Part shown: piece by piece, positions 1 through 64,000 of the stretch
Numbering within the stretch: position 1 is the stretch's first letter
Layout: each line of letters begins with the position of its first letter
DNA from: Nonomuraea gerenzanensis
GTDB taxonomy: Bacteria; Actinomycetota; Actinomycetes; Streptosporangiales; Streptosporangiaceae
Direction of reading: 5' to 3'
DNA: 64,000 nt
Assembly: GCF_020215645.1 (NCBI RefSeq)
Contig: NZ_CP084058.1
Coordinates: 11,586,501 to 11,650,500 of the forward strand
The notes under the pieces: generated by a model
Told to the model about the DNA's origin: nothing
The model's input: the letters and a program-made list of their open reading frames with translations, nothing else
The model's database searches: none
Translations under genes and position numbers: made by a program

Positions 1-2485
1 CACCGGCTCCGGCCCGGGAGTGCAGCGCCTCGGCCAGGTGGGCGCGGGCGAGCACGGACCACGGCCGCGCCCGCATGGCCTCGGCGGCCCGATGGGCGGC
101 GGTCAACTCCTCGACGGCCTCCGGCCAGCGCTCCAGCACGGCGTCCACGCGCCCGAGCCACAGATCGTACGGACCGCTGATGTCCCAGCCGAACAGCGAC
201 ACCATCCACTGCCCCCGATGCGGCGCCAGCAGGGCCCGCACCCGGGCGCACAGCTCGGGATCCTGCGTGACCACGGCCAGCTCCGCCATCAGCCGCAGCC
301 AGATCGGCTGGAACACGCGGTCGGCCGGCTCCTCGGCGTCGAGCCGGCGCAGCGCGGCGTCGAGGTCGCCCGACTGCAGCGCCGTCAGGGCCTCCAGCAG
401 CGGCACGCACGGATGGGTCGACCCTCTGAGCTCGCGCAGCATCCGCTCCTGCCCGTCGGTGTCGCCGCGCAACGCCGACATCGACCACTGGTGGTGCTTG
501 AGCATGAAGATGAAGTGCTCGTGCTTGGCGTCCGGGTGGATGGACTCCAGCAACGACTCGGCCTCGGCGAAGCGGCCTTCGAGGCCGGCGATGATGCTCG
601 CGTCGATGTCGGTGGACATCACGTGGTGCGGGCGCTCGCTGCCGCGGCCCCTGGCGGCGTAGGCGTGGAACTCGTCGAGATAGCGCGGATCGCCCTGCTC
701 GATCATGGCCACCCAGCGCAGGGCGCTGGAGAAGTGCTCGAGGTCGGGGTCGGAGGTGCGGCGGGCCACGGCGATCAGCTCGCCCGTCAGCGCCACCCGC
801 TCCGCCGCCGTGCCAGGCCCCCAGATGATGTCGTGGTGCGCCCACAGGCTGAACGCCAGCGCGTCGTCGTCGCCGCCCTGCCTGGCCCGCGCGGCCAGGT
901 GCAGGGCCAGCGCCATCGCGAGCCCGTCGTCGGGCACCGTGGGCCCGCCGACCAGCCTGCGGTGGGCGGCTCTGAGCAGGTCGAGTGACTGGCCGGGGCC
1001 GTAGTGGCTGTGGTGGACCAGCGCGACGCGGGCGGGCAGCTCGGGGTCGTCGGTGTCGCGGGCGATCCGCGCGGCCTCCTCGAACAGCCGCTTGACCTCC
1101 TCGTGCGCGCCGTCGTGGTGCAGCTGCCTGCCCAGGTCGAGCGCGATCAGGCCGCGCCGGCGCGCGCTGACGGCGGCGCTGCGCTCGTACGCCCTGCGCA
1201 GGTGGGCGAGCTGCTCCTCCGTCGCGATCCGCCCCCTGGCCTCGCGGGCGGCGTCGAGCAGCAGATCGACGGCCAGGTCGGGGTCGATCCGGTCGCCGGC
1301 GAGGTAGGCGTGCCTGGCCAGGTCGCTGGGCGGCAGCCGCCCGGCCAGCGCGGGCGAGCCCGCCACGGCGGCGACCACGGCGGCGTGGCGGTCGCGTGGG
1401 TCGTCGAGCGAGTCGTACAGCGTCTCGCGCACCAGGTCGTGGGCGAACGCGAACACGCCGCCGCCCCTGGTCACCACGAGCCTGGCCACCACGGCCAGCT
1501 CCAGCAGCCGATCGACGTGCGCGACCGGGGCCGCGATGGCGGCGGCGAGCACCTGGCGGTGGAACTCCCGCCCCAGCACCGCCGCGGCGGGCAGCAGCTC
1601 GGCCACCGGGCGCGGCAGCAGCGACAGCCGCCGCAGCAGCGCGTCGCGCACGCCGGGCGCGACCGCGCTGGCCGAGCCGCCGCTGCGCCACAGCCGGGAG
1701 GTCTGCTCGACGAAGAACGGGTTGCCGCCCGTGCGCAGGTGGACCTCCGCCACCAGCTCGGGTGGCGGATCGTGGCCGGCGGTGCGGGCCATGAGCGCGG
1801 CGACGCCCGCCCGGTCGAGCCCGGTCAGCGTGATCGTGGTCGCCTTGGCCACGAGCGGCGACAGCAGGTCGCGCAGCGGATGATCGACCGGCTCCACCTC
1901 GGTGTCGCGGTAGGTGCCGATCAGCAGCAGCCGCTCGAACCACGTCTGCCGCGCAGCGAACTCCAGCAGCCGCAGCGAGGCCGGGTCGGCGGCGTGCAGG
2001 TCGTCGATGACGACGAGGACCGGCCGTCGCTGGGAGATCGCGACCAGCGCGGAGGAGACCGCGTCGTAGAGCTGGAAGGCGTCGGACGGGCGCTCGCCTG
2101 CCGCGTCGAAGAAGGCGTCGGCGGGCCGCTCGCCGGCCGCGCGCGCCTCGCCCAGCAGCGCCGCCAGGCCGCCGCCCGCCGCCTCCTCGGCCGCCGCCCA
2201 CTCCTCAGGCTCGGCCGAGCGCCGCAGCGCCCTGACGACCTGCACCCATGGCCAGTAGCCAGGGGCGCCGCCCGCGTCCCAGCACGCGCCGCCCACCACC
2301 AGTGCGCCGCACCGCCTGGCCTCGCCGGCCGCGCTGGTGACCAGGGTGGTCTTGCCGATGCCCGCCTCGCCGGTGACCAGCACCAGGCCGCCGTGGCTGT
2401 CGATGAGCCTGGTGATCTCGGCACGCAGCAGCGCGGCGGGATGCTCCCTGCCGATCAGCTCGTGGGCCGCGACGTCGATAGGCAT
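1..2485 (-). CDS. LAL-type ATPase transcriptional regulator, N-terminal part (3' end outside window)
   Basis: This is an open frame with no stop to the window edge, so at least 828 residues are present and the C-terminus (expected LuxR HTH) lies outside. The start is the ATG at 2485, just ahead of IGRE, the usual opening of these proteins. Walker A is GEAGIGKTT at residues 39-47 and Walker B is VLVVIDDLHAAD at about residue 155. The rest is a TPR-like helical region with scattered ALL/LRR and DPEL segments. LAL proteins are large STAND ATPases that bind an inducer and activate transcription of nearby catabolic or secondary-metabolite genes. The target here is unknown. It is a second, separate copy of the type found at 41670-44918. 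The ATPase-domain call is firm; the HTH is inferred from the family. Confidence 0.85.
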   Translation of the reverse strand, partial: MPIDVAAHELIGREHPAALLRAEITRLIDSHGGLVLVTGEAGIGKTTLVTSAAGEARRCGALVVGGACWDAGGAPGYWPWVQVVRALRRSAEPEEWAAAEEAAGGGLAALLGEARAAGERPADAFFDAAGERPSDAFQLYDAVSSALVAISQRRPVLVVIDDLHAADPASLRLLEFAARQTWFERLLLIGTYRDTEVEPVDHPLRDLLSPLVAKATTITLTGLDRAGVAALMARTAGHDPPPELVAEVHLRTGGNPFFVEQTSRLWRSGGSASAVAPGVRDALLRRLSLLPRPVAELLPAAAVLGREFHRQVLAAAIAAPVAHVDRLLELAVVARLVVTRGGGVFAFAHDLVRETLYDSLDDPRDRHAAVVAAVAGSPALAGRLPPSDLARHAYLAGDRIDPDLAVDLLLDAAREARGRIATEEQLAHLRRAYERSAAVSARRRGLIALDLGRQLHHDGAHEEVKRLFEEAARIARDTDDPELPARVALVHHSHYGPGQSLDLLRAAHRRLVGGPTVPDDGLAMALALHLAARARQGGDDDALAFSLWAHHDIIWGPGTAAERVALTGELIAVARRTSDPDLEHFSSALRWVAMIEQGDPRYLDEFHAYAARGRGSERPHHVMSTDIDASIIAGLEGRFAEAESLLESIHPDAKHEHFIFMLKHHQWSMSALRGDTDGQERMLRELRGSTHPCVPLLEALTALQSGDLDAALRRLDAEEPADRVFQPIWLRLMAELAVVTQDPELCARVRALLAPHRGQWMVSLFGWDISGPYDLWLGRVDAVLERWPEAVEELTAAHRAAEAMRARPWSVLARAHLAEALHSRAGAG

Positions 2486-2564
2486 GACGTCTGCACGGTA
2501 TCCGCCCGGGCCGACATTTTCCCAGCGCGATGAACCCCGCCCGCCTGCCCGCACCCTGGCCCTG

Positions 2565-2597
2565 GAGACTGGCCCGGGAGACTGGCCCGGGAGAGTC
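2565..2597. repeat. 13-bp direct repeat in the intergenic gap
   Basis: GAGACTGGCCCGG occurs twice back to back (2565-2577, 2578-2590) and then starts a third time (GAGAGTCG). It lies between the LAL start and the stop of the DRxxA-repeat protein. No function is apparent. Confidence 0.6.
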
Positions 2598-2598
2598 G

Positions 2599-3296
2599 TC
2601 AGCGTGGTTGGATGCGCAGCTTCCACTTCGTAGCCTGTTCGGCGGCGTACTGCCGGTCCACCTTGGCCGCCAGCCGCCCTGGGCGGCGTGCCGCCGGTCG
2701 CCCGCGCTGGCCGTCCTGTCGCGGGCGCTGGCCTCCCGGTCCAGCCCGCTGGCCTCCCGGTCGGCGGCGTCGGCGCGCCGGTCGTGCCCCTGGTCCTGCT
2801 CCGCCTTCAACCGGTCGGAGCGCAGCCCGGCCAGCTCCACGCGGATCGCGGCGCGGTCCATCCGGTTGCGCTCCCTGTCGGCGGCCGCCAGTGTCCTGGC
2901 CTCGGCCAGCAGCCGCCATTCCTCACGGACGGCGGGCGGCGCGTCGCGCATCGCGGCCTGGCGGCGGGCGGCGGCCTCGTCGCGCTCCTGGGCGGCGCTG
3001 TCCCTGCACTCCGCCGCCCACAGCAGGTCGTGCAGCCGGCGATCGCGCAGGTCCTCGGTCTCCCGCACCTGCTCCAGGTGCCGCCTGCGCAGGCGCGCCG
3101 CCTCGTCGCGAGCGTGGGCCAGCTCGTCGCGGCCGTGCGCGGTCCGGTCCCGGACCTCGGCGGCCCGGTCCCGTGCCCTGCCCGCGCTGTCTCTCCGCTC
3201 CGCGGCCAGGTCACGTGCGGCGGCATGAACCGCCTCAGGCTGGTCGAACTCCTGCGTATCAGGCTGCTCGTCCTTCTGAACGTCCTCGCCCGCCAT
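2599..3296 (-). CDS. Charged DRxxA-repeat helical protein, apparent frameshift near 2680
   Basis: The start ATG at 3296 has GGAG six bases upstream; an in-frame GTG at 3308 is an alternative. The product is almost entirely Arg/Ala/Asp/Glu, with a recurring DRxxA pattern (DREASGLDREASARDRTASAGDRR), typical of long alpha-helical actinobacterial proteins of unknown function. Near 2675-2685 the frame carrying the pattern changes: the first frame becomes Trp/Pro/Gly-rich nonsense, while the next frame continues with AAKVDRQYAAEQATKWKL and stops at 2599. One missing base in a GGGCGGC tract explains it, either a sequencing error or a real mutation. Coordinates are given for the repaired gene (about 232 residues). 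It lies 113 bp from the LAL regulator on the same strand. Function unknown. Confidence 0.65.
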
Positions 3297-3375
3297 CGCC
3301 GTCTCCACTGCTGACCGTTCCCTGCCTCCAGTGTGCCCCTAACCGGGCGGGAAAGGCCGACACTTCCCGGCCTGG

Positions 3376-4572
3376 CTACCAGGTCACCTCCAGCGAGCTG
3401 AGCCCGTACACCACGGAGGACGAGCGGAACCGCGGCTCCGTGTCGGCCACGCGCAGGTTCGGGAAGCGCTCGAGCAGGGCGGGGAAGGCGATCCGCAGCT
3501 CCATGCGGGCCAGCGGGGCGCCCAGGCAGTGGTGCACGCCGTGGCCGAAGGCGAGGTGGCCGGGCGCGCCGCGGCCCAGGTCCAGGGTGTCGGCGTCGGG
3601 CAGGAACGACGGGTCGCGGTTCGCGGCGGGCAGGGTGACGAGCACCAGGTCGCCCTCCTTGATCCGCTGGCCGCCCACCTCGGTGTCGGTGGTCGCGACC
3701 TTGGTGGTGCCCGAGTTGACGATGCTGAGCCAGCGCAGCAGCTCCTCCACCGCGGCGTCGATCCGCTCCGGCTCCTTCCTGAGCCGGTCGAGCTGCTCGG
3801 GGTGGCGCAGCAGGGCGAGCGTGCCGAGGGAGAGCATGTTGGAGGTGGTCTCGTGCCCGGCGAACAGCAGCAACCCGCCGATGCCGACCAGCTCGTCGGT
3901 GGACAGGTCGTCGCCGTGCTCGCGCACGAGCATGCCGAGCAGCTCCTCGCCCGGGTCGGCCTGGATGCGGGCGATCAGGGTCTCCATGTACGCGCGCTGC
4001 TCGAACTGGAGCATCATGCGCTGCTCGCCCGGCAGGCTCATGTCGAGCATCCTCGCCGTACGCTGCTGGAAGCCCTCCCTGTCCTCGTACGGGACCCCGA
4101 GCAGCTCGCAGATCACCAGCGACGGGATCGGCAGCGCGAACGACGGCACCAGGTCGGCGGGCGCTCCCGCGGCCTCCAGCGCGTCCAGGTGGTCCTCGAC
4201 GATGCGGCGGATCCGGGGCTCCAGCCGGTTCATCCGGCGGATCGTGAACTCCGGCGTGAGCATCCTGCGCAGCCGCGTGTGCTCGGGCGGGTCGACGCCC
4301 AGCAGGTTGCCCGCGCGGACCTTGGCGAGCTGCTCCTCCGTCATGGGCGGGGCTCCGGGCAGCCGCGCGATGTTCGTCGGAGCGATCTTGAAGCGCTCGG
4401 CGTCGCCGAGCACCTCCCGTACGTCGGCGTGCCGCGTCACCAGCCAGGCCTCGGTGCCGAACGCCGTCGTGACCCGCTTGACCCGATCCTCGTCCCGTGC
4501 GGCCGCCAGCTCCGGTGCCGGGCCGAACTCCACCCGCCGCATGTGCAACGGCATCGTCGAGGTCTCGCTCAT
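3376..4572 (-). CDS. Cytochrome P450
   Basis: This is a 398-residue soluble bacterial P450 of normal length. The I-helix motif AGHETT is near residue 237, the K-helix ExxR is EELLR, and the heme-binding loop FGHGVHHCLG places the cysteine thiolate near residue 347. The start MSETSTM at 4572 is preferred because AGGGG lies seven bases upstream; an ATG 12 codons earlier lacks this. No ferredoxin gene is adjacent, so electron partners must be encoded elsewhere. It is divergent from an FAD monooxygenase (4761), which suggests a paired oxidative role on one substrate, perhaps xenobiotic or secondary-metabolite tailoring. The substrate and CYP family cannot be set by eye. Confidence 0.93.
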   Translation of the reverse strand: MSETSTMPLHMRRVEFGPAPELAAARDEDRVKRVTTAFGTEAWLVTRHADVREVLGDAERFKIAPTNIARLPGAPPMTEEQLAKVRAGNLLGVDPPEHTRLRRMLTPEFTIRRMNRLEPRIRRIVEDHLDALEAAGAPADLVPSFALPIPSLVICELLGVPYEDREGFQQRTARMLDMSLPGEQRMMLQFEQRAYMETLIARIQADPGEELLGMLVREHGDDLSTDELVGIGGLLLFAGHETTSNMLSLGTLALLRHPEQLDRLRKEPERIDAAVEELLRWLSIVNSGTTKVATTDTEVGGQRIKEGDLVLVTLPAANRDPSFLPDADTLDLGRGAPGHLAFGHGVHHCLGAPLARMELRIAFPALLERFPNLRVADTEPRFRSSSVVYGLSSLEVTW

Positions 4573-4587
4573 ATGCAACCCCTGGGT

Positions 4588-4654
4588 GATCGTCAATTTT
4601 GGTAGCACGGTACTGAGCGGGACGGCCGTCGACTAGTTGCGATCTTCAATTGTT
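4588..4654. promoter_or_regulatory. Direct repeat between divergent P450 and monooxygenase genes
   Basis: GATCGTCAATTTTG at 4588-4601 recurs imperfectly as GATCTTCAATTGTT at 4641-4654. The 53-bp offset is five helical turns, so two protein-binding half sites on the same DNA face are possible. No regulator gene is adjacent. Weak evidence. Confidence 0.3.
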
Positions 4655-4760
4655 GTGAGGTCGTACCACGGCCATGACCGGCGGCGCGCACGGGCTTCCT
4701 TGACGCGGGCATGACGGCCCGAGGACTATACCTGCGGTCATCTGGACGAATAGGACATCC

Positions 4761-6275
4761 ATGGATCTGGTAAGGCAAGTTCCCGAGTCCGTGCCCGTGC
4801 TGATCGCCGGAGGCGGGCCCGTCGGCCTGGCGACCGCCGTGGAGCTGGCCCACCACGGCGTGCGCTGCCTGGTGGTGGAGCCTCGGGAGACGGTGTCGTG
4901 GCTGCGGCCGCGCGCGAAGACCACCTCGGCCCGCTCGATGGAGCTGCTGCGCAGGTGGGGGTTGGCGGAGACGTTACGGTCGCGGGCTCCGCTGTCGGTG
5001 TCGTGGTCGGACGAGGCCGTGTTCGTCACGGGGCTGCTCGGACGCGAGATCACCCGCATCGGCGGCTGCTTCGGCCTCGACCTCGTCGGCTCCGACCTGG
5101 CGGCCGAGCCGGGCCAGCAGGTGCCGCAGCCGCTGGTGGAGGAGGTGCTGCGGGAGACGGTCGGCGACGCGCTGCTGACCGGCTGGCAGGTGGCCGGCCT
5201 CCAGGAGGACGCCGACGGGGTCACCGTGCGCATCACGTCCGGCGGCCAGGAGCGCGAGGTGCGCGCCCGGTACGTCGTCGGCTGCGACGGCCCGCGCAGC
5301 GTGACCAGGGCGGCCATCGGCTCGAAGTACGAGGGCCGCCAGGACGCCCGCCCCAACTTCAACATCGTCTTCCGCGCCCCCGGCCTGGCCGAGCGCATGC
5401 CGCACGGCCCCGCCGTGCATTATTGGGTGCTGAACCCGGCCCAGCCCGGCATGCTCGGCCGCCTCGACCTGAAGGACACCTGGTGGTGCATCGCCCAGGG
5501 GGTGCGGGCGGAGGACGCCGATCCCGTACGCCTGGTGCGCAACCTCGCGGGCGCCGACATCGAGGTGGAGATCCTGGCCACCGACCCGTGGACGGCGCGG
5601 ATGCTGCTGGTGGACCGCTACGCCACCGACCGGGTCTTCCTGGCGGGCGACGCCGCGCACCAGAACCCGCCCTACGGAGGTCACGGGTTCAACACGGGCA
5701 TAGGCGACGCGGTCAACCTCGGCTGGAAGCTGGCCGCCGTGCTGCACGGGTGGGCTCCTCCTGGCCTGCTGGCCACGTACGAGAGCGAGCGCCGCCCCAT
5801 CGCCGCCGACACCATCGAGGCGGCCGCCTCCAACATGGCCACCCTCGCCCCCGAGCTGGCCGACCCGGCGCTGATGGGGGACGAGGCCGCCTTCGAGAAG
5901 GTGCGGCCCGCGGTGGCGGAGGCGGTGCTGCGCACCAAGGACAGCGAGTTCCACAGCCTGGACCTGGTGCTGGGGTACACCTACGCCGGGTCGGCCATCG
6001 TCTCCTCCGGGGCCGGGGAGCGGCTGCCTCATCGGTGGCTGGCTCCCGGTGAGTCCCTGTACGACCGGCTGGGGCCCGCGTTCAGCCTCGTGGGGGACCA
6101 GCAGTCGCCGGGGGCCGCCGTGGTGGTCGCGGAGGCGGCGGAGCTGGGGGTGCCGTTGCGGGTGGTCGAGCTGCCGGGCGAGCCGCTGGCGCTGGTCCGG
6201 CCCGATCAGCATGTCGCCTGGCGGGGTGGTGACCCGTCGGGGGCGTTGCGGATGGCGCTCGGGCACGGGCGCTGA
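4761..6275 (+). CDS. FAD-dependent aromatic-type monooxygenase
   Basis: A 504-residue class A flavoprotein hydroxylase. The FAD dinucleotide motif is GGGPVG at residues 17-22, the DG motif region reads CDGPRSVTRA, and the second FAD motif LAGDAAHQNPPYGGHGFNTG is near residue 295. The C-terminal 120 residues fit the thioredoxin-like tail of phenol-hydroxylase and polyketide-hydroxylase relatives. The ATG at 4761 has AGGA at a good distance. The family uses NAD(P)H and O2 to hydroxylate an aromatic ring. It lies back to back with a P450, so both may act on one compound; the substrate is unknown. Confidence 0.9.
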   Translation: MDLVRQVPESVPVLIAGGGPVGLATAVELAHHGVRCLVVEPRETVSWLRPRAKTTSARSMELLRRWGLAETLRSRAPLSVSWSDEAVFVTGLLGREITRIGGCFGLDLVGSDLAAEPGQQVPQPLVEEVLRETVGDALLTGWQVAGLQEDADGVTVRITSGGQEREVRARYVVGCDGPRSVTRAAIGSKYEGRQDARPNFNIVFRAPGLAERMPHGPAVHYWVLNPAQPGMLGRLDLKDTWWCIAQGVRAEDADPVRLVRNLAGADIEVEILATDPWTARMLLVDRYATDRVFLAGDAAHQNPPYGGHGFNTGIGDAVNLGWKLAAVLHGWAPPGLLATYESERRPIAADTIEAAASNMATLAPELADPALMGDEAAFEKVRPAVAEAVLRTKDSEFHSLDLVLGYTYAGSAIVSSGAGERLPHRWLAPGESLYDRLGPAFSLVGDQQSPGAAVVVAEAAELGVPLRVVELPGEPLALVRPDQHVAWRGGDPSGALRMALGHGR

Positions 6276-6433
6276 GCGACGCCCGAGCACGTCGCCCTGG
6301 ACGCCTCGACCCGGCTGCCGTGGCTGGGCGACGTCGCGGCATGCGTGCGCGATGAGTTTCCGACGCGGTGCGAGTCTCCCCTGGTGAGCGCTATACCCTT
6401 CTCGTCCGGCGTTCAGGGAGAGAGAGAACGATC

Positions 6434-7087
6434 ATGCCAGAAGCAGCACCCCGGGCAGGCCGCGCCGCGGACGACTGGGCACTGATCCACGCCGAGCGCG
6501 CCGCCCTCGCCGCCGACCTGGCCGGCCTGGCGGAGGAGCGGTGGGCGGCGCCGTCGTTGTGTGCCGGGCTGACGGTCCGCGAGGTGCTCGCCCACCTGAC
6601 CGCCGGCGCCAGTCTCACCCCGCTGCGGTGGCTGGCGGGCGTGATCCGTTGCCGGTTCGACTTCGACAAGCAGGTGGCCATGCGCCTGGCCGAGCACCTG
6701 GGCGCCGACGGGGCAGAGACCCTGCGGCGCTTCGAGCACGTCGTCACCAGCACCACCTCACCGCCGCTGCCCGCGTTGGCGATGCTGGGCGAGACCGTCG
6801 TGCACGGCGAGGACATCCGCCGCCCGCTGGGCCTGCGCCGCGACCACCCGATCGGGACCGTCACGCGGGTGGCGGAGTACTACCGGGGGTCGGACCTGGT
6901 CGTCCAGGCGAAGGGGCGGATCGGCGGGCTGCGGCTCGCCGCCACCGACGGGCCGTTCGAGGCGGGCTCGGGAGCGGTCGTCTCGGGGACCACGGTCGCG
7001 CTGATCATGGCGATGACCGGTCGAGCGGCGTACTGCGACGAGCTGACGGGTGAAGGCGTCCCGATCCTGCGCGAGCGCTGCGGCTGA
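6434..7087 (+). CDS. Maleylpyruvate isomerase / DinB-like (mycothiol-dependent superfamily) protein
   Basis: 217 residues. The N-terminal helical half has the pattern DWALIHAERAALAADLAGL, then WAAPSLCAGLTVREVLAHLT, and later GETVVHGEDIRRPLG. These are hallmarks of the actinobacterial DinB/MDMPI N-terminal family, whose conserved His residues bind a metal and which often use mycothiol. The start at 6434 has a purine-rich GGGAGAGAGAG upstream; an in-frame ATG at 6368 has no site. A TATACC box at 6392-6397 may be its -10. The substrate is unknown. The stop codon lies inside a long hairpin (7071-7115). Confidence 0.75.
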   Translation: MPEAAPRAGRAADDWALIHAERAALAADLAGLAEERWAAPSLCAGLTVREVLAHLTAGASLTPLRWLAGVIRCRFDFDKQVAMRLAEHLGADGAETLRRFEHVVTSTTSPPLPALAMLGETVVHGEDIRRPLGLRRDHPIGTVTRVAEYYRGSDLVVQAKGRIGGLRLAATDGPFEAGSGAVVSGTTVALIMAMTGRAAYCDELTGEGVPILRERCG

Positions 7088-7115
7088 GCCCGGACGGGAC
7101 GCCCGCAGCGCTCGC
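7071..7115 (+). terminator. Terminator-like hairpin spanning the stop codon
   Basis: Perfect 13-bp inverted repeat: GCGAGCGCTGCGG at 7071-7083 pairs with CCGCAGCGCTCGC at 7103-7115 across a 19-nt loop that contains the TGA of the preceding gene. There is no T tract, as is usual for actinomycete terminators. Confidence 0.6.
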
Positions 7116-7152
7116 CCTGCCCACGACTGACCACCGGGTCTACGCTGAACCC

Positions 7153-8106
7153 ATGCGGATTGTGGTGATTGGCGGCAGTGGGCACATCGGTACGTACCTC
7201 ATCCCGCGCCTCATCGGCGCCGGGCACGAGGTGGTGAACGTGAGCCGGGGCAAGCGGGAGCCCTACACCCCCCACGGCGCGTGGCAGCGGGTCACCACCG
7301 TCGTGGCCGACCGGGAGGCCGAGGAGTCCGACGGGACGTTCGGGCGGCGGATCGCCGAGCTGGGCGGTGACGTGGTCATCGACCTCATCTGCTTCAAGCA
7401 GGACAGCGCCCGCGCGATCGCCGACGCGCTGGCCGGCCGGGTGCGGCAGTTCCTGCACTGCGGGACGATCTGGGTGCACGGGCCGAGCGGGCAGGTGCCG
7501 ACGACTGAGGCGGCCAAGCGGGCGCCGTTCGGCGAGTACGGCATCCAGAAGGCGGCCATCGAGGCCCACCTGCTCGACCGCGCGCAGCGCGAGGGCTTCC
7601 CCGTGACGATCATCCATCCCGGGCACATCACCGGCCCCGGCTGGGTGCCGGTGAACCCGGCGGGGAACGTCAACCCGGAGGTGTTCCAGCGGCTCGCCGA
7701 GGGCAGCGAGGTCGCGCTGCCGAACCTGGGCATGGAGACCGTGCAGCACGTGCACGCCGACGACGTCGCGCGGCTGTTCATGGACGCCCTGGCGAGCCCG
7801 TCGGCGGCCATCGGGGAGAGCTTCCACTCCGTGGCCACCACCGCGCTGACGCTGCGCGGGTTCGCGGAGGCGGTGGCGGGGTGGTTCGGGCGGGAGGCGC
7901 GGCTGACGTTCCTGCCGTGGGAGGAGTGGAAGGGCACGGTGTCGGAGTTCGACGCCCAGCTCACCTACGACCACATCCTGCACAGCCCGCACTGCAGCAT
8001 GGAGAAGGCCGAGCGGCTGCTGGGGCACCGGCCCCGGTACACCTCGCTGGAGGCCGTCTCCGAGGCGGTCGACTGGCTGGTGCGGGCGGGGACCGTCAAG
8101 CCCTGA
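7153..8106 (+). CDS. NAD(P)-dependent epimerase/dehydratase family (SDR) protein
   Basis: 317 residues. The Rossmann nucleotide loop is GGSGHIG at residues 7-13, and strand/helix alternation follows the extended SDR fold. The usual YxxxK active-site region appears as YGIQK at about residue 136, so a Tyr-Lys pair is present. Related proteins act on nucleotide sugars or other hydroxy-carbonyl compounds; the substrate is unknown. There is no Shine-Dalgarno sequence, but TACGCT at 7141-7146 sits six bases before the ATG, which fits a -10 box of a leaderless mRNA. Convergent with the ABC importer genes. Confidence 0.85.
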   Translation: MRIVVIGGSGHIGTYLIPRLIGAGHEVVNVSRGKREPYTPHGAWQRVTTVVADREAEESDGTFGRRIAELGGDVVIDLICFKQDSARAIADALAGRVRQFLHCGTIWVHGPSGQVPTTEAAKRAPFGEYGIQKAAIEAHLLDRAQREGFPVTIIHPGHITGPGWVPVNPAGNVNPEVFQRLAEGSEVALPNLGMETVQHVHADDVARLFMDALASPSAAIGESFHSVATTALTLRGFAEAVAGWFGREARLTFLPWEEWKGTVSEFDAQLTYDHILHSPHCSMEKAERLLGHRPRYTSLEAVSEAVDWLVRAGTVKP

Positions 8107-8121
8107 GCCCGGGGTCCCCGC
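8086..8121. terminator. Hairpin between convergent genes, spanning a stop codon
   Basis: GCGGGGACC at 8086-8094 pairs perfectly with GGTCCCCGC at 8113-8121. The TGA of the SDR gene (8104-8106) is in the loop, and the stop of the opposing substrate-binding protein gene is at 8131. It could act in both directions. Confidence 0.5.
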
Positions 8122-8130
8122 GCCGTCACG

Positions 8131-9411
8131 TCAGCCGCCCAGCGGGCCGAACTCCTTGCGGGTGTCGATCACGTCGCCGAACAGCTCCCAGCGCTCTCCC
8201 TTGAACGTCATGAGCTGCATCGACTCGATCGGGAAGCCGTCACCCTGGGCGGTGTCCAGCGTCACCCCGGGCAGCAGCATGTCCACCTTGACCCCCTTGA
8301 GGTTGCGGACGGAGTCCCGCAGGCCCTCGCGGGTCGGGCACGCGGCCGCCTCCATGGCCTTGTGGAAGCTGCTCGCCGCCGCCCAGCCGAAGGTGTGGTA
8401 GGGCACGTTGACGTCGGCCCCGGGCGCGTACTGCTGCATCTTCTGCTTGTAGAGCTGCATCTCGGGGTCGTTCGCCCACGTCGGGTCGTTCGGGTCCTTG
8501 TAGTACGTGGCCGACACGACGCCCTGCACGTTCTCGAAGCCGACCGGCTTGAGCACCGTGATGGAGGCGGCGACGTTGTTGACGATGTGCAGCGGGTTCC
8601 ACTTGGTGTTCTTGGCGTCGGCGGCCAGCGCCTGCGAGCCGAACTTGGGCGTGGTGATGTTGAGGAAGACGTCGGCCTTGGAGTCGGCCAGGTTGCGCAT
8701 CTGCGGGTCGATGCTGGGGTCGGAGACCTCGTAGCTCTGCTCGGCCACGACCTGCACCTGCGTGCCTTCGAGGGCCCGCTTGAAGCCGCCGAGCAGGTCC
8801 TTGCCGAAGTCGTCGTTCTGGAAGAGGACGGCCACCTTGGCCTCGGGCTTCTCCTTCTTCAGGTAGGCCGCGTAGACGCGGGCCTCGGAGATGTAGTTGG
8901 GCTGCCAGCCGATCGTCCACGGGTGCGCGGTGTCGGTGCCCCAGATGGAGGCGCCGGTGGCCACGAAGACCTGCGGCACCTTGCGCTGGTTGGTGTAGTC
9001 CCAGGTGGCGGCGGTGGAGGGGGTGCCGAGCGTCTGGAACAGGGCGAAGACCTGCTCCTGCTCCACCAGCCTGCGGGCCTCCTCGACGGCCTTGGGCGGC
9101 GAGTAGCCGTCGTCGCGGACGACGAACTCGACCTTGCGCCCGCCGATGCCGCCCTTCTCGGCGTTGACGTAGTCGAAGTAGGCCTTGATGCCCTTGGGGA
9201 TGTCCCCGTAGGCGGAGGCGGGGCCGGACAGCGGGTAGATGCCGCCCAGTTTGATGCTCTTGTCGGTGATGCCGGTGGTCTGTTGCCCCGCGCACTGCCC
9301 GCCCGCCGCCGCGGTGCCTCCGGTGCCGCCACCGGTGGCCGCCTCGCGCCCTCCGCAGGCGGCGACGGCGAGCAGTAACAGCGCCGCGCAGCCGATCGCA
9401 GAAACTCGCAT
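8131..9411 (-). CDS. LIV-type ABC transporter substrate-binding lipoprotein
   Basis: 426 residues. The signal peptide ends in a lipobox (AVAAC) near residue 20, so the protein is anchored outside the membrane by a lipidated Cys. The body has the periplasmic-binding fold of the LivK/amide-binding class (IKLGGIYPLSGPASAYGD, then VEFVVRDDGYSPPKAVEEARRL). It is the last gene of a five-gene minus-strand operon, five bases after livM. Members carry branched-chain amino acids, amides, urea or aromatic acids. With a CoA ligase and PucR regulator next door, a carboxylate or aromatic acid is more likely than leucine, but this is inference. Confidence 0.93.
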   Translation of the reverse strand: MRVSAIGCAALLLLAVAACGGREAATGGGTGGTAAAGGQCAGQQTTGITDKSIKLGGIYPLSGPASAYGDIPKGIKAYFDYVNAEKGGIGGRKVEFVVRDDGYSPPKAVEEARRLVEQEQVFALFQTLGTPSTAATWDYTNQRKVPQVFVATGASIWGTDTAHPWTIGWQPNYISEARVYAAYLKKEKPEAKVAVLFQNDDFGKDLLGGFKRALEGTQVQVVAEQSYEVSDPSIDPQMRNLADSKADVFLNITTPKFGSQALAADAKNTKWNPLHIVNNVAASITVLKPVGFENVQGVVSATYYKDPNDPTWANDPEMQLYKQKMQQYAPGADVNVPYHTFGWAAASSFHKAMEAAACPTREGLRDSVRNLKGVKVDMLLPGVTLDTAQGDGFPIESMQLMTFKGERWELFGDVIDTRKEFGPLGG

Positions 9412-9416
9412 CCCTC

Positions 9417-10415
9417 TTACTCCTTCCGGGGAATCTTCTTGATCAAGCGCCCGGCCAGGCCGGCCAGCCCCGTCGGGGCCACGTACATCACCGCGATGAT
9501 CAGGAGGCCGAAGATGACGCCGGGCGCCGCGTCGTTGACGTCCTGGGAGATGCTCGGCACGAACATCACGAACAACCCGCCGAGCACGGGTCCGGACAGC
9601 GAGCCGAGCCCGCCGACGACCAGGCCGGCCAGCAGGGTGATCGACAGGTTGACGGTGAAGGAGTCAGGTGAGACGAACCCGATCACCCACGTGTAGACAC
9701 ACCCCGCCGCCCCGGCGAACATGGCACTCCAGGCGAACGCGAGCGTCTTGTAGAACGACAGCCGCACCCCCATGACCTCGGCCGCCGCCTCGTTGTCCCT
9801 GATGGCGTGCAGCGCCCGGCCCACCCGCGAGCGCAGCAGCGAGGCGGCCAGCAGGAACGCGGCGACGGTGACGGCCAGCGTGAGGAAGTACAGCCACTGG
9901 TCCTCGGCCAGCCCGCTCCACGCGGGCGGCGCCGGCTTGGGCAGCGTCAGGCCCATCGAGCCGCCGGTCAGCTCCTCGAACCGCTTGAGCAGCGGGACGA
10001 GGAAGATCGCGATGGCCAGCGTCACGAGCGCCAGGTACAGGCCGCGCAGCCGCATGGCGGGCACGCCCAGCGCCAGGCCGAGCAGGAACGCCACCGCCGC
10101 CGCGATGGGCAGGGTCAGCGGGTACGGCAGCGCCCACCGGTCCATCAGGATGGCCGCCGCGTACGCCCCGACGGCGAAGAAGGCGCCGTGGCCCAGGGAG
10201 ATCTGCCCCGCGTGACCGACGAGGAGGTTGAGCCCGAGCAGCGCCACCGCGTACACCAGCACCATCGTGAGCTGGAAGACGTGGAAGGGGACGAGCTGGA
10301 ACGGCGCGTAGAGCGCGGCGGCCAGGAGCAGGCCGAGCGCGGCCCACTTCCAGTCCGGCTTGCGCCGCTGCCTGACGGGCACCGGCTTGACCTCGACCTT
10401 CGTCGCGCTGCTCAT
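9417..10415 (-). CDS. LIV-type ABC transporter permease (LivM-like)
   Basis: 332 residues with a short basic cytoplasmic N-terminus (RQRRKPDWKW), then about nine hydrophobic spans. The family signature LGLNLLVGHAGQISLGHGAFFAVGAY follows the first spans, and the EAA-like coupling region AIRDNEAAAEVMGV is present. It forms the inner-membrane channel with the LivH-like partner encoded just upstream; the start codon overlaps that gene's stop by four bases, so the two are translationally coupled. Confidence 0.94.
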   Translation of the reverse strand: MSSATKVEVKPVPVRQRRKPDWKWAALGLLLAAALYAPFQLVPFHVFQLTMVLVYAVALLGLNLLVGHAGQISLGHGAFFAVGAYAAAILMDRWALPYPLTLPIAAAVAFLLGLALGVPAMRLRGLYLALVTLAIAIFLVPLLKRFEELTGGSMGLTLPKPAPPAWSGLAEDQWLYFLTLAVTVAAFLLAASLLRSRVGRALHAIRDNEAAAEVMGVRLSFYKTLAFAWSAMFAGAAGCVYTWVIGFVSPDSFTVNLSITLLAGLVVGGLGSLSGPVLGGLFVMFVPSISQDVNDAAPGVIFGLLIIAVMYVAPTGLAGLAGRLIKKIPRKE

Positions 10416-11293
10416 GCCCGTTCCACCGCCGCCCGCCCGAAGAGCCCCTGAGGCCGCAGCAGCAGCACACCGAGGATGATCACCAGCGGCACCCCCACCT
10501 TGAGGTCGGATCCGATGACGCCGACGTAGGCCCCGGCGAGCGTCTCGGCGACGCCCACGACCAGCCCGCCGACGACGGCGCCGAGCGGGCTGTCGAAGCC
10601 GCCGAGCGTGGCGGCGGCGAAGGCGTAGATGAGGACGCCGCCCATCATGTTCGGCTCCAGGAACAGCAGCGGCGCCACCAGCACGCCGGACACGGCGCCC
10701 ACGGTGGCGGCCAGGCCCCAGCCCAGCGCGAGCGTGCGGCCCACGCGGATGCCGACCAGCCGGGCGGAGGCGGGGTTGGTGGCCACGGCCCGCATGCCGA
10801 GCCCGATCTTGGTGTACTGGAAGAGCACGTAGAGCAGCCCCATGACCAGCCCCACCACGCCGAGCACGCCGAGGGTGGAGAAGCTCACGCTGATCCCCAC
10901 CGCCTCCAGCGCGCCGCCGGGGAACGGGTTCGGGAAGTCCTTGATGAGGAACGTCCAGATCCAGCCGGCGGCGGCGTTGACGAAGATGAACAGCCCGACG
11001 GTGACGATCACGATGGTCAGCTCAGGCGCGCCCTCGACCGGCCGGATGATCACCCGTTCGATGAGCATCCCGCCCGCGAACGACACGACCAGCGTCACCA
11101 CCAGCGCCAGCCAGAACGGCATGCCGGCGGCCACGCACTGCCAGGCGATGTAGGTGGAGAACATGGCCAGCTCGCCCTGGGCGAAGTTGACGATCCCGGT
11201 GAACTGGTAGATCAGCACCAGGGCCAGCGCCAGGCTGGCGTAGATGGCGCCCGCGCCGAGCCCCTCGACGACCTGCTGCAGGAATCCGGCCAT
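10412..11293 (-). CDS. LIV-type ABC transporter permease (LivH-like)
   Basis: 293 residues, highly hydrophobic, with the LivH signature GAIYASLALALVLIYQFTGIVNFAQGELAMF near the N-terminus and the coupling helix MRAVATNPASARLVGIRVG in the middle. It pairs with the LivM-like permease. Four bases separate its start from the stop of the LivF-like ATPase gene, and its 3' end overlaps livM, so it is inside one operon. Confidence 0.94.
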   Translation of the reverse strand: MAGFLQQVVEGLGAGAIYASLALALVLIYQFTGIVNFAQGELAMFSTYIAWQCVAAGMPFWLALVVTLVVSFAGGMLIERVIIRPVEGAPELTIVIVTVGLFIFVNAAAGWIWTFLIKDFPNPFPGGALEAVGISVSFSTLGVLGVVGLVMGLLYVLFQYTKIGLGMRAVATNPASARLVGIRVGRTLALGWGLAATVGAVSGVLVAPLLFLEPNMMGGVLIYAFAAATLGGFDSPLGAVVGGLVVGVAETLAGAYVGVIGSDLKVGVPLVIILGVLLLRPQGLFGRAAVERA

Positions 11294-11297
11294 CGCG

Positions 11298-12014
11298 TTA
11301 CACCCGGTACCCGAGGTAGGACTGGGCGACCTGCTCGTCGGCCTGGATCTCCTCGGCCGTGCCCGACAGCACGATCCGCCCGGTCTCCAGGACGTGCGCC
11401 TGCTGGGCGATGCCCAGGGCGAGATGGGCGTTCTGCTCGACGACGACCACGGTGGTCCGCTCCTCTTCGTTGATGGTCTGGACGATGCGGAACAGCTCCC
11501 GGGTGACGAGCGGGGCCAGGCCCAGCGACGGCTCGTCGAGCAGCAGCACCCGGGGGCGCAGCATGAGGGCCCTGCCGAGGGCCAGCATCTGCTGCTCGCC
11601 GCCGCTGAGGCTGCCGGCGGCCTGCTTGAGCCGCTTCTTCAGGACCGGGAAATACTGGTGGATGCGTTCGAGGTCCTCGTCCACGGACGGGCCGCGCCGC
11701 ACGTACGCGCCGAGCCGGAGGTTCTCCTCGACGGTCAGCGGCATGAACGTGCCGCGCCCCTCGGGCACGTGGGCGACGCCGAGCCGGGCGACGGCGTCGG
11801 GCGAGCGGCCGGTCAGCGCGACGCCGCCGAGCGTGATCGTGCCGCGCGTCCTGACCATGCCGGACAGGGCGCGCAGCAGCGTGGTCTTGCCCGCGCCGTT
11901 GGGGCCGAGGATCGCGCAGACCTCGCCCTCCTTCACGGTGAAGCGCACGCCGTGCAGCACCTCGGCGTCGCCGTAGCCGGCGACCAGGTCCTCCACCACC
12001 AGGTCCGCGCTCAT
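11298..12014 (-). CDS. LIV-type ABC transporter ATP-binding protein (LivF-like)
   Basis: 238 residues. Walker A is GPNGAGKTT near residue 38, the ABC signature is LSGGEQQMLALGRAL, and Walker B is VLLLDEPSLGLAP. The short C-terminus and the LGLAP motif distinguish LivF from LivG. One of two ATPases that power the importer. Its start overlaps the stop of the LivG-like gene by four bases. Confidence 0.95.
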   Translation of the reverse strand: MSADLVVEDLVAGYGDAEVLHGVRFTVKEGEVCAILGPNGAGKTTLLRALSGMVRTRGTITLGGVALTGRSPDAVARLGVAHVPEGRGTFMPLTVEENLRLGAYVRRGPSVDEDLERIHQYFPVLKKRLKQAAGSLSGGEQQMLALGRALMLRPRVLLLDEPSLGLAPLVTRELFRIVQTINEEERTTVVVVEQNAHLALGIAQQAHVLETGRIVLSGTAEEIQADEQVAQSYLGYRV

Positions 12015-12769
12015 GCCGCCGTCCCCAGGTACGCCTCGATGACGGCCGGGTCGCGCTGGACCTCTTCCGGTGGGCCCTCGGCGATCTTCCTGCCGAAGTC
12101 GAGGCAGACGATGCGCTCGCAGATGCCCATGACGAACCCCATGTGGTGCTCGACCACGATGACCGTCAGCCCGTACTCGGCGCGGATCGACTCCAGGGTG
12201 CCCGCGAACTCCTCGACCTCGGCCGCGTTCAGCCCGTTCACCGGCTCGTCCAGGAGCAGCAGCCGGGGGCGGACGATGAGGGCGCGGGCGAGCTCGACCC
12301 GCTTGAGGGTGCCGAACGGCAGCCCGGTCGCCGGGTGCGCGGCCACCTGGGTCAGGCCCAGCCGTTCCAGCACGGCGTCGGCCTCGGCGCGCAGCTCGCG
12401 TTCCTCACGGCTCACGCCCGGCAGCCGCAGCCCGGCGGAGAAGAAGCCGGCGCGGCCCCTGTGGTGCGCGCCGACCAGCACGTTGTCGCGTACGGACAGG
12501 CGGGGGAACAGGCCCAGGTTCTGGAAGGTCCTGGCGATCCCGAGGCCGACGATGGCGTGCGGCGCCACGGCGACCAGGTCCCTGCCCTCGTACGTGATCG
12601 TCCCGGACTGGGGGGTGTAGCGGCGGGTCAGGCAGTTGAACAGGGTGGTCTTGCCGGCGCCGTTCGGCCCGATGAGCCCCACCATCTCGCCGCCCGCCAC
12701 CCCGAACCCCACGCCGTCCAGCGCGGTGATGCCGCCGAAGCGAACGGTAAGATCGTGTACCTCCAGCAT
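12011..12769 (-). CDS. LIV-type ABC transporter ATP-binding protein (LivG-like), first gene of operon
   Basis: 252 residues. Walker A is GPNGAGKTTLFN, and the LivG-specific segment GLGIARTFQNLGLF is present. The signature motif is degenerate (GLPFGTLKRVELARAL instead of LSGGQ), as is usual for LivG. Walker B is LLLLDEPVNGLN, and the C-terminal family tail reads GRKIAEGPPEEV. It is the promoter-proximal gene. A palindrome at 12782-12794 lies just upstream of its start. Confidence 0.95.
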   Translation of the reverse strand: MLEVHDLTVRFGGITALDGVGFGVAGGEMVGLIGPNGAGKTTLFNCLTRRYTPQSGTITYEGRDLVAVAPHAIVGLGIARTFQNLGLFPRLSVRDNVLVGAHHRGRAGFFSAGLRLPGVSREERELRAEADAVLERLGLTQVAAHPATGLPFGTLKRVELARALIVRPRLLLLDEPVNGLNAAEVEEFAGTLESIRAEYGLTVIVVEHHMGFVMGICERIVCLDFGRKIAEGPPEEVQRDPAVIEAYLGTAA

Positions 12770-12781
12770 CCGGCCTCCTGG

Positions 12782-12794
12782 AGAACAATGTTCT
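12782..12794. promoter_or_regulatory. Palindrome AGAACaatGTTCT upstream of the LIV operon
   Basis: Perfect 5-bp arms with a 3-bp spacer, centred about 19 bp before the livG-like start and in the gap shared with the divergent PucR gene. The shape suits a dimeric repressor operator; no TetR gene is adjacent, so the binder is unknown. Confidence 0.45.
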
Positions 12795-12947
12795 GATAGT
12801 GGCCTCAGCGTAGGAGCCGCTCGTCAAGAGCCGCATTGGGCACGGTGACCCAAGATGTTTCTGGCAAGTTGTCCTCTGAGCACAGGCTGGGTCTCATCCC
12901 GGTTACAACCCGTTGACCGTGCGGCGATGGCCATGGATCATCCCGGC

Positions 12948-14291
12948 ATGTCCACTGGTTCGAGCACCGTGGAAGCCGCCGTACGCGCGGAACGCACACG
13001 CATCCTGTCCGGGTTGCTCGGCGACCTGCAGGAGCTGGCCGACGTCGCGGTCATGACGATGCGGGAGGAGATCCCCGCCTACGACGCCGAGGGGCCGGCC
13101 TTCCACGCCGACGTGCGGGACCAGGTGGTCAAGCACTACCGGGCCAAGCTCGGGGTGCTGCTGGAGGACCGTACGGTGACGTTCGAGGACATCTCGTTCA
13201 CCCGGCGCGCCGCCATGCGCCGGGCCAGGGCCGGGGTGGCGCTGGCCGACTACATCAACGCCTTCCGGGTCGGGCAGCAGGTGTTCTGGGAGGCCGTGGT
13301 CGAGCGGGCCGGGCACGGCTACGCCGGGCGCGAGGCGGCGCTGTCGCTGGCGACGCCCCTCATGCGGTACTGCGACTTCGCCAGCACGCACGCCGCGAAC
13401 GCGTACATGGAGTTCCAGCAGTACGCGGCGGCGGAGGCGGTGCGCGAGACCCGTGACCTGCTGGAGACGCTGCTGGCCGGCTGCGCGCCGACGCGGGGCA
13501 GGGAGGTGGCCGCGGCGCAGGCGCACGGCCTGGGTCAGGACGCGCGAACGCCGCTGCTGGTGGTGACCGCGGTGCTGGCGGGGCCGTCCGCGCACCCCGA
13601 GGACGCGCGGCACTCCGCGTGCGCGGCCATCGCCAGGATCGCCGGGAACGGCACCCGCACGCTGTCGGTCGTGCGCCAGTCGGAGATCGTGGCCATCCCC
13701 GTGCTCGGCCCGGGTACGGGCCCCGAGGAGCTGTGCGACCGGCTGCAGGGCGTGGTGGAGAGCCTGGCCGCCGAGGGCGTCAGGCTGGCCATGGGCATCA
13801 GCACCGTCTCGGCGGGCGCCGCGCAGATCCCGCAGGCCTACCAGGAGGCCAGGGCCGTGCTGGACTTCGTGCCGGAGGAGGGCGGCGTGGCCGCGCTGCC
13901 CAGGATCACGCCGTTCCAGTACCTGGCGCTCAAGGCCGACGACACCGCGCGCAACCTGGTAGACCCGCGCATCACGTCCTTGCTGTCGGAGGACCGGGCG
14001 CGCGGCGGCGTGCTGACGGCCACGATCAGGGCGTTCGCCGCCGCGGACCTGAACCTGCGGACCGCCGCCGAACGCCTCCAGATCCATCCGAACACCGCGC
14101 AGTACCGGATGCGCCGCATCCAGGAGCGCACCGGCCGCAGCCTGCGCTCGATCAACGACCTCGTGGAGTTGCTCGTCGCCATCGCGCTGCAGGATGCGCT
14201 CCCCACCAATGCCGGGCGGGAAAGACTGGCTGCCGCGACCAATGAGGGGCGTGGGAGATCGGACGTACGGTCGTTCCATGAACCTCGCTGA
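12948..14291 (+). CDS. PucR/CdaR-family transcriptional regulator
   Basis: About 447 residues from the ATG at 12948; in-frame ATGs at 12927 and 12933 are possible because no clear ribosome site decides. The N-terminal half is helical and sensor-like, a GGDEF-like central region includes VRLAMGISTVSAGAAQIPQAYQEA, and the C-terminal PucR HTH reads AAERLQIHPNTAQYRMRRIQERTG. This family usually activates catabolic operons in response to a pathway compound. It is placed between a LIV importer (divergent) and an acyl-CoA ligase (14-bp overlap downstream, likely co-transcribed), which suggests it senses the imported acid or its CoA ester. Confidence 0.9.
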   Translation: MSTGSSTVEAAVRAERTRILSGLLGDLQELADVAVMTMREEIPAYDAEGPAFHADVRDQVVKHYRAKLGVLLEDRTVTFEDISFTRRAAMRRARAGVALADYINAFRVGQQVFWEAVVERAGHGYAGREAALSLATPLMRYCDFASTHAANAYMEFQQYAAAEAVRETRDLLETLLAGCAPTRGREVAAAQAHGLGQDARTPLLVVTAVLAGPSAHPEDARHSACAAIARIAGNGTRTLSVVRQSEIVAIPVLGPGTGPEELCDRLQGVVESLAAEGVRLAMGISTVSAGAAQIPQAYQEARAVLDFVPEEGGVAALPRITPFQYLALKADDTARNLVDPRITSLLSEDRARGGVLTATIRAFAAADLNLRTAAERLQIHPNTAQYRMRRIQERTGRSLRSINDLVELLVAIALQDALPTNAGRERLAAATNEGRGRSDVRSFHEPR

Positions 14292-15759
14292 CCGGCTCCA
14301 CACCGCCGCTGCCCGGCTCGGCGGCAGAGCGGTTCTCACGCTGGACGAGGCGCGGCTGACCTACGGCACGCTCGACGAGCTGAGCGCCCGCCTGGCGGGT
14401 CTGCTGCGGGGCCGCGGGATCGGCCCCGGCGACCGGGTCGCCATCATGTTGCCGAACGTGCCGGAGTTCGGCGTCGTCTACTACGGGGTGCTGCGGGCCG
14501 GGGCGGTGGTGGTGCCGCTGGACCCGTTGCTGAAGCGCCGGGAGATCGCCGCGTACCTGGGCGACTGCGGGGCCAGGCTGCTGATCGCCTGGCACGCCTT
14601 CGCCGAGACGGCGGAGGCGGGCTCGGCGGGCACCGACTGCTTCTTCGTGGTGCCCGGCGAGTTCAGGCGGCTGCTGCGGGGCGTCGCGGCCGAGCACGAG
14701 ATCGCCGACCTGGAGCACGACGACACCGCGGTGATCCACTACACCTCCGGCACCACGGGCCGGCCCAAGGGCATCGAGCTCACCCACGCGAACCTGGGCG
14801 GCAACGCCGCCACCGTGGCCCGCATGCACGCGCTGGGCGTGGACGACGTGGTGCTCGGCGCGCTGCCGCTCTACCACACCTTCGGCCAGACCTGCTCGCT
14901 CAACGCCACCGTGCACGCGGGCGCGCGGCTGACGCTGCTGGGCCGCTTCGACGCCGGCCGGGCGCTGGAGGTGATCAGGCGGGACGGGGTGACGGTCTTC
15001 CAGGGCGTGCCGACCATGTTCATCGCGCTGCTCGACCATCCCGGCGCCTCCGACATGTCGATGCTGCGGGTCTGCGCGTCGGGCGGGGCGGCGCTGCCAC
15101 TGGACGTGCTGCGGGCCTACGAGGCCAGGTTCGGCTGCGAGATCGTCGAGGGGTACGGGCTCAGCGAGACCTCCCCCGTGGCCGCGACCAACCGGGGCGG
15201 CGTGCACCGCAGGCCGGGCTCGATCGGCTGGCCCATCAGGGGCGTGGAGATGAAGGTGCTCGGCGACGACGGCCGCGAGCTGCCCGCCGGCGAGATCGGC
15301 GAGATCGTGGTGCGCGGCCCCAACGTCATGAAGGGCTACTGGAACGACCCGGTGGCCACGGCCGAGGTGATCCGCGACGGCTGGTTCCACACCGGCGACC
15401 TCGGGCGCGTGGACGGCGACGGCTACTTCTTCCTGGTCGACCGCCGCCGCGACGTGATCATCCGCGGCGGCTACACCGTCTACCCGCGCGAGGTCGAGGA
15501 GGTGCTCTACGAGCACCCTGCGGTGCGGCAGGCGGCCGTGTTCGGCGTGCCGCACCCCGGGCTGGGCGAGGAGATCGAGGCCGTGGTGGCCCTGCGCGCC
15601 GAGGTGACCTGCGAGGAGTTACGCGACTTCGTCCGGGAGCGGGTGGCGGCGTACAAGTACCCCCGGCATGTGTCGTTCGTGGACGAGCTGCCGATGAGCC
15701 CGACCGGCAAGATCCTCAAGCGCGCGCTGCCCCGGCTCAGAGCCGGTACGTACGGGTGA
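14278..15759 (+). CDS. AMP-dependent acyl-CoA synthetase/ligase
   Basis: 493 residues from the ATG at 14278, which overlaps the end of the PucR gene by 14 bp; an earlier in-frame ATG (14194) lies within PucR coding and is unlikely. ANL-superfamily motifs are complete: the P-loop YTSGTTGRPKG, A5-like GYGLSETSP, the adenylate-binding GDLGRVDGDGYFFLVDRRRD, and the C-terminal catalytic Lys in SPTGKILKR. It activates a carboxylic acid as acyl-AMP and then acyl-CoA. Together with the LIV importer it suggests uptake and CoA activation of a fatty or aromatic acid. Chain length or ring preference is unknown. Confidence 0.93.
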   Translation: MNLADRLHTAAARLGGRAVLTLDEARLTYGTLDELSARLAGLLRGRGIGPGDRVAIMLPNVPEFGVVYYGVLRAGAVVVPLDPLLKRREIAAYLGDCGARLLIAWHAFAETAEAGSAGTDCFFVVPGEFRRLLRGVAAEHEIADLEHDDTAVIHYTSGTTGRPKGIELTHANLGGNAATVARMHALGVDDVVLGALPLYHTFGQTCSLNATVHAGARLTLLGRFDAGRALEVIRRDGVTVFQGVPTMFIALLDHPGASDMSMLRVCASGGAALPLDVLRAYEARFGCEIVEGYGLSETSPVAATNRGGVHRRPGSIGWPIRGVEMKVLGDDGRELPAGEIGEIVVRGPNVMKGYWNDPVATAEVIRDGWFHTGDLGRVDGDGYFFLVDRRRDVIIRGGYTVYPREVEEVLYEHPAVRQAAVFGVPHPGLGEEIEAVVALRAEVTCEELRDFVRERVAAYKYPRHVSFVDELPMSPTGKILKRALPRLRAGTYG

Positions 15760-18061
15760 TCGCCACCAGGCCGCCGTCCTCGCGGGTGGCGGCCACGAGG
15801 CCCGGGGGCATCGGCGTGAAACCGGGCACGGCGGCGAACCCGTCCCGCTCGCCGATCGCCGTCATCCGCAGCTCGCCCTCCCCCATGACCCTTACGGTGA
15901 TCTCCGCGCCGCCGGCCGGGATCCCCCGGAAGCGCACCTCGCCCGGCCAGGTGTTCGCGCGGACGCCGGTGACGGGCACGGTCACCGCCCGCATGCCGTC
16001 GGCCTTCGCGGTCACCTCGGCGATCGGCCGCTCGACGCGCAGGGTGAGCGAGCGAGCGCCCCTGCCCGCGCTGATCCGCAGCCGGTAGGTGCCGCCGTCC
16101 TTGCCCAGCACGCGGACCCGGGGCCCGTCCACGTCCACCGCCGGCGCGCGGCCGGTCCACAGGTCGCCGCGGGCGTAGCCGGGCGGCAGGGCGGCGGTGT
16201 CCTTGCCGGAGACGTACGTCCTGGTCCAGTCGGACGGGGCGAGGTCGGCGCTGACCCAGGCCGCCGTCCTGGTGCCGGCGTCCATCACGTACGCCAGGTG
16301 CGTCCGACTCGGATGGGCCGCGTCGAAGGCGTCCAGCGCCAGACCGGCGGGCACCAGCGCGACCGCGAGCGCCGCCGCGCCCAGCGGCACCCCGAACGCC
16401 ACCGGCCTGCCGACCGGCCGCGCCGGCTCCGGCAGCCACAGCTCGGCCACCGGCAGCGCGGTCAGCGCGAACAGCGCCAGCGCCGCCGCGCTCACCCCGC
16501 CGAGCGCCAGCCCCATCCCGTCGAACGCCGTCAGCGCCAGCCCGGGCAGCAACGCCGCCGACCCGGACAGCCCGGCCGTCACCACGGCCACCCGCCCTGC
16601 CGCCGTACGAGGGCCGCCGTCGCGCGGCAGGAGCGCGGCCAGGCACCCCAGCGCGGCGAGCAGCGCAGGCAGCGCGAACATGAATGACGCCCCCGGCGCG
16701 ACCTGCGCGCACACCACCCCCAGCACCGCCGGCCACACCAGCCCCCCGACGGCCAGCGCGGTGGGCCCCACCCTGCGCCGCAGCAGGAGGTACCACCCGA
16801 GCACCGCCACCCCGGCCAGCACCGCGACGGCCGCGCGGAACGCGCCGGGCCGGTGCAGCAGTCCGCCCATCCCGTAGTAGTCGGGCCGCAGCGCCACCAG
16901 CACCTCCCACATCCCCTGCGCGAGCACGGCGGCCAGCGCGACCGGCACCACCCCGGAGACCGCCCCGACGATCATCCGCACCGGCCCCGCCACCCGGCGG
17001 CGCCACGCCACCACGGCCAGCCCTGCCACCGCGGCCGGCGCCAGCCCGGCCAGCGGCCACACCAGCGCGTCCGGGTAGGTGATCATGACTCCGAAGAGCC
17101 GGAAGTAGGTGACGTCGTGCCCGGCGGCCAGCCCCGGCAGGTCGGCGCCGCCGAACGCGCGCGCCAAGGCCAGCATGTTCGAGCCGTGGTGCTGGAGGCT
17201 GCCCCGGTCGAGATGGGCGAGGGAGTCGTCGGCCGTGTGGTAGCGCGAGGACTCCTGGATGTAGGCGAAGTTCATGCCGGTGAACCCGGCCCCGGTCATC
17301 GGCGTGAAGTCGGTGTTGTTCGGCAGCAGCCGGTAGAGCTCGACCATCATGGAGTCGCCGCGCGGGTACGGCACGGCGCCGGCGAACGTCCCGACCAGCC
17401 CGGCGTTGTCCCGCGACGTCTCGAACATCAGCGACGGCCCGCTGACCCCGCGCGCCTCCCAGTTGAGCAGCACGCCGCCCTTGCCGCCGAGCGGGTGCTC
17501 CCTGACGAACGCCTCGGCGCCGAGCACGCCGTCCTCCTCGCCGTCCGTCATCAGGAACACCAGGTCGTTGCGGAGCTTCGCGTCGCCCAGCGCCCGTACA
17601 GTCTCCAGCATCGCCGCCACGGCCGCCGCGTCGTCCGACGCGCCCGGCCCCATCGCGGCGGAGTCGTAGTGCGCGGCGATCACCACCGTCCCTGTCGGGT
17701 CGGTGCCGCGCCGCGTGGCCACGATGTTGTCCACCTGCCCGAACGCCGCCAGCCCCGTCGAGGAGTTGACCCCCACGGCCTGCTGCACCTGGACCTCCAG
17801 CCCGGCGGCGCGCAGCTGCCCCACCAGGTAGTCCCTGGCCTGCGCACTGGCCTGGCTGCCGATCGGGCGCGGCCGGGTGGCGAACGCCTCCAGGTGTCTC
17901 AGGGCTCGTCCGGCGCTGAACTCGGCGGCCGGCGCCGAAGCGGGCAGCGGCTGCATGGTGCTGTTCGCCATGGCGGTCAGCACGATCACCGCGGCCAGCG
18001 CGAGCAGCGCGCAAGCCCCCGCCAGAACGCGGCGGGGGACGTCGAACAACTTTCCGATCAT
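15737..18061 (-). CDS. Membrane-anchored M28-family zinc peptidase
   Basis: 774 residues from the ATG at 18061; an upstream in-frame ATG at 18109 is possible, and neither has a clear ribosome site. One membrane span lies near the N-terminus, followed by an M28 catalytic domain with the zinc ligands in AAHYDS, GASDDAAA, TDGEEDGVLG and RYHTADDS. About eight further membrane spans follow, then a soluble beta-rich C-terminal domain. This architecture matches Fxna/ERMP1-like peptidases. The peptidase domain should face outside the cell. The end overlaps the CoA ligase gene by 23 bp tail to tail. The substrate is unknown. Confidence 0.88.
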   Translation of the reverse strand: MIGKLFDVPRRVLAGACALLALAAVIVLTAMANSTMQPLPASAPAAEFSAGRALRHLEAFATRPRPIGSQASAQARDYLVGQLRAAGLEVQVQQAVGVNSSTGLAAFGQVDNIVATRRGTDPTGTVVIAAHYDSAAMGPGASDDAAAVAAMLETVRALGDAKLRNDLVFLMTDGEEDGVLGAEAFVREHPLGGKGGVLLNWEARGVSGPSLMFETSRDNAGLVGTFAGAVPYPRGDSMMVELYRLLPNNTDFTPMTGAGFTGMNFAYIQESSRYHTADDSLAHLDRGSLQHHGSNMLALARAFGGADLPGLAAGHDVTYFRLFGVMITYPDALVWPLAGLAPAAVAGLAVVAWRRRVAGPVRMIVGAVSGVVPVALAAVLAQGMWEVLVALRPDYYGMGGLLHRPGAFRAAVAVLAGVAVLGWYLLLRRRVGPTALAVGGLVWPAVLGVVCAQVAPGASFMFALPALLAALGCLAALLPRDGGPRTAAGRVAVVTAGLSGSAALLPGLALTAFDGMGLALGGVSAAALALFALTALPVAELWLPEPARPVGRPVAFGVPLGAAALAVALVPAGLALDAFDAAHPSRTHLAYVMDAGTRTAAWVSADLAPSDWTRTYVSGKDTAALPPGYARGDLWTGRAPAVDVDGPRVRVLGKDGGTYRLRISAGRGARSLTLRVERPIAEVTAKADGMRAVTVPVTGVRANTWPGEVRFRGIPAGGAEITVRVMGEGELRMTAIGERDGFAAVPGFTPMPPGLVAATREDGGLVAITRTYRL

Positions 18062-18066
18062 GCAGC

Positions 18067-18081
18067 GAAACGCTAGGTTTC
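18067..18081. promoter_or_regulatory. Inverted repeat GAAAC-n5-GTTTC at the M28 peptidase 5' end
   Basis: Perfect 5-bp arms spaced by five bases, just upstream of the 18061 start codon. It could be an operator or a small 5' UTR hairpin. Short enough to be chance. Confidence 0.25.
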
Positions 18082-18174
18082 GGGCCTGGGCCGCCGGAAT
18101 GATGCGCATGCCCGGATCGGGCTGTGGTTTACCTCAGGTCCCGTCGGCCGGTGTCTCAGATGACAGTACGATTC

Positions 18175-18191
18175 GTCTTACGAGGTAAGAC
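18175..18191. promoter_or_regulatory. Perfect palindrome GTCTTAC-gag-GTAAGAC upstream of TauE-type gene
   Basis: Seven-base arms with a 3-bp spacer, 20 bp before the ATG at 18212. An extra TTACCTC half site lies at 18129-18135. It resembles an operator for a dimeric regulator, which is not encoded next door. Confidence 0.5.
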
Positions 18192-18211
18192 CTGCTCTAG
18201 AGTCGCACAGC

Positions 18212-18961
18212 ATGACACCTTGGGAGATGGTCGCGGTGCTCGCGGCCGGCGTCGCGGGCGGGGCCATCAACACCGTCGTCGGATCCGGGTCGCTGATCAC
18301 CTTCCCCACGCTGCTCGCGGTGGGCCTGCCGCCGATCACCGCCAACGTCTCCAACAACATCGGCCTGGTCCCCGGCGGGCTGTCCGGTGTGGCGGGTTAC
18401 CGCGAGGAGCTGAAGGGTCAGCGTGACCGGCTGCTCCGGCTGGCGCCCGCGTCGGTGGCGGGCGCGCTGGCGGGCGGGCTGCTGCTGCTCAACCTGCCGG
18501 AGAGCACGTTCACGGCGGTCGTGGTCGTGCTCATCGCGATGTCCTGCGCGCTGGTCGTGATCCAGCCCCGGCTCAGCCGCGCGCTGGCCGACCGGCCCAG
18601 GCGCGCGCACGGCGGCCCGTGGCTGTGGCTGGGCGCGCTGGCGGCCGGCGCGTACGGCGGCTACTTCGGCGCCGGGCAGGGCATCCTGCTCATCGGCCTG
18701 ATGGGCATCCTCATCGACGAGGAGCTGCAGCGCGTCAACGCGGCCAAGAACGTGCTGGTCGTGCTGGTCAACGGCACGGCCGCCATCCTGTACGCGCTCG
18801 TCGCCGACGTGGACTGGACGGCGGTGCTGCTGGTGGCGCTGGGCTCGACGGCCGGCGGCTTCCTGGGCGCCCGGCTGGGCCGCAGGCTGCCTCCCGCTGT
18901 CCTGCGGGGCGTGATCGTGTGCATCGGCGTGGTGGCGATGGTGAAGCTTCTCACCGGCTGA
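18212..18961 (+). CDS. TauE/SafE-family sulfite/anion exporter-like membrane protein
   Basis: 249 residues with about seven or eight hydrophobic spans. The N-terminal family motif GGAINTVVGSGSLITFPTL is clear, and the duplicated half-motif in the second part reads GAYGGYFGAGQGILLIGLMG. Family members move sulfite, sulfonates or other small organic anions across the membrane. The start at 18212 is the first ATG after a strong palindrome that may control it. No sulfur-metabolism gene is adjacent, so the substrate is open. Confidence 0.9.
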   Translation: MTPWEMVAVLAAGVAGGAINTVVGSGSLITFPTLLAVGLPPITANVSNNIGLVPGGLSGVAGYREELKGQRDRLLRLAPASVAGALAGGLLLLNLPESTFTAVVVVLIAMSCALVVIQPRLSRALADRPRRAHGGPWLWLGALAAGAYGGYFGAGQGILLIGLMGILIDEELQRVNAAKNVLVVLVNGTAAILYALVADVDWTAVLLVALGSTAGGFLGARLGRRLPPAVLRGVIVCIGVVAMVKLLTG

Positions 18962-19013
18962 GGGGGTCGCGCCTCTGCGGTGATCATCTCCCGGCGAGAG
19001 GCTGCCGACGTTC

Positions 19014-19212
19014 CGTCTTGTGGCCATCCTGGCCGCCACCGCGCCGAACTTGTTATCGATCTTCATGCTGCCTGGTGCTGCTGGTGCCCGCGCTGTTCGA
19101 GCCGGCCGCCTGGCTGCCGTCGGACGCGCCGCACGACTGCTCCAGCTCCCTTGCGCTGTTCGACCGGCCGTACCTGGTCGCGGGCGTGCTGGCGCTGCTC
19201 TCCGGGATCCGC
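19014..19212 (+). pseudogene. Possible decayed membrane-protein fragment
   Basis: Between two genes, one frame reads VAILAATAPNLLSIFML (about 19020-19070). After a shift, the next frame reads LVLLVPALFEPAAWL and then DRPYLVAGVLALLSGIRL, up to the stop of the opposing gene. Both pieces look like hydrophobic coding sequence, and together they suggest a small membrane protein broken by one frameshift. No intact start-to-stop frame exists. Low confidence; it may be chance in GC-rich DNA. Confidence 0.3.
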
Positions 19213-19902
19213 CTAACCCGCCAGCCCCAGGAGGAAAGCCACGGGCACGAACGCGACCGCCAGCCCCACCGCCCACCACCTCGGCGCGGGCCCGTCCTTC
19301 AGCACCGCGAGGCCGAACGGCACCAGCGCGACGGCCAGCCCCGCCAAGGCGAGCAGCGAGACCGGGTCGCTGCCCCCCTTGAGCACTCCCAGCGGCAGAG
19401 CCGCCGCCAGCCCCAGCGCCACGCTCCTGACCAGGCCCAGCACCTTGGCCCGGTAGGCGCCGACCGCCAGCACGAGCCAGCCGCCCATGATGCACACGTT
19501 GGCCGCCTTGAACACGTGGAAGGCGCCGTACGTGCCCGCCACCGCCCGTTGCGCCGCCTCCAGCCCCAGCACGTCCACGAGCTGGAACGCCAGATGGCTG
19601 ACCCCGGCGTGGAACACCCGCCCGAACAGCCCGATCACGACCAGCGTGACCCCCCACCGGGCCCACCCGGACGGCCCGATGCGCCGGCCCAGCGCGGTCA
19701 CGGCAGGCCACAGCAGCACGACCCCGGCCGCGTACAAACCGTACGACCAGGCCATCCGCACCGGGGCGACGGCGTGGGCGGCGAGCTGGGCGGGGAAGAA
19801 GTCGTCCACACCCGTGCGGACGAGGACCCCGGCGGCGAGCAGCAGCGGCCCCAGCACCGCACCCGCGCCCTCGACCCAGCGCCCTGGCATCTCTCGGTTC
19901 AT
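19213..19902 (-). CDS. Integral membrane protein of unknown function
   Basis: 229 residues from the ATG at 19902 (an alternative at 19911). Roughly six or seven hydrophobic spans are visible, including GAVLGPLLLAAGVLV, WSYGLYAAGVVLLW and AVGLAVAFVPVAFLLGLAG. There is no catalytic motif. It is convergent with the TauE-side fragment and ends at 19213. No family is recognised. Confidence 0.7.
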   Translation of the reverse strand: MNREMPGRWVEGAGAVLGPLLLAAGVLVRTGVDDFFPAQLAAHAVAPVRMAWSYGLYAAGVVLLWPAVTALGRRIGPSGWARWGVTLVVIGLFGRVFHAGVSHLAFQLVDVLGLEAAQRAVAGTYGAFHVFKAANVCIMGGWLVLAVGAYRAKVLGLVRSVALGLAAALPLGVLKGGSDPVSLLALAGLAVALVPFGLAVLKDGPAPRWWAVGLAVAFVPVAFLLGLAG

Positions 19903-19957
19903 ACCGGCCATCCAACCGACGGCCGGCCGCCCGCACACGGGCGCTGCGGCGAGACTC

Positions 19958-20611
19958 TCAGGTAGTGCCCGCACTACCTCCGGGCAGCGGCAGGTGCGCC
20001 ACCGCGTGGGCGGCCTCGCGGTCCATGCCGAACATGCGCAGCACCTGCTCGGCCAGCTCGTCGCAGGCGTCCTCGTCCACCAGGCCGGGCTGTGCCAGCC
20101 GCACCTGCAGGAAGCCGAGCAGCGAGCCGCCTGCGCCGGCCAGCGCGACGATCGGGTTGGTGACGTGGAAGCGGCCCGCCTCGATGCCCCTGCGGATGTC
20201 GCGCAGGGCGCGCGGGGCCAGGCCCACCTCGGAGTCGAGGTACTGCAGACCGGTACGGCTCAGGATGCGGGCCATCTGCGGATGGGTGTCGACCATGCGC
20301 CCGGTCAGCCGTACGGAGGCGGCGAAGACCTCGGCCGGGTCCGCCAGGTCGGCGGTGAGCCGGTCGAGGAACTGGCCGTGCTCCTCCAGCACGTCGGTGA
20401 TGGCGGCCTGGAACAGCTCGTCCTTGCTGCCGAAATGGTTGTAGAAGGAGCCGAACCCGACGTCCGCCGCCTCGGTGAGCTCCTGGATGCTCACCTCGGC
20501 GACCCCCTGCCGCGCGAGGAACTCCCTGGCCGCGTCGATGAGCGCCTGCCTGGTGCGCGTCTTGCGCCGCTCCAGCCGTGACGCGGGCCGCTGATCCGAT
20601 CTCACGGTCAT
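19958..20611 (-). CDS. TetR-family repressor of the adjacent aromatic-cleavage operon
   Basis: 217 residues from the ATG at 20611; an ATG two codons earlier at 20617 is equally possible. The N-terminal HTH reads ALIDAAREFLARQGVAEVSIQELTEAADVGFGSFYNHFGSKDELF, a textbook TetR motif. The C-terminal helical domain should bind the inducer. It is divergent from the extradiol dioxygenase gene, with a 30-bp palindrome in between (20639-20668), which makes it the probable repressor of that operon and perhaps of itself. Confidence 0.93.
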   Translation of the reverse strand: MTVRSDQRPASRLERRKTRTRQALIDAAREFLARQGVAEVSIQELTEAADVGFGSFYNHFGSKDELFQAAITDVLEEHGQFLDRLTADLADPAEVFAASVRLTGRMVDTHPQMARILSRTGLQYLDSEVGLAPRALRDIRRGIEAGRFHVTNPIVALAGAGGSLLGFLQVRLAQPGLVDEDACDELAEQVLRMFGMDREAAHAVAHLPLPGGSAGTT

Positions 20612-20623
20612 GAGCATACCGGC

Positions 20624-20668
20624 TTGACAGAGGCTTCCCTCATTTCTGATGATTTCATCATTAATGAG
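20624..20668 (+). promoter_or_regulatory. Promoter with a 30-bp palindromic operator
   Basis: TTGACA at 20624-20629 is a consensus -35. GATGAT at 20648-20653 (18-bp spacing) is a fair -10. Overlapping it at 20639-20668 is a two-layer palindrome: CTCATT-n2-TGATGA-n2-TCATCA-n2-AATGAG, with both arm pairs perfect. This is what a TetR dimer or a pair of dimers would bind to block RNA polymerase. Start codons lie on both sides (20611 minus, 20693 plus). Confidence 0.75.
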
Positions 20669-20692
20669 CGTCCAATCAACATGGGGGTGGTG

Positions 20693-21808
20693 ATGGGAAG
20701 CGCACACGCGAACCTGCACAGCGAGCGCGGACCGCTGCGCGGCGAGCATCCCGGCCGGTCGCGGGACCCGGTGATCAAGGTGGTGGACCTGGCCTGGCTG
20801 GAGTTCGAGAAGACCGATCTCGGGCGGGCCGAGACGTTCGCCCTCGACTTCGGCTTCGCCGTGGCCGGCCGGACGCGGGACGCGCTGTACCTGCGCGGGA
20901 CCCTGCCGGGCACGCACTGCCTGGTGATCAGGAAGGGGCCGAGATCGCGGTTCGTGGGCCCCGCGTTCCTGGCGGCGGCGTCCGGCGACCTGGTCAGGCT
21001 GGCCCGCGCCACCGGCTCCGACGTGCGGGAGCTGAGCGATCCTGGCGGCGGGCAGGTGGTGGAGCTGCGCGATCCCAGCGGCTTTCCGGTACGGGTCGTG
21101 CACGGGACCGCCGAGCTGCCCGCGCTGTCCGGGCAGCACCCGTTGCCGCTGAACGTCGGCGACGCCCGGCCCAGGATCAACGCCACGCAGCGCCCGGCCC
21201 GCGAGCCCGCCCGGGTGCAGCGGCTGGGCCACGTGGTGCTGGAGACCAGGTGGTTCGAGCGGGCGCTCGGCTGGTACCTGGACACGCTGGGCATGATCGT
21301 CAGCGACTTCCTGTTCCTGGACGGGCAGCGCGACCGGGGCCCGACCATGGCGTTCGTCCGCTGCGACAGGGGCGGCGTGCCGGCCGACCATCACACCCTG
21401 GCCATGCACCTCGGGCCCGGCACCGGGTACGTGCACTCGGCGTACCAGGTGGCCGACCTCGACGCGGTCGCCGCCGGCGGCGAGTACCTGGCCGGGCGCG
21501 GCTACCGGCGGGTGTGGGGCATCGGGCGGCACATCCAGGGGAGCCAGATCTTCGACTACTGGCGCGACCCCGACCGCCTGATGGTGGAGCACTTCGCCGA
21601 CGGCGACCTGTTCGACTGCACGGTCGAGCCGGGGTGGGCGCCCATGTCCGCCAGTGGCCTGGCCCAGTGGGGGCCGCCGGTCACCCGCGACTTCCTCGGC
21701 ACGAACCCCTCACCCGAGCTGCTGCGCACGGTCTTCACGGCGCTGCGCGAGGACAACGAGATCGACGTCGCCCGCCTGCTGGGCCTGATGAAAGCGATGA
21801 GAGCGTGA
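20693..21808 (+). CDS. Extradiol ring-cleavage dioxygenase (VOC superfamily, two-domain)
   Basis: 371 residues from the ATG at 20693, which has GGGGG five bases upstream; the ATG at 20681 lacks a site. Two VOC repeats are present: a degenerate N-terminal one and a C-terminal one with the probable Fe(II) ligands His in RLGHVVLE, His in YVHSAYQV and Glu in LMVEHFADG. The family opens catechols next to the hydroxyl pair (meta cleavage). It is first in an operon with FAH, MhpA-like, DUF3159-like and MBL genes, so it would cleave the ring that the downstream hydroxylase prepares. The stop overlaps the next start (GTGA). Confidence 0.88.
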   Translation: MGSAHANLHSERGPLRGEHPGRSRDPVIKVVDLAWLEFEKTDLGRAETFALDFGFAVAGRTRDALYLRGTLPGTHCLVIRKGPRSRFVGPAFLAAASGDLVRLARATGSDVRELSDPGGGQVVELRDPSGFPVRVVHGTAELPALSGQHPLPLNVGDARPRINATQRPAREPARVQRLGHVVLETRWFERALGWYLDTLGMIVSDFLFLDGQRDRGPTMAFVRCDRGGVPADHHTLAMHLGPGTGYVHSAYQVADLDAVAAGGEYLAGRGYRRVWGIGRHIQGSQIFDYWRDPDRLMVEHFADGDLFDCTVEPGWAPMSASGLAQWGPPVTRDFLGTNPSPELLRTVFTALREDNEIDVARLLGLMKAMRA

Positions 21809-22734
21809 GCGTCAACGTACTGCGTACCGGGCAGGGCTGGTGGGTCGAGCGCGACGGGCTGGCCCACGCGGTGGACACCTCCGCGACGACCACGGCCGAG
21901 CTGCTCGCCGACCGGGCCGCCGTCCTGTCGCCCGCGCCGGAGGGGGTGCCGGTCGAGGAGCTGGAGCCGCTCTCCCCGGTGACGGCGCCCTGCCGGGTGG
22001 TGGCCCAGATGGTGAACTACCGCTCGCACGCCCAGGACTCCGGGTTCGATCCGGGGCGGGTGCCGATCACGTTCTTCCGCAAGGCGTCCGGGTCGGTGGC
22101 GGGGCCGTACGACCCGATCGTCAAGCCGCGGCACGTGCGGCTGCTCGACTACGAGATCGAGCTGGGCCTGGTCATGGGGGCCGAGCTGCCGATCGGGACG
22201 GTCGTGACGGACGCCTCCCTGCCCGATCACGTGGCCGGGCTGGTGGTCGCCAACGACGTGTCGGCCAGGGACGTGCAGCTCACCAAGGGGCAGTTCTACG
22301 AGAGCAAGTCGTATCCGACGTTCACGCCGCTGGGGCCGCGGCTGGTGCTGCTCGAACGGGAGGAGTTCGGGCGGCTGGTGGATCTGCGGCTGCGGCTGTC
22401 GGTCAACCAGGTGCCGCGGCAGGACCGTACGGTGGCGGACATGATCGCCCGGCCGGCGGCGGCGCTGACCGAGCTGGCCCGGTTCCAGGCGCTCGCGCCC
22501 GGTGACGTGCTGCTGACCGGCACGCCCGGCGGCACCGCGCTGAAGGCGCCGCCCGCGGTGGCCGAGCGGGTCGGGGCGCTGCTGCCGCCCGAGCTGAAGT
22601 GGAAGATCTTCTTCGGACGGCAGGCGCGGGTGCCTGCTTACCTGCGTGACGGGGACGTGGTGACGGCGCGCATCGCCACCGGTGACGGCGCCATCGACCT
22701 CGGGTGCCAGCGCACGCCCGTGGAGTACGCATGA
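21805..22734 (+). CDS. Fumarylacetoacetate hydrolase (FAH) family protein
   Basis: 309 residues from the GTG at 21805, which overlaps the previous stop; the frame is open further upstream but that is antisense-free shadow of the dioxygenase. Core FAH motifs: VAQMVNYRSHAQ, DYEIELGLVMG (acidic metal ligands), ANDVSARDVQ and LLTGTPGGTAL. The family hydrolyses C-C bonds of 1,3-diketo acids, or hydrates or decarboxylates 2-oxo-dienoates, in meta-cleavage pathways. It would process the ring-opened product. The 3' end overlaps the hydroxylase start by four bases (ATGA). Confidence 0.92.
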   Translation: MSVNVLRTGQGWWVERDGLAHAVDTSATTTAELLADRAAVLSPAPEGVPVEELEPLSPVTAPCRVVAQMVNYRSHAQDSGFDPGRVPITFFRKASGSVAGPYDPIVKPRHVRLLDYEIELGLVMGAELPIGTVVTDASLPDHVAGLVVANDVSARDVQLTKGQFYESKSYPTFTPLGPRLVLLEREEFGRLVDLRLRLSVNQVPRQDRTVADMIARPAAALTELARFQALAPGDVLLTGTPGGTALKAPPAVAERVGALLPPELKWKIFFGRQARVPAYLRDGDVVTARIATGDGAIDLGCQRTPVEYA

Positions 22735-24524
22735 CAGCCGCGCACGCGCCTGTGCCCTTGTCCGCGCCTGTGCCTGTGCCTGTGCCTGTGCTCGTCGCCG
22801 GGGCCGGGCCGACCGGGGTGGCGGTGGCCGCGCTGCTGGCCGCGTACGGGGTGCGCACTCTCGTGGTCGATCCGCACCCGGGCGTCTACCCGCTGCCACG
22901 GGCGGTGCATCTCGACGACGAGGTGCACCGCGTCCTGCAGCGGCTCGGGGTGGCCGAGGAGTTCGCGGCGCTCAGCACACCGGCGGCGGGGATGCGCCTG
23001 GTGGACGCCGGGCTGCGCACGATCGCCGAGTTCCGGCGCGAGCGCGGGTCGGGACGGCACGGGTGGCCGCAGGCCAACATGTTCGACCAGCCCGACCTGG
23101 AGACCCTGCTGCGTGAGAACCTCGCCCGCCGCCCCGAGGCGGAGCTGCTGACCTCGACCGAGGTCGTGCGGGTCGAGCAGGGGGTGCCGGGGCCCGCCCC
23201 GGTGCGGGTCCTGCTGCGGGACGTCGGCAGCGGGCGGGAGCGGGAGGTGTGGGCGCACGCCGTGCTCGGCTGCGACGGGGCCAACAGTGTGGTCAGGCAG
23301 GCCGTGGGCGCGCGCATGCGCGACCTGGGGTTCGCCGACCGGTGGCTGGTGGTGGACGCGCGGTGCGCGCAGCCGCTGGACGTCTGGGACGGGACGTACC
23401 AGGTGTGCGATCCGGAGCGGGCGGCCACGTTCATGCGGATCGGGCCCGAGCGGTACCGGTGGGAGTTCCGGATGCGGGAGGGCGAGACGGAGGCCGAGCT
23501 GACCAGGCCCGGAAGCCTGGCGCGGCTGCTCGCGCCCTGGGGCGTCGCGCTGGAGACCTGCTCCGTGCTGCGGCGGGCCGCCTACACCTTCCGGGCGCAG
23601 GTGGCGGATCGGTGGCGGCGCGGGCGGGTGTTCCTGCTCGGTGACGCCGCGCACCTGACGCCGCCGTTCATCGGGCAGGGCATGGGGGCGGGGCTGCGGG
23701 ACGCGGCCAACCTGGCGTGGAAGCTGGCGCTCGTGCTGTCCGAAGGCGGTGGTGAGCGGCTGCTGGACACGTACGAGGCGGAGCGGGCGCCGCACGTCAC
23801 CCGGACGATCCGGCTGGCCGTCACCGTCGGGCGGGCGATGACCGGTGGGCGGGAGGGGGGCGCGGCCGTGCGGCGGCTGCTGCTCACCCGCGCCGGGCGG
23901 CTGCCCCACGCCCTCGCCGTCCGTGGCACGTCGCCTCGGCTGCGGCGTGGGGTGCTGGTGCGGGGGGTGGGCGGGCCGGCGGGGACGATGGTGCCGCAGC
24001 CGTGGGTCTCGGTGGGCGGGCGGCGGGTGCGGCTCGACGACGTGCTCGGTGACTCCTTCGCCGTCCTGACCCTCGGGCCGCTCGATGACGGGCTGGCGGC
24101 GCTGGCTCGCCGCTTGCGGGCGGTGGTCGTCCACGTGCGCCGACCGGCCCACGGCGCGAACGGCGCGAACGGCGCGCACAGCACGAGCGGCGCGCACAGC
24201 ACGAGCGGCGCGCACAGCACGAGCGGCGCAATGGGCGCCGACGGCGGCGGGGGCGGCGGGGGCGGGGGCGGGGGCGGGGGCGAGGCGCGGGTCGTGGTCG
24301 TCGACGGGACGCTCGACCGGTGGTTGCGCGACGCGCGGGCGGCGGCCGTGCTGGTGCGGCCCGACCGCGTGGTGCTGGCCGCCGCGCCCTTCCCGAGCCG
24401 CTCCGGCCCGGTCGGCGCGGCGATCGCCCGCGACGCCGCCGCCTGGCTGCCCCTCCTGCCACCGACCCGCACCATCCGCACCATCCGCACCATCCGCACC
24501 ACCCTCCTGGAGACCCATGAGTGA
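22731..24524 (+). CDS. MhpA-like FAD-dependent phenolic hydroxylase
   Basis: 597 residues. The FAD motif is GAGPTGVAVA near residue 23, the MhpA-type segment PRAVHLDDEVHRVLQRLG follows, and the second FAD motif is LGDAAHLTPPFIGQGMGAG. Relatives hydroxylate 3-hydroxyphenylpropionate-type phenols to catechols, which fits the extradiol dioxygenase upstream. Odd features: VPVPVPV at the N-terminus, a Gly/Ala/His/Ser minisatellite and a run of about 14 glycines in the C-terminal linker (24153-24282), and TIRTIRTIRT near the end. The thioredoxin-like C-terminal domain is interrupted by the linker. The end overlaps the next gene by 8 bp. Confidence 0.92.
   Translation: MTAAHAPVPLSAPVPVPVPVLVAGAGPTGVAVAALLAAYGVRTLVVDPHPGVYPLPRAVHLDDEVHRVLQRLGVAEEFAALSTPAAGMRLVDAGLRTIAEFRRERGSGRHGWPQANMFDQPDLETLLRENLARRPEAELLTSTEVVRVEQGVPGPAPVRVLLRDVGSGREREVWAHAVLGCDGANSVVRQAVGARMRDLGFADRWLVVDARCAQPLDVWDGTYQVCDPERAATFMRIGPERYRWEFRMREGETEAELTRPGSLARLLAPWGVALETCSVLRRAAYTFRAQVADRWRRGRVFLLGDAAHLTPPFIGQGMGAGLRDAANLAWKLALVLSEGGGERLLDTYEAERAPHVTRTIRLAVTVGRAMTGGREGGAAVRRLLLTRAGRLPHALAVRGTSPRLRRGVLVRGVGGPAGTMVPQPWVSVGGRRVRLDDVLGDSFAVLTLGPLDDGLAALARRLRAVVVHVRRPAHGANGANGAHSTSGAHSTSGAHSTSGAMGADGGGGGGGGGGGGGEARVVVVDGTLDRWLRDARAAAVLVRPDRVVLAAAPFPSRSGPVGAAIARDAAAWLPLLPPTRTIRTIRTIRTTLLETHE
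24153..24282 (+). repeat. In-frame minisatellite and poly-Gly tract in the hydroxylase gene
   Basis: Two 9-bp units (GGCGCGAAC), three perfect 18-bp units (GGCGCGCACAGCACGAGC, 24171-24224), then a GGCGGGGGC-rich tract coding about 14 glycines. All keep the frame. It is probably a hypervariable linker. Confidence 0.85.
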
Positions 24525-25110
24525 CCTCGCCCTGCTCCGCCGCGCCGGCCTGCACCTCATCGAGACGGCCGCCCCCGTGCTCGGCTTCACCCTCGTCTAC
24601 GCCACCACCCAACGCCTCCCCCTGGCCCTCACCGTGGCCCTGTGCCTGGCAGCCGGGGTCGCCGTCCACCGCTTCGTGCACGCCCGCAGCCTCCTGCCCG
24701 CGATCGGCGGTTTCGGGCTGGCGGCGGGGGCGGCGGCGATCGCCGCGCTGTCCGGCGAGGCGACCGACTTCTTCCTGCCCGTCCTGGTCATCCGGGGCAC
24801 GGTCGTGGCGGTGACCCCCGTCATGCTGCTGCTCCGCCTGCCACCGGTGGCCGTGGCGGCCGGGGTGCTGACCGGGCGCGGGCACGGCTGGCGCCGCGAC
24901 CCGGTGCGGTTGCGGGCGTACACGATCGTGAATGTCGGGTGGATGCTCGGCGAGGGCGCGCTCGTGGCCAACCAGGCGCGCCTCTACCTGGCCGACAGGG
25001 CCGTGGCGATGGGGGCGTTCAAGCTGCTCGTCGAGGTCCCCCTGCACGTGTTGATGGTGGCCCTGATGTGGGCCTGCTACCGCCGGCTGACCAGAGGAGA
25101 ACGTTCATGA
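24517..25110 (+). CDS. DUF3159-like integral membrane protein
   Basis: 197 residues from the ATG at 24517. About five to six hydrophobic spans (AAPVLGFTLVYATTQ, LALTVALCLAAGVAVH, AAAIAALSGEATDFFLP). The layout, with a polar GRGHGWRRDPVRLRAY loop before the last spans, resembles the actinobacterial DUF3159 group. Within the aromatic operon it could help the entry or exit of substrate, but no transport motif is visible. Starts inside the hydroxylase 3' end and overlaps the MBL gene by four bases. Confidence 0.7.
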   Translation: MSDLALLRRAGLHLIETAAPVLGFTLVYATTQRLPLALTVALCLAAGVAVHRFVHARSLLPAIGGFGLAAGAAAIAALSGEATDFFLPVLVIRGTVVAVTPVMLLLRLPPVAVAAGVLTGRGHGWRRDPVRLRAYTIVNVGWMLGEGALVANQARLYLADRAVAMGAFKLLVEVPLHVLMVALMWACYRRLTRGERS

Positions 25111-25961
25111 CGACCACCGTGACCCTGACCGGCACCGGCGTGCCCATCCCGTCGCCCGGCCGCGCCGGGGCGGGGGTGCTGGTCCGGTACGGCCGCACGG
25201 CGCTGCAGTTCGACGCCGGACGGGCGACCGTGTTGCGGCTGACCGAGGCGGGCACGGGCCTGCACGAGCTGAGCGCGCTGTTCGTCACGCACGTGCACAG
25301 CGACCACGTGATGGGGCTGCCCGACGTGGTGCTGGGGCGGTGGATCCAGGACCACGTGTGGCGGACGGGCCCGCTGGAGGTGCACGTGCCGGAGGGGGAG
25401 GCGGCCGGGTTCGTGGCGCGCATGCTGGACCCGTACGCGGCCGACATCGCGCTGCGCATGGAGCACGTGCAGGAGGTGCCTCCCGAGACGCGGCTGCGGA
25501 CGTTCGCGGCCGAGGCCACGCCGCAGGAGGTGTGGCGGGATGGCGAGGTGACGGTCGAGGCCGTGGCGGTGCACCACGAGCCGGTGCCGGACGCGGTGGC
25601 GTACCGGATCAGGACCCCGGACGCCACGGTCGTGGTGTCGGGTGACACGCGGGTGTGCGAGGAGGTCGAGGAGCTCAGCCGGGGCGCCGACGTGCTGGTG
25701 CACGAGGCGTGCCGGACGACGGCGCTGCGCGAGGCCGTGGCGGGCACCCCGTTCGAGCAGATCTTCTCCTACCACGCCGACACGGTGGCGCTCGGTGGCC
25801 TGGCCGCGCGGGCCGGGGTCGGCCACCTGGTGCTCACCCACCTCATCCCCGCGCCGGAGGACGAGGCCGGAGAGGCCGAGTTCGTCGCGGACGTGCGCTC
25901 GGGCGGTTACGGCGGGCGCGTCAGCGTGGGCCGGGACCTGATGACGGTCACCGTGGGGTGA
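25107..25961 (+). CDS. Metallo-beta-lactamase-fold hydrolase (RNase Z/lactonase-like)
   Basis: 284 residues, ATG at 25107 with AGAGGAGA upstream. The metal motif is THVHSDHVMG (HxHxDH) near residue 60, a later Asp occurs in VVSGDTRVCEE, and the final His in LVLTHLIPA; the overall pattern is closest to RNase Z/arylsulfatase-like MBL proteins. As the last gene of the meta-cleavage-like operon it may hydrolyse a lactone or ester intermediate, possibly standing in for the alpha/beta-hydrolase usually found in such pathways and absent here. Ends 14 bp inside the opposing LacI gene. Confidence 0.88.
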   Translation: MTTTVTLTGTGVPIPSPGRAGAGVLVRYGRTALQFDAGRATVLRLTEAGTGLHELSALFVTHVHSDHVMGLPDVVLGRWIQDHVWRTGPLEVHVPEGEAAGFVARMLDPYAADIALRMEHVQEVPPETRLRTFAAEATPQEVWRDGEVTVEAVAVHHEPVPDAVAYRIRTPDATVVVSGDTRVCEEVEELSRGADVLVHEACRTTALREAVAGTPFEQIFSYHADTVALGGLAARAGVGHLVLTHLIPAPEDEAGEAEFVADVRSGGYGGRVSVGRDLMTVTVG

Positions 25962-26973
25962 CCTCGCCCGCCGTGCTCTCCCGGACGATGAGCCGGTGGG
26001 GCACCACGATCTCGGGGGGCGTGCCGATCTCCCCCCTGATCGACTCCAGCAGTGTGTCGACCGCCCGCCGGGCCAGCTCCGCCTTGTCCGGCGCGACGGT
26101 GGTGAGGCTGGGCGTGCTGTACTGGCCCTCCTCGATGTCGTCCACCCCGACCACGGCCACGTCGTCGGGGACGCGGCGGCCCGCCCTGGTCAGCGCCCTG
26201 ATCGCGCCCAGGGCGAGCAGGTCGTTGTAGCAGAACACCGCGTCGGGCGGCTCGGGCAGGGCCAGCAGCCGCTCCATCGCCTCGGCGCCCAGCCGCCGGT
26301 GGAAATGCGCGGTGGGCACGATGAGCGCGTCGTCCACGCCGAGCCCCGCGCGGGCGTGCGCCTGCCGGTAGCCGGCGGTGCGCAGCTGGGCCGTCTCCCC
26401 GGTCGCGTACGGCTGGTCGCCGATGGCGGCCACCCGGCGGCGGCCCAGCTCCAGCAGGTGCGCGGTGGCGTCGCGGGCGGCGGCCACGTTGTCGATGGCC
26501 ACGTGCGGGAAGCTGCCGTTGAAGATGTGCTCGCCGAGCAGCACGATCGGCACCCGGTTGCCCCGGGCGCGCAGCTCCTCGGCGGAGACCGACAGCGGGC
26601 TGAGCAGCAGGCCGTCGAACATCGTGGCCCGCGAGTCGCGCCCGAGCAGCTCGCGCTCCCGGTCGCCGTCGCCGTCGGTCTGGTCGATCATCACCACGTA
26701 GCCGTGGGCCCGGGCCGCCTTGATCACCTCGCGGGCCAGCTCGGCGAAGTACGGCACGTCCAGCTCGGGCACCACGAAGGCGATCATCCCCGTGCGCCCC
26801 TGCTTGAGGTTGCGGGCGATGAGGTTGGGGCGGTAGTCGAGCTGGTCGAGCGCCACCTGCACCCTGGCCCGCAGCTCGGCGGAGACAGGCGCGTAACCGT
26901 TGACGACGTTCGACACCGTACGGATGGACACGTTCGCCAGTTTCGCGACGTCGCGCAGGGTTGGACCGGCCAT
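25948..26973 (-). CDS. LacI-family repressor of the sugar-uptake/glycosidase operon
   Basis: 341 residues, ATG at 26973 with GGAG six bases upstream. The HTH reads TLRDVAKLANVSIRTVSNVVNGYAPVS, with the hinge helix DYRPNLIARNL. The periplasmic-binding-like sensor domain includes DGLLLSPL, AIDNVAAARDAT and VGVDDIEEGQYSTPSLTTV. Divergent from the sugar ABC operon, with two LacI-type operators in the 137-bp gap. The inducer is probably a sugar released by the GH2 or the secreted glycosidase. Confidence 0.94.
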   Translation of the reverse strand: MAGPTLRDVAKLANVSIRTVSNVVNGYAPVSAELRARVQVALDQLDYRPNLIARNLKQGRTGMIAFVVPELDVPYFAELAREVIKAARAHGYVVMIDQTDGDGDRERELLGRDSRATMFDGLLLSPLSVSAEELRARGNRVPIVLLGEHIFNGSFPHVAIDNVAAARDATAHLLELGRRRVAAIGDQPYATGETAQLRTAGYRQAHARAGLGVDDALIVPTAHFHRRLGAEAMERLLALPEPPDAVFCYNDLLALGAIRALTRAGRRVPDDVAVVGVDDIEEGQYSTPSLTTVAPDKAELARRAVDTLLESIRGEIGTPPEIVVPHRLIVRESTAGEVTPR

Positions 26974-27024
26974 GCGTCTCCTATACCTCCGGGTGCCGTT
27001 CTTGGGAAGATCCTAAACCTGGCC

Positions 27025-27070
27025 TTGCATCGTTGCAGACGAGTATGCATGATGTCTGCATCGTTGCAGA
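27025..27070. promoter_or_regulatory. Two LacI-type operators in the divergent promoter
   Basis: Site 1, 27025-27038: TTGCATCGTTGCAG. Site 2, 27055-27070: TCTGCATCGTTGCAGA, with perfect 6-bp arms around TCGT. They share TGCATCGTTGCAG and their centres are 31 bp apart, three helical turns, so one face of the DNA is presented. They lie between the LacI start (26973) and the substrate-binding protein start (27111). Confidence 0.75.
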
Positions 27071-27110
27071 GCCCTCACAACGTCTTTTTCCGTCCGGCGA
27101 GGAGTCGAAG

Positions 27111-28481
27111 ATGACTACATCCCCCATTGGCCGCCGCGGCTTCCTCAAGGGAGCCCTCGGGGTCGGCGCGCTCGCCGCCACCGGCTCGCTGGCCGCCGCG
27201 TGCGCGGCCCCGGGCGGCACGGGCGCGCAGCCGAGCAAGCTGACGACGCCGGCCGCGTCCGGCTCGGCGGCCAAGGGCGAGATCACGATCTGGAACCGGT
27301 CGGGGGACCTGTTCAAGGTGTTCGACGCCGCGATCGCCAAGTTCCGCGAGGCCCACCCGAACGTCAAGGTGAACCACCAGGCGGTGGACATCGACGCCAA
27401 GCTGGCCAACACGCTGATCAGCGGCACCGACGTGCCCGACGGCAGCTTCTGGGACGACGCCAAGATCGGCGGGCAGGCCGACCACCTCTTCGACCTGACG
27501 GACCTGATCGCGCCGTACAAGGACCAGACCTCGGCGTACAAGCTGTCGGTCAACACCGTGGACGGCAAGATCTACGGCGTCCCGTGGGACCTGGACCCGG
27601 GCCTGCTCTGGTACCGCGAGGACATCCTGGACAGCGCCGGCATCGACCCGGCGAGCCTGGCCACCTACGACGACCTGCTCGCCGCCTCCAGGACGATCAA
27701 GGAGAAGGACCCGAAGACCAGGCCCATCCACCTGGAGAAGACCCCGTTCCTCAGCCAGCTCTGGCTGGAGATGCTGGCCAACCAGCAGGGCACCGGCCTC
27801 ACCGACGCCCAGGGCAAGCTGCGCCTCGACTCCGCGGAGTACCGCCGGATCTTCACCTGGATTCAGACGGCGGTCGAGGACGGCCTGGTCACCCACGCCC
27901 CCTACCTGGAGCAGGCCGACATCAACACGCTCGACAACGGCCAGCAGGTGTTCGTGCCGTGGGCGATCTGGTGGTCGTTCGCGCCGCAGCAGCTGCTGAA
28001 GAACACCAAGGGCAAGTGGCGCGCGGCGCCGCTGCCGGCCTGGACGCCGGGCGGCGCGCGCAGCGGCGCGATGGGCGGCAGCAGCTTCATCATCCCCGCC
28101 AAGGCCAGGAACCCGGAGCTGGCCTGGCTGCTGTACGAGTTCCTGTGCTTCAAGGAGCCCGGCTACACCGCTGTGTACGGCCCCAACGACGTCTACCCCG
28201 GCGGCCTGTCCACCTCGATCCCCAGCTACACCCCGGCGGCCGACCCGGCCAAGCCGCTGTTCAAGCCGATCGACGCGCTCGGCGGCCAGGACCTGTGGAA
28301 GGTCGCCGTGGAGGCGGGCGCGAGCATCCCGGCCGCCGCGCCGATCCCCGCGTGGTGGGCGCAGTCGGTGGACTACCTCGGCAACAACCTGCAACGCCTG
28401 ATGGAAGGCAAGATGTCCCCCGACCAAGTGATCAGCGAGTCGGCCGAGAAGATCCAGAAGAACCTGATCGACCGCTCATGA
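27111..28481 (+). CDS. Carbohydrate ABC transporter substrate-binding lipoprotein (Tat-type signal)
   Basis: 456 residues from the ATG at 27111 (GGAG seven bases upstream). The N-terminus has a twin-arginine pattern, GRRGFLKGALGV, and a lipobox LAAAC near residue 30, so it is a Tat-exported lipoprotein. The body is a family-1 solute-binding fold: GEITIWNRSGDLFKVFDAAI, then VPWDLDPGLLWYREDIL, with Trp/Tyr-rich sugar-contacting regions. First gene of the LacI-controlled operon, coupled by a 4-bp overlap to the first permease. Ligand unknown, probably an oligosaccharide. Confidence 0.94.
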   Translation: MTTSPIGRRGFLKGALGVGALAATGSLAAACAAPGGTGAQPSKLTTPAASGSAAKGEITIWNRSGDLFKVFDAAIAKFREAHPNVKVNHQAVDIDAKLANTLISGTDVPDGSFWDDAKIGGQADHLFDLTDLIAPYKDQTSAYKLSVNTVDGKIYGVPWDLDPGLLWYREDILDSAGIDPASLATYDDLLAASRTIKEKDPKTRPIHLEKTPFLSQLWLEMLANQQGTGLTDAQGKLRLDSAEYRRIFTWIQTAVEDGLVTHAPYLEQADINTLDNGQQVFVPWAIWWSFAPQQLLKNTKGKWRAAPLPAWTPGGARSGAMGGSSFIIPAKARNPELAWLLYEFLCFKEPGYTAVYGPNDVYPGGLSTSIPSYTPAADPAKPLFKPIDALGGQDLWKVAVEAGASIPAAAPIPAWWAQSVDYLGNNLQRLMEGKMSPDQVISESAEKIQKNLIDRS

Positions 28482-29350
28482 GGTTGCGCTCCATCCGGCT
28501 GACGCCGTACCTGTTCATCGCCCCGTTCTTCGCGGTCTTCGGCGCGTTCGGGCTCTACCCGCTGATCTACGCGCTGCAGCTCAGCTTCATGCACTGGCGG
28601 GGCGGCAGCCAGGCCCGCTGGGTCGGCTTCGACAACTACCTGTTCCTGCTGACCAACTCCGACTTCTGGGCCTCGCTGGGCAACAGCGCCGTCATGTGGC
28701 TGCTCATCGTGCCGATCCAGCTCGTCGCCGGGCTGGGCGGCGCGGTGCTGCTGGCCGACGCCAAGCTGAGGCTGCGCGGCTTGTTCCGGGTGGCCTTCAT
28801 CGCGCCGTTCGTGACCCCGATCGTGGCCATGGCGCAGGTCTGGATCGTGGTGTTCGACCAGGACTACGGCCTGGTCAACTACCTGCTCAACCTGGTGGGC
28901 CTGCCGGACGTGGGCTGGCTGACCTCGACGGCGTGGTCCAAGCCGACGCTGGCGCTGCTGTTCCTGTGGAAGACCACCGGGTTCGCGATCATCATCCTGC
29001 TCGCGGGCCTGCAGGCGGTCCCCGGCGGCGTGTACGAGGCCGCCTCGCTCGACGGCGCCTCCCGCTGGCGGCAGTTCTGGTCGATCACCGTGCCGCTGGT
29101 GCGCCGCAGCATGGCGTTCCTGGTGGTCATCCAGACGCTGGCCGTCTTCCAGATGTTCGCCGAGCCGCACGTGGTCACCGAGGGCGGCCCGTACGGCTCC
29201 ACCACCACCGCGGGCCTGTACCTGTACGAGCACATCACCGCCTCCGACCTGGGCACCGGCGCCGCGAACTCGTTCCTGCTGGTCCTGCTGGTCTTCGGCC
29301 TGTCGCTGGTCTCGGTCAGGATGCTGCGCCCGAAGGACGGGGTCTCATGA
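28478..29350 (+). CDS. Sugar ABC transporter permease (MalF-like)
   Basis: 290 residues, six or so membrane spans (LTPYLFIAPFFAVFGAFGLYPLIYALQLSF at the N-terminus). The EAA loop reads YEAASLDGASRWRQFWSITVPLVRR. It is one half of the carbohydrate channel with the next gene, and its ATG overlaps the previous stop. No MsiK-like ATPase is encoded in the operon, which is common in actinomycetes because a shared ATPase serves many sugar importers. Confidence 0.94.
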   Translation: MRLRSIRLTPYLFIAPFFAVFGAFGLYPLIYALQLSFMHWRGGSQARWVGFDNYLFLLTNSDFWASLGNSAVMWLLIVPIQLVAGLGGAVLLADAKLRLRGLFRVAFIAPFVTPIVAMAQVWIVVFDQDYGLVNYLLNLVGLPDVGWLTSTAWSKPTLALLFLWKTTGFAIIILLAGLQAVPGGVYEAASLDGASRWRQFWSITVPLVRRSMAFLVVIQTLAVFQMFAEPHVVTEGGPYGSTTTAGLYLYEHITASDLGTGAANSFLLVLLVFGLSLVSVRMLRPKDGVS

Positions 29351-30189
29351 GTCAGAACAGGCCGGGCCTCGCCCAGTACGCGCTGCTGACACTGCTCGCG
29401 ATCGTGTTCCTGTACCCGATCTGGTGGGCGGTCAGCTCCTCGCTCAAGCCGGCGGCCGAGATCATCGCCAGCCCGCTGTCGATCGGCGAGCTGACGCTGG
29501 ACAACTACCGGGCCATGTTCGCCGATGTGCCGATCGGCACCGGGTTCCTGAACACGGGGCTGGTGCTGCTGCTCAAGGGCGGGATGACGATGGTCTTCTG
29601 CCCGCTGGCCGGCTACGCCTTCGCCAAGTTCGACTTCCCGCTGAAGAACCTGCTCTTCGGCGTCGTGCTGCTGACGCTGATGTTGCCGACGCTGGTGCTG
29701 ATCATCCCGCTGCTGCTGGAGATGAGCGCGCTGGGCTGGGTGAACACCTACCAGGCGCTGATCCTGCCGGGCAGCATCGACGCGTTCAGCATCTTCTGGA
29801 TGCGGCAGACGATCGCCGCCATCCCGGACGAGCTGATCGACGCCGGGCGGGTGGACGGGGCCGGCGAGTTCGGCATCTTCTACAAGGTCGTGCTGCCGGT
29901 CATCCGGCCGGGCCTGGCCGCGCTGGCCGTGCTGACCACCATGAACATCTACAACGACTTCGTCTGGCCGGTCGTGGCGGTCAACGACACCGCGCACCAG
30001 ACCCTCCAGGTGGTGCTGTCCACGCTGGCCCAGAACATCACGGGCAACCGCATCGGCGCCGACTTCGCCACCGTGTGGGGCGAATTGCTGGCCGCCGGGA
30101 GCATCGCCATGCTGCCGCTGCTGGTGATCTTCGTCCTGCTGCAGCGCCACTTCATCAACGGCATCCTCGCGGGCAGCGTCAAGGGCTGA
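29347..30189 (+). CDS. Sugar ABC transporter permease (MalG-like)
   Basis: 280 residues, six membrane spans beginning AQYALLTLLAIVFLYPIWW. The coupling loop is ELIDAGRVDGAGEFGIFYKVVLPVIRPGL, and the C-terminal family ending RHFINGILAGSVKG is complete. Translationally coupled to the MalF-like gene by an ATGA overlap. Cytoplasmic ATPase not encoded here. Confidence 0.94.
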   Translation: MSQNRPGLAQYALLTLLAIVFLYPIWWAVSSSLKPAAEIIASPLSIGELTLDNYRAMFADVPIGTGFLNTGLVLLLKGGMTMVFCPLAGYAFAKFDFPLKNLLFGVVLLTLMLPTLVLIIPLLLEMSALGWVNTYQALILPGSIDAFSIFWMRQTIAAIPDELIDAGRVDGAGEFGIFYKVVLPVIRPGLAALAVLTTMNIYNDFVWPVVAVNDTAHQTLQVVLSTLAQNITGNRIGADFATVWGELLAAGSIAMLPLLVIFVLLQRHFINGILAGSVKG

Positions 30190-30212
30190 CCCGGATCATG
30201 AAAGAGAGCATC

Positions 30213-32225
30213 ATGGAGTACCCCCGCCCCCACTTCGACCGGTCACACTCCTGGTCGAGCCTGAACGGCGACTGGGACTTCCGGGCCGACACCGAGCAGG
30301 GCTACGACCGGACCATCACCGTGCCCTTCGCCTGGGAGACCCCCGCGTCGGGCATCGAGGCCCACTGGCTGCCCGTGGCCTGGTACCGCCGCACGTTCAC
30401 CGTCCCCGCCGGCTGGGCGGGGCAGCGGGTCGTGCTCCAGTTCGGCGCCGTGCACCACGAGGCCACGGTCTGGGTCAACGGCGTCGAGGTGGCGAGCCAC
30501 CGGGGCGGCTACACGCCGTTCGAGGCCGACGTCACCGAGGCGCTCAGGGGCGGCGAGCAGGAGGTCGTGGTCCGGGTCCGCGCGCCGCTGGACAAGCGCG
30601 AGATCGCGCACGGCAAGCAGCGCAGCGTCCCGCGCGACGACTTCGACGGCGTCTGCTTCACGCCCTCCTCGGGCATCTGGCAGAGCGTCTGGCTGGAGGC
30701 CAGGCCGGCGACGTACCTGGCCGGGCTGAAGCTGCGCCCCTCCGGCGGGCTGGACGCCATCGAGGTCGAGGCCCGCGTCGGCGGGAGCGCCGCGGCCACG
30801 CTCGCGCTGAACCTGCGCGGCACGGACGTGACTGTCGAGGTGCCGGTCGTGGACGGCCGGGCCGAGGCCGTGCTCCCGGTGGCCGAGCCGCGCCTGTGGT
30901 CGCCGGAGGACCCGCACCTCTACCACGTGGACGCCACACTGACCTCGGCAGACGGCACCGACATCGTCGCCGCCTACACCGGGCTGCGGCGCATCGAGGT
31001 GATCGGCGAGGAGCTGTATCTCAACGGCGGCCGCCTGTTCGTGCGCGGCGTGCTCGACCAGGGCTACTGGCCGCTGACCGGCATCACCCCGCCCGACGAC
31101 GCCGCGCTGCGCCGCGACCTCGAACTGGCCGCCGAGGCCGGCTACAACCTGGTGCGCAAGCACCTCAAGCTGGAGGACCCGCGCTTCGTGCACCACGCCG
31201 ACGTGCTGGGCATGCTGGTGTGGGCCGAGCCGGCCGCGACCGGCCGCTTCTCCGCCGACTCGGTGGCGGCGTTCGAGGAGCAGGTCGCGCCCATGGTCGA
31301 GCGTGACGGCAACTCCCCCGCGATCATCATCTGGGGCCTGTACAACGAGGAGTGGGGGCTCGACTGGGACCTGCCGGGCGACCCGGCCAAGCAGCGGGCG
31401 GCGGCGCAGGCGTACGACCTGCTCAAGTCCCTCGACCCGAGCAGGCCCGCCGTGGACAACTCCGGCTGGACCCACGTCAAGACGGACCTGCTCGACTGGC
31501 ACTACTACGACGAGTCCGCCGCCTCCTGGGGCAGGACGGTCGCCGCCCTGCTGAACGGCGAGCAGGACGACTTCCCCGTCAAGCTCGGCCCCGACTTCGT
31601 GGTGCGCAAGAAGCTGGCCGCCGGCCCCGACCAGCCGCTGCGCGGCCTGCCCAACCTCAACAGCGAGTACGGCACCGGCTTCACCTCCGTCGAGCGCGGC
31701 TGGCAGCTGCGCTGGCAGACCCAGGAGCTGCGCCGCCACGACCGCGTGGCCGGTTACGTCTACACCGAGCTGTACGACATCGAGCACGAGATGGCCGGCC
31801 TGCTCGACTTCGAGCGCCGCCCCAAGGACCTGGCCGGCGTGGACCCGGCCGACGTGAACGCCACCACCACGCTGGTGCTCGACGTGGTGCCCGTCGCGCC
31901 CGGCCGCGACCTGCTCAGCGACTCGCGCGAGGTGAGCGTGCCCGTACGCGTCTCGCACCACGGCGGCGAGCCGGTCAACGGCCACCTGCACACCGCCTGG
32001 ACCCCCGTCTTCGGCGCCGCGCCCGCCGCACCCGGGGAGCCGGGCCCGTGGATCGAGGCCAAGCCGTTCCTGCTCAGCGGCGCCGCCGAGGTGCGCGCCG
32101 AGCTGCCTGAGGGCTGGACCAGCGGGCGGCTGCACGTCGCGCTGGTCAGCGACGGCGCCGTGGTGGCCCGCTCCGCCGTGGACATCGACACCCACACCGG
32201 GTTCGTCATCGGAGACAACCGCTAG
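30213..32225 (+). CDS. Glycoside hydrolase family 2 protein
   Basis: 670 residues from the ATG at 30213 (GAGAG six bases upstream; an ATG at 30198 is possible). There is no signal peptide, so it is cytoplasmic. Order: N-terminal jelly-roll sugar-binding domain (WYRRTFTVPAGW), immunoglobulin-like domain, then TIM barrel with the acid/base in IIWGLYNEEWG and the probable nucleophile Glu in LNSEYGTG. Family members are beta-galactosidases, glucuronidases or mannosidases. In this operon it would split the imported oligosaccharide. A tandem duplication starts at its stop codon. Confidence 0.92.
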   Translation: MEYPRPHFDRSHSWSSLNGDWDFRADTEQGYDRTITVPFAWETPASGIEAHWLPVAWYRRTFTVPAGWAGQRVVLQFGAVHHEATVWVNGVEVASHRGGYTPFEADVTEALRGGEQEVVVRVRAPLDKREIAHGKQRSVPRDDFDGVCFTPSSGIWQSVWLEARPATYLAGLKLRPSGGLDAIEVEARVGGSAAATLALNLRGTDVTVEVPVVDGRAEAVLPVAEPRLWSPEDPHLYHVDATLTSADGTDIVAAYTGLRRIEVIGEELYLNGGRLFVRGVLDQGYWPLTGITPPDDAALRRDLELAAEAGYNLVRKHLKLEDPRFVHHADVLGMLVWAEPAATGRFSADSVAAFEEQVAPMVERDGNSPAIIIWGLYNEEWGLDWDLPGDPAKQRAAAQAYDLLKSLDPSRPAVDNSGWTHVKTDLLDWHYYDESAASWGRTVAALLNGEQDDFPVKLGPDFVVRKKLAAGPDQPLRGLPNLNSEYGTGFTSVERGWQLRWQTQELRRHDRVAGYVYTELYDIEHEMAGLLDFERRPKDLAGVDPADVNATTTLVLDVVPVAPGRDLLSDSREVSVPVRVSHHGGEPVNGHLHTAWTPVFGAAPAAPGEPGPWIEAKPFLLSGAAEVRAELPEGWTSGRLHVALVSDGAVVARSAVDIDTHTGFVIGDNR

Positions 32226-32246
32226 TTCGTCATCAGAGACAACCGC
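32202..32246 (+). repeat. Tandem duplication at the GH2 stop codon
   Basis: TTCGTCATCGGAGACAACCGC at 32202-32222 (last codons of the gene) is followed by TAG and then a near-identical copy with a single G to A change at 32226-32246. The period is 24 bp, so the gene's 3' tail was copied into the intergenic space. Confidence 0.85.
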
Positions 32247-32262
32247 CAAGGAGAGACAGCAC

Positions 32263-33897
32263 GTGCGACTCACACCCCCCGCGCGGATCCTGACCGCGTT
32301 AGCCCTGATCGCCACCTGCCTCGGAGCACTGGCCGGCCCCGCCTCTGCGGCCCCCGCCGGCCAGGTGCTCTACTCCCCGAACCTGACCGCGTTCCCCCAG
32401 GGTGACGCCAGCTACCCGAGGGCCGTCCGGCTCGACCACGACGGCTCGGCGAACGAGACGATGCTGGCCACCTACGCCAGGCGCGGTCACAACGCGCCCG
32501 GCTCGTTCCCGATCCACCGCAGCACCGACGGCGGCCGCACCTGGTCGGCGAGCCCGATCTCCACCATCACCTCGCACACCCCCGGCTGGGGGCTCGGGGC
32601 GCCCGTCCTGTACGAGGTGCCGCGCACGGCCAACGGCCTCAACCAGGGCGACCTCCTGGCGTCCGGGACCGCCTGGGTGGAGGGCGACTACACGGCGCAG
32701 AAGGTCGAGGTGTTCAAGAGCACCGACCACGGCGTGACGTGGACGTACCTGTCGAACTGCACCCAGACCAGCGGCCTGCCCGACACGATCGGGCACGGCA
32801 TCTGGGAGCCGTGGTTCCTGCTCACCCCGAACAACACGCTGGCCTGCTTCATCTCCGACGAGCGGCCCGCGGGCAGCGCCACCAACAACCAGGTCATCGG
32901 CCACTACACCTCCACCAACGGCGGCCAGACGTGGAGCGCCACGATGACGCTGGACGTGTCCTTCCCCGCCGACAACCTGGCCAGGCCGGGCATGTCGATC
33001 GTGACGGGGCTGCCGAACGGCACGTTCCTGATGGCGTACGAGCTGTGCAGGGACGCCACGGACGCCGACCACGCGTGCGAGGTGTACGTCAAGACCAGCG
33101 CCGACGGCCTGAACTGGGGCTCCGGCGCCGGCACCCTCGTGCGCACCGCCGACCAGCGGGAGCTGCTGCACACCCCGTACGTCGCCTGGCTGCCCGGCGG
33201 CGGCGCCAACGGCACGCTGCTGCTGTCGGGCCAGCGCGTCGTGGCGGGGCCGGCCGGCAACAAGACCGTGCTCGGCGAGTCCGGCCAGGTGCTGTTCGCC
33301 AACACCAACCTGGGCGCGGGCGAGTGGACCGAGATCGAGGCTCCCGCGCTCACCTCGCCCACCGGCGGCTACAACCCCGGCGAGCCGTCCTGCCCCGGCT
33401 ACAGCTCCCCCATCGTGCCGTCGGCGAACGGCACCGGCTTCCTCTACCTGACCGCGACGCACCTGACGGGCAACCAGTGCCAGATCAGGTACGGCCTCGG
33501 CACGCTGCCGGGCAAGGCCGTCCAGGTCACCGGCCCCGGCGGCAAGTGCCTGGACGTCGACACCAACACCAGCGCCAACGGCAACGCCGCCCAGCTCTGG
33601 GACTGCGGCGTGGCCACCGGCCAGCGCTGGTCCAGGCACCCCGAGGGCAGCCTGCGCGCCTTCGGCAAGTGCCTGGACGTGGACGCGCAGGGCACCGCCA
33701 ACCACACCAAGGTGCAGCTCTGGCAGTGCAACGGCAGCGGCGCCCAGCAGTGGGTGCACCGCGCGGACGGCTCGCTGTTCAACCCGCAGTCGGGCCGCTG
33801 CCTCGACGCGCCGGAGGGCGCCACGGCCAACGGCACCAAGCTGCAGATCTACGACTGCAACGGCCTGTTCCCGCAGCAGTGGACCATCCCCGCCTGA
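32263..33897 (+). CDS. Secreted Asp-box (sialidase-superfamily/GH93-like) glycosidase with ricin-type lectin domain
   Basis: 544 residues from the GTG at 32263, eight bases after GGAG. A Sec signal peptide ends near ASAAPAG. The catalytic half is a beta-propeller with Asp boxes STDGGRTW, STDHGVTW and STNGGQTW. The C-terminal third (from about residue 425) is a ricin-B/CBM13 trefoil with repeated GKCLDVD and QxW units. Exo-acting sialidases or GH93 arabinanases are candidates; the start YPRAVRLDHDGS and WGLGAPVLYEVPR seem closer to GH93-type proteins. It would release sugar outside for the importer. Last gene of the module. Confidence 0.85.
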   Translation: MRLTPPARILTALALIATCLGALAGPASAAPAGQVLYSPNLTAFPQGDASYPRAVRLDHDGSANETMLATYARRGHNAPGSFPIHRSTDGGRTWSASPISTITSHTPGWGLGAPVLYEVPRTANGLNQGDLLASGTAWVEGDYTAQKVEVFKSTDHGVTWTYLSNCTQTSGLPDTIGHGIWEPWFLLTPNNTLACFISDERPAGSATNNQVIGHYTSTNGGQTWSATMTLDVSFPADNLARPGMSIVTGLPNGTFLMAYELCRDATDADHACEVYVKTSADGLNWGSGAGTLVRTADQRELLHTPYVAWLPGGGANGTLLLSGQRVVAGPAGNKTVLGESGQVLFANTNLGAGEWTEIEAPALTSPTGGYNPGEPSCPGYSSPIVPSANGTGFLYLTATHLTGNQCQIRYGLGTLPGKAVQVTGPGGKCLDVDTNTSANGNAAQLWDCGVATGQRWSRHPEGSLRAFGKCLDVDAQGTANHTKVQLWQCNGSGAQQWVHRADGSLFNPQSGRCLDAPEGATANGTKLQIYDCNGLFPQQWTIPA

Positions 33898-33913
33898 CGG
33901 GCTGACCTCGCGA

Positions 33914-33942
33914 GGGGCGTGGCGAGCAGGTCGCCGCGCCCC
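33914..33942. terminator. Bidirectional terminator-like hairpin between convergent genes
   Basis: A 12-bp stem: GGGGCGTGGCGA (33914-33925) pairs with TCGCCGCGCCCC (33931-33942) with one G-T pair and a 5-nt loop. On the plus strand it is followed by a pyrimidine-rich CCGCTCCTTCTT. It sits between the secreted glycosidase and the opposing TetR gene. Confidence 0.7.
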
Positions 33943-33952
33943 CGCTCCTTCT

Positions 33953-34531
33953 TCAGCCGAACTGCCGGCCCAGCTGGTCGAGCGTCTCGCTGATGACCTC
34001 GCGCAGCGTGCGCGCCTCCCGCTCCTCCGACCACAGGTGGGCGGCCAGCCGCAGCCCCACCAGGAAGGCCGCGGCCAGCACGCGGGGCGGCACCGTGGTG
34101 GACCGGTCGCCGACCGCCTCGGCGAGGTCGCGCTCCAGGGCCGCGTGGTTGGCGAGCTGACGGGCCAGCAGCGAGGGGTGACGCTTGGCCAGGCGGGTGC
34201 GCACGGCCCACTCGCGCTCTGGCTCCCGCATCTCCTGTTGCAGCTCGTCGATGGAGCGCCGCAGGGCCTGCCAGGCGGTCAGCTCCGCCGGCTGCGCGCG
34301 CACCCGCTCCACCAGGGCCCCGATGCGCTGCTCCTCCCCGTACAGGAGGGCGTCCTCCTTGCCGGAGAAGTAGTTGGAGAACGTGCGCCGCGAGATGTTG
34401 GCGGCGTCGGCGATGGCTTCGACGGTGACGTTGTCGAGACCGTGCTCGACGGTCAGCCGCAGGGCGGCCTCGTGCACGGCCTGACGGGTCTCGGCCTTCT
34501 TGCGTTCCCGCAGCCCCACCGTGGTGTCCAT
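33953..34531 (-). CDS. TetR-family transcriptional regulator
   Basis: 192 residues from the ATG at 34531 (an in-frame GTG at 34543 also possible). The HTH reads AVHEAALRLTVEHGLDNVTVEAIADAANISRRTFSNYFSGKEDAL. The C-terminal domain is generic. There is no obvious target gene: its neighbour upstream is another regulator and downstream is a convergent glycosidase. A perfect 14-bp palindrome lies 15 bp before the start, so it probably represses itself; a distant efflux or oxidase target is likely. Confidence 0.9.
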   Translation of the reverse strand: MDTTVGLRERKKAETRQAVHEAALRLTVEHGLDNVTVEAIADAANISRRTFSNYFSGKEDALLYGEEQRIGALVERVRAQPAELTAWQALRRSIDELQQEMREPEREWAVRTRLAKRHPSLLARQLANHAALERDLAEAVGDRSTTVPPRVLAAAFLVGLRLAAHLWSEEREARTLREVISETLDQLGRQFG

Positions 34532-34546
34532 GATGGCAGCCACCCT

Positions 34547-34560
34547 ACCTTCGCGAAGGT
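34547..34560. promoter_or_regulatory. Perfect palindrome ACCTTCGCGAAGGT, probable TetR operator
   Basis: A 14-bp perfect palindrome 15 bp upstream of the TetR start, at the spot where an autorepressing TetR dimer would bind. Confidence 0.6.
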
Positions 34561-34645
34561 GTGCGAGCCCCGGCTGCGGTCAGGGCCCGCACAAGATCAT
34601 TATCGCGCATCAAGATCACTTATGGAGCACTTCCTGCATTGTGTA

Positions 34646-34665
34646 CACTCCTGTATACAGGAGTG
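34646..34665. promoter_or_regulatory. Perfect 20-bp palindrome, probable GntR operator A
   Basis: CACTCCTGTATACAGGAGTG is a perfect palindrome whose core CTGTATACAG (34651-34660) is found again at 41088-41097. It is 20 bp upstream of the GntR start codon. GTGTACAC just before it (34641-34648) is a second overlapping palindrome. Confidence 0.75.
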
Positions 34666-34685
34666 TGACCGCATCAAGGAGCACC

Positions 34686-35348
34686 ATGGCCGCAATGCCC
34701 GAGCGTAAGAGCCGCCGCACCGCGGAGTTCATGGCTGACGTCGTGCACGAGCGGCTGCGCGACGCCATCCTGGCCGCCGAGTTCCGGCCCAACCACCGGC
34801 TGGTGGAGGAGGAGCTCGCCGACTGGCTGCAGGTGAGCCGCACCCCGGTGCGCGAGGCGCTGCTGCGGCTGCGCCAGGAGGGGCTGGTCGACCAGCGCAA
34901 GGGCTGGTTCGTGCGCGACCACGCGCCGGAGGAGATCCTGGAGATCATCGAGGCGCGGGCCGGCATCGAGGCGCACGCCGCCTACCTCGCCGCCGAGCGG
35001 CTCGACGGGGAGCGGCTGGCGCGCCTGGAGCAGCTCATCGAGCAGATGGAGGCGCCGGGCATCTCGCGGCCCAAGCTCAACGAGCTGAACAACGAGTTCC
35101 ACGAGATCATCACCGAGGGGGCGGGCAACTCGCTGGTCGTCCAGTTCTACCGGCGCACGAAGGTCAACTACTGGAACTTCAACCAGCCCGTGGTCTTCAC
35201 CCCGGCCGACGACGAGGTGGTCAACACGCAGCACCGCGAGCTGGTCGCGGCCATCGCGGCCAAGGACGCCGAGACGGCGGCGCGGGTGGCGCGGGCGCAC
35301 GTCAACAACACCACCCGCATCATCGTGACCGCGCTCGGGCTCGGCTGA
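34686..35348 (+). CDS. GntR-family (FadR/FCD subgroup) regulator
   Basis: 220 residues, ATG at 34686 with AAGGAG seven bases upstream. The winged-helix domain reads VVHERLRDAILAAEFRPNHRLVEEELADWLQVSRTPVREALLRL, and the C-terminal FCD domain has the metal/ligand-binding His region NNEFHEIITEGAGN and AARVARAHVNNT. FCD regulators bind an organic acid or amino acid and usually repress nearby uptake/catabolic genes. Its 3' end overlaps the opposing EamA gene by 29 bp. The shared operator core at 34651 and 41088 makes it the likely controller of the 35320-41576 genes. Confidence 0.93.
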   Translation: MAAMPERKSRRTAEFMADVVHERLRDAILAAEFRPNHRLVEEELADWLQVSRTPVREALLRLRQEGLVDQRKGWFVRDHAPEEILEIIEARAGIEAHAAYLAAERLDGERLARLEQLIEQMEAPGISRPKLNELNNEFHEIITEGAGNSLVVQFYRRTKVNYWNFNQPVVFTPADDEVVNTQHRELVAAIAAKDAETAARVARAHVNNTTRIIVTALGLG

Positions 35349-36291
35349 CGAGCACCGGGCCGAAGCCGAAGGCCAGCAGGCCGAGCAGGATCACGGCCAG
35401 CGCGGCCCACTGCCGGGGGCTCATCGCCTCGTCCAGCACCAGCACGCTGAGCAGCAGCCCGACGAACGGCTGCAGGTAGGTGTTGACGGAGGCCGCGGTC
35501 GAGCCCCACCGCAGGATGAACCGGAAGTAGAGCAGATACCCGGCGGCCGAGGCGAGCAGGCCCAGCTCCACCACGGCCAGCACGGGCAGCAGCTCAGGCC
35601 GCCCCACCGAGAAGTGCCCCGTCAGGACGGTGGCCGGCACGAGGTAGAGGGTGGCGGCCGTGAGCTGGCCGCAGGCGATGACGGCCGGGTCCAGGTGCGG
35701 CAGGTGCGTGCGCGTGTAGACGTTGCCGGCCGCGAAGATCGCGGAGCTGGCGACCACCGCGAGGGGCCAGACCCCGCCGCCCACCGAGCCGGCCACCGAG
35801 CCGGCCACTGAGCCGATCGCCGAGCCGCCCGCTGAGCCGCCCGCTGAGCCGCCCGCTGAGCCGCCCGCCAGCGCCGCCATGCCGGCGAAGGCGATGACGA
35901 CCCCGGCCAGCCGGGGGAGGCTGAACCGCTCGGCCCGCGTCACCAGGCCGGCGATCAGGAACACGAACACCGGCGTGGTCGCCGACAGCACGACCGCCAT
36001 GGAGGAGGTGACGTGCTCCTGCGCCGCCGTCAGCAGGGTGAACGGCAGCGCGATGTTGAACGCGCCGAGCAGCGCCAGGTGCCCGAGCAGCCGCCGGTCC
36101 CGCGGCACGGCGAGCCCGCGCACCCGTACCGTGATCCCCAGCGCCACGGCGGCCAGCGCCATCCGGATGAGCACGATCATGTACGGGTTGAACGACCGCA
36201 GGGCGATCGCGGTGAAGAAGAAGCTGGCTCCCCAGATCGACGTCATCACCGCGTAGAGCCCGTAATCCCTGGCCGTGCCGCGGGTGGTCAT
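35320..36291 (-). CDS. EamA/DMT-family transporter with a Gly-Ser-Ala repeat insert
   Basis: 323 residues from the ATG at 36291, which overlaps the upstream ATPase stop (ATGA). About ten membrane spans in two EamA halves (WGASFFFTAIALRSFNPYMIVLIRM; NTYLQPFVGLLLSVLVLDE). Family members export amino acids, purines or other metabolites. The loop between the two halves is stretched by GGSAGGSAGGSAGGSA and a GSVA run, encoded by seven 12-bp repeats. It is the last gene of the operon with a polar-amino-acid importer, so import and export of related compounds may be coupled. Confidence 0.92.
   Translation of the reverse strand: MTTRGTARDYGLYAVMTSIWGASFFFTAIALRSFNPYMIVLIRMALAAVALGITVRVRGLAVPRDRRLLGHLALLGAFNIALPFTLLTAAQEHVTSSMAVVLSATTPVFVFLIAGLVTRAERFSLPRLAGVVIAFAGMAALAGGSAGGSAGGSAGGSAIGSVAGSVAGSVGGGVWPLAVVASSAIFAAGNVYTRTHLPHLDPAVIACGQLTAATLYLVPATVLTGHFSVGRPELLPVLAVVELGLLASAAGYLLYFRFILRWGSTAASVNTYLQPFVGLLLSVLVLDEAMSPRQWAALAVILLGLLAFGFGPVLVSRARARSR
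35781..35864. repeat. Seven 12-bp tandem repeats inside the EamA gene
   Basis: Units such as CCGCTGAGCCGC and CCACCGAGCCGG, seven copies, in frame; the last three are identical. They code a flexible Gly/Ser/Ala loop between the two halves of the transporter. Confidence 0.9.
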
Positions 36292-37079
36292 GCAGGGGCG
36301 TCGTTCCTGTCGGCCATCCTCGCCAGGAAGGCCCTGGTCCGCTCGTGCACGGGCGCGGTCAGCACCTGCGCGGCCGGCCCCTCCTCCACGATCGTGCCGT
36401 CCACCATGAAGATGATCCGGTCCGCGATGTCCTCGACGAGCGGGATGTCGTGGGTGGCCATCAGCATCGTGCACTCCTGCCTGGCCAGGTCCCTGATGAC
36501 GTTGGCCACCTCGACGCGCAGCTCGGGGTCGAGCGCGCTGGTCGGCTCGTCCAGCAGGATCATGCTCGGGTCCATGGCCAGCGCCCTGGCGATGGCGACC
36601 CGCTGCTGCTGGCCGCCGGAGAGCTGGCGCGGGTAGTGGTGCTCGCGCCCGGCCAGCCCCATCCGGCCGAGCAGCTCGACGGCCCGCCGCTCGGCCGTGG
36701 CCCTGTCCAGGCCCAGCACCTGGCGCGGGCCGTAGGCCACGTTCTGGGTGGCGGTCAGGTGCCGGAACAGGTTGAAGTGCTGGAAGACCATGCCGATGCG
36801 GGCCCGCTGCCTGCTCGCCTCGCGGTCGCCGAGCGGCTGCAGGTGGTCGCCCACCCTGCGGTAGCCGATCAGCTCGCCGTCCACCTCGACGCAGCCGGAG
36901 TCGATCAGCTCCAGGTTGTTCACGCAGCGCAGGAACGTGGACTTGCCCGCGCCGGAAGGCCCGATGAGCGCCACGATCTCACCGTCGTGGACCTGCACGG
37001 ACACGTCCCTGAGCACCGGGGTGGCGCCGAAGGACTTGAACACGTGCCGCGAGCGCATCTTGACCGGTGCCTGTGTCAT
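36288..37079 (-). CDS. Polar amino acid ABC transporter ATP-binding protein (GlnQ-like)
   Basis: 263 residues. Walker A GPSGAGKSTFLRCVNNLE, Q-loop VFQHFNLFRHLTATQNV, signature LSGGQQQRVAIARAL, Walker B MILLDEPTSALDPE, and the H-loop ATHD. The insert GYRRVGDHLQPLGDREASRQRARIG is typical of polar-amino-acid importers. Works with the permease and binding protein encoded just upstream (four-base gap to the permease). Confidence 0.95.
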   Translation of the reverse strand: MTQAPVKMRSRHVFKSFGATPVLRDVSVQVHDGEIVALIGPSGAGKSTFLRCVNNLELIDSGCVEVDGELIGYRRVGDHLQPLGDREASRQRARIGMVFQHFNLFRHLTATQNVAYGPRQVLGLDRATAERRAVELLGRMGLAGREHHYPRQLSGGQQQRVAIARALAMDPSMILLDEPTSALDPELRVEVANVIRDLARQECTMLMATHDIPLVEDIADRIIFMVDGTIVEEGPAAQVLTAPVHERTRAFLARMADRNDAPA

Positions 37080-37083
37080 GCCG

Positions 37084-37929
37084 TCACCTCGCTGGGAACT
37101 TGCGCTCGAGGACGTGCTGCAGCACCGTGATCAGCGCGGTCAGCAGCAGGTACCAGAAGGCCGCGACGAGCAGCAGTTCGAGATACTTGAAGTTGGTGTA
37201 GTAGACGCGGCTGACCGCGAGCAGGATCTCCGAGTACCCGATCGCGTACGCCAGCGACGTGTTCTTGATCATCAGGATGTACTGGTTGCCCACGGCCGGC
37301 ATCACGATCCGGAACGCCTGCGCCAGCACGATCTGCCGGGTGATCTTCCCGCTGGGCACCCCGAGCGCCCGGGCCGCGTCACGCTGCCCCTGGTCCACCC
37401 CCTGGATGCCGCTGCGGATGACCTCCGCCATGTACGCGCTCTCGGCCAGCGTCAGCGCGAACAGCCCGGCCACGAACGGCGTGAAGAACACGCTGGCCGC
37501 CTGCTCCTCGATCAGCACCACGTCCGTGAACGGGATCGACAGGCTCACCCGCCCGATCACCCGCGGCACCGCGTAGAACCAGATCAGCAGTTGCACCAGC
37601 ATCGGCGTGCCGCGGAAGACGAACACGAACCCGGCCGCCGCGGCCCGCAGCACCGCGTTGCCGCTGATGCGCAGCAGCGCCACGCCCGTGCCGAGCACGA
37701 TGGCCAGCGCCGTGCTGAGCGTGGCCAGGGAGAGCGTGCCCCAGACCGCCTCCAGGATCGTGGGGCCGAACAGGTAGCGCCCGACCGTGCCCAGGTCGAA
37801 CACGCCGGAGCGGAGGAACGGCAGCGCGATCAGGGGGACGGCGGCGACGACGGCGCAGGCCTGGAGGATCTGCCCCCAGGGCCTGGGCCGGCGGACGGGG
37901 AGGAAGACCTGCTGGTCAGGGCCTGGCAT
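37084..37929 (-). CDS. Polar amino acid ABC transporter permease
   Basis: 281 residues. Spans include AVVAAVPLIALPFL and LSLATLSTALAIVLGTGVALL. The HisMQ-type motif FVFVFRGTPMLVQLLIWFY and the coupling loop DQGQRDAARALGVPSGKITRQIVLAQAFR are present. Only one permease gene exists, so the channel is probably a homodimer. It overlaps the binding-protein gene by 14 bp. Confidence 0.95.
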   Translation of the reverse strand: MPGPDQQVFLPVRRPRPWGQILQACAVVAAVPLIALPFLRSGVFDLGTVGRYLFGPTILEAVWGTLSLATLSTALAIVLGTGVALLRISGNAVLRAAAAGFVFVFRGTPMLVQLLIWFYAVPRVIGRVSLSIPFTDVVLIEEQAASVFFTPFVAGLFALTLAESAYMAEVIRSGIQGVDQGQRDAARALGVPSGKITRQIVLAQAFRIVMPAVGNQYILMIKNTSLAYAIGYSEILLAVSRVYYTNFKYLELLLVAAFWYLLLTALITVLQHVLERKFPAR

Positions 37930-38773
37930 CGAGCTGCCCGTTGTACGCGGGCTGCTTCAGCCCGCCGACCGTCAGGCTCCACTTGCCGAGGATCTTGTCG
38001 TACGTGCCGTCTTTGATCATCGCGTCGAGCGTGGTGTAGACGGCGTCGCGCAGCTCCGGGTTCTTCCCCTTCATGAAGGTGAAGTTGATCAGGTAGTCGA
38101 CCAGGTGGTAGTCGGTGGTGGCGAACTGGTCGGGGTTCTCCTTGACGATGTACTGCGCCTGGGCCAGGTCCGGCGCGTACGCCGAGATCCGCTCCGACAG
38201 CAGGCCCTGGAGGCCGAGCGGCGTCGAGGTGTAGTGCTCGACCTCGATCTTCCCTGCCGGGCAGGAGGCGTTCTCCTTCTCCACGGCCTTCTCCAGCGTC
38301 GTCGAGCCCTCCAGCATGCCGAGCTTCTGACCGCACATGGCCTGGCCGGTGGCGTACTTGCCCGCGTCCGCCTTGCGGACCAGGAACGTGGCGCCGGACT
38401 GGTAGTAGCCGATCATGTCGACCTGCTGGAGCCGCTCCGGGTTCGGGCTCATGCCGCCCGAGCCCATGTCGAACTGGCCCGCCTGCAGGCCGGTGATGAT
38501 CGCCGAGTAGTCGACCTGCACCCACTGAGTGGTCAGGCCGAGCCGCCTGGCGATCTCGTCCACGATCTCCACGCCGAAGCCCCGCAGGTCCTGCGAGCCT
38601 TCCGCGCGGAACTCCCCTGGGATGTACGACTGCTGCGAGCCGATCATGAGGACGCCCTGCTGCACGGTGGGCACCTTGGCGCCCTGACCGCTCGCCTGCT
38701 GCTGGGCGCCGCCGTTGGAGCAGGCGGCCAGCACCAGGACGGCGGCGGCTGCCACGGCCGGGAAGAACCTCAT
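37916..38773 (-). CDS. Polar amino acid-type substrate-binding lipoprotein (family 3)
   Basis: 285 residues, ATG at 38773 with GGGAG six bases upstream. Lipobox VLAACS near residue 18. Family-3 binding fold: GFGVEIVDEIARRLGLTTQWVQVDYSAIITGLQAGQFDMGSGGMSPNPERLQQVDM. The usual arginine that grips the amino acid alpha-carboxylate is not obvious, and the core has Met/Ser-rich GSGGMSPNPE, so the ligand may differ from a plain amino acid. It was originally second in the operon, directly behind the cyclotransferase-like gene, until the IS element inserted 41 bp upstream. Confidence 0.92.
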   Translation of the reverse strand: MRFFPAVAAAAVLVLAACSNGGAQQQASGQGAKVPTVQQGVLMIGSQQSYIPGEFRAEGSQDLRGFGVEIVDEIARRLGLTTQWVQVDYSAIITGLQAGQFDMGSGGMSPNPERLQQVDMIGYYQSGATFLVRKADAGKYATGQAMCGQKLGMLEGSTTLEKAVEKENASCPAGKIEVEHYTSTPLGLQGLLSERISAYAPDLAQAQYIVKENPDQFATTDYHLVDYLINFTFMKGKNPELRDAVYTTLDAMIKDGTYDKILGKWSLTVGGLKQPAYNGQLDARP

Positions 38774-38814
38774 CGTTGTCTCCCTGCGTGTGAGGTGGTC
38801 GGGGGGTCGGGAGC

Positions 38815-38820
38815 GCTAGC
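38815..38820. repeat. Target-site duplication of the IS element (left copy)
   Basis: GCTAGC, identical to 40542-40547 at the other end. Because the sequence is palindromic and flanked by C or G, a 4-bp CTAG duplication with one extra terminal base in each inverted repeat is equally possible. Confidence 0.8.
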
Positions 38821-40541
38821 CCCGTTTTCCGCACGTGGAGGTATGTGAAGATCGCCGGGTTGCTGTGGTGATCGTTGTCGCGGTATGACCTGGCTGGTGA
38901 GACAGCGTGCGCAGTGGGGCCAGGCCAGTGTCGAGAAGATGCTCGGGGCATTACCGGTGGTGGCCGGTTTCTGCTCGCGGTTGCGGGTCCGGGAGCTGGT
39001 GGATGCGGCCTGCCCGGTGCGCGATATCGCGGAGCTGACTCACGGGCAGGTGATCGAGGTGCTGGTGGCCAACCGGCTGACCTCGCCCGCCCCGCTGGTG
39101 CACGTGCAGGACTGGGCGCGCGCCTGGGCGGTGGGTGAGACGTTCGGGACCGATCCCGAACTGCTCAACGATGACCGGATCGGCCGCGCGCTGGATGCCA
39201 TCGCCCCGCATCTGGACCAGCTGACCGGGTCGGTCGGGCTGGCCGCGATCGAGGCGTTCGGCCTGGACGTGGCCCGCCTGCACTGGGACATGACCTCGAT
39301 CTCGCTGCACGGCGACTACGAGCAGGCCGAGCCCGGCTTCGCGACACCGCGTTTTGGTCACCCCAAGGACCGGCGGCCGGACCTGAAGCAGATCCAGGCC
39401 GGGATCGCGGTCAGCGCCGATGGCGCGATCCCGGTCTTGCACCGCGCCTACGACGGCGCGGCCGGTGAGGTGGGGCAGGTCATCGGCGCCATGCAGGGCC
39501 TGCAGAAGCTGGCCGGCCCGCAACGCATGCTCATGATCGGCGATTCCAAGCTGATCTCGTATGCCAATCTGGCGGCGATGACCGCCGCTGGGGTCGCCTT
39601 CATCGCGCCGGCCTCCAAGCAGTACGTCGGCGTCGCGGCCCTGGCCGGTCAGAAGATCGACGACGCGGCCCGGGTGGACTACGTCGCCGCCCGGGACGAG
39701 CACAAGAGCGCCGACCGGCGCGGCCTCTGGCACGTGCGCGAGGACGACACCATGACACTGGCCGGGCCGCGCAAGAAGGACCCGATCCTGACCCTGCGGC
39801 GCATCTTCGTGCACTCCTCCGCCCGCGCCCAGGCCGCCGCCACCGCCCGGGCCAAGAAACTCGAGCGGGCCCGCGACGATCTGGCCCGGCTGGAACGCGG
39901 CCTGGGCAGCCGCCACTACCCCACCGAGCAGGCCGTCGCCGACCGCCTCGCCGCGATCGGCCGCGACCGCCGGGTCAGCACCTACCTGACCGCGCGGACC
40001 GGCACCGATCCCACCACCGGCAAACCCACCCTGGCCTGGCACTTCGACCAGAACGCGATCGACGCCGAAGCCGCCACCGACGGCTGGTACGCCCTGCTCA
40101 CCAACCTGCCCGCCGAGGCCGCCGACGCCGGACAGGTGCTACGCCATTACAAAGGCCAGGAAGCCGTCGAACGCCGCTACCAGGCCTTCAAGGGGCCGCT
40201 GGCCGTCACCAGCCTGTATTTGAAGAACAACCGCCGCATCCACGCCCTGATCACCGTCATCTGCCTGGCCCTGCTCATCTTCTGCCTGATCGAGCGCCAG
40301 GCCCGCCAAGCCCTCGCCGACCGCGGCGAAACCAAGGTCAACGGCCTGTACGCCGGACGGCCCGCCGTCCCCACCGGCAAGCTCATCCTCGACGCCCTGG
40401 CCGGCATCCGGCTCATCCCGGGCACCGGCCAGTCACCCCCGACCATCCCGCAACCCACCACCCTCCAACTCGATCTCCTGGACCTTCTCGACATCGATCC
40501 ACGAGACCTCCGCTGAAGATCACTCACCTGCGGAAAACGGG
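38821..40541 (+). mobile_element. IS1634-family-like insertion sequence, complete
   Basis: 1,721 bp. Terminal inverted repeats: left CCCGTTTTCCGCACGTG, right (reverse complement) CCCGTTTTCCGCAGGTG, one mismatch in 17. Six-base target duplication GCTAGC on both sides. A single full-length transposase. All ends and the gene look intact, so the insertion is recent and probably still functional. Confidence 0.9.
38885..40516 (+). CDS. IS1634-like (IS4-clade) DDE transposase
   Basis: 543 residues. Catalytic acidic residues are likely Asp in LHWDMTSISLHGDY, Asp in MLMIGDSKLIS and Glu in YKGQEAVERRYQAFKG; the last matches the Y-2-E-6-K style signature of this clade. The C-terminal hydrophobic segment IHALITVICLALLIFC is normal for the family. 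It is transcribed opposite to the host operon. ATG at 38885; the inverted repeats end 64 bp before and 25 bp after the gene. Confidence 0.93.
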   Translation: MTWLVRQRAQWGQASVEKMLGALPVVAGFCSRLRVRELVDAACPVRDIAELTHGQVIEVLVANRLTSPAPLVHVQDWARAWAVGETFGTDPELLNDDRIGRALDAIAPHLDQLTGSVGLAAIEAFGLDVARLHWDMTSISLHGDYEQAEPGFATPRFGHPKDRRPDLKQIQAGIAVSADGAIPVLHRAYDGAAGEVGQVIGAMQGLQKLAGPQRMLMIGDSKLISYANLAAMTAAGVAFIAPASKQYVGVAALAGQKIDDAARVDYVAARDEHKSADRRGLWHVREDDTMTLAGPRKKDPILTLRRIFVHSSARAQAAATARAKKLERARDDLARLERGLGSRHYPTEQAVADRLAAIGRDRRVSTYLTARTGTDPTTGKPTLAWHFDQNAIDAEAATDGWYALLTNLPAEAADAGQVLRHYKGQEAVERRYQAFKGPLAVTSLYLKNNRRIHALITVICLALLIFCLIERQARQALADRGETKVNGLYAGRPAVPTGKLILDALAGIRLIPGTGQSPPTIPQPTTLQLDLLDLLDIDPRDLR

Positions 40542-40547
40542 GCTAGC
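40542..40547. repeat. Target-site duplication of the IS element (right copy), containing the stop codon of the next gene
   Basis: GCTAGC. Read on the minus strand it contains TAG (40545-40543), the natural stop codon of the cyclotransferase-like gene, so duplication kept that gene intact. Confidence 0.8.
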
Positions 40548-41040
40548 GGGAGTCGGCGGAGCGCCCTGGCTTGCCGGCCGGCGCGGGGCGGTCGAAGTCG
40601 GGGCACTCGGCCGCGTCGTCGAAGATCTGCCGCACCTCGGCCTGGTAGTCGGCGGGGAACCGCTGCTCCGCCAGCCCCTGGGGCACCCGCTCCCAGTAGA
40701 AGCGCGGCGGCCGCATCCGGATGCCCGGCCGGCTCAGCACGTAGGTGAAGCAGTCGTAGTACCGCCCGTCGTCGCCCCGCACGGTCAGGAACACGATGTC
40801 GAAGTCGTCGAACTCGTCCTTCAGGTGCGCGTCGTCGACCTCGAACACGATGCCCTGCGCGACCTTGCCGTACGTCCCGGTGCCGGCCAGGTGGCACCAG
40901 CCCCGGTCGGTGCGCTCGCCCGCCGCCCTGAACTGGATCTGCCGGTTGACGGCCTTGGCCTTGGTCACTGCGACGGCCTCAGGAAGGTATTTCCGCAGCT
41001 CGGACTCCAGCAGGTAGGTGCAGTAGCCGAAGTAGTACAT
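40543..41040 (-). CDS. Gamma-glutamylcyclotransferase-like (GGCT/AIG2 fold) protein
   Basis: 165 residues from the ATG at 41040 (GGAGAG upstream). The N-terminus MYYFGYCTYL matches the YFaYGsnl loop of the fold that binds the gamma-glutamyl group. Later strands (GIVFEVDDAHLKDEFDDFDIVFLTV) align with the family core, but the catalytic Glu normally in a LDxxEG segment is not clear (here FDDFDIV), so activity may be altered. Promoter-proximal gene of the minus-strand operon, 92 bp from the divergent VOC gene with a GntR-type operator between. An IS element sits directly after its stop codon. Confidence 0.75.
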   Translation of the reverse strand: MYYFGYCTYLLESELRKYLPEAVAVTKAKAVNRQIQFRAAGERTDRGWCHLAGTGTYGKVAQGIVFEVDDAHLKDEFDDFDIVFLTVRGDDGRYYDCFTYVLSRPGIRMRPPRFYWERVPQGLAEQRFPADYQAEVRQIFDDAAECPDFDRPAPAGKPGRSADSR

Positions 41041-41087
41041 GGCTCTCTCCAGGGGAAACGAGATTGTATGTGTTACCGTACGCCAAT

Positions 41088-41097
41088 CTGTATACAG
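41088..41097. promoter_or_regulatory. Palindrome CTGTATACAG, probable GntR operator B
   Basis: A perfect 10-bp palindrome identical to the core of the 34646-34665 site. It lies in the 92-bp gap between the divergent cyclotransferase-like (start 41040) and VOC (start 41133) genes, so one bound dimer could control both. Confidence 0.7.
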
Positions 41098-41132
41098 CCA
41101 TTCCGGGCATTCCGTCCAGATAGGGAGAACGC

Positions 41133-41576
41133 GTGATTCCGCTCTTCAGGCAGCTGCACCACGTGTGCGTCGTCGTCGCGGACCTGGACCGGGCCGTGGC
41201 CTACTACGAGAGCGTGGGCATCGGACCGTGGTTCGACTACCCGAAGGGCGGGCCGTACGTGGAGTACGACGTCCCCAACGCCGAGGCCTCGGCCTCGATG
41301 CGCTACAAGTGCGCCGACCTGGACAACGTCCAGCTCCAGCTCTGCCAGCCGTCCGAGCTGGACTCGCCGCAGCGGCGCTTCCTGGACGAGTTCGGCGAGG
41401 GCGTCTACCACCTGGGCTTCGAGACCCCCGACCTGGCGCGGGCCGAGGAGCAGGGCCGCGGGGCGGGCTTGGCGATCATGGCGCGGGGGCGCAGGGAGGA
41501 CGGGTCCGGGTTCTGCTACTTCGACACCCGGCCCGGCGCCGGGGTGACGCTGGAGGTGCGTAAGACCCAGCTCTGA
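41133..41576 (+). CDS. VOC-family protein (methylmalonyl-CoA epimerase-like fold)
   Basis: 147 residues from the GTG at 41133 (GGGAG six bases upstream). Two beta-alpha-beta-beta-beta units: QLHHVCVVVADLDRAVAYYESVGIGPWF at the N-terminus and GEGVYHLGFETPDLARAEE in the middle. Possible metal ligands are His in LHHVCVV, Gln/Glu in VQLQL, His in YHLGFE and Glu in VTLEV, matching the epimerase/glyoxalase layout. It could epimerise or isomerise an intermediate of the GntR-controlled pathway. Substrate unknown. Confidence 0.8.
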   Translation: MIPLFRQLHHVCVVVADLDRAVAYYESVGIGPWFDYPKGGPYVEYDVPNAEASASMRYKCADLDNVQLQLCQPSELDSPQRRFLDEFGEGVYHLGFETPDLARAEEQGRGAGLAIMARGRREDGSGFCYFDTRPGAGVTLEVRKTQL

Positions 41577-41669
41577 CGTCCGGCTCCGACAGGTGATGGA
41601 CGAATCAGTGAGAAGCCAGCACACTCGCGAGGTGAACGGAGAGAACCTGCCACTGTTACGGAGACCCCG

Positions 41670-44600
41670 ATGGCAAGTCTGGCTTCTCCTGCGCTGGTCG
41701 GGCGGGACGCCCCGCTGCGATTACTCATCGGCGCCGTCACCTGCCCGCCCGCCGTCATCCAGGTGCAGGGCGAGGCGGGGATCGGCAAGACCAGCCTCGT
41801 CCGTGCCGCGATCGAGCCGCTCACCCCGCCCGCCTGGACGGTGCTGATCGGCCACTGTCACCAGATCCGCGAGCCGTTCCCGTACGGGCCGGTGTTCGAC
41901 GCGCTGCGGCACGTCGCGTCGGCCCTGCCCGGCCACGACCGGCTCAGCCCGGTCACCGGGGCGCTGCGCGGCTACCTGCCCGAGCTGGCGGGGCACCTGC
42001 CGCCCGCGCCGTCCCCGCCGCCCATGGACGATCCCCGGGCCGAGCGGCACCATCTGTTCCGTGCCGTGCACGCGCTGCTGGGCGCGGCCGGGCCGGTGGT
42101 GCTGGTGGTCGAGGACCTGCACTGGGCCGACGACGGCACCCGGGACCTGCTGCGCTTCCTCACCGACCAGCCGCCCGAGGGGCTGGCGCTGGTGGTGACG
42201 TTCCGGCGGGAGGAGCTGCCGGTGCCTGGGCTGCCGTTCGGGCACGCGTACCGGCGGGCGCCCGGGGTGCGCAGCGAGGTGATCTCGCTGACGCCGCTCG
42301 ATGTGGAAGGGGTGCGCAGGCTGGCCGGGGCGCTGCTCCGCTCGGCCACCGTCGCGTCCGGCGCGGCTTACGGGGTGGGGACGCCCGCCGCGTCTGACGG
42401 GGTGGGCGGGCCCACCGCGTCGGACGGAGTGGGCGGGCCCGCCGCGTCGGACGGAGTGGGCGGGCCCGCCGCGCTCACCACCGCCTTCGCCGCGAAGCTG
42501 CACGATCGCACGGCCGGGGTGCCGTTCGTGATCGAGGAGGTGGTGCGGTCGCTGCTCGACGACGAGGGCCGCCTGCCCGAGCCAGAGGCGCTCGACCGGA
42601 TGGGCGTGCCGGTGCTGCTGCGCGAGGCCATGGCCGAACGGCTCACCGGCCTGTCGCCCGCCGCGCTGCGCGTCGTGCACGCCGCCGCCGTCATGGGCCT
42701 GCCCGCCGAGGAGCCGCTCATCAACGCGGTCGCGGGCACACCGGCACCGCAGCCCGGCCTGAGCCAGGCGCCGCACGCGCCCGGCGAGCCGGGGGCGCAC
42801 GAGGCACCGCACGGTGGTCCGGAGGCGCACGAGGCACCGCACGGCGGGCCGGGGTTGAGCGAGGCGTTGCAGGCGGGGGTGCTGCGGGAGCATCCCGACG
42901 GCCTGTACGGCTTCCGGCACGCCCTCGCCCAACAGGCCGTCTACGACGCCATCCCCGGCCCCGACCGCCGGCTCACGCACCGCCGCGCCATGGCCGCGCT
43001 GGCGGCGCTCGACCCGCCGCCCCTCGTCCAGCTCGCCCACCACGCCCGCCGCGCCGGGGACTTCGCCGCGTGGCAGCGGCACGGCAGCGCCGCCGCCGAC
43101 CACGCCGCCGCCATCGGCGACATCCCGCTGGCCGTGGAGCTGCTGGAGGGGCTGCTCGCCGACCCGAAGCTGCCCAGGCAGGCCCGCGGGCCGCTGGCGC
43201 TGCGGCTCAGCCGCGTCGCCGCGATCGGCCTGTCGCACCGCCGCGTCGTCCGCATCCTGCGCCACCTGCTGTCCGACGACTTCCTGTCCTCGCAGGTACG
43301 CGGCGAGGCCCGGCTGAACCTGGGCGTGCTGCTGTCCAACCAGGCGGGCGCCATCACGGCGGGCCGCCAGGAGATCCTCGCCGCGCTGCCCGACCTGGCC
43401 GACAGCCCCTCCCTGGCCGCCCGCGGCCTGGCGTTGCTGGCCATGCCCGTGTGGGGCGGCGAGCCGCTGGCCATGCACGAGGAGTGGATGGCGCAGGCGG
43501 AGAAGCTGCTCGTGGAGGACCAGGACCCGGAGCTGACCGCCGCCGTCCAGGCCAACAAGGTGAGCCTGGCCATGCTCGTCGGCTCCCCCGACGCGTTCGA
43601 GCTGGCGGGCACGCTGCCGGCCAACGACCCGTCCACCGCCGTACGCCGCCAGGTGGCGCGCGGCTACTCCAACCTCTACGACGCCGCGCTCGCCCTCGGC
43701 CACTACGCCGCGGCGGCGCGGTTCGCGGAGCGGAGCAGGCGCGTCGCCGAGGAGACCGGCGCGTTGTACCCGGCGTTCCTGGTCGAGATGTCGTCGATCC
43801 GGCTCGACCTGCTGACCGGCCGCTGGGAGGGCCTGCGCGAGCGGGCGCTGGCCGCCGTCGAGATGACGTACGAGGCGCCGCTGCTCGCCGTCGAGGCCCG
43901 GCTCGCGCTCGGCGTGCTCGGCCTGGCCAGGGGCGAGTGGGACGAGGCCGGCGAGCACCTGGAGGCGGCCGGCGTGCGGGACCTGGACTCGGGGTTCCTG
44001 CCGGTCGCCGTGGCGGGGTCGAGCGGGCTGGTCGAGCTGCACCTCACCAGGGGCGCGCTGGAGCCCGCCCTCGCGGCGGCCGACCTGGCGGTGACGCGGC
44101 TGCGGCGCAAGGGCGTGTGGGTGTGGGGCGATCAGCTCGTCCCGGCGGCCGTCCACGCGCTGCTGCGGGCGGGGCGGTCGCAGGCGGCGGCGGGGCTGGT
44201 GGCCGAGTTCGCGGCGGGCATCTCGGGCAGGAACGCGCCGTCCGCGCACGCGGGGCTCTGCCTGGCCGAGGGGTCGCTGGCCGGTGACGCGGGGGGCTTC
44301 GAGGAGGCTGCCCGGTGTTACGGGCGGGCGCGGGCGGCGTACCTCGCGATGCCACGTCCGTACGCGGCGGCGCGCGCTGCCGAGCTGGAGGCGGGCGCCT
44401 GGCTCGCCGCGGCCGGCCACGAGGAGCGCGCCACGCACGAGCAGCGCACCACGCGCGAGAGGAGCGGCGCTGGCGAGCCGGGCGGCGCTGGCGAGCAGCG
44501 CGCTGCTGAGCGAGAGCGGGCCTCGCACCCGGAGCTGGCCATCGACCGGGGGCGGGCCTCGCCTCGGGGGCGGGCCGCCGGCCTGATCGCGGACGCCGCC

Positions 44601-44918
44601 GAGCGGTACGCCGCGCTGGGCGCCACGCACGACGCCGCCCGCTGCCGCCGCCTCCTGCGCGAGCTGGGCCCCGACCGCCCGCCGGCCCGCCGCAGCAGGA
44701 AGGCCGGCGGGGTGTTGTCGCCGCGCGAGAGCGAGGTGGCCAGGCTGGTGGCGCTGGGCCGGACGAACAGGGAGATCGCCGAGGTGCTGTTCCTGTCCCA
44801 GCGCACGGTGGACACGCACGTCGCCCGCGTGCTGCAGAAGCTCGGCGTGCGCACGCGGGCGGAGGTGAGAGAGCCCCGGCCGGAGGACCGGCCGGGGCCC
44901 GTCACCCCCGAGTCGTGA
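41670..44918 (+). CDS. LuxR-type LAL ATPase transcriptional regulator
   Basis: 1,082 residues, ATG at 41670 after GGAG. Walker A is GEAGIGKTSL near residue 34, and Walker B is VLVVEDLHWAD near residue 150. A long TPR-like region follows, then the C-terminal LuxR HTH SPRESEVARLVALGRTNREIAEVLFLSQRTVDTHVARVLQKLGV near residue 1018. Three low-complexity inserts interrupt it: ASDGVGGPA repeats (about residue 240-270), AHEAPHGGPE repeats (about 375-395) and an Arg/Glu/Gly-rich stretch (about 915-965). The target genes are not evident; the neighbours are the VOC gene and a convergent protease gene. Confidence 0.92.
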   Translation: MASLASPALVGRDAPLRLLIGAVTCPPAVIQVQGEAGIGKTSLVRAAIEPLTPPAWTVLIGHCHQIREPFPYGPVFDALRHVASALPGHDRLSPVTGALRGYLPELAGHLPPAPSPPPMDDPRAERHHLFRAVHALLGAAGPVVLVVEDLHWADDGTRDLLRFLTDQPPEGLALVVTFRREELPVPGLPFGHAYRRAPGVRSEVISLTPLDVEGVRRLAGALLRSATVASGAAYGVGTPAASDGVGGPTASDGVGGPAASDGVGGPAALTTAFAAKLHDRTAGVPFVIEEVVRSLLDDEGRLPEPEALDRMGVPVLLREAMAERLTGLSPAALRVVHAAAVMGLPAEEPLINAVAGTPAPQPGLSQAPHAPGEPGAHEAPHGGPEAHEAPHGGPGLSEALQAGVLREHPDGLYGFRHALAQQAVYDAIPGPDRRLTHRRAMAALAALDPPPLVQLAHHARRAGDFAAWQRHGSAAADHAAAIGDIPLAVELLEGLLADPKLPRQARGPLALRLSRVAAIGLSHRRVVRILRHLLSDDFLSSQVRGEARLNLGVLLSNQAGAITAGRQEILAALPDLADSPSLAARGLALLAMPVWGGEPLAMHEEWMAQAEKLLVEDQDPELTAAVQANKVSLAMLVGSPDAFELAGTLPANDPSTAVRRQVARGYSNLYDAALALGHYAAAARFAERSRRVAEETGALYPAFLVEMSSIRLDLLTGRWEGLRERALAAVEMTYEAPLLAVEARLALGVLGLARGEWDEAGEHLEAAGVRDLDSGFLPVAVAGSSGLVELHLTRGALEPALAAADLAVTRLRRKGVWVWGDQLVPAAVHALLRAGRSQAAAGLVAEFAAGISGRNAPSAHAGLCLAEGSLAGDAGGFEEAARCYGRARAAYLAMPRPYAAARAAELEAGAWLAAAGHEERATHEQRTTRERSGAGEPGGAGEQRAAERERASHPELAIDRGRASPRGRAAGLIADAAERYAALGATHDAARCRRLLRELGPDRPPARRSRKAGGVLSPRESEVARLVALGRTNREIAEVLFLSQRTVDTHVARVLQKLGVRTRAEVREPRPEDRPGPVTPES
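42390..42470 (+). repeat. Three 27-bp in-frame repeats in the LAL gene
   Basis: Each unit codes ASDGVGGPA (or ..PT); the last two are almost identical at DNA level. A further 30-bp unit coding AHEAPHGGPE is duplicated near 42795-42854. Confidence 0.85.
44873..44898. terminator. Strong hairpin at the end of the LAL coding region
   Basis: Perfect 11-bp stem GCCCCGGCCGG / CCGGCCGGGGC with the tetraloop AGGA, inside the last codons of the LAL gene (stop 44918) and 27 bp before the convergent protease gene stop (44925). It could end transcription from both sides. Confidence 0.65.
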
Positions 44919-44924
44919 GGGCGG

Positions 44925-47900
44925 CTAGACGGTGATGCTCCACGAGTCGAGGTACCCGGTGTCACCCGAGTAGACGTCCTCGATGTCGAGCACCCAGGCG
45001 CCCGCCGCCTGCTGGCTCACCGGGACGGAGAACGTCCTGGTGCCGTACGGGGTGCAGGTCGTGCCGCCGTACCGGTCGACGGCGTACCAGGTGCCGTTGG
45101 GCCCGCGCAGCCAGATGTCGAGGTCCTCGGCGCAGGTGTGGCTGATCGTGATGGACAGCCGGACCGGCGTGGTCGCGGTGCCCGTCGCGGTGGAGGTGAT
45201 CGAGCTCTGCGTGTTGCTGAAGTCGTAGATCGGATAGTCGGTGTTGTTGGTGAACGTCCTGCCGCCCGAGGTGCCCTGGACGGTCAGCGCGTACGTCGTC
45301 GTCCGCGTGGCCGTCTCGCCCGTGCCGGTCACCGTGACGGTGTAGCTGCCGGCCGGGGTGGTGGGCGCGGTCGAGATCGTCAGCGTGGAAGAGCCGCCGG
45401 AGGTGACCGAGGCCGGGTTGAACGTGGCCGTGGCCCCGGTCGGCAGGCCGGAGGCCGCCAGGTTCACGGTCTGGGCGGTGCCGGCCGTGGTGCTGGTGCC
45501 GATGGTGGACGTGGCCGCCGAGCCCGCCTGCACGGTGCCGCTCGCCGGGTTCGCCGAGATCGAGAAGTCACGGGTGGGCGGGGTGCCGCCGACCGCCTGC
45601 TTCCAGACCGCGTACATGGCCGCGTCCGCCGCCCGGTCCAGGACGGTGTCGTTGATGTTGGAGGTGGTGTCGCAGGAGGCGTGGTAGCAGGGGTCGTACG
45701 CGCGCCCGGCCGTGCCGCCCCACTTGGCGGCCTGCGCCGAGGTCTTGGTGGCGCTGGCGCCGGCCGCGACGCCGGAGCTGGCGATGCCCGCGTTGCGGAA
45801 GGAGGCGTCGTCGGAGCGGTTGGCGCCCTCGACGTTCTCCTCGGGCTGCAGGCTCAGCCGGTCGTAGAACTCCTTCAGGTACGCGGCCCCGGCGGTGTTG
45901 ATGTTGTTGATGAAGTAGCCGCCGTTGGTGGAGCCCGTCATGTCGTAGTTGTAGTAGACCTGGATCCGCTGCCGCTCGGCGGCGCTGAGCGAGGCCACGT
46001 AGTACTCCGACCCGTTGAGCCCCTGCTCCTCATCCGTCCACCAGCCGAACCTGACGTGCTTGGCCAGCGTCGGGTTGCGCTGCGCGAGGGTCAGCGCGAC
46101 CTCCAGCAGGTTCGCCGAGCCGGAGGCGTTGTCGTTGATGCCGGGCCCGGCCGCCACGCTGTCGAGGTGCGCGCCGGACATGATGACCTGGTTCGCGTCG
46201 CCGCCCGGCCAGTCGGCGATCAGGTTCGGGCCGGCGCCGCTGCTGCAGTAGGTGGTGGTGCAGCTCTGCCTGACCACGGTGTAGCCGGCCGCGCGCAGCC
46301 TGTCCTCGAGGTACGACACCGACTGCAGGTACCCGTTGCCCGTGGACCTGCGGTTGCCGCCGTTGCTCGTCGCGATCGACTGGAACTGCGCCAGGTGCGC
46401 CTTGACGTTGGTCAGGCTGATGTCCGGCGGGTCACCGGGGTTCGGCCCCTGGCCGACGGTGAGGGTGTAGGTCGCGGTGTGCGAGGTGGTGCCCGTGCCC
46501 GTCACGGTGATCGGGTACGTGCCCTGCGGCGTGCCCGAGCCGGTCCGCAACGTCAGCGTCGCGGAGTTGCCCGAGGTCACCGACGTGGGGCTGAAGGTCG
46601 CCGTGGTGCCGGACGGCAGGCCGGAGGCCGACAGGCTCACGGTCTGCGCGCTGCCGGACGTGGTCTGCGTGTTCACCGTGGCCGTGACCTGCTGCCCCGG
46701 CGTCGCGCTGCCGGAGGACGGGTTGAGCGTGAGCGAGAAGTCGTTGCCCGGGGTGCCGCAGGCGGGCTCACCCGACGCCGCCGCCACGCTGACCGCGCTC
46801 CAGGCGGCCTTGGTGGTGTTGCACTCCACGCTGCTCGCGCCGTACAGCTCGATGACGGCCGCGACGGAGGCGGCGCGGACGTTCGTGTAGCGCCAGGTCG
46901 AGGTCTTGCGGGACAGGGCGCCCATGAAGATCTTGCCGGCCTTCTGGATGCCGATGCCGGTGACCGACGAGGGGCCGCCGGAGCAGATCGGGCTGGACGG
47001 CTTGCCGCCGCCCGGGTTGTTGCCCTCGGCCAGCAGGTAGAACCAGTGGTTCAGCGGGCCGGCCGCCGCGTGCACCTCGGTGCTCGGGATCGAGGAGGAC
47101 CAGCAGTTCGGGTCGCCGAGCGCGCCCGGGTTGTACATGTTGCGGATCGGGCCCTGCCCGACCAGGTTGACCTCCTCGCCGACCAGGTAGTCCGGCGGGT
47201 CGTTGGGGTTGTTGGCGTAGTGCTCGGTGAGCGCGCCGAAGATGTCGCCGGTGCCCTCGTTGATGCCGCCGTTCTCGTTGCCGGAGCCGGCGCCGCCCGG
47301 GGTGGTCTGGAAGATCGCGTGGCCGTACTCGTGCGCCACCACGTCGATGGGGGTGGCCTGGGCGGTGTTGGCCTGGTTGTGGCCGAAGTTGGTGTAGCTG
47401 CCGTTCCAGTAGGCATTGACCTCGTTCAGGCCCACCCGGGCGGGGAAGCCGCGGCCACTGCCGTTGATGCCGTTGCGGCCCAGCCAGTCGCGCAGCATCT
47501 CCCACTCGCGCTGCACGCCGTAGAGCGCGTCCACGCACGCGGTCTCCAGGTTGGTGCCGGAGCCGTTGCCCCACGCGTCGTCCGTGCCGGTGTAGGCGCT
47601 GCCGTTCTGCCCGCCGCACTGGATGCCCGGCCTGGTGGTGTCGGTCATCGAGTACGAGCTGCCGGAGCCGCTCGTGCCGATCGTCACCTGGCCGTTGTAG
47701 TAGCCGTTGCCGGTGCCCGCGCGGACGAGGTCGTAGGAGTCGGCGATCTTCCCGGTGCGCGCGTCCACGAACACGTGCTGGATGCTCGGCTTCCCCCCTG
47801 TGACGCCGCTGACCACGGCCTCCCAGGTGAGCCGGGGACGCTCGCCCCAGGCCAGCACGACCAGGCGCGGCTCGCCCGTGTCGTCCACCCGGTCCAGCCG

Positions 47901-48320
47901 CGTCCGCGCCACCTCGGTGGCCTGGCCGGCGGTGATCGTGGCCCTGGTCGGCACGCCCCGCGTGGTCGGCCCGGACGCCGCCACCGTGTCCCTGACGTGC
48001 CCCGCCGCGTCGGTGACCACGACGGCGTCGCCGCCGACCATGGGCAGGCCCTTGTACGTGCGCTCGTACGCCACGTAGTACATGTCGCTCGCGCCCGGTG
48101 TCACCGAGACCCTGCTGTACGCCTCGTCCGGACCCCTGGTGAGCTCGTCGAGCTGGCTGGAGACGGCCTTGTCGGCGACCGCCGCCGCGAGCGAGGCGGG
48201 ATCGGCCGCCTGCGCGCTGGCCTGCTTGGCCGCCCCTGGAGGCGCGGCGTGCGCGGGTGACACCACGGTCGCAGTCGTGGCGATGGCCACGACTGCGGCG
48301 AGTAAGGCTTTGCGTTTCAC
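44925..48320 (-). CDS. Secreted double metallopeptidase: M4 (thermolysin-like) + M28 aminopeptidase + P domain
   Basis: About 1,131 residues from the GTG at 48320 (GGAG upstream). Order: Sec signal (ATTATVVSPAHA); FTP/PepSY propeptide to about residue 200; M4 domain with HEYGH near 328 and the third-ligand helix GGINEGTGDIFG; an Ig-like repeat around 530-625 (TSVTSGNSATLTL); an M28 domain near 640-910 with AHLDSV, GINDNASGS, WTDEEQG, YNYDMTG and YHASCDT, all zinc positions present; a second Ig-like repeat near 920-1015; a C-terminal proprotein-convertase P domain. One polypeptide would thus carry an endopeptidase and an aminopeptidase. Divergent from the SARP gene. Confidence 0.9.
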   Translation of the reverse strand: MKRKALLAAVVAIATTATVVSPAHAAPPGAAKQASAQAADPASLAAAVADKAVSSQLDELTRGPDEAYSRVSVTPGASDMYYVAYERTYKGLPMVGGDAVVVTDAAGHVRDTVAASGPTTRGVPTRATITAGQATEVARTRLDRVDDTGEPRLVVLAWGERPRLTWEAVVSGVTGGKPSIQHVFVDARTGKIADSYDLVRAGTGNGYYNGQVTIGTSGSGSSYSMTDTTRPGIQCGGQNGSAYTGTDDAWGNGSGTNLETACVDALYGVQREWEMLRDWLGRNGINGSGRGFPARVGLNEVNAYWNGSYTNFGHNQANTAQATPIDVVAHEYGHAIFQTTPGGAGSGNENGGINEGTGDIFGALTEHYANNPNDPPDYLVGEEVNLVGQGPIRNMYNPGALGDPNCWSSSIPSTEVHAAAGPLNHWFYLLAEGNNPGGGKPSSPICSGGPSSVTGIGIQKAGKIFMGALSRKTSTWRYTNVRAASVAAVIELYGASSVECNTTKAAWSAVSVAAASGEPACGTPGNDFSLTLNPSSGSATPGQQVTATVNTQTTSGSAQTVSLSASGLPSGTTATFSPTSVTSGNSATLTLRTGSGTPQGTYPITVTGTGTTSHTATYTLTVGQGPNPGDPPDISLTNVKAHLAQFQSIATSNGGNRRSTGNGYLQSVSYLEDRLRAAGYTVVRQSCTTTYCSSGAGPNLIADWPGGDANQVIMSGAHLDSVAAGPGINDNASGSANLLEVALTLAQRNPTLAKHVRFGWWTDEEQGLNGSEYYVASLSAAERQRIQVYYNYDMTGSTNGGYFINNINTAGAAYLKEFYDRLSLQPEENVEGANRSDDASFRNAGIASSGVAAGASATKTSAQAAKWGGTAGRAYDPCYHASCDTTSNINDTVLDRAADAAMYAVWKQAVGGTPPTRDFSISANPASGTVQAGSAATSTIGTSTTAGTAQTVNLAASGLPTGATATFNPASVTSGGSSTLTISTAPTTPAGSYTVTVTGTGETATRTTTYALTVQGTSGGRTFTNNTDYPIYDFSNTQSSITSTATGTATTPVRLSITISHTCAEDLDIWLRGPNGTWYAVDRYGGTTCTPYGTRTFSVPVSQQAAGAWVLDIEDVYSGDTGYLDSWSITV

Positions 48321-48525
48321 GGCTGTCTTGCTCCTTTCGGCGGTTTCCCTGGGCCGCCGGGCGCTGGTGGGCACGCGGCGGCCCGCGCGTAACCCGGGAT
48401 CGCCTGGGTTCGCGGTGGTGTCAGGGAAAGGGGGGTGATGGGGGGTGACGGGAAGCGAGCGGACCGTTTCGCCTTGTGCCGCCCGACGCTAGGCCCTCGG
48501 TGACGGCGGGAAAATACGTATGTGC

Positions 48526-48546
48526 ATCGGTAGGCATACCGATAAT
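48526..48546. promoter_or_regulatory. Interrupted palindrome overlapping a -10 box upstream of the SARP gene
   Basis: ATCGGTA-ggca-TACCGAT (48526-48543), perfect 7-bp arms. GATAAT at 48541-48546, five of six bases of the -10 consensus, overlaps its right arm. A bound repressor would block the SARP promoter. Confidence 0.5.
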
Positions 48547-48583
48547 TCCGTTTCGCCAGGTGAGGTGGGGGACAATCGGAGGC

Positions 48584-51500
48584 GTGCAGTTCGGCGTCCT
48601 GGGTCCGCTCGCGGTCCGTCGCGCCGACGGCGAGGGGATCGCCGTCGGCGGGCCCCGGCCGCGCGCGCTGCTGGCGATGCTGCTGCTGGACGCGGGGCGC
48701 CTGGTCAGCCTCGAACGCCTCATCGACGGCCAGTACGGCGACCGGCCCCCGTCCGGTGCGGCCAACGCCGTGCAGGCCCAGGTCTCACGGCTGCGGCGGC
48801 AGCTGCCCGCCGGCCTGATCGAGTCCCACGGGACGGGCTACCGGCTGGCCGCCGAACGCGACGCCGTGGACGCGCACCGCTTCGAACGGCTGGCACGCGA
48901 GGGACGCGGGCTGCTCGCGGCAGGCCGGCACGCGCAGGCGGCCCGCGTGCTGCGGGCGGCGCTGAGGCTGTGGCGCGGCCCTGCCTTCGCGGACGTGGCC
49001 GACGCGCCGTTCGCGGGGCCGCAGGTGGTGCGGCTGGAGGAGCTGCGGCTGGCCGCCACCGAGGACCTGCACGAGGCCGAGCTCTCCCTGCCCGACGCCG
49101 GGCCCTCGGCCGGGCTGCGCGAGCTGGTCACCGCCCACCCGCTGCGCGAACGCGCCCGCGGGCTGCTGATGCGGGCCCTGCACGCGGCGGGGCGGCAGGC
49201 CGAGGCGCTGGCCGCGTACGAGGAAGGGCGGCGGCTGCTCGCCGACGAGCTCGGCGCGGACCCGTCACCCGAGCTGGCGGCCCTGCATCTGGAGATCCTG
49301 CGCGGGTCGTCGTCGCCGGAGCGTCCGGCACGGGCGGTGCTGCCCGCGCAGCTCACCAGCTTCGTGGGGCGGGAGGAGGAGCTCTCCCGGCTGGCCGTCC
49401 TGCGTGCGGCGCGGCTCGTCACGATCGTGGGGCCGGGAGGCACAGGCAAGACCCGCCTGGCCATCGAGGCCGCCACCCGCTACCCGCCCGCCACGGTGGT
49501 CCCGTCGCATGACGGCGGTGGGGTCGCGCCCGCTGCCGGTCCGGTGGCGTTCGTGGACCTGTCACTCGTGGACGCCCCGACAGACACGCGCACCGGCGCG
49601 CAGGTGGTGCAGGTGGTGCTCGGGGCGCTCGGATTGCGGGAGCCCGCGCTCAGGCCGGCCGCCGGTGGGCCGGAGCCCGTCGAACGGGTCGTGGCCGCGC
49701 TGGCCGGGCAGGAGCTGCTGCTCGTCCTGGACAACTGCGAGCACGTCGTCGGCGAGGCCGCCACGCTCGCCCGCCGCCTGCTCGCCCAGTGCCCCGGCCT
49801 GACCGTCCTGGCCACCAGCAGGGAGCCGCTGGGCATCACCGGCGAGCACCTCGTCCCCCTCTCGCCCCTGCCCACCCCACCGCCCGGCGCGGACGACCCG
49901 CTGGCCTACCCGGCCGTGCGGTTGTTCGTCGACCGGGCGGCGGCCGTGCGGCAGGGGTTCGCGCTCGGGGAGCACAACCTGGAGGCGGTGCTGCGGATCT
50001 GCGCCGCGCTCGACGGGCTGCCGCTGGCCATCGAGCTGGCGGCGGCGCGGGTGCGGACGTTCGGGGTGGCGGAGATCGCCGATCGGCTGGCCGAGCACGG
50101 GCGGTTCCGGCTGCTCTCGCGCGGCGACCGCACGGCCGCCGCCCGGCACCAGACCCTGCACGCGGTGGTGGAGTGGAGCTGGAGCCTGCTCGGGCCGGAG
50201 GAGCAGGCGCTGGCCAGACGCTTGTCGGTGTTCACCGGCGGCGCGACGCTGGAGGCGGTCGAACACGTCTGCCGCGACGACGACGGCAAGGGGGAGGATC
50301 CGGCCGGCGTGCTGGCCGACCTGGTGGACAAGTCGTTGGTCGAGACCGACGGCGAGCGGTACCAGATGCTCGACACGATCCGCCTGTTCTGCCTGGAGCG
50401 GCTGGCGGAGGCGGGTGAGGAGGAGCGGCTGCGGCGCGCCCACGCCGCCTGGTTCCTGGACCTGGCCGGACGCGCCCACGAACACCTCTACCGGGCCGAG
50501 CAGCTCACCTGGCTGGCCTCGCTGTCGGCCGACAACGCCAACCTCCAATCGGCCCTGCGCTGGAGCGTGCGGCACGACAGGCCGACCGCGTGGCGGCTGG
50601 TGGGCACGCTGGGCATGTACTGGTGGCTGACGGGGCGGCGCGGCCAGGCCGTCCGGCACGCGGAGCGGCTGCTCGACGCCGCCGGGGCCGAGGTGCCGGC
50701 CGGGCTGGCGGAGGAGTACGTGCTGGCCGTGCTGCACGCCGTGCCCGGCACCGGTTCGCCGCACTGGGAGCGGGCGAAGCGGATCGTCGGGGCGCTGGAC
50801 CGGCCGATGCGCTACCAGTTCGGGGTGGCGCTGTGGGGCATGCTCGCGGGCCCGCCCGAGGGTGGGCTGCCGGCGGCGCGGAAGCGGTGGGCGATCAGGA
50901 ACGATCCGTGGAGCCGCGCGCTCGACCGGCTCGGCGTCGCGCTGATGACGCTGCACGACGGGCTGCTCACCGAGGCGGAGACCCGGATGGAGCAGGTGCT
51001 GGCCGACTTCGGCGCGCTGGGCGAGCGGTGGGGCATGGGGCAGGCGCTCGACTGGCTGGCCCTCATCGCGAGCTGGCGGGGCGACTGGCGGCGGGCGATG
51101 GAGCTGTGGGAGCGGGCGCTCGCCCTGTTCGCGGAGCTGGGTGCGCTGGACGAGCTGGCGGACGTGCTGAGCAGGCGGGGCAACGCGCACTGGCGGGCGG
51201 GCGACGCCGAGGCCGCGCGTGCCGACAACGAGCGGGCGGGCGAGCTGGAGCGGCGGCTGGGGCGGCCGGAGCTGATGGCCTGGGTGCAGCTCCAGCTCGG
51301 GGACATCTCGCGGCTCCAGGGTGATCTGCCCGCGGCGGCGCGGCGGCTCGACGCGGCGCTGTCCGGCTCGGGGACCGGCGCGTTCACCGCCGGTGGGACG
51401 AGGTCGCGCGTGTTCACCGCGCTGGGGCGGCTGGCCGCTGCCCGGGGGGATGCGGAGGAGGCCGGGCGGATGCACGCCGAGGCGCTGGCGGGGGCGCTGG

Positions 51501-51841
51501 GCTCGCCGCTGGCCAGCGACGTGGCGGAGGTCGCGGAGGGGCTGGCCGGTCACGCCCTCTTCCAAGCGACCCACAGCATGGTGCCCGCCGCTCCGGAGCT
51601 GGGGCCCGGCTCGGGGGCTCCGAAGCGGCGGGAGGCGGGTGCGCGGCGGGCGGCGGTGTTGCTCGGGATCGGGGCGGCGGTGCGGGGCATGGCCGTGGCC
51701 GGGGATCGCGACGTGGCCGCGACGGCGGCGGGAGCCACCCGCGTGCTCGGGCCCGAGGCGTTCGCGGCGGCGTACGCGAAGGGGGCGGCGATGAGCCGGG
51801 AGGAGGCGCTGACAACCCTGCGCGCCGCCATCGACCGGTAG
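48584..51841 (+). CDS. AfsR-like SARP transcriptional regulator (OmpR-HTH, BTAD, NB-ARC, TPR)
   Basis: About 1,085 residues from the GTG at 48584, just before FGVLGPLAVRR, the standard SARP start; GGAGG lies unusually close (one base). OmpR-type winged helix to about residue 90 (GAANAVQAQVSRLRRQL), BTAD to about 245 (FERLAREGRGLLAAGRH... ALAAYEEGRRLLADELG), then a P-loop ATPase with GPGGTGKTRLA near residue 285 and LLVLDNCEHVV, and a TPR-like C-terminus. SARPs bind heptamer direct repeats and activate secondary-metabolite or tailoring genes; such repeats occur at 51943-51971, directly downstream. Confidence 0.93.
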   Translation: MQFGVLGPLAVRRADGEGIAVGGPRPRALLAMLLLDAGRLVSLERLIDGQYGDRPPSGAANAVQAQVSRLRRQLPAGLIESHGTGYRLAAERDAVDAHRFERLAREGRGLLAAGRHAQAARVLRAALRLWRGPAFADVADAPFAGPQVVRLEELRLAATEDLHEAELSLPDAGPSAGLRELVTAHPLRERARGLLMRALHAAGRQAEALAAYEEGRRLLADELGADPSPELAALHLEILRGSSSPERPARAVLPAQLTSFVGREEELSRLAVLRAARLVTIVGPGGTGKTRLAIEAATRYPPATVVPSHDGGGVAPAAGPVAFVDLSLVDAPTDTRTGAQVVQVVLGALGLREPALRPAAGGPEPVERVVAALAGQELLLVLDNCEHVVGEAATLARRLLAQCPGLTVLATSREPLGITGEHLVPLSPLPTPPPGADDPLAYPAVRLFVDRAAAVRQGFALGEHNLEAVLRICAALDGLPLAIELAAARVRTFGVAEIADRLAEHGRFRLLSRGDRTAAARHQTLHAVVEWSWSLLGPEEQALARRLSVFTGGATLEAVEHVCRDDDGKGEDPAGVLADLVDKSLVETDGERYQMLDTIRLFCLERLAEAGEEERLRRAHAAWFLDLAGRAHEHLYRAEQLTWLASLSADNANLQSALRWSVRHDRPTAWRLVGTLGMYWWLTGRRGQAVRHAERLLDAAGAEVPAGLAEEYVLAVLHAVPGTGSPHWERAKRIVGALDRPMRYQFGVALWGMLAGPPEGGLPAARKRWAIRNDPWSRALDRLGVALMTLHDGLLTEAETRMEQVLADFGALGERWGMGQALDWLALIASWRGDWRRAMELWERALALFAELGALDELADVLSRRGNAHWRAGDAEAARADNERAGELERRLGRPELMAWVQLQLGDISRLQGDLPAAARRLDAALSGSGTGAFTAGGTRSRVFTALGRLAAARGDAEEAGRMHAEALAGALGSPLASDVAEVAEGLAGHALFQATHSMVPAAPELGPGSGAPKRREAGARRAAVLLGIGAAVRGMAVAGDRDVAATAAGATRVLGPEAFAAAYAKGAAMSREEALTTLRAAIDR

Positions 51842-51942
51842 CAGCCGCGCCCGCTCGCAGCCGGGCCCGCTCGCAGCCGGACCCGCCGCAAGTCGCCCTC
51901 GCCGAAGGCCGTGCCTCTGCTCCTGACAGCCGCATCCGCCGT

Positions 51943-51986
51943 TGTCAGCCGACAGTCGCCCCACTGTCAGCGCCCCCCGCCAAACT
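51943..51986 (+). promoter_or_regulatory. SARP-type heptamer repeats and leaderless promoter of the FAD monooxygenase
   Basis: Three heptamers at 11-bp steps: TGTCAGC (51943-51949), AGTCGCC (51954-51960), TGTCAGC (51965-51971), each separated by four bases. Nine bases on comes CAAACT (51981-51986), a usable -10, and seven bases after that the ATG at 51994. No ribosome site exists, so the mRNA is probably leaderless. The 11-bp spacing and the distance to the -10 match the known SARP site layout. Confidence 0.6.
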
Positions 51987-51993
51987 CCCCATC

Positions 51994-53130
51994 ATGCGAA
52001 ACGTTCTCATCTCCGGCGCCAGCATCGGCGGCCCCGCCCTCGCCTACTGGCTCACCCGCTACGGCTTCAAGGTCACCGTCGTGGAGAAGGCCCCCACTCT
52101 GCGCCCCGGCGGCCAGGCGGTGGACTTCAAGGGTGAGACGCATCTCACCGTGTTGCGCCGCATGGGCATCCTGGACGACCTGCGCCGCGTCCAGACCGGT
52201 GGCACCGACCAGGAGATCGTGGACGCGAACGGCCGCAAGCTGGCCATCCTGCCCGGCGAGTTCACCGGCGGCGCCCTGGAGATCAAGCGCGGCGACCTGG
52301 CCAGGATCCTGTACGACCGCACCGCCGCCGACTGCGAGTATGTCTTCGGCGACTCGATCACCTCCCTCACCGACACCCCCGGCGGCGTCCAGGTCACCTT
52401 CGAGCGCACCACCCCCCGCACGTACGACCTGGTCGTCGGCGCGGACGGGATCCACTCGAACGTGCGCCGGCTGACCTTCGGCCCCGAGTCGGACTATGTC
52501 CGGCACCTCGGCTACTACTACGCCCTGGTGGACATCGACGGCGACTTCGGCGGCAAGCCGCAGCTGTACAACGAGCCCGGCAGGATGGTGGCGACCGGCG
52601 GGCCGAAGGCGCCGGCGTTCTTCGTCTTCGCCTCCGGGCCGCTGAGCTACGACCGCTACGACGCGGGGCAGCAGAAGGAGATCCTCGCGCGGGCGTACCG
52701 GGGCATGGGCTGGCGGACGCCGCAGATCATGGCGGCGGTGCGGCACTCGGACAGCGTGTACCTCGACTCGATCAGCCAGGTCAGGATCGACCGCTACAGC
52801 CAGGGCCGGGTGGCGCTGCTGGGCGACGCGGGCTACGGCAACACGCTGGGCGGCTTCGGCTCGGGCCTGGCGATGGTGGGCGCGTACGTGCTGGCCGGCG
52901 AGCTGGCGGCGGCGGACGGCGATCACCGCCCGGCCTTCGCCGAGTACGAGCGGCAGTTCAAGCAGTACGCCAAGATCGCCAGGAACGGCAACGCCGGCCC
53001 CTTCCTCGCTCCCGCCACGGCGGCGCGCATCCGCATGCGCAACATGATGTTCAGGTCGAGCTTCCTGATGGGTCTGATGACGAAGATGGGCGACAAGTTC
53101 GCCACGGACATCGCTCTCAAGTCGTACTGA
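51994..53130 (+). CDS. FAD-dependent monooxygenase (TetX/PgaE-like, short form)
   Basis: 378 residues. FAD motif ISGASIGGPALAYWL near residue 6, the substrate-side RGDLARILYD segment, the DG motif VVGADGIHSNVRR, and the second FAD motif LLGDAGYGNTLGGFGSG. No C-terminal thioredoxin-like domain, so it is in the size class of TetX, PhzS-like or anthracycline-type hydroxylases. It lies 152 bp downstream of the SARP gene with SARP-type repeats in front, so it is probably its target. The substrate is unknown; it could modify or inactivate an antibiotic. Confidence 0.9.
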   Translation: MRNVLISGASIGGPALAYWLTRYGFKVTVVEKAPTLRPGGQAVDFKGETHLTVLRRMGILDDLRRVQTGGTDQEIVDANGRKLAILPGEFTGGALEIKRGDLARILYDRTAADCEYVFGDSITSLTDTPGGVQVTFERTTPRTYDLVVGADGIHSNVRRLTFGPESDYVRHLGYYYALVDIDGDFGGKPQLYNEPGRMVATGGPKAPAFFVFASGPLSYDRYDAGQQKEILARAYRGMGWRTPQIMAAVRHSDSVYLDSISQVRIDRYSQGRVALLGDAGYGNTLGGFGSGLAMVGAYVLAGELAAADGDHRPAFAEYERQFKQYAKIARNGNAGPFLAPATAARIRMRNMMFRSSFLMGLMTKMGDKFATDIALKSY

Positions 53131-53163
53131 ACTTTCGGCGCATCAACCGCATCGAACACCGGC

Positions 53164-53733
53164 ATGAGAACCACGCACATGCTCGCGGCCCTCACCACGG
53201 TGCCGGTCGCCGCCGCCCTGATCGCCCTGCCGGCCCAGGCCGCCACCTCCTCCGGCCCCGCCTGCCCGGCGCCGACCAGGGCGGAACTGAAGGGGACGGA
53301 GACCGACACACCGCCCAAGGGCGCCAAGGCGCTCAGGGGCGTGCGCGTCCGTCACCTCCCGAAGGGCTTCACCAACGGCTCGGTGTCGGCGATGAAGCAC
53401 GACGGCATCACCGAGTACGGCTACACCTGGTCCGACAACCGCGACGACCTCGACCGCGCGCACCGTTCCCTGTGGGTGCGGGTGGTGTGCTGGCCGAAGG
53501 CGAGCAAGCTGGCGCAGCTGAGGAAGCTGCCCGTGGACCTGGGCACGTTCACCAACACGGAGGGGGCCGTGCGGCTGGGCGGGCGTACGGTGCTCAAGAA
53601 GGAGGGGGACGGCGCGCTCGGTCACGGCCGGTACGTCGGCTGGGTGGAGCGCAAGGGCGTCGTCGTCACCGTGATGGTCAGCCAGCCCCTGGTGCCCGAG
53701 CTCGCCACCATCGTCAAGGGCATCAAGCTCTGA
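53164..53733 (+). CDS. Secreted protein of unknown function
   Basis: 189 residues. A Sec signal peptide (MLAALTTVPVAAALIALPAQA) is followed by a mature region with two Cys (PACPAP and VVCWP), which may form a disulfide. No catalytic motif and no family recognised. Starts 33 bp after the monooxygenase stop on the same strand, so the two may share a transcript, though there is no good ribosome site. Confidence 0.65.
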   Translation: MRTTHMLAALTTVPVAAALIALPAQAATSSGPACPAPTRAELKGTETDTPPKGAKALRGVRVRHLPKGFTNGSVSAMKHDGITEYGYTWSDNRDDLDRAHRSLWVRVVCWPKASKLAQLRKLPVDLGTFTNTEGAVRLGGRTVLKKEGDGALGHGRYVGWVERKGVVVTVMVSQPLVPELATIVKGIKL

Positions 53734-53825
53734 CTTCAGCGCCCCGGCGGCCGTGGGGGCGGTGACTCCTGCCCCTGGCGTACGGAAATACCGCCGCATG
53801 ACCGATGCGATCGAGGGGAATGCCT

Positions 53826-54077
53826 GTGCATCCTGGTGGGGACGGGTCCGGCGCGGACCTCGTTCCGGACCTGGAGAGGAGTCACGAGGGCATGGACAAC
53901 GCGGCAGGCCGCCCTACCGTGATCTTGGACAACGGCGTCGTGGGCCGGGTCGTGCTGGCCCACCCGTACCGGCGTGACCTGGTGCTGGTGCTCGGCATGG
54001 ACGGCACCCTGCTGAGCTGTGAGCTCGACTACATCGCCTGTGTGGTCGGCGGGGCGCCGCTGTGCCGCGACGGCTGA
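53826..54077 (+). CDS. Small protein of unknown function
   Basis: 83 residues from the GTG at 53826, which has GAGGGG seven bases upstream; other in-frame ATGs lack this. A structured core TVILDNGVVGRVVLAHPYRRDLVLVLGMDGTLLSCELDYIA reads like a compact beta domain. Two Cys at the end. The function is not recognisable. No neighbours point to a pathway. Confidence 0.5.
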   Translation: MHPGGDGSGADLVPDLERSHEGMDNAAGRPTVILDNGVVGRVVLAHPYRRDLVLVLGMDGTLLSCELDYIACVVGGAPLCRDG

Positions 54078-54120
54078 GGCGTGGCCGGCGGGCCGCCACG
54101 CCTCCCAGACGGCTGCGGCC

Positions 54121-54192
54121 GGGCCAGTCACGAAAGCCGGGCCAGTCACGAAGGCCGGGCCGGCCATGGAGGCCGGGTCAGCCACGCTCGAC
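54121..54192. repeat. 18-bp tandem repeats at the 3' end of the EstB-type gene
   Basis: GGGCCAGTCACGAAAGCC and a near copy (54121-54156), then two degenerate units; the fourth contains the stop codon of the minus-strand gene (54178-54180). Confidence 0.7.
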
Positions 54193-55278
54193 GAGCCCGC
54201 CGAGCAGCTCGGCCGCCGCGAAGTCGTGGGTGAGCCTGTTCTTGGTGAGCGCGAACGTGGTGCCGGTCGCCGTGTCGGCCCACGCCGTGCTGCCGCCGGC
54301 ACCGCCCACCCCGAACACGGTCGGCGACTGCTCCGGCGTCCTGCCGGGCGCGCCGATGTTGAAGCCCAGGCCCCACGCGGACGGCATGCCGAAGACCTCG
54401 TCCATGCCGCTCGACACGACGGCCGTCACCTCACGGAGCCGCTCCTCGCCGATCAGCCGCACGCCGTCCACCTCGCCCAGCAGCGCCGCGTACATCCGCG
54501 CGACGGCCCTGGCCGAGGTCTTGCCGCCGGCCGGGATGTCGGCCGACAGGTAGTCGGGCCGGCTGCCCAGCTCCGCGTTGGGCATCAGCGTCATCGGCGC
54601 GGCCTTGAACATCGGCAGGTCCGCCGGCATCTCGCCCCACGCGGACGGGTCCATCGGCGCGTCCTCCAGCCGGGCCAGCCGCGCGTGCTCCCGCTCCGGC
54701 ATCCCGAAGTACAGCTCGTCGGCCACGCCCAGCGGCCCCGCGACCTCCTCCCGCAGCACCTGCGAGATGGGCTTGCCGGTGACCCGCCGCACGATCTCGC
54801 CGACGAGGAACCCGAACGTGTAGGCGTGGTAGCCCATCTTGGTGCCCGGCTCCCACCACAGCTCCGCGTCCTCAAGCGCGGCGACCATCGTCTTCCAGTC
54901 GCAGACGTCCTCGGGCGTGGTGTCGAGCGGCACGCCGGGCACGCCCGCCGTGTGCGAGAGCACGTGCCGTACGGTGACGGCCTCCTTGCCGTGCCGGGCG
55001 AACTCGGGCCACAGCTCGGCCACCCGCGTGTCGTAGCCGAACAACCCCCGCTCCACCAGCACGTGGGCCACGGCGGAGGTGGCGCCCTTGCCGATCGAGA
55101 AGTTGTAGAAGGGCGTGTCGGGCGTCACCGGACGGCCGGTCTCCGGATCGGCCACCCCGGCCACCACGTCCACGATCTGGACGCCGTCCCGGAAGGCGGC
55201 CACCTGGAGCCCGCGCTCTTCGCCCGACTCGACGAGCCTGTCGGCGGCTTCCTGCACCTGCTTCTGAAGATCACTCAT
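54178..55278 (-). CDS. Beta-lactamase-fold serine hydrolase (class C/EstB-type)
   Basis: 366 residues, ATG at 55278 (GGGAAG upstream). The SxxK motif is SIGK in FYNFSIGKGATS near residue 61, the second Tyr motif is YHAYTFG near residue 149, and there is HTAG in RHVLSHTAGVPG. No signal peptide, so it acts in the cytoplasm, which favours an esterase or a modifying enzyme over a true beta-lactamase. Divergent from a TetR gene with an inverted repeat between, so it is probably TetR-controlled and induced by its substrate. Confidence 0.9.
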   Translation of the reverse strand: MSDLQKQVQEAADRLVESGEERGLQVAAFRDGVQIVDVVAGVADPETGRPVTPDTPFYNFSIGKGATSAVAHVLVERGLFGYDTRVAELWPEFARHGKEAVTVRHVLSHTAGVPGVPLDTTPEDVCDWKTMVAALEDAELWWEPGTKMGYHAYTFGFLVGEIVRRVTGKPISQVLREEVAGPLGVADELYFGMPEREHARLARLEDAPMDPSAWGEMPADLPMFKAAPMTLMPNAELGSRPDYLSADIPAGGKTSARAVARMYAALLGEVDGVRLIGEERLREVTAVVSSGMDEVFGMPSAWGLGFNIGAPGRTPEQSPTVFGVGGAGGSTAWADTATGTTFALTKNRLTHDFAAAELLGGLVERG

Positions 55279-55309
55279 GGGAAGTCCCTTCCTTGTCCGT
55301 CGCTGGAAC

Positions 55310-55347
55310 TAGACGGTACAGTACTCACATCAGTACGGAACTGTCTA
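55310..55347. promoter_or_regulatory. Imperfect 38-bp inverted repeat, probable TetR operator
   Basis: TAGACGGTACAGTACT (55310-55325) and AGTACGGAACTGTCTA (55332-55347) are inverted copies with 13 of 16 bases matching. A further TAGTACTGTC follows at 55346-55355. It lies between the divergent esterase and TetR start codons. Confidence 0.65.
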
Positions 55348-55382
55348 GTACTGTCAGAGGCAAGCGAACGAGAGGGCGGTCG

Positions 55383-56021
55383 ATGGCAGCGGAAGAGGAC
55401 GGCCGGACGGCACGCAAGCGCAGGCAGATCCTGGAGGCGGCGCTCCCGGTGTTCCTGCGCAACGGTTACGTGGGCACCAGCATGGACGAGGTGGCCTCAC
55501 TCGCCTCGGTGTCGAAACAGACCGTCTACAAGCACTTCACCGACAAGGAGCAGCTCTTCACCAGCATCATCATGGACACCACCGGCCAGGTGGAGGGCCT
55601 CGCCAAGATCATCACGGCGGCGCTGGAGGACAGCGACGACCTGGAGAAGGATCTGGGCGAGCTGGCCCGCCAGTTCCTGGCCCGCATCATGAGCCCCGAC
55701 GTGCTGCGGCTGCGCCGGCTGGTGATCGCCGAGGCCGACCGGTTCCCCGACCTCGGCCGCACCTGGTACGCCCAGGGCTTCGAGCGCTCGCTCAGGACCA
55801 TGACCACGGCGTTCGAGCGGCTGACCGAGCGCGGGCTGCTGCGCGCGGACGACCCGGCCCTGGCCGCCGAGCACTTCGTCGGTCTGCTCCTGTGGATCCC
55901 GGTGAACAAGGTGATGTTCTCCGGCGTCGGTGAGCACTACTCGGAGGCCGAGCTCGACCGCCTGGCGGAGGCCGGGGTGGCGGTGTTCCTGCGCGCCTAC
56001 GCTAGCCCAGGAAGCGCTTGA
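55383..56021 (+). CDS. TetR-family regulator (AcrR-like)
   Basis: 212 residues, ATG at 55383. HTH: ILEAALPVFLRNGYVGTSMDEVASLASVSKQTVYKHFTDKEQLFTSII. The C-terminal domain (TetR_C_7/AefR-like, RRLVIAEADRFPDLGRTWYAQGFE) is typical of regulators of detoxifying hydrolases and efflux pumps. Probably represses the divergent EstB-type gene and itself through the inverted repeat in the gap. Overlaps the amidase gene end by 20 bp. Confidence 0.92.
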   Translation: MAAEEDGRTARKRRQILEAALPVFLRNGYVGTSMDEVASLASVSKQTVYKHFTDKEQLFTSIIMDTTGQVEGLAKIITAALEDSDDLEKDLGELARQFLARIMSPDVLRLRRLVIAEADRFPDLGRTWYAQGFERSLRTMTTAFERLTERGLLRADDPALAAEHFVGLLLWIPVNKVMFSGVGEHYSEAELDRLAEAGVAVFLRAYASPGSA

Positions 56022-56802
56022 TCCCGTCGGCCAGCGCGGCGGCCATGCGCTCGCGGAAGGCGCCGTCGGACATCTTGGCGGCGTCGCCCGGGTTGCGCAT
56101 GTTGCCGCACTCGATGAACACCGCCGGCCGCTTCGACAGGTTCAGCCCGCCCAGGTCGGTCCGGGTGTCCAGGCCGTTCTTGGCGGTGTAGGTCGCGTAC
56201 GGCATGCCGGTGCCCTCGCGGAAGGCGTCGCGGACGTCCCTGCCGAGCCTGGCCGACGGCTTGACCACGGCGTCGTTGTGCCCGGGCAGCAGCCCGGGCA
56301 TGATCACGTGGAACCCGTGCCCGCTCGGCACGGCCCCGTCGCCGTGGATGGACAGCACCGCGTCGGCCCTGGCCTCGTTGCCGATCGCGGCCCGTTCGGT
56401 GACGCACGGGCCCACGCCCTTGTCGTCGGGACGGGTGAGCACGACCTTGGCGCCCATGCGCTCCAGGATCGGCTTCAGCCGCCCGGCGACGTCCCAGGTG
56501 AAGGCGTGCTCCGGGTAGCCGTCGTCGGTCTCGGTGCCGGTGGTGTTGCACGCCTTGCGGCCGGTGATGATGTCGACCTGGCGGTTGATCTCCTCGGGGT
56601 GCGAGGCGTTGCCGCCGTTGTGCCCCGGGTCGAGCACGACGGTCTTGCCCGCCAGCGGGCTCGCCGGAGTGCCCGACGGCGAGGCGGCGGGCAACGCCGC
56701 CTCCTGGGCTGCGGGCACGGCGCCGCCGCCGCAACCGGCGGACAGCACGGCGAGCATGGCGAGCATGGCCAGCGCCACGGGTCCGGCTCGGTGAGCACGC
56801 AT
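56002..56802 (-). CDS. N-acetylmuramoyl-L-alanine amidase (amidase_3), lipoprotein
   Basis: 266 residues. Signal peptide with lipobox LSAGC near residue 24, so it is anchored at the outer face of the membrane. Catalytic zinc ligands: His in VVLDPGHNGG, Glu in SHPEEINRQ, His in LSIHGDGA; the catalytic Glu is in VFIECGNMRN. It cleaves the amide between muramic acid and the stem peptide of peptidoglycan. No Shine-Dalgarno; TACGGT seven bases before the ATG suggests a leaderless mRNA. Overlaps the end of the TetR gene tail to tail. Confidence 0.93.
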   Translation of the reverse strand: MRAHRAGPVALAMLAMLAVLSAGCGGGAVPAAQEAALPAASPSGTPASPLAGKTVVLDPGHNGGNASHPEEINRQVDIITGRKACNTTGTETDDGYPEHAFTWDVAGRLKPILERMGAKVVLTRPDDKGVGPCVTERAAIGNEARADAVLSIHGDGAVPSGHGFHVIMPGLLPGHNDAVVKPSARLGRDVRDAFREGTGMPYATYTAKNGLDTRTDLGGLNLSKRPAVFIECGNMRNPGDAAKMSDGAFRERMAAALADGIKRFLG

Positions 56803-56911
56803 GGCACCGACCGTACCGGGCCCAGGCACGCAATCCCAAGACCCCGCTGACCTGCGATTTCGTGTCGCGGCCGCGGGTTTGCCCGCCGGTCCGGCGGTGA
56901 GGGACCGGGGT

Positions 56912-58276
56912 GTGATCCGAGGTTACGCAGAGCAGCCGAGCCCACGCGCGGGCGGCCAGGTGACGTTGCGGGTGGCGACGGACGCGCCCCGGTTCAGGGT
57001 GGAGCTCTTCCGTTGCGGTGACGGGCTGACGCTGTGCGAGAAGTCGCCGTGGCTGCCCGGCGTGGACGCTCCCCCGCACCTGCCGTCCCACGACTGGGGC
57101 GAGCCGGGCACGGGGCTGCGCGGCGAGCACCTGCCGGCCTGGCCCGCCCACCCGATGCCGGCGCCCGCCGAGCCGGGCGTGTACGTCGCGGTGCTGGTGG
57201 AGGGCGACGGCGACGGCTGCGACAGGACCGACCCCGACCGGACGACGGCCGACGGGCGGGAGGCCAAGGCGCTGTTCGTGGTGCGTCCCGCGCGCCCGTC
57301 GGCCCGCGTGCTCTACAAGCTGCCGCTGCTGACCTACCACGCCTACAACCTGATCGACGGGCACGCCTACGACCCGGGGAGCGCGGCCGGGCACTGGTGC
57401 CTGTACAACCTGCCGCGCCCGGAGGAGGTGCCCGGCGGGCTCGCCCCTGGCGTGGGGCTGCACCGGCCCGGCGGCGGCACGGGCGCGACGCCGTACGACA
57501 TCACGAACTTCGACCCCTACGACCCCACGCCGCGCCAGACCTACGTGCACTGGGACGGCCCGTTCGTGGCCTGGCTGGCGCGGCGCGGCTACGCGGTGGA
57601 CCTCTGCACGGACCTGGACCTGCACCGGGAGGGCGCCGAGCTGCTGGAACCGTACCGGCTGCTGGTGAGCGCGGGGCACGACGAGTACTGGAGCGACGCC
57701 ATGCGCGCGGCCGTGGCGCGGCACGTGGCGGGCGGCGGCAACGCGGCCTTCTTCGGCGGCAACACCTGCTGGTGGCGGGTGGTCTTCCACGACGCGGTCA
57801 CCTTCTCCCGCGTCGGCTTCTGGCACGAGGAGGGCGCGCCGGAGAACGAGCTGATCGGCGTGAGCTTCCGCAACGGCGGCGAGCGCGACCGCGACGAGCA
57901 CCCGGTGCCGGTGGGGTTCCGGGTGCAGCACGCCGATCACTGGGTGTACGAGGGCACGGGGCTGCGCGACGGCGAGGTGTTCGGGCTGGCGGAGAACCTG
58001 GTGGGCTACGAGTGCGACGGCGCCGCGTTCGACCGGGAGGCGGGGCCGCCGTACACGCCCACGGGGGCGGACGGCACGCCGCCCGGGTTCACGATCCTGG
58101 GCGTGGGCGACGCCAGGGCGAGCGGCTGGGGCCTGGGCAACGGCGCCGCCACCATGGGCCTGCACACGGGCGGCGGCACCGTCTTCAACGCCGCCACCAC
58201 CGACTGGGTGCGCGGCCTGGCGACCTCGCCGGCGGTCGAGCGCATCACGGCGAACGTGCTCGACCGCCTCGGCTGA
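56912..58276 (+). CDS. N,N-dimethylformamidase beta-subunit-like protein
   Basis: 454 residues from the GTG at 56912 (GAGGG eight bases upstream; the GTG at 56897 is an alternative). Ig-like N-terminal part with FRVELFRCGDG, then a catalytic-like region DFWW-type segments: LLTYHAYNLIDG, WLARRGYAVDLCTDLDLH, LLVSAGHDEYWSDAMR, GGNAAFFGGNTCWWRV. These match the large-subunit domain of dimethylformamidase, where Fe is bound by Tyr/Tyr/Glu. The gene for the small alpha subunit was not seen, so the substrate may differ. Its stop lies in a tandem repeat shared with the carbamoyltransferase. Confidence 0.85.
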   Translation: MIRGYAEQPSPRAGGQVTLRVATDAPRFRVELFRCGDGLTLCEKSPWLPGVDAPPHLPSHDWGEPGTGLRGEHLPAWPAHPMPAPAEPGVYVAVLVEGDGDGCDRTDPDRTTADGREAKALFVVRPARPSARVLYKLPLLTYHAYNLIDGHAYDPGSAAGHWCLYNLPRPEEVPGGLAPGVGLHRPGGGTGATPYDITNFDPYDPTPRQTYVHWDGPFVAWLARRGYAVDLCTDLDLHREGAELLEPYRLLVSAGHDEYWSDAMRAAVARHVAGGGNAAFFGGNTCWWRVVFHDAVTFSRVGFWHEEGAPENELIGVSFRNGGERDRDEHPVPVGFRVQHADHWVYEGTGLRDGEVFGLAENLVGYECDGAAFDREAGPPYTPTGADGTPPGFTILGVGDARASGWGLGNGAATMGLHTGGGTVFNAATTDWVRGLATSPAVERITANVLDRLG

Positions 58277-58377
58277 GGCTCACCCAGGCCGGCCTCGGTC
58301 GCAGCCGGCTGAGGTTCACCCCGGCCGGCCTCGGTCGCAGGCGGCTGAGGCTCACTCCGGGGGCGGCCTCGGCAGCG
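58270..58377. repeat. Three 36-bp tandem repeats between convergent genes
   Basis: Units start at 58270, 58306 and 58342 with CGGCTGAGG(C/T)TCAC. The first contains the stop of the DMFase-like gene, the third the stop of the carbamoyltransferase (58352-58354). Confidence 0.85.
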
Positions 58378-60040
58378 GCGGCTCCTCCTGCTTGCGGATC
58401 AGGTACGGCGGCATCGCCAGCGCGTGCATGCCGGTGTCGAGCAGCGTCCCGATCGAGTGCTCCGGCGTCTCCGTCAGCGGCTCGCCCGGCCCGTTCAGCG
58501 AGGTGTTGATCAGGACGGGCGTGCCCGTGCGCTCGTGCCACCTGTCCAGCAGCGCGTGCAGGAACGGCGTGCTCTCCCGGGTGACCGTCTGCAGCCTGGC
58601 CGTGCCGTCCACGTGCGTGATCCCCGGCAGCCGGTCGCGGTGCTCGGCGCGGACGGCGGCGGCGTACTGCATGAACGGGGCGGGCCTGTCCACCTCGAAC
58701 AGCCGCTCGGCGTGCTCGGCCAGCACCAGCGGCGCCAGCGGGCGGAACCACTCGCGCCCCTTGACCTGGAAGTTGATGTAGTCCTGCATGTCGGGGTTGC
58801 GCGGGTCGCCGAGGATGCTGCGGTTGCCCAGGGCGCGCGGCCCCGACTCGCTGCGGCCCTGGTGCAGCCCGATGACGCGGCCGCTCTCCAGCAGCGTGAC
58901 CAGCGTGCCGGGCAGGTCGGCCGGCTGCTCGGCGTACAGGCCGGCGGGCAGGGCGCGCACGGCCGCCTCGATCTCGCTCTCGTCGGGCTCCGGGCCGAGG
59001 AAGTCGTCCGTCCAGCGGAAGCGGCTGTCCACGCCGAGGCAGGCGATGAGCCCGTACAGGGCGCAGCCCACGGCCGTGCCGCCGTCGTGCGGGCTGGGCG
59101 GGATGAACACCTCGCGGAACGGCGACTCGCGGATCAGCCTGCCGTTGGCCGAGCAGTTGAGCGCGGTGCCGCCGGCGAAGGCCAGCGCGTCCAGGCCGGT
59201 CCGGGCGTGCAGCCAGGCGGTCACCCCGGCCAGCGCCCGCTCGAAGGCGCGCTGGCCGGCGGCCGCCAGGTTCGCGGCGCGGCGGAACTCCTCGCCGCCC
59301 GGCTCGTAGCAGAACGCCTCGCCCCGGCCGAACGTCTCCAGCCAGGCGGGCGGGATGTGCACCTCGTGACCACGTACGTCGAGGTCGGGCAGGCCCAGCG
59401 CGTCCGGGTCGCCGAACGGCGCCAGGCCCATCACCTTGCCCTCGTTGCCCTCGCCCTCGGGCCACATCGTCTTCGTCAGCAGCGCGTAGAAGCAGCCGAG
59501 CCCGGCGGGCCTGGCCCAGTCGCCGTCCCAGAGCTGCTTGGCCAGGCACTCCAGCCGCCCGCGCCCGCACCGGTAGAACGAGGCGACCTCCAGCAGGTCG
59601 CCGTCCGTGCCCGGCGGCAGCGGGACCTCCTCGGTGAAGTCCCGCACCCGGCTCCCCTGCGCGTCGATCACCAGCCCCGCAGCCTCCTCGAACGGCGAGG
59701 GGTAGAACGCGCTGTAGAGGTGGCTGAGGTGGTGCGAGACCAGCACGATCGGCGCGCCGTCCGTCAGGCCGAGCGTCTCGCGCACCTCCTCCTGGTACGC
59801 GGGCGCGTGCTCGATCTCGGTGTCGGACGAGTAGCCCTCCACGACCAGGTCCACCGGCTCCTTCAGCAGCGGCATGGCCGGCAGGTAACGGTCGGGCAGG
59901 TCGCCGAGGCGGCCCCAATGGTGCTTGCGCCGGCTGACGCGCTCCTTCTGCAGGCTGTACATGCCGGACTCGCCCACCGCGACGGCGATGGAGCCATCCT
60001 GGGTGCGATTTATACCGACGACGATGGGAAAATCCGCCAT
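58352..60040 (-). CDS. NodU/CmcH-type O-carbamoyltransferase
   Basis: 562 residues from the ATG at 60040, with AGGAGG eight bases upstream. N-terminal Kae1-like ATPase-fold half (VVGINRTQDGSIAVAVGESG; SHHLSHLYSAFYPSPFEEAAGLVIDAQG with the His pair for the metal) and a C-terminal domain with GPRALGNRSILGDPR near residue 395 and TPVLINTSLNGPGEPL. The enzyme makes carbamoyl-adenylate from carbamoyl phosphate and ATP and transfers the carbamoyl group to a hydroxyl of a natural product, sugar or antibiotic. No biosynthetic cluster is adjacent. Divergent from an APC permease. Confidence 0.93.
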   Translation of the reverse strand: MADFPIVVGINRTQDGSIAVAVGESGMYSLQKERVSRRKHHWGRLGDLPDRYLPAMPLLKEPVDLVVEGYSSDTEIEHAPAYQEEVRETLGLTDGAPIVLVSHHLSHLYSAFYPSPFEEAAGLVIDAQGSRVRDFTEEVPLPPGTDGDLLEVASFYRCGRGRLECLAKQLWDGDWARPAGLGCFYALLTKTMWPEGEGNEGKVMGLAPFGDPDALGLPDLDVRGHEVHIPPAWLETFGRGEAFCYEPGGEEFRRAANLAAAGQRAFERALAGVTAWLHARTGLDALAFAGGTALNCSANGRLIRESPFREVFIPPSPHDGGTAVGCALYGLIACLGVDSRFRWTDDFLGPEPDESEIEAAVRALPAGLYAEQPADLPGTLVTLLESGRVIGLHQGRSESGPRALGNRSILGDPRNPDMQDYINFQVKGREWFRPLAPLVLAEHAERLFEVDRPAPFMQYAAAVRAEHRDRLPGITHVDGTARLQTVTRESTPFLHALLDRWHERTGTPVLINTSLNGPGEPLTETPEHSIGTLLDTGMHALAMPPYLIRKQEEPPLPRPPPE

Positions 60041-60194
60041 CTGCGATGCCTCCTGATCGTGATCACGGGCACCGATACCCCAGGGGAGAACAAGTGGATC
60101 TCCCAACCGCGTAAGGGACACGTCAGCAGCGCTAAGAAAAGCGTGGCCGGCGGGATGCTGGCCAGGATCGGCGAATGCCCGCACCATACGGGGC

Positions 60195-61679
60195 GTGCCG
60201 TCAACCTCCGCGCCCGGCGCCGGGCCCGACCCGGTGGCCGGCAGGCTCGCCGCCGACCGCCTCGGCGCGCCCACCGTCGTCTACTTCGTCCTGTCGGCCG
60301 CCGCGCCGCTCACCGTCGTCGCCGGGGTCATCACCACCGGGTACGCCGTCACCGGGATCACCGGGCTGCCGATCGCCTTCCTGGTCGTGGGCGCCGTGCT
60401 GGCGGTCTTCGCGGTCGGGTACGTGGCGATGGCCCGGCACCTGGCCAACGCCGGCGCGTTCTACACCTACGTCACCAGAGGGCTCGGCCGCCCGGCCGGC
60501 ATCGCGGCGGCCTGGGTGGCGCTGATCGCGTACAACACGCTGCAGGTCGCCCTCTACGGCGCGTTCGGCGTGGCGACCGCGCCGCTGCTGGAAGGGTGGC
60601 TGGGCGTCACGCCCGCCTGGTGGGTCGTCTCGCTGGCCGCCTGGGCGCTCGTCGCGGCGCTCGGCCTGGCGCGGGTGGACGTCAACGGCCGCCTGCTGGC
60701 CGTGCTGCTGACCGCCGAGGTGGCGGTCATCCTGCTGTTCGACCTGGCCGACCTGATCAACCCGGCGGCGGCCGGCCACACCTTGGAGACGCTGTCGCCG
60801 GCCGCGCTGTTCGTGCCGGGCGTGGGGGCGCTGCTGGTGCTGGCGACGTTGGGGTTCGTCGGGTTCGAGTCGTCCGTGGTGTTCTCCGAGGAGAGCAGGC
60901 AGCCGCGGCGTACGGTGCCGGTGGCGACGTACGCGTCCGTGACGATCATCGCCCTGGTGTACGCGCTGTCGGCGTGGGCGATGACCGTCGCCACGGGGCC
61001 CGACGCCATCGTGGCCACCGCGCGGCGCGACCAGGCGGACACCATCTTCGTGCTGGCCGGGGCGCACCTGGGCCCCGTCGTGGTGGACCTCGCCAGGGTG
61101 CTCTTCGCCACCAGCGTCCTGGCCGCGATGATCTCCTTCCACAACACCAGCTCCCGCTACTTCTTCGCGCTCGGCCGCGAGCGGGTGCTGCCGGCCTTCT
61201 TCGCCAGGACCCGGGCCCGCAGCGGGGCGCCCCAGGCGGGCTCGCTCGCGCAGAGCGTGCTCGGCCTGGCCACGATCCTGTTCTACGCGGCCCTCGGCCT
61301 CGACCCGCTCGTGCGGCTCTTCTTCTACGGCGGCGCGTTCGGTGGGCTCGGCGTGCTGCTGCTGCTCTTCCTGACGTCCATCGCGATCATCGTCTTCTTC
61401 GCCCGGCAGCCGAGCGGCGAGACGCTCGGCCGGCGGGTGATCGCGCCCGTGCCCGCCGCGATCGCGCTGGCCGTGATGGTGTGGCTGGCGCTGGACAACT
61501 TCTGGGCGCTGCTGGGCGTGCCGGAGGGCGACGCCCTGGCGTGGGTGCTGCCGGCCGTCTACGGGGTCGCGGCGGCGCTCGGGGTGGTGTGGGCGTTCGT
61601 GCTGCGTGCCGGACGGCCCGCCGTTTACGCTGCGGTGGGGACGGGCGCCAAGGTCGCCGGCGTCCCCGACGGCGCTTGA
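60195..61679 (+). CDS. APC-superfamily amino acid permease
   Basis: 494 residues from the GTG at 60195. About twelve membrane spans, starting GAPTVVYFVLSAAAPLTVVAGVITTGYA; the APC signature GFVGFESSVVFSEESRQPRRTVP lies mid-protein, then SFHNTSSRYFFALGRERVLP. Transports an amino acid or amine by secondary active transport. CATACG six bases before the GTG may be a -10 of a leaderless mRNA. Divergent from the carbamoyltransferase; followed by a GNAT gene 23 bp on. Confidence 0.92.
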   Translation: MPSTSAPGAGPDPVAGRLAADRLGAPTVVYFVLSAAAPLTVVAGVITTGYAVTGITGLPIAFLVVGAVLAVFAVGYVAMARHLANAGAFYTYVTRGLGRPAGIAAAWVALIAYNTLQVALYGAFGVATAPLLEGWLGVTPAWWVVSLAAWALVAALGLARVDVNGRLLAVLLTAEVAVILLFDLADLINPAAAGHTLETLSPAALFVPGVGALLVLATLGFVGFESSVVFSEESRQPRRTVPVATYASVTIIALVYALSAWAMTVATGPDAIVATARRDQADTIFVLAGAHLGPVVVDLARVLFATSVLAAMISFHNTSSRYFFALGRERVLPAFFARTRARSGAPQAGSLAQSVLGLATILFYAALGLDPLVRLFFYGGAFGGLGVLLLLFLTSIAIIVFFARQPSGETLGRRVIAPVPAAIALAVMVWLALDNFWALLGVPEGDALAWVLPAVYGVAAALGVVWAFVLRAGRPAVYAAVGTGAKVAGVPDGA

Positions 61680-61702
61680 TCGACGAGAGGAGACCTGGGC
61701 CG

Positions 61703-62368
61703 ATGGCAGAGACGTTCCCAGCAGGGCCGGCGGAGGCGTTCGGGCCGTGGCCGGTGTACCACCGCGAGAGCGGGGCGGCGTTCGCCTTACGGCCCGCCGT
61801 CCGCCTGGCGACGGCGGACGACGCGCAGCGGGTCGCCGAGCTGATCGCGACCGCCTTCGCGGGGCTGCGCCCCATGGCCTACCTGGTGCCCAGCCGCCGG
61901 GATCGGCACCGGGTCATGACCGCCAACTACCGGATCTTCGTGGAGCACGCCGTCGAGCACGGCGAGATCCACCTCATCGACGACGGCCCCGCGGTGGCGG
62001 TGTGGTTCCCCTACACCTCGCCGCTGCCCGCCCCCGACGACTACGACCGCAGGCTGGCCGCGGCCACCGGCGAGTGGGTGGACCGCTTCCGCACGCTGGA
62101 CGAGCTGTTCGAGCAGAACCACCCGGCGGACCCGCACCACCACCTGGCGTTCCTGGCGGTGCACCCCGACCGGCAGAACGAGGGGCTGGGCACGGCCCTG
62201 CTGCAGTACCAGCACGCCAGGCTGGACGGGCTGCCCGCCTACCTGGAGGCCAGCGACCCGCGCAACCGCGACCTGTACGCCCGGCACGGCTACCAGGCAC
62301 GCGAGCCGTTCGCGCTGCCGGACGGCACCCTGTACTGGCCGATGTGGCGGCCGGGGAGCGATTTGTGA
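61703..62368 (+). CDS. GNAT-family N-acetyltransferase
   Basis: 221 residues, ATG at 61703 with GAGAGGAG upstream. The acetyl-CoA loop is VHPDRQNEGLGTALLQYQH near residue 150, followed by YLEASDPRNRDLYARHGY, the typical second half. Substrate unknown. It is 23 bp downstream of the permease, so the two may form one transcript: import of an amine followed by acetylation is possible. Confidence 0.9.
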   Translation: MAETFPAGPAEAFGPWPVYHRESGAAFALRPAVRLATADDAQRVAELIATAFAGLRPMAYLVPSRRDRHRVMTANYRIFVEHAVEHGEIHLIDDGPAVAVWFPYTSPLPAPDDYDRRLAAATGEWVDRFRTLDELFEQNHPADPHHHLAFLAVHPDRQNEGLGTALLQYQHARLDGLPAYLEASDPRNRDLYARHGYQAREPFALPDGTLYWPMWRPGSDL

Positions 62369-62477
62369 GGCGTCACAGATTTGACCGCTGACATTTACTC
62401 CCCTGTCCAGTTCACAGAATGACGAGCATGGCTCATCGTGTGTCTGCGAATCCAACCGCGACCACGGGAGAGCCCAC

Positions 62478-63593
62478 ATGCGCCGCCGTACCTTCCTGAC
62501 AGCCGTGCCCGCGTCGGTGGCGTTCTCGGGGGCGGTGTGGCACGAGGCCGTGGCGTCGGTGTCCGCCGGGGCGAGCCCGTACGGGCCGCTCGGCGCGCCC
62601 GACGCCAACGGCATGGCGTTACCCGCCGGCTTCACCGGGCGCGTGGTGGCCAGGTCGGGCCGCAGCGTCGGCGGCACGCTCTGGCACCCGGCGCCCGACG
62701 GCGGCGCCTGCTTCCCCGACGGCACCGGCTGGATCTACGTGTCCAACTCGGAGGTGCCGCTGATCGGCGGCGCCTCGGCGATCAGGTTCAGGGCGGACGG
62801 GTCGATCGAGCGCGCGTACCGGATCCTGAGCGGCACGAACCTCAACTGCGCCGGCGGTGCCACCCCCTGGAACACCTGGCTGTCGTGCGAGGAGATCTTC
62901 CGCGGCCGGGTGTACGAGACCGACCCGTACGGCACCCGCGCGGCCCAGCCCCGCCCCGCCATGGGCCGCTTCAAGCACGAGGCCGCCGCCTGCGACCCCG
63001 ACCGCCGGGTCGTCTACCTGACCGAGGACGAGAGCGACGGCTGCTTCTACCGGTTCACCCCCACGACCTGGGGAGACCTGTCCAGCGGGCGGCTGGAGGT
63101 GCTGTGCGGCGACGGCGCCGGGTGGCGCGAGGTCCCCGATCCCACGCCCGGCGTGCTGGCGCGCCAGACCAGGCACCAGGTGCCGGAGGCCAGGCACTTC
63201 GACGGCGGCGAGGGCTGCCACTACGCCGCCGGCGTCTGCTACTTCACCGCCAAGGGCGACCGCAGGGTGTGGGCGTACGACACCGCCCGCCAGACCGTCA
63301 CCGCGATCTACGACGGCACCGGCACGCTCGACGGCGTGGACAACGTCACCGGCCTGAGAGGCGACCTCTACGTCGCCGAGGACGGCGGCAACATGGAGAT
63401 CAACATCATCACACCCGACGGCGTGGTGGCCCCGATCATGCGCCTCGACGGGCAGGCGCGGTCGGAGATCACCGGGCCCGCGTTCTCGTTCGACGGGACC
63501 CGGCTCTACTTCTCCTCCCAGCGCGGCACCAGCGGCGAGTCCGCGGGCACCGGAGGCATCACCTACGAGGTGACCGGCCCCTTCCGCCGCTGA
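62478..63593 (+). CDS. PhoX/DUF839-family Tat-exported protein
   Basis: 371 residues, ATG at 62478 with GGGAG upstream. Twin-arginine start MRRRTFLTAV with a short signal. DUF839 motifs: NTWLSCEE, FKHEAAACDPDRRVVYLTEDESDGCFYRF, RHFDGGEGCHYAAGVCYFTAKGDRRVW. The SCEE and TEDE acids are the calcium/iron ligands in PhoX alkaline phosphatases. The protein is shorter than PhoX (about 370 versus over 500 residues), so it may be a related phosphatase or phytase-like enzyme. It acts outside the cytoplasm. Confidence 0.88.
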   Translation: MRRRTFLTAVPASVAFSGAVWHEAVASVSAGASPYGPLGAPDANGMALPAGFTGRVVARSGRSVGGTLWHPAPDGGACFPDGTGWIYVSNSEVPLIGGASAIRFRADGSIERAYRILSGTNLNCAGGATPWNTWLSCEEIFRGRVYETDPYGTRAAQPRPAMGRFKHEAAACDPDRRVVYLTEDESDGCFYRFTPTTWGDLSSGRLEVLCGDGAGWREVPDPTPGVLARQTRHQVPEARHFDGGEGCHYAAGVCYFTAKGDRRVWAYDTARQTVTAIYDGTGTLDGVDNVTGLRGDLYVAEDGGNMEINIITPDGVVAPIMRLDGQARSEITGPAFSFDGTRLYFSSQRGTSGESAGTGGITYEVTGPFRR

Positions 63594-63662
63594 CCCCGGT
63601 CCTTCCGCGCCGACCGGCCACGGATTCCGCACCCCCCACCCCCCTGCCGGAAGGAGTCCCCC

Positions 63663-64000
63663 ATGGTCCGCCGCACGATCCTCCTGCTCACCGCGGTCTG
63701 GCTCGCCCTCTCCCTCTCCCCGCCCGCGCACGCCCAGGCCGAGGTGTACGTGGCCCTGGGCGACTCGGCCGCCGCCGGCCCGCTCGTGCCCAACCAGATC
63801 CACCTCGGCTGCCTGCGCTCCGACCGCAACTACCCGCGCCTGACCGCCCAGGCCATCGGCGCCGCCACCTTCCGCGACGCGACCTGCTCGGGCGCCGAGA
63901 CGGAGGACATGTACCAGCCGCAGAGCACCGAGCTGGGCGACGTGCCGCCCCAGCTCGACGCGCTCAGCCCGGACACCACGCTGGTCACGGTGCAGATCGG
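63663..64000 (+). CDS. Secreted SGNH/GDSL-family hydrolase, truncated by the window end
   Basis: At least 112 residues, ATG at 63663 with AAGGAG upstream. Sec signal peptide (LLLTAVWLALSLSPPAHA). Block I of SGNH hydrolases is VALGDSAAAGPL, with the nucleophile Ser. Later blocks lie outside the window. Expected activity: esterase or lipase. 69 bp after the PhoX-like gene. Confidence 0.85.
   Translation, partial: MVRRTILLLTAVWLALSLSPPAHAQAEVYVALGDSAAAGPLVPNQIHLGCLRSDRNYPRLTAQAIGAATFRDATCSGAETEDMYQPQSTELGDVPPQLDALSPDTTLVTVQI

Follow-up and report, generated by a model that had tools for sequence, protein, structure and literature searches.

What do a GntR-type regulator, a polar amino-acid importer, an EamA transporter and two putative enzymes do together at one locus of Nonomuraea gerenzanensis? 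We analysed a 64,000-nt stretch of contig NZ_CP084058.1 (hereafter the window) from the 12.07-Mb genome of this species, for which an earlier sequence-only reading had proposed a GntR regulon pairing these genes. Overall, the comparisons point to a gene set under one DNA switch that is common to distantly related bacteria and that probably imports and converts an amino compound.

Gene content and an insertion sequence

The gntR gene (34686..35348, + strand), whose product is the proposed repressor of the module, encodes a GntR/FCD transcriptional regulator with matches to PF00392 (58 bits) and to the FCD model PF07729 (95.8 bits). On the minus strand lie genes for an EamA (DMT) transporter (35320..36291; PF00892), a proposed exporter of product or intermediate, and for a polar amino-acid ABC importer, whose ABC_tran, BPD_transp_1 and SBP_bac_3 components stand side by side as an ATPase (36288..37079; PF00005), a permease (37084..37929; PF00528, with TIGR01726 above its cut-off) and a family-3 solute-binding lipoprotein (37916..38773; PF00497). 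The proposed first enzyme is a GGCT-fold (AIG2_2-like) protein (40543..41040, minus strand), recognised by a profile match to human GGCT, and the proposed second is a VOC protein of the Glyoxalase_4 type (41133..41576, + strand; PF13669). Pfam and NCBIfam searches upheld the identities previously given to the regulator, EamA, ATPase, permease, binding protein and VOC genes. The minus-strand run ends inside gntR, as had been read, with the EamA gene overlapping its 3' end by 29 bp.

That run had also been taken for a single operon, which we reject for this strain because of a complete IS1634-family insertion sequence (38815..40547, + strand), overlooked in the earlier reading, between the binding-protein and GGCT-like genes. 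The element, which stands outside the function of the module, has a transposase gene (38885-40516, + strand) scoring 274 bits against NF033559 (cut-off 100) and 24-bp terminal inverted repeats with arms that are 96% complementary, and three further full-length copies are present in the genome at 97-100% identity. It sits at the stop codon of the GGCT-like gene, its edge preserving the TAG stop, and is found here also in N. gerenzanensis LT559118 (L047). Gene order is uninterrupted in four other Nonomuraea (L006, L007, L008, L028), in the first three of which the junction was read. From these comparisons the element is best read as a recent insertion that splits an ancestral operon. With the element in place the importer and EamA genes are disconnected from the putative operator, and the importer may no longer be expressed in a regulated way in N. 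gerenzanensis, which is possibly the wrong strain for testing the module.

Putative operators and conservation across related loci

We confirmed both reported sites of the palindrome CTGTATACAG, one before gntR (34651-34660) and one in the gap that parts the GGCT-like gene from the divergent VOC gene (41088-41097), and found no third match in the window with one mismatch allowed. Around the first site the perfect palindrome extends to 22 bp (34645..34666); we propose it as a GntR operator for autoregulation and the second site as an operator for the divergent pair. Chance expectation in the window was a mean of 0.17 matches, and at least two matches occurred in 2 of 100 shuffles. The whole genome contains CTGTATACAG exactly twice, a count that is ordinary by itself because the reversed 10-mer is likewise found twice; the informative point is that both sites fall in the module. 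A sigma-70-type promoter scan of 38700-41200, which is uninformative for an actinomycete, gave no match.

The neighbourhood was then compared among 29 related loci. GGCT-like, VOC, importer and GntR genes occur together in Actinomycetota and in Alpha- and Betaproteobacteria, and partly in Chloroflexota, with VOC at 26, GntR at 27 and EamA at 20 of the 29 loci. By similarity the binding protein was found at 27 loci; in L025 Pfam recognises a diverged one. In the Chloroflexota loci L011 and L012 both the VOC gene and an RTATAY site are absent, and L011 is also without such an importer. The sequence-only reading had staked its regulon on the GntR, VOC and GGCT-like genes staying together elsewhere and on CTGTATACAG accompanying them: the genes do recur as neighbours, but the exact 10-mer is present at 6 of the 29 loci (five Nonomuraea, one of them single-copy, and one Nocardia). 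At the remaining loci the sites are variants of the form GTATAC or RTATAY, except at two Chloroflexota loci with none upstream. A GTATAC core also precedes gntR in L006, L007, L008, L028, L025, L009 and L010, while RTATAY was not found before gntR in L013; within the GGCT-like/VOC gap, CTGTATACAG occurs in the window and in the first five of these loci.

RTATAY lies within 300 bp before the first gene of the module at 27/29 loci, compared to a mean of 1.66 (maximum 7) loci in 2000 random placements and a mean of 3.03 (maximum 9) in 500 dinucleotide-shuffled versions of these upstream regions. The tandem form RTATAY-N6-RTATAY, a pair spaced by exactly 12 bp, was present at 17/29 loci (shuffle maximum 0) and at 17 of the 18 proteobacterial loci; when each genus or MAG group was represented by a single locus, the counts were 17/19 for RTATAY and 12/19 for the tandem. 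RTATAY was also found ahead of separately transcribed parts, namely the Nocardia and Microbacterium binding-protein (SBP) genes and the Herbaspirillum VOC gene, and was absent from the 300 bp before a second Azospirillum GntR gene, considered as a further target, in 4/4 cases. Conservation of the gene set and of the putative operator core across phyla strengthens the proposed regulon.

Four candidate FCD ligands of the regulator (N135, H139, H183 and H205, which we take to be the FCD ligand set) are kept in 23/23 GntR proteins, with position 135 being N in 20 and D in 3. The regulator resembles other FCD-type GntR proteins in its winged helix, FCD domain, four candidate metal ligands and short palindromic putative operator, and the proteobacterial modules differ from these by their tandem putative operator with 12-bp spacing. 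A literature search combining GntR, FCD and TGTATACA found nothing. We suggest that the regulator binds the GTATAC-centred palindrome ahead of its own gene as well as the one in the GGCT-like/VOC gap, and that it would repress gntR and the two divergent genes flanking that gap until the compound or a product occupies the FCD domain.

An uncharacterised family of about 90 residues lies beside the module at 23/29 loci. It is absent from the window, and its relatives were found in 21 of 59 genomes searched, all among the 36 Nonomuraea (N. gerenzanensis included), which weakens it as a module-specific component. Of five such loci analysed, four (L080, L081, L083 and L084) have the gene and one for an AXE1-type esterase in divergent orientation, and L082 has other neighbours. 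Three further candidates for membership were rejected: the LuxR gene (41670-44918), for which nothing but short matches (L012, L019) was found outside Nonomuraea; the TetR gene (33953-34543), with no TetR match outside Nonomuraea; and single-locus neighbours (dehydrogenases, a kinase, an acetyltransferase and others), which were not seen as shared.

An alternative explanation is that generic amino-acid genes are loosely grouped here without a common pathway, the palindromes being generic FCD-GntR sites. Every gene family but the small protein is known and widespread, and the GGCT-like gene occurs in only 5 of 98 genomes searched, N. gerenzanensis included; we nevertheless regard this explanation as very improbable, as the same gene set is found in two phyla and partly in a third, and the putative operator core accompanies most separately transcribed parts.

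Fold and active sites of the two putative enzymes

The GGCT-like protein itself gave no match in Pfam or NCBIfam (E up to 0.1), and 22 of its 57 family members match PF13772 and two match PF06094 (E up to 0.01). The earlier cyclotransferase-like label proved right at the level of the fold, as the family profile (A1) matches human GGCT over profile residues 2-140 with an E of 1.7e-8; the structure model has a mean pLDDT of 94.7. The protein had been said to lack an obvious catalytic Glu, which is literally true, but an acid, Asp78, aligns with human GGCT Glu98, presumably the catalytic residue. The position lies in a loop whose alignment is ambiguous, shifting for 2rbh; 47 of the 57 members have Asp there, 7 have Glu, 2 have Pro and one shows a gap, and two human GGCT entries differ at residue 98.

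The family is homologous in sequence to human GGCT, AIG2_2 and GGACT, 54/57 proteins having an acidic residue aligned with Glu98, and differs from human GGCT in several respects. The Glu98 loop of the GGCT-like protein is about 7 residues shorter, and the substrate loop YGSN (human residues 22-25) is replaced by YCT[YWF], being YCTY in the window protein with Cys for Gly23. The Y-C-T loop is found in 55/57 members (one row has G and one is truncated), and the GGCT pattern Y-G-S-x is not. Also unlike human GGCT are the conserved cysteines Cys7 (55/57), Cys49 (56/57), Cys97 (54/57) and Cys146 (56/57) and a conserved tail ending in Arg. Because the Glu98 loop is shortened and Gly23 is replaced by Cys, ordinary gamma-glutamyl cyclotransfer is not assured; the enzyme may make or handle a five-membered lactam from the imported amino acid.

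The VOC protein has candidate metal ligands H10, Q69, H93 and E141, of which H10, Q69 and E141 are invariant in 16 aligned sequences (A3) and H93 is kept in 15, with Gln in L021. His/Gln/His/Glu is what we take to be the metal ligand set of the methylmalonyl-CoA epimerase family. The VOC profile matches 3gm5 (E 8.6e-16), the methylmalonyl-CoA epimerase 6wf6 (E 6.9e-10) and 1jc4 (E 0.0081). This likeness to methylmalonyl-CoA epimerase and Glyoxalase_4, with the ligand set at the expected places, is set against a score far under the epimerase cut-off of TIGR03081 (38.3 bits against 114.95) and against shared module genes that include no CoA genes. A metal-dependent enzyme that isomerises or epimerises an intermediate would be consistent with these features.

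Protein distances correlated at 0.90 (Pearson) between GGCT-like and GntR, 0.63 between GGCT-like and VOC and 0.65 between VOC and GntR. The moderate tracking of VOC distances with the other two counts against the explanation proposed below. All 9 plasmid records with the GGCT-like gene also carry VOC.

Importer, substrate and proposed route

The binding-protein profile matches AncQR (4zv1) with an E of 2.2e-42, and Arg114 and Asp202 are invariant in 20/20 aligned sequences (A6); we assume that these correspond to the alpha-carboxylate and alpha-amino contacts of alpha-amino-acid binders. The importer resembles PAAT importers of the GlnHPQ type in the adjacency of binding-protein, permease and ATPase genes and in keeping the Arg and Asp contacts, and differs from them in remaining under the cut-offs of the substrate-named NCBIfam equivalogs listed (for the ATPase, the best 25 of 201 matches); the top match of the ATPase is GlnQ with 277 bits (cut-off 379). 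The sequence-only reading had suggested uptake of a gamma-glutamyl or other N-acyl amino compound, which is partly supported, the conserved contacts being those expected for an alpha-amino acid. We suggest that the importer takes up an alpha-amino acid whose side chain is most likely gamma-acylated (of the gamma-glutamyl type), and that EamA exports product or overflow. The genome also contains a PxpA gene, whose product could open 5-oxoproline.

We hold, with about even confidence, that the locus is a mobile, self-regulated, GntR-repressed module that takes up and converts a single amino compound, probably a gamma-acylated alpha-amino acid. Detoxification, with the importer as a by-stander or scavenger, the GGCT-like and VOC proteins disarming a toxic amino-acid analogue and EamA exporting, would fit the presence of EamA at 20/29 loci, the resistance proteins included in the VOC family (Pfam PF13669 description) and the lack of a further enzyme common to all loci among the neighbours scanned or annotated. 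We consider it unlikely: an operon that includes a dedicated importer would carry the toxin into the cell, and in Proteobacteria the importer and GGCT-like genes are mostly behind one putative operator.

A proC gene lies beside the module at 5/29 loci, above the TIGR00112 cut-off in L049, L050 and L052, weaker in L013 and weaker and partial in L015, which is a poor fit with simple gamma-glutamyl release. These genes would suit a route for an amino acid with a five-membered ring (related to a pyrroline, 5-oxoproline or hydroxyproline), in which loci with proC would add a ProC-type reduction and the GGCT-like enzyme would make or open the ring, no amine being released. Also in its favour, distant plasmid VOC genes (about 50% identity) stand beside PxpA-type genes at 4/4 loci read, of 5 such records, with FAD oxidoreductase genes at all four and a proline racemase-type gene at one. 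We give this route a low probability, since proC was not found at 24/29 loci, nor at any Nonomuraea module locus, and the distant VOCs are without Glu141 in 4/4 aligned; RTATAY was absent at all 6 start sites checked at these four loci, which further weakens transfer of their pathway to the module.

Returning to the proposed amino-compound module, no description of it appeared in the part of the literature covered by our search, in agreement with the earlier statement that no pathway was known for this gene set. A more tentative extension, which we think somewhat doubtful, is that the pathway is an undescribed one, in which a Cys-containing GGCT-fold protein (YCT, Asp for Glu98) and a metal-dependent VOC, mostly with the partner of about 90 residues, would perform new reactions on an amino acid of gamma-acyl or pyrrolidine type. 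Control would lie with a single GntR lineage acting on a GTATAC-type operator common to Actinomycetota, Alpha- and Betaproteobacteria (tandem with 12-bp spacing in Proteobacteria). If the proposed module is borne out, it would represent an unassigned pathway for an amino compound, equipped with a regulator and an importer of its own. Its two putative enzymes differ from relatives that have been characterised, either in the active site or in family score, and the substrate could be approached simply and independently from three sides, namely through the binding protein, the operator and the enzymes. Host strains of the loci are recorded from agricultural soil, paddy soil, a legume root and Melilotus, among others.

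Conservation of the gene set

The GGCT-like gene was rare, being present in 5 of the 98 genomes searched around the window (own genome counted in), in 20 loci from a single scan, limited by exact peptide patterns, across 84,980 species genomes, and in 9 of 72,556 plasmid records, all nine within the 14 that carry VOC; 79 clustered proteins of the family were found. A homolog check proposed in the sequence-only reading, whether GntR, VOC and GGCT-like genes stay together in other genomes, came out in favour of their linkage: across 29 loci with the GGCT-like gene compared besides the window (L047 of N. gerenzanensis LT559118 counted in), GntR was found in 27 and VOC in 26; a binding protein, judged by similarity, also occurred in 27, with EamA in 20 and proC in five (one partial, one the query itself). 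The exceptions for GntR, L016 and L018, both stop at contig edges. VOC was not found in the neighbourhoods of the Chloroflexota loci L011 and L012; L018, also counted without VOC, belongs to a genome with VOC near another contig end. Pairwise distances over 23 loci gave Pearson correlations of 0.90 for GGCT-like/GntR, 0.63 for GGCT-like/VOC and 0.65 for VOC/GntR, with the hosts' common ancestry feeding into all three. Both Chloroflexota loci encode a second, distant GGCT-like protein (L011:4927-5406 and L012:8515-8997; 24-26% identity, YCEW motif), and in Azospirillum (L019, L020, L048, L058) the VOC end of the module adjoins another GntR gene, the locus's second, encoded on the opposite strand.

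A family of ~90-aa proteins (SHxYPG...FSDG...AKxW; for example L050:4361-4624, L048:7694-7990 and L009:13077-13379) occurred in 23 of the 29 module loci, 11 of which were used to build its profile. Six members had no Pfam match and 13 no NCBIfam match, and the profile did not find the family in the four plasmid loci with distant VOC relatives. One relative lies 7 Mb off in the same genome as the window (L080:9493-9768); its gene and an AXE1-type acetyl xylan esterase gene are divergent, an arrangement also seen in three other Nonomuraea loci read.

Putative operator sites and the IS1634-family insertion

Within the 12.07-Mb Nonomuraea genome (window at G000:C1:11586501-11650500), the module comprises genes for a GntR/FCD regulator (34686-35348, plus strand), EamA (35320-36291, minus), the importer ATPase (36288-37079, minus), permease (37084-37929, minus) and family-3 binding protein (37916-38773, minus), the GGCT-like protein (40543-41040, minus) and VOC (41133-41576, plus), with an IS1634-family transposase gene (38885-40516, plus) among them. 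All were assigned by Pfam and NCBIfam except the GGCT-like gene, which matched neither and was recognised through the profile of its family. In this strain, EamA contains an in-frame GSAGGSAGGS-type repeat (35790-35870), and the large LuxR-type regulator adjoining VOC contains an in-frame ASDGVGGPA repeat (42370-42480).

We confirmed that the palindrome CTGTATACAG, previously noted before gntR and between the GGCT-like and VOC genes, occurs in the window at 34651 and 41088, with no further copy at one mismatch. These are also its only sites genome-wide. The reversed letters likewise occur twice, so this genome normally yields counts of that order for an AT-rich 10-mer; the informative point is that both copies fall inside one module. 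The site before gntR is a perfect palindrome of 22 bp. Among the 29 related loci the exact 10-mer was limited to six (L006, L007, L008, L028, L047, L025); in L025 (Nocardia sp. alder85J) it still precedes a diverged family-3 importer that stands in the importer's place as its own transcript.

Its core was counted in 29 loci (window in, L047 out), in the 300 bp upstream of the GGCT-like or VOC operon as measured from that operon's first gene. RTATAY was present in 27 loci (mean 1.66, maximum 7 in 2000 random placements in the same loci) and GTATAC in 16 (mean 0.77, maximum 5); 17 loci had RTATAY as a tandem pair (mean 0.58, maximum 4). Because random placements are mostly coding, the upstream DNA itself was also shuffled with dinucleotides kept (500 rounds), giving means of 3.03, 1.02 and 0.00 and maxima of 9, 6 and 0, respectively. 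Within the 29, the five loci from Nonomuraea, four from Azospirillum, three from Herbaspirillum and two from Micropruina are not independent; when each genus or MAG group was represented by a single locus, the counts were 17, 9 and 12 of 19, each exceeding every shuffle. All 19 tandem matches were spaced by exactly 6 bp, i.e. in 12-bp steps, in a search that permitted 4-8 bp, and all 17 tandem-bearing loci were proteobacterial; of the 18 loci in that group, only L016 lacked the pair. Eight of the nine actinobacterial loci with gntR as a separate unit, L013 excepted, likewise carry a GTATAC-type site upstream of it. Such sites further precede the binding-protein gene in two loci, Nocardia L025 and Microbacterium L013 (in the latter a 12-bp tandem), and the separate VOC gene in Herbaspirillum L023. 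No RTATAY site was found in L011 or L012, nor a GTATAC-type site before their GntR genes or at six starts near distant VOCs; the 300 bp upstream of the second Azospirillum GntR lacked RTATAY in all four loci.

The IS1634-family element has inverted ends of 24 nt (38814-38837 and 40525-40548). Besides the window copy (38815-40547), the genome holds three full-length copies at 97-100% identity (G000:C1 680386, 4593094 and 8534392), together with a partial one at 84% and a fragment of 29 bases. GCTAGC flanks both ends of all four full copies, which suggests either a preference for GCTAGC/CTAG as the target or duplication of the target. L006, L007 and L008 have an unbroken CGCTAGCG where the GGCT-like gene ends; therefore, the TAG stop is kept and both flanking genes are intact. 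By its position, the insertion puts 1.7 kb between the putative operator and the importer genes; L006 has no insertion and ~40 bp between the binding-protein and GGCT-like genes. The same insertion is present in L047, whose module proteins match those of the window at 99-100%, which places the window in N. gerenzanensis or a close strain.

Conserved residues and proposed function

The GGCT-like family profile matched human GGCT (E 1.7e-8), and the structure model was confident (mean pLDDT 94.7). The earlier view that the protein lacks an obvious catalytic Glu may hold only in part: position 78, which aligns to Glu98 in an ambiguously aligned loop, is acidic in 54 of the 57 members aligned (79 found). 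In contrast to human GGCT, Gly23 of YGSN is replaced by Cys in 55 of 57. Cys49 (56 of 57), Cys97 (54) and Cys146 (56) are conserved, and D45, R46, G47 and H50 are invariant. The sole row with Gly7, P0067, carries Ser at position 49 as well; this one case hints that Cys7 and Cys49 may act together. Outside Nonomuraea, GGCT-like proteins had 49-87% identity to the window protein; VOC was the best conserved module protein over long distances (63-72%). Of 16 aligned VOC proteins, all have H10, Q69 and E141, and 15 have H93. GntR kept N135 (D in three), H139, H183 and H205 in 23 of 23. The binding protein aligned with AncQR (4zv1) at E 2.2e-42. It retains Arg114 and Asp202, which we take to be contacts for an alpha-amino acid ligand.

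Together, the genes speak for the regulated uptake of an alpha-amino acid, probably followed by two enzymatic steps. GGCT homology, together with the binding protein's seeming need for free alpha-amino and alpha-carboxyl groups, suggests that the substrate may carry a gamma-acyl side chain. The gene set was not described in the open-access literature searched (subscription journals lying mostly outside its coverage); the main protein families are already known, and what the searched literature does not describe is the set, the way its operators are arranged and the change in the active site of GGCT.

Four plasmid clusters (L053, L054, L055, L057) combine a VOC of ~50% identity with genes for a PxpA-type 5-oxoprolinase, present in all four loci read, an FAD oxidoreductase, an SDR, a TPP enzyme and an aldehyde dehydrogenase; they are perhaps another undescribed pathway. 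proC in five loci and the PxpA-type genes would point to five-membered ring chemistry, a lead only because these distant VOCs have Leu where Glu141 aligns. The genome itself encodes one PxpA homologue, elsewhere than the module.
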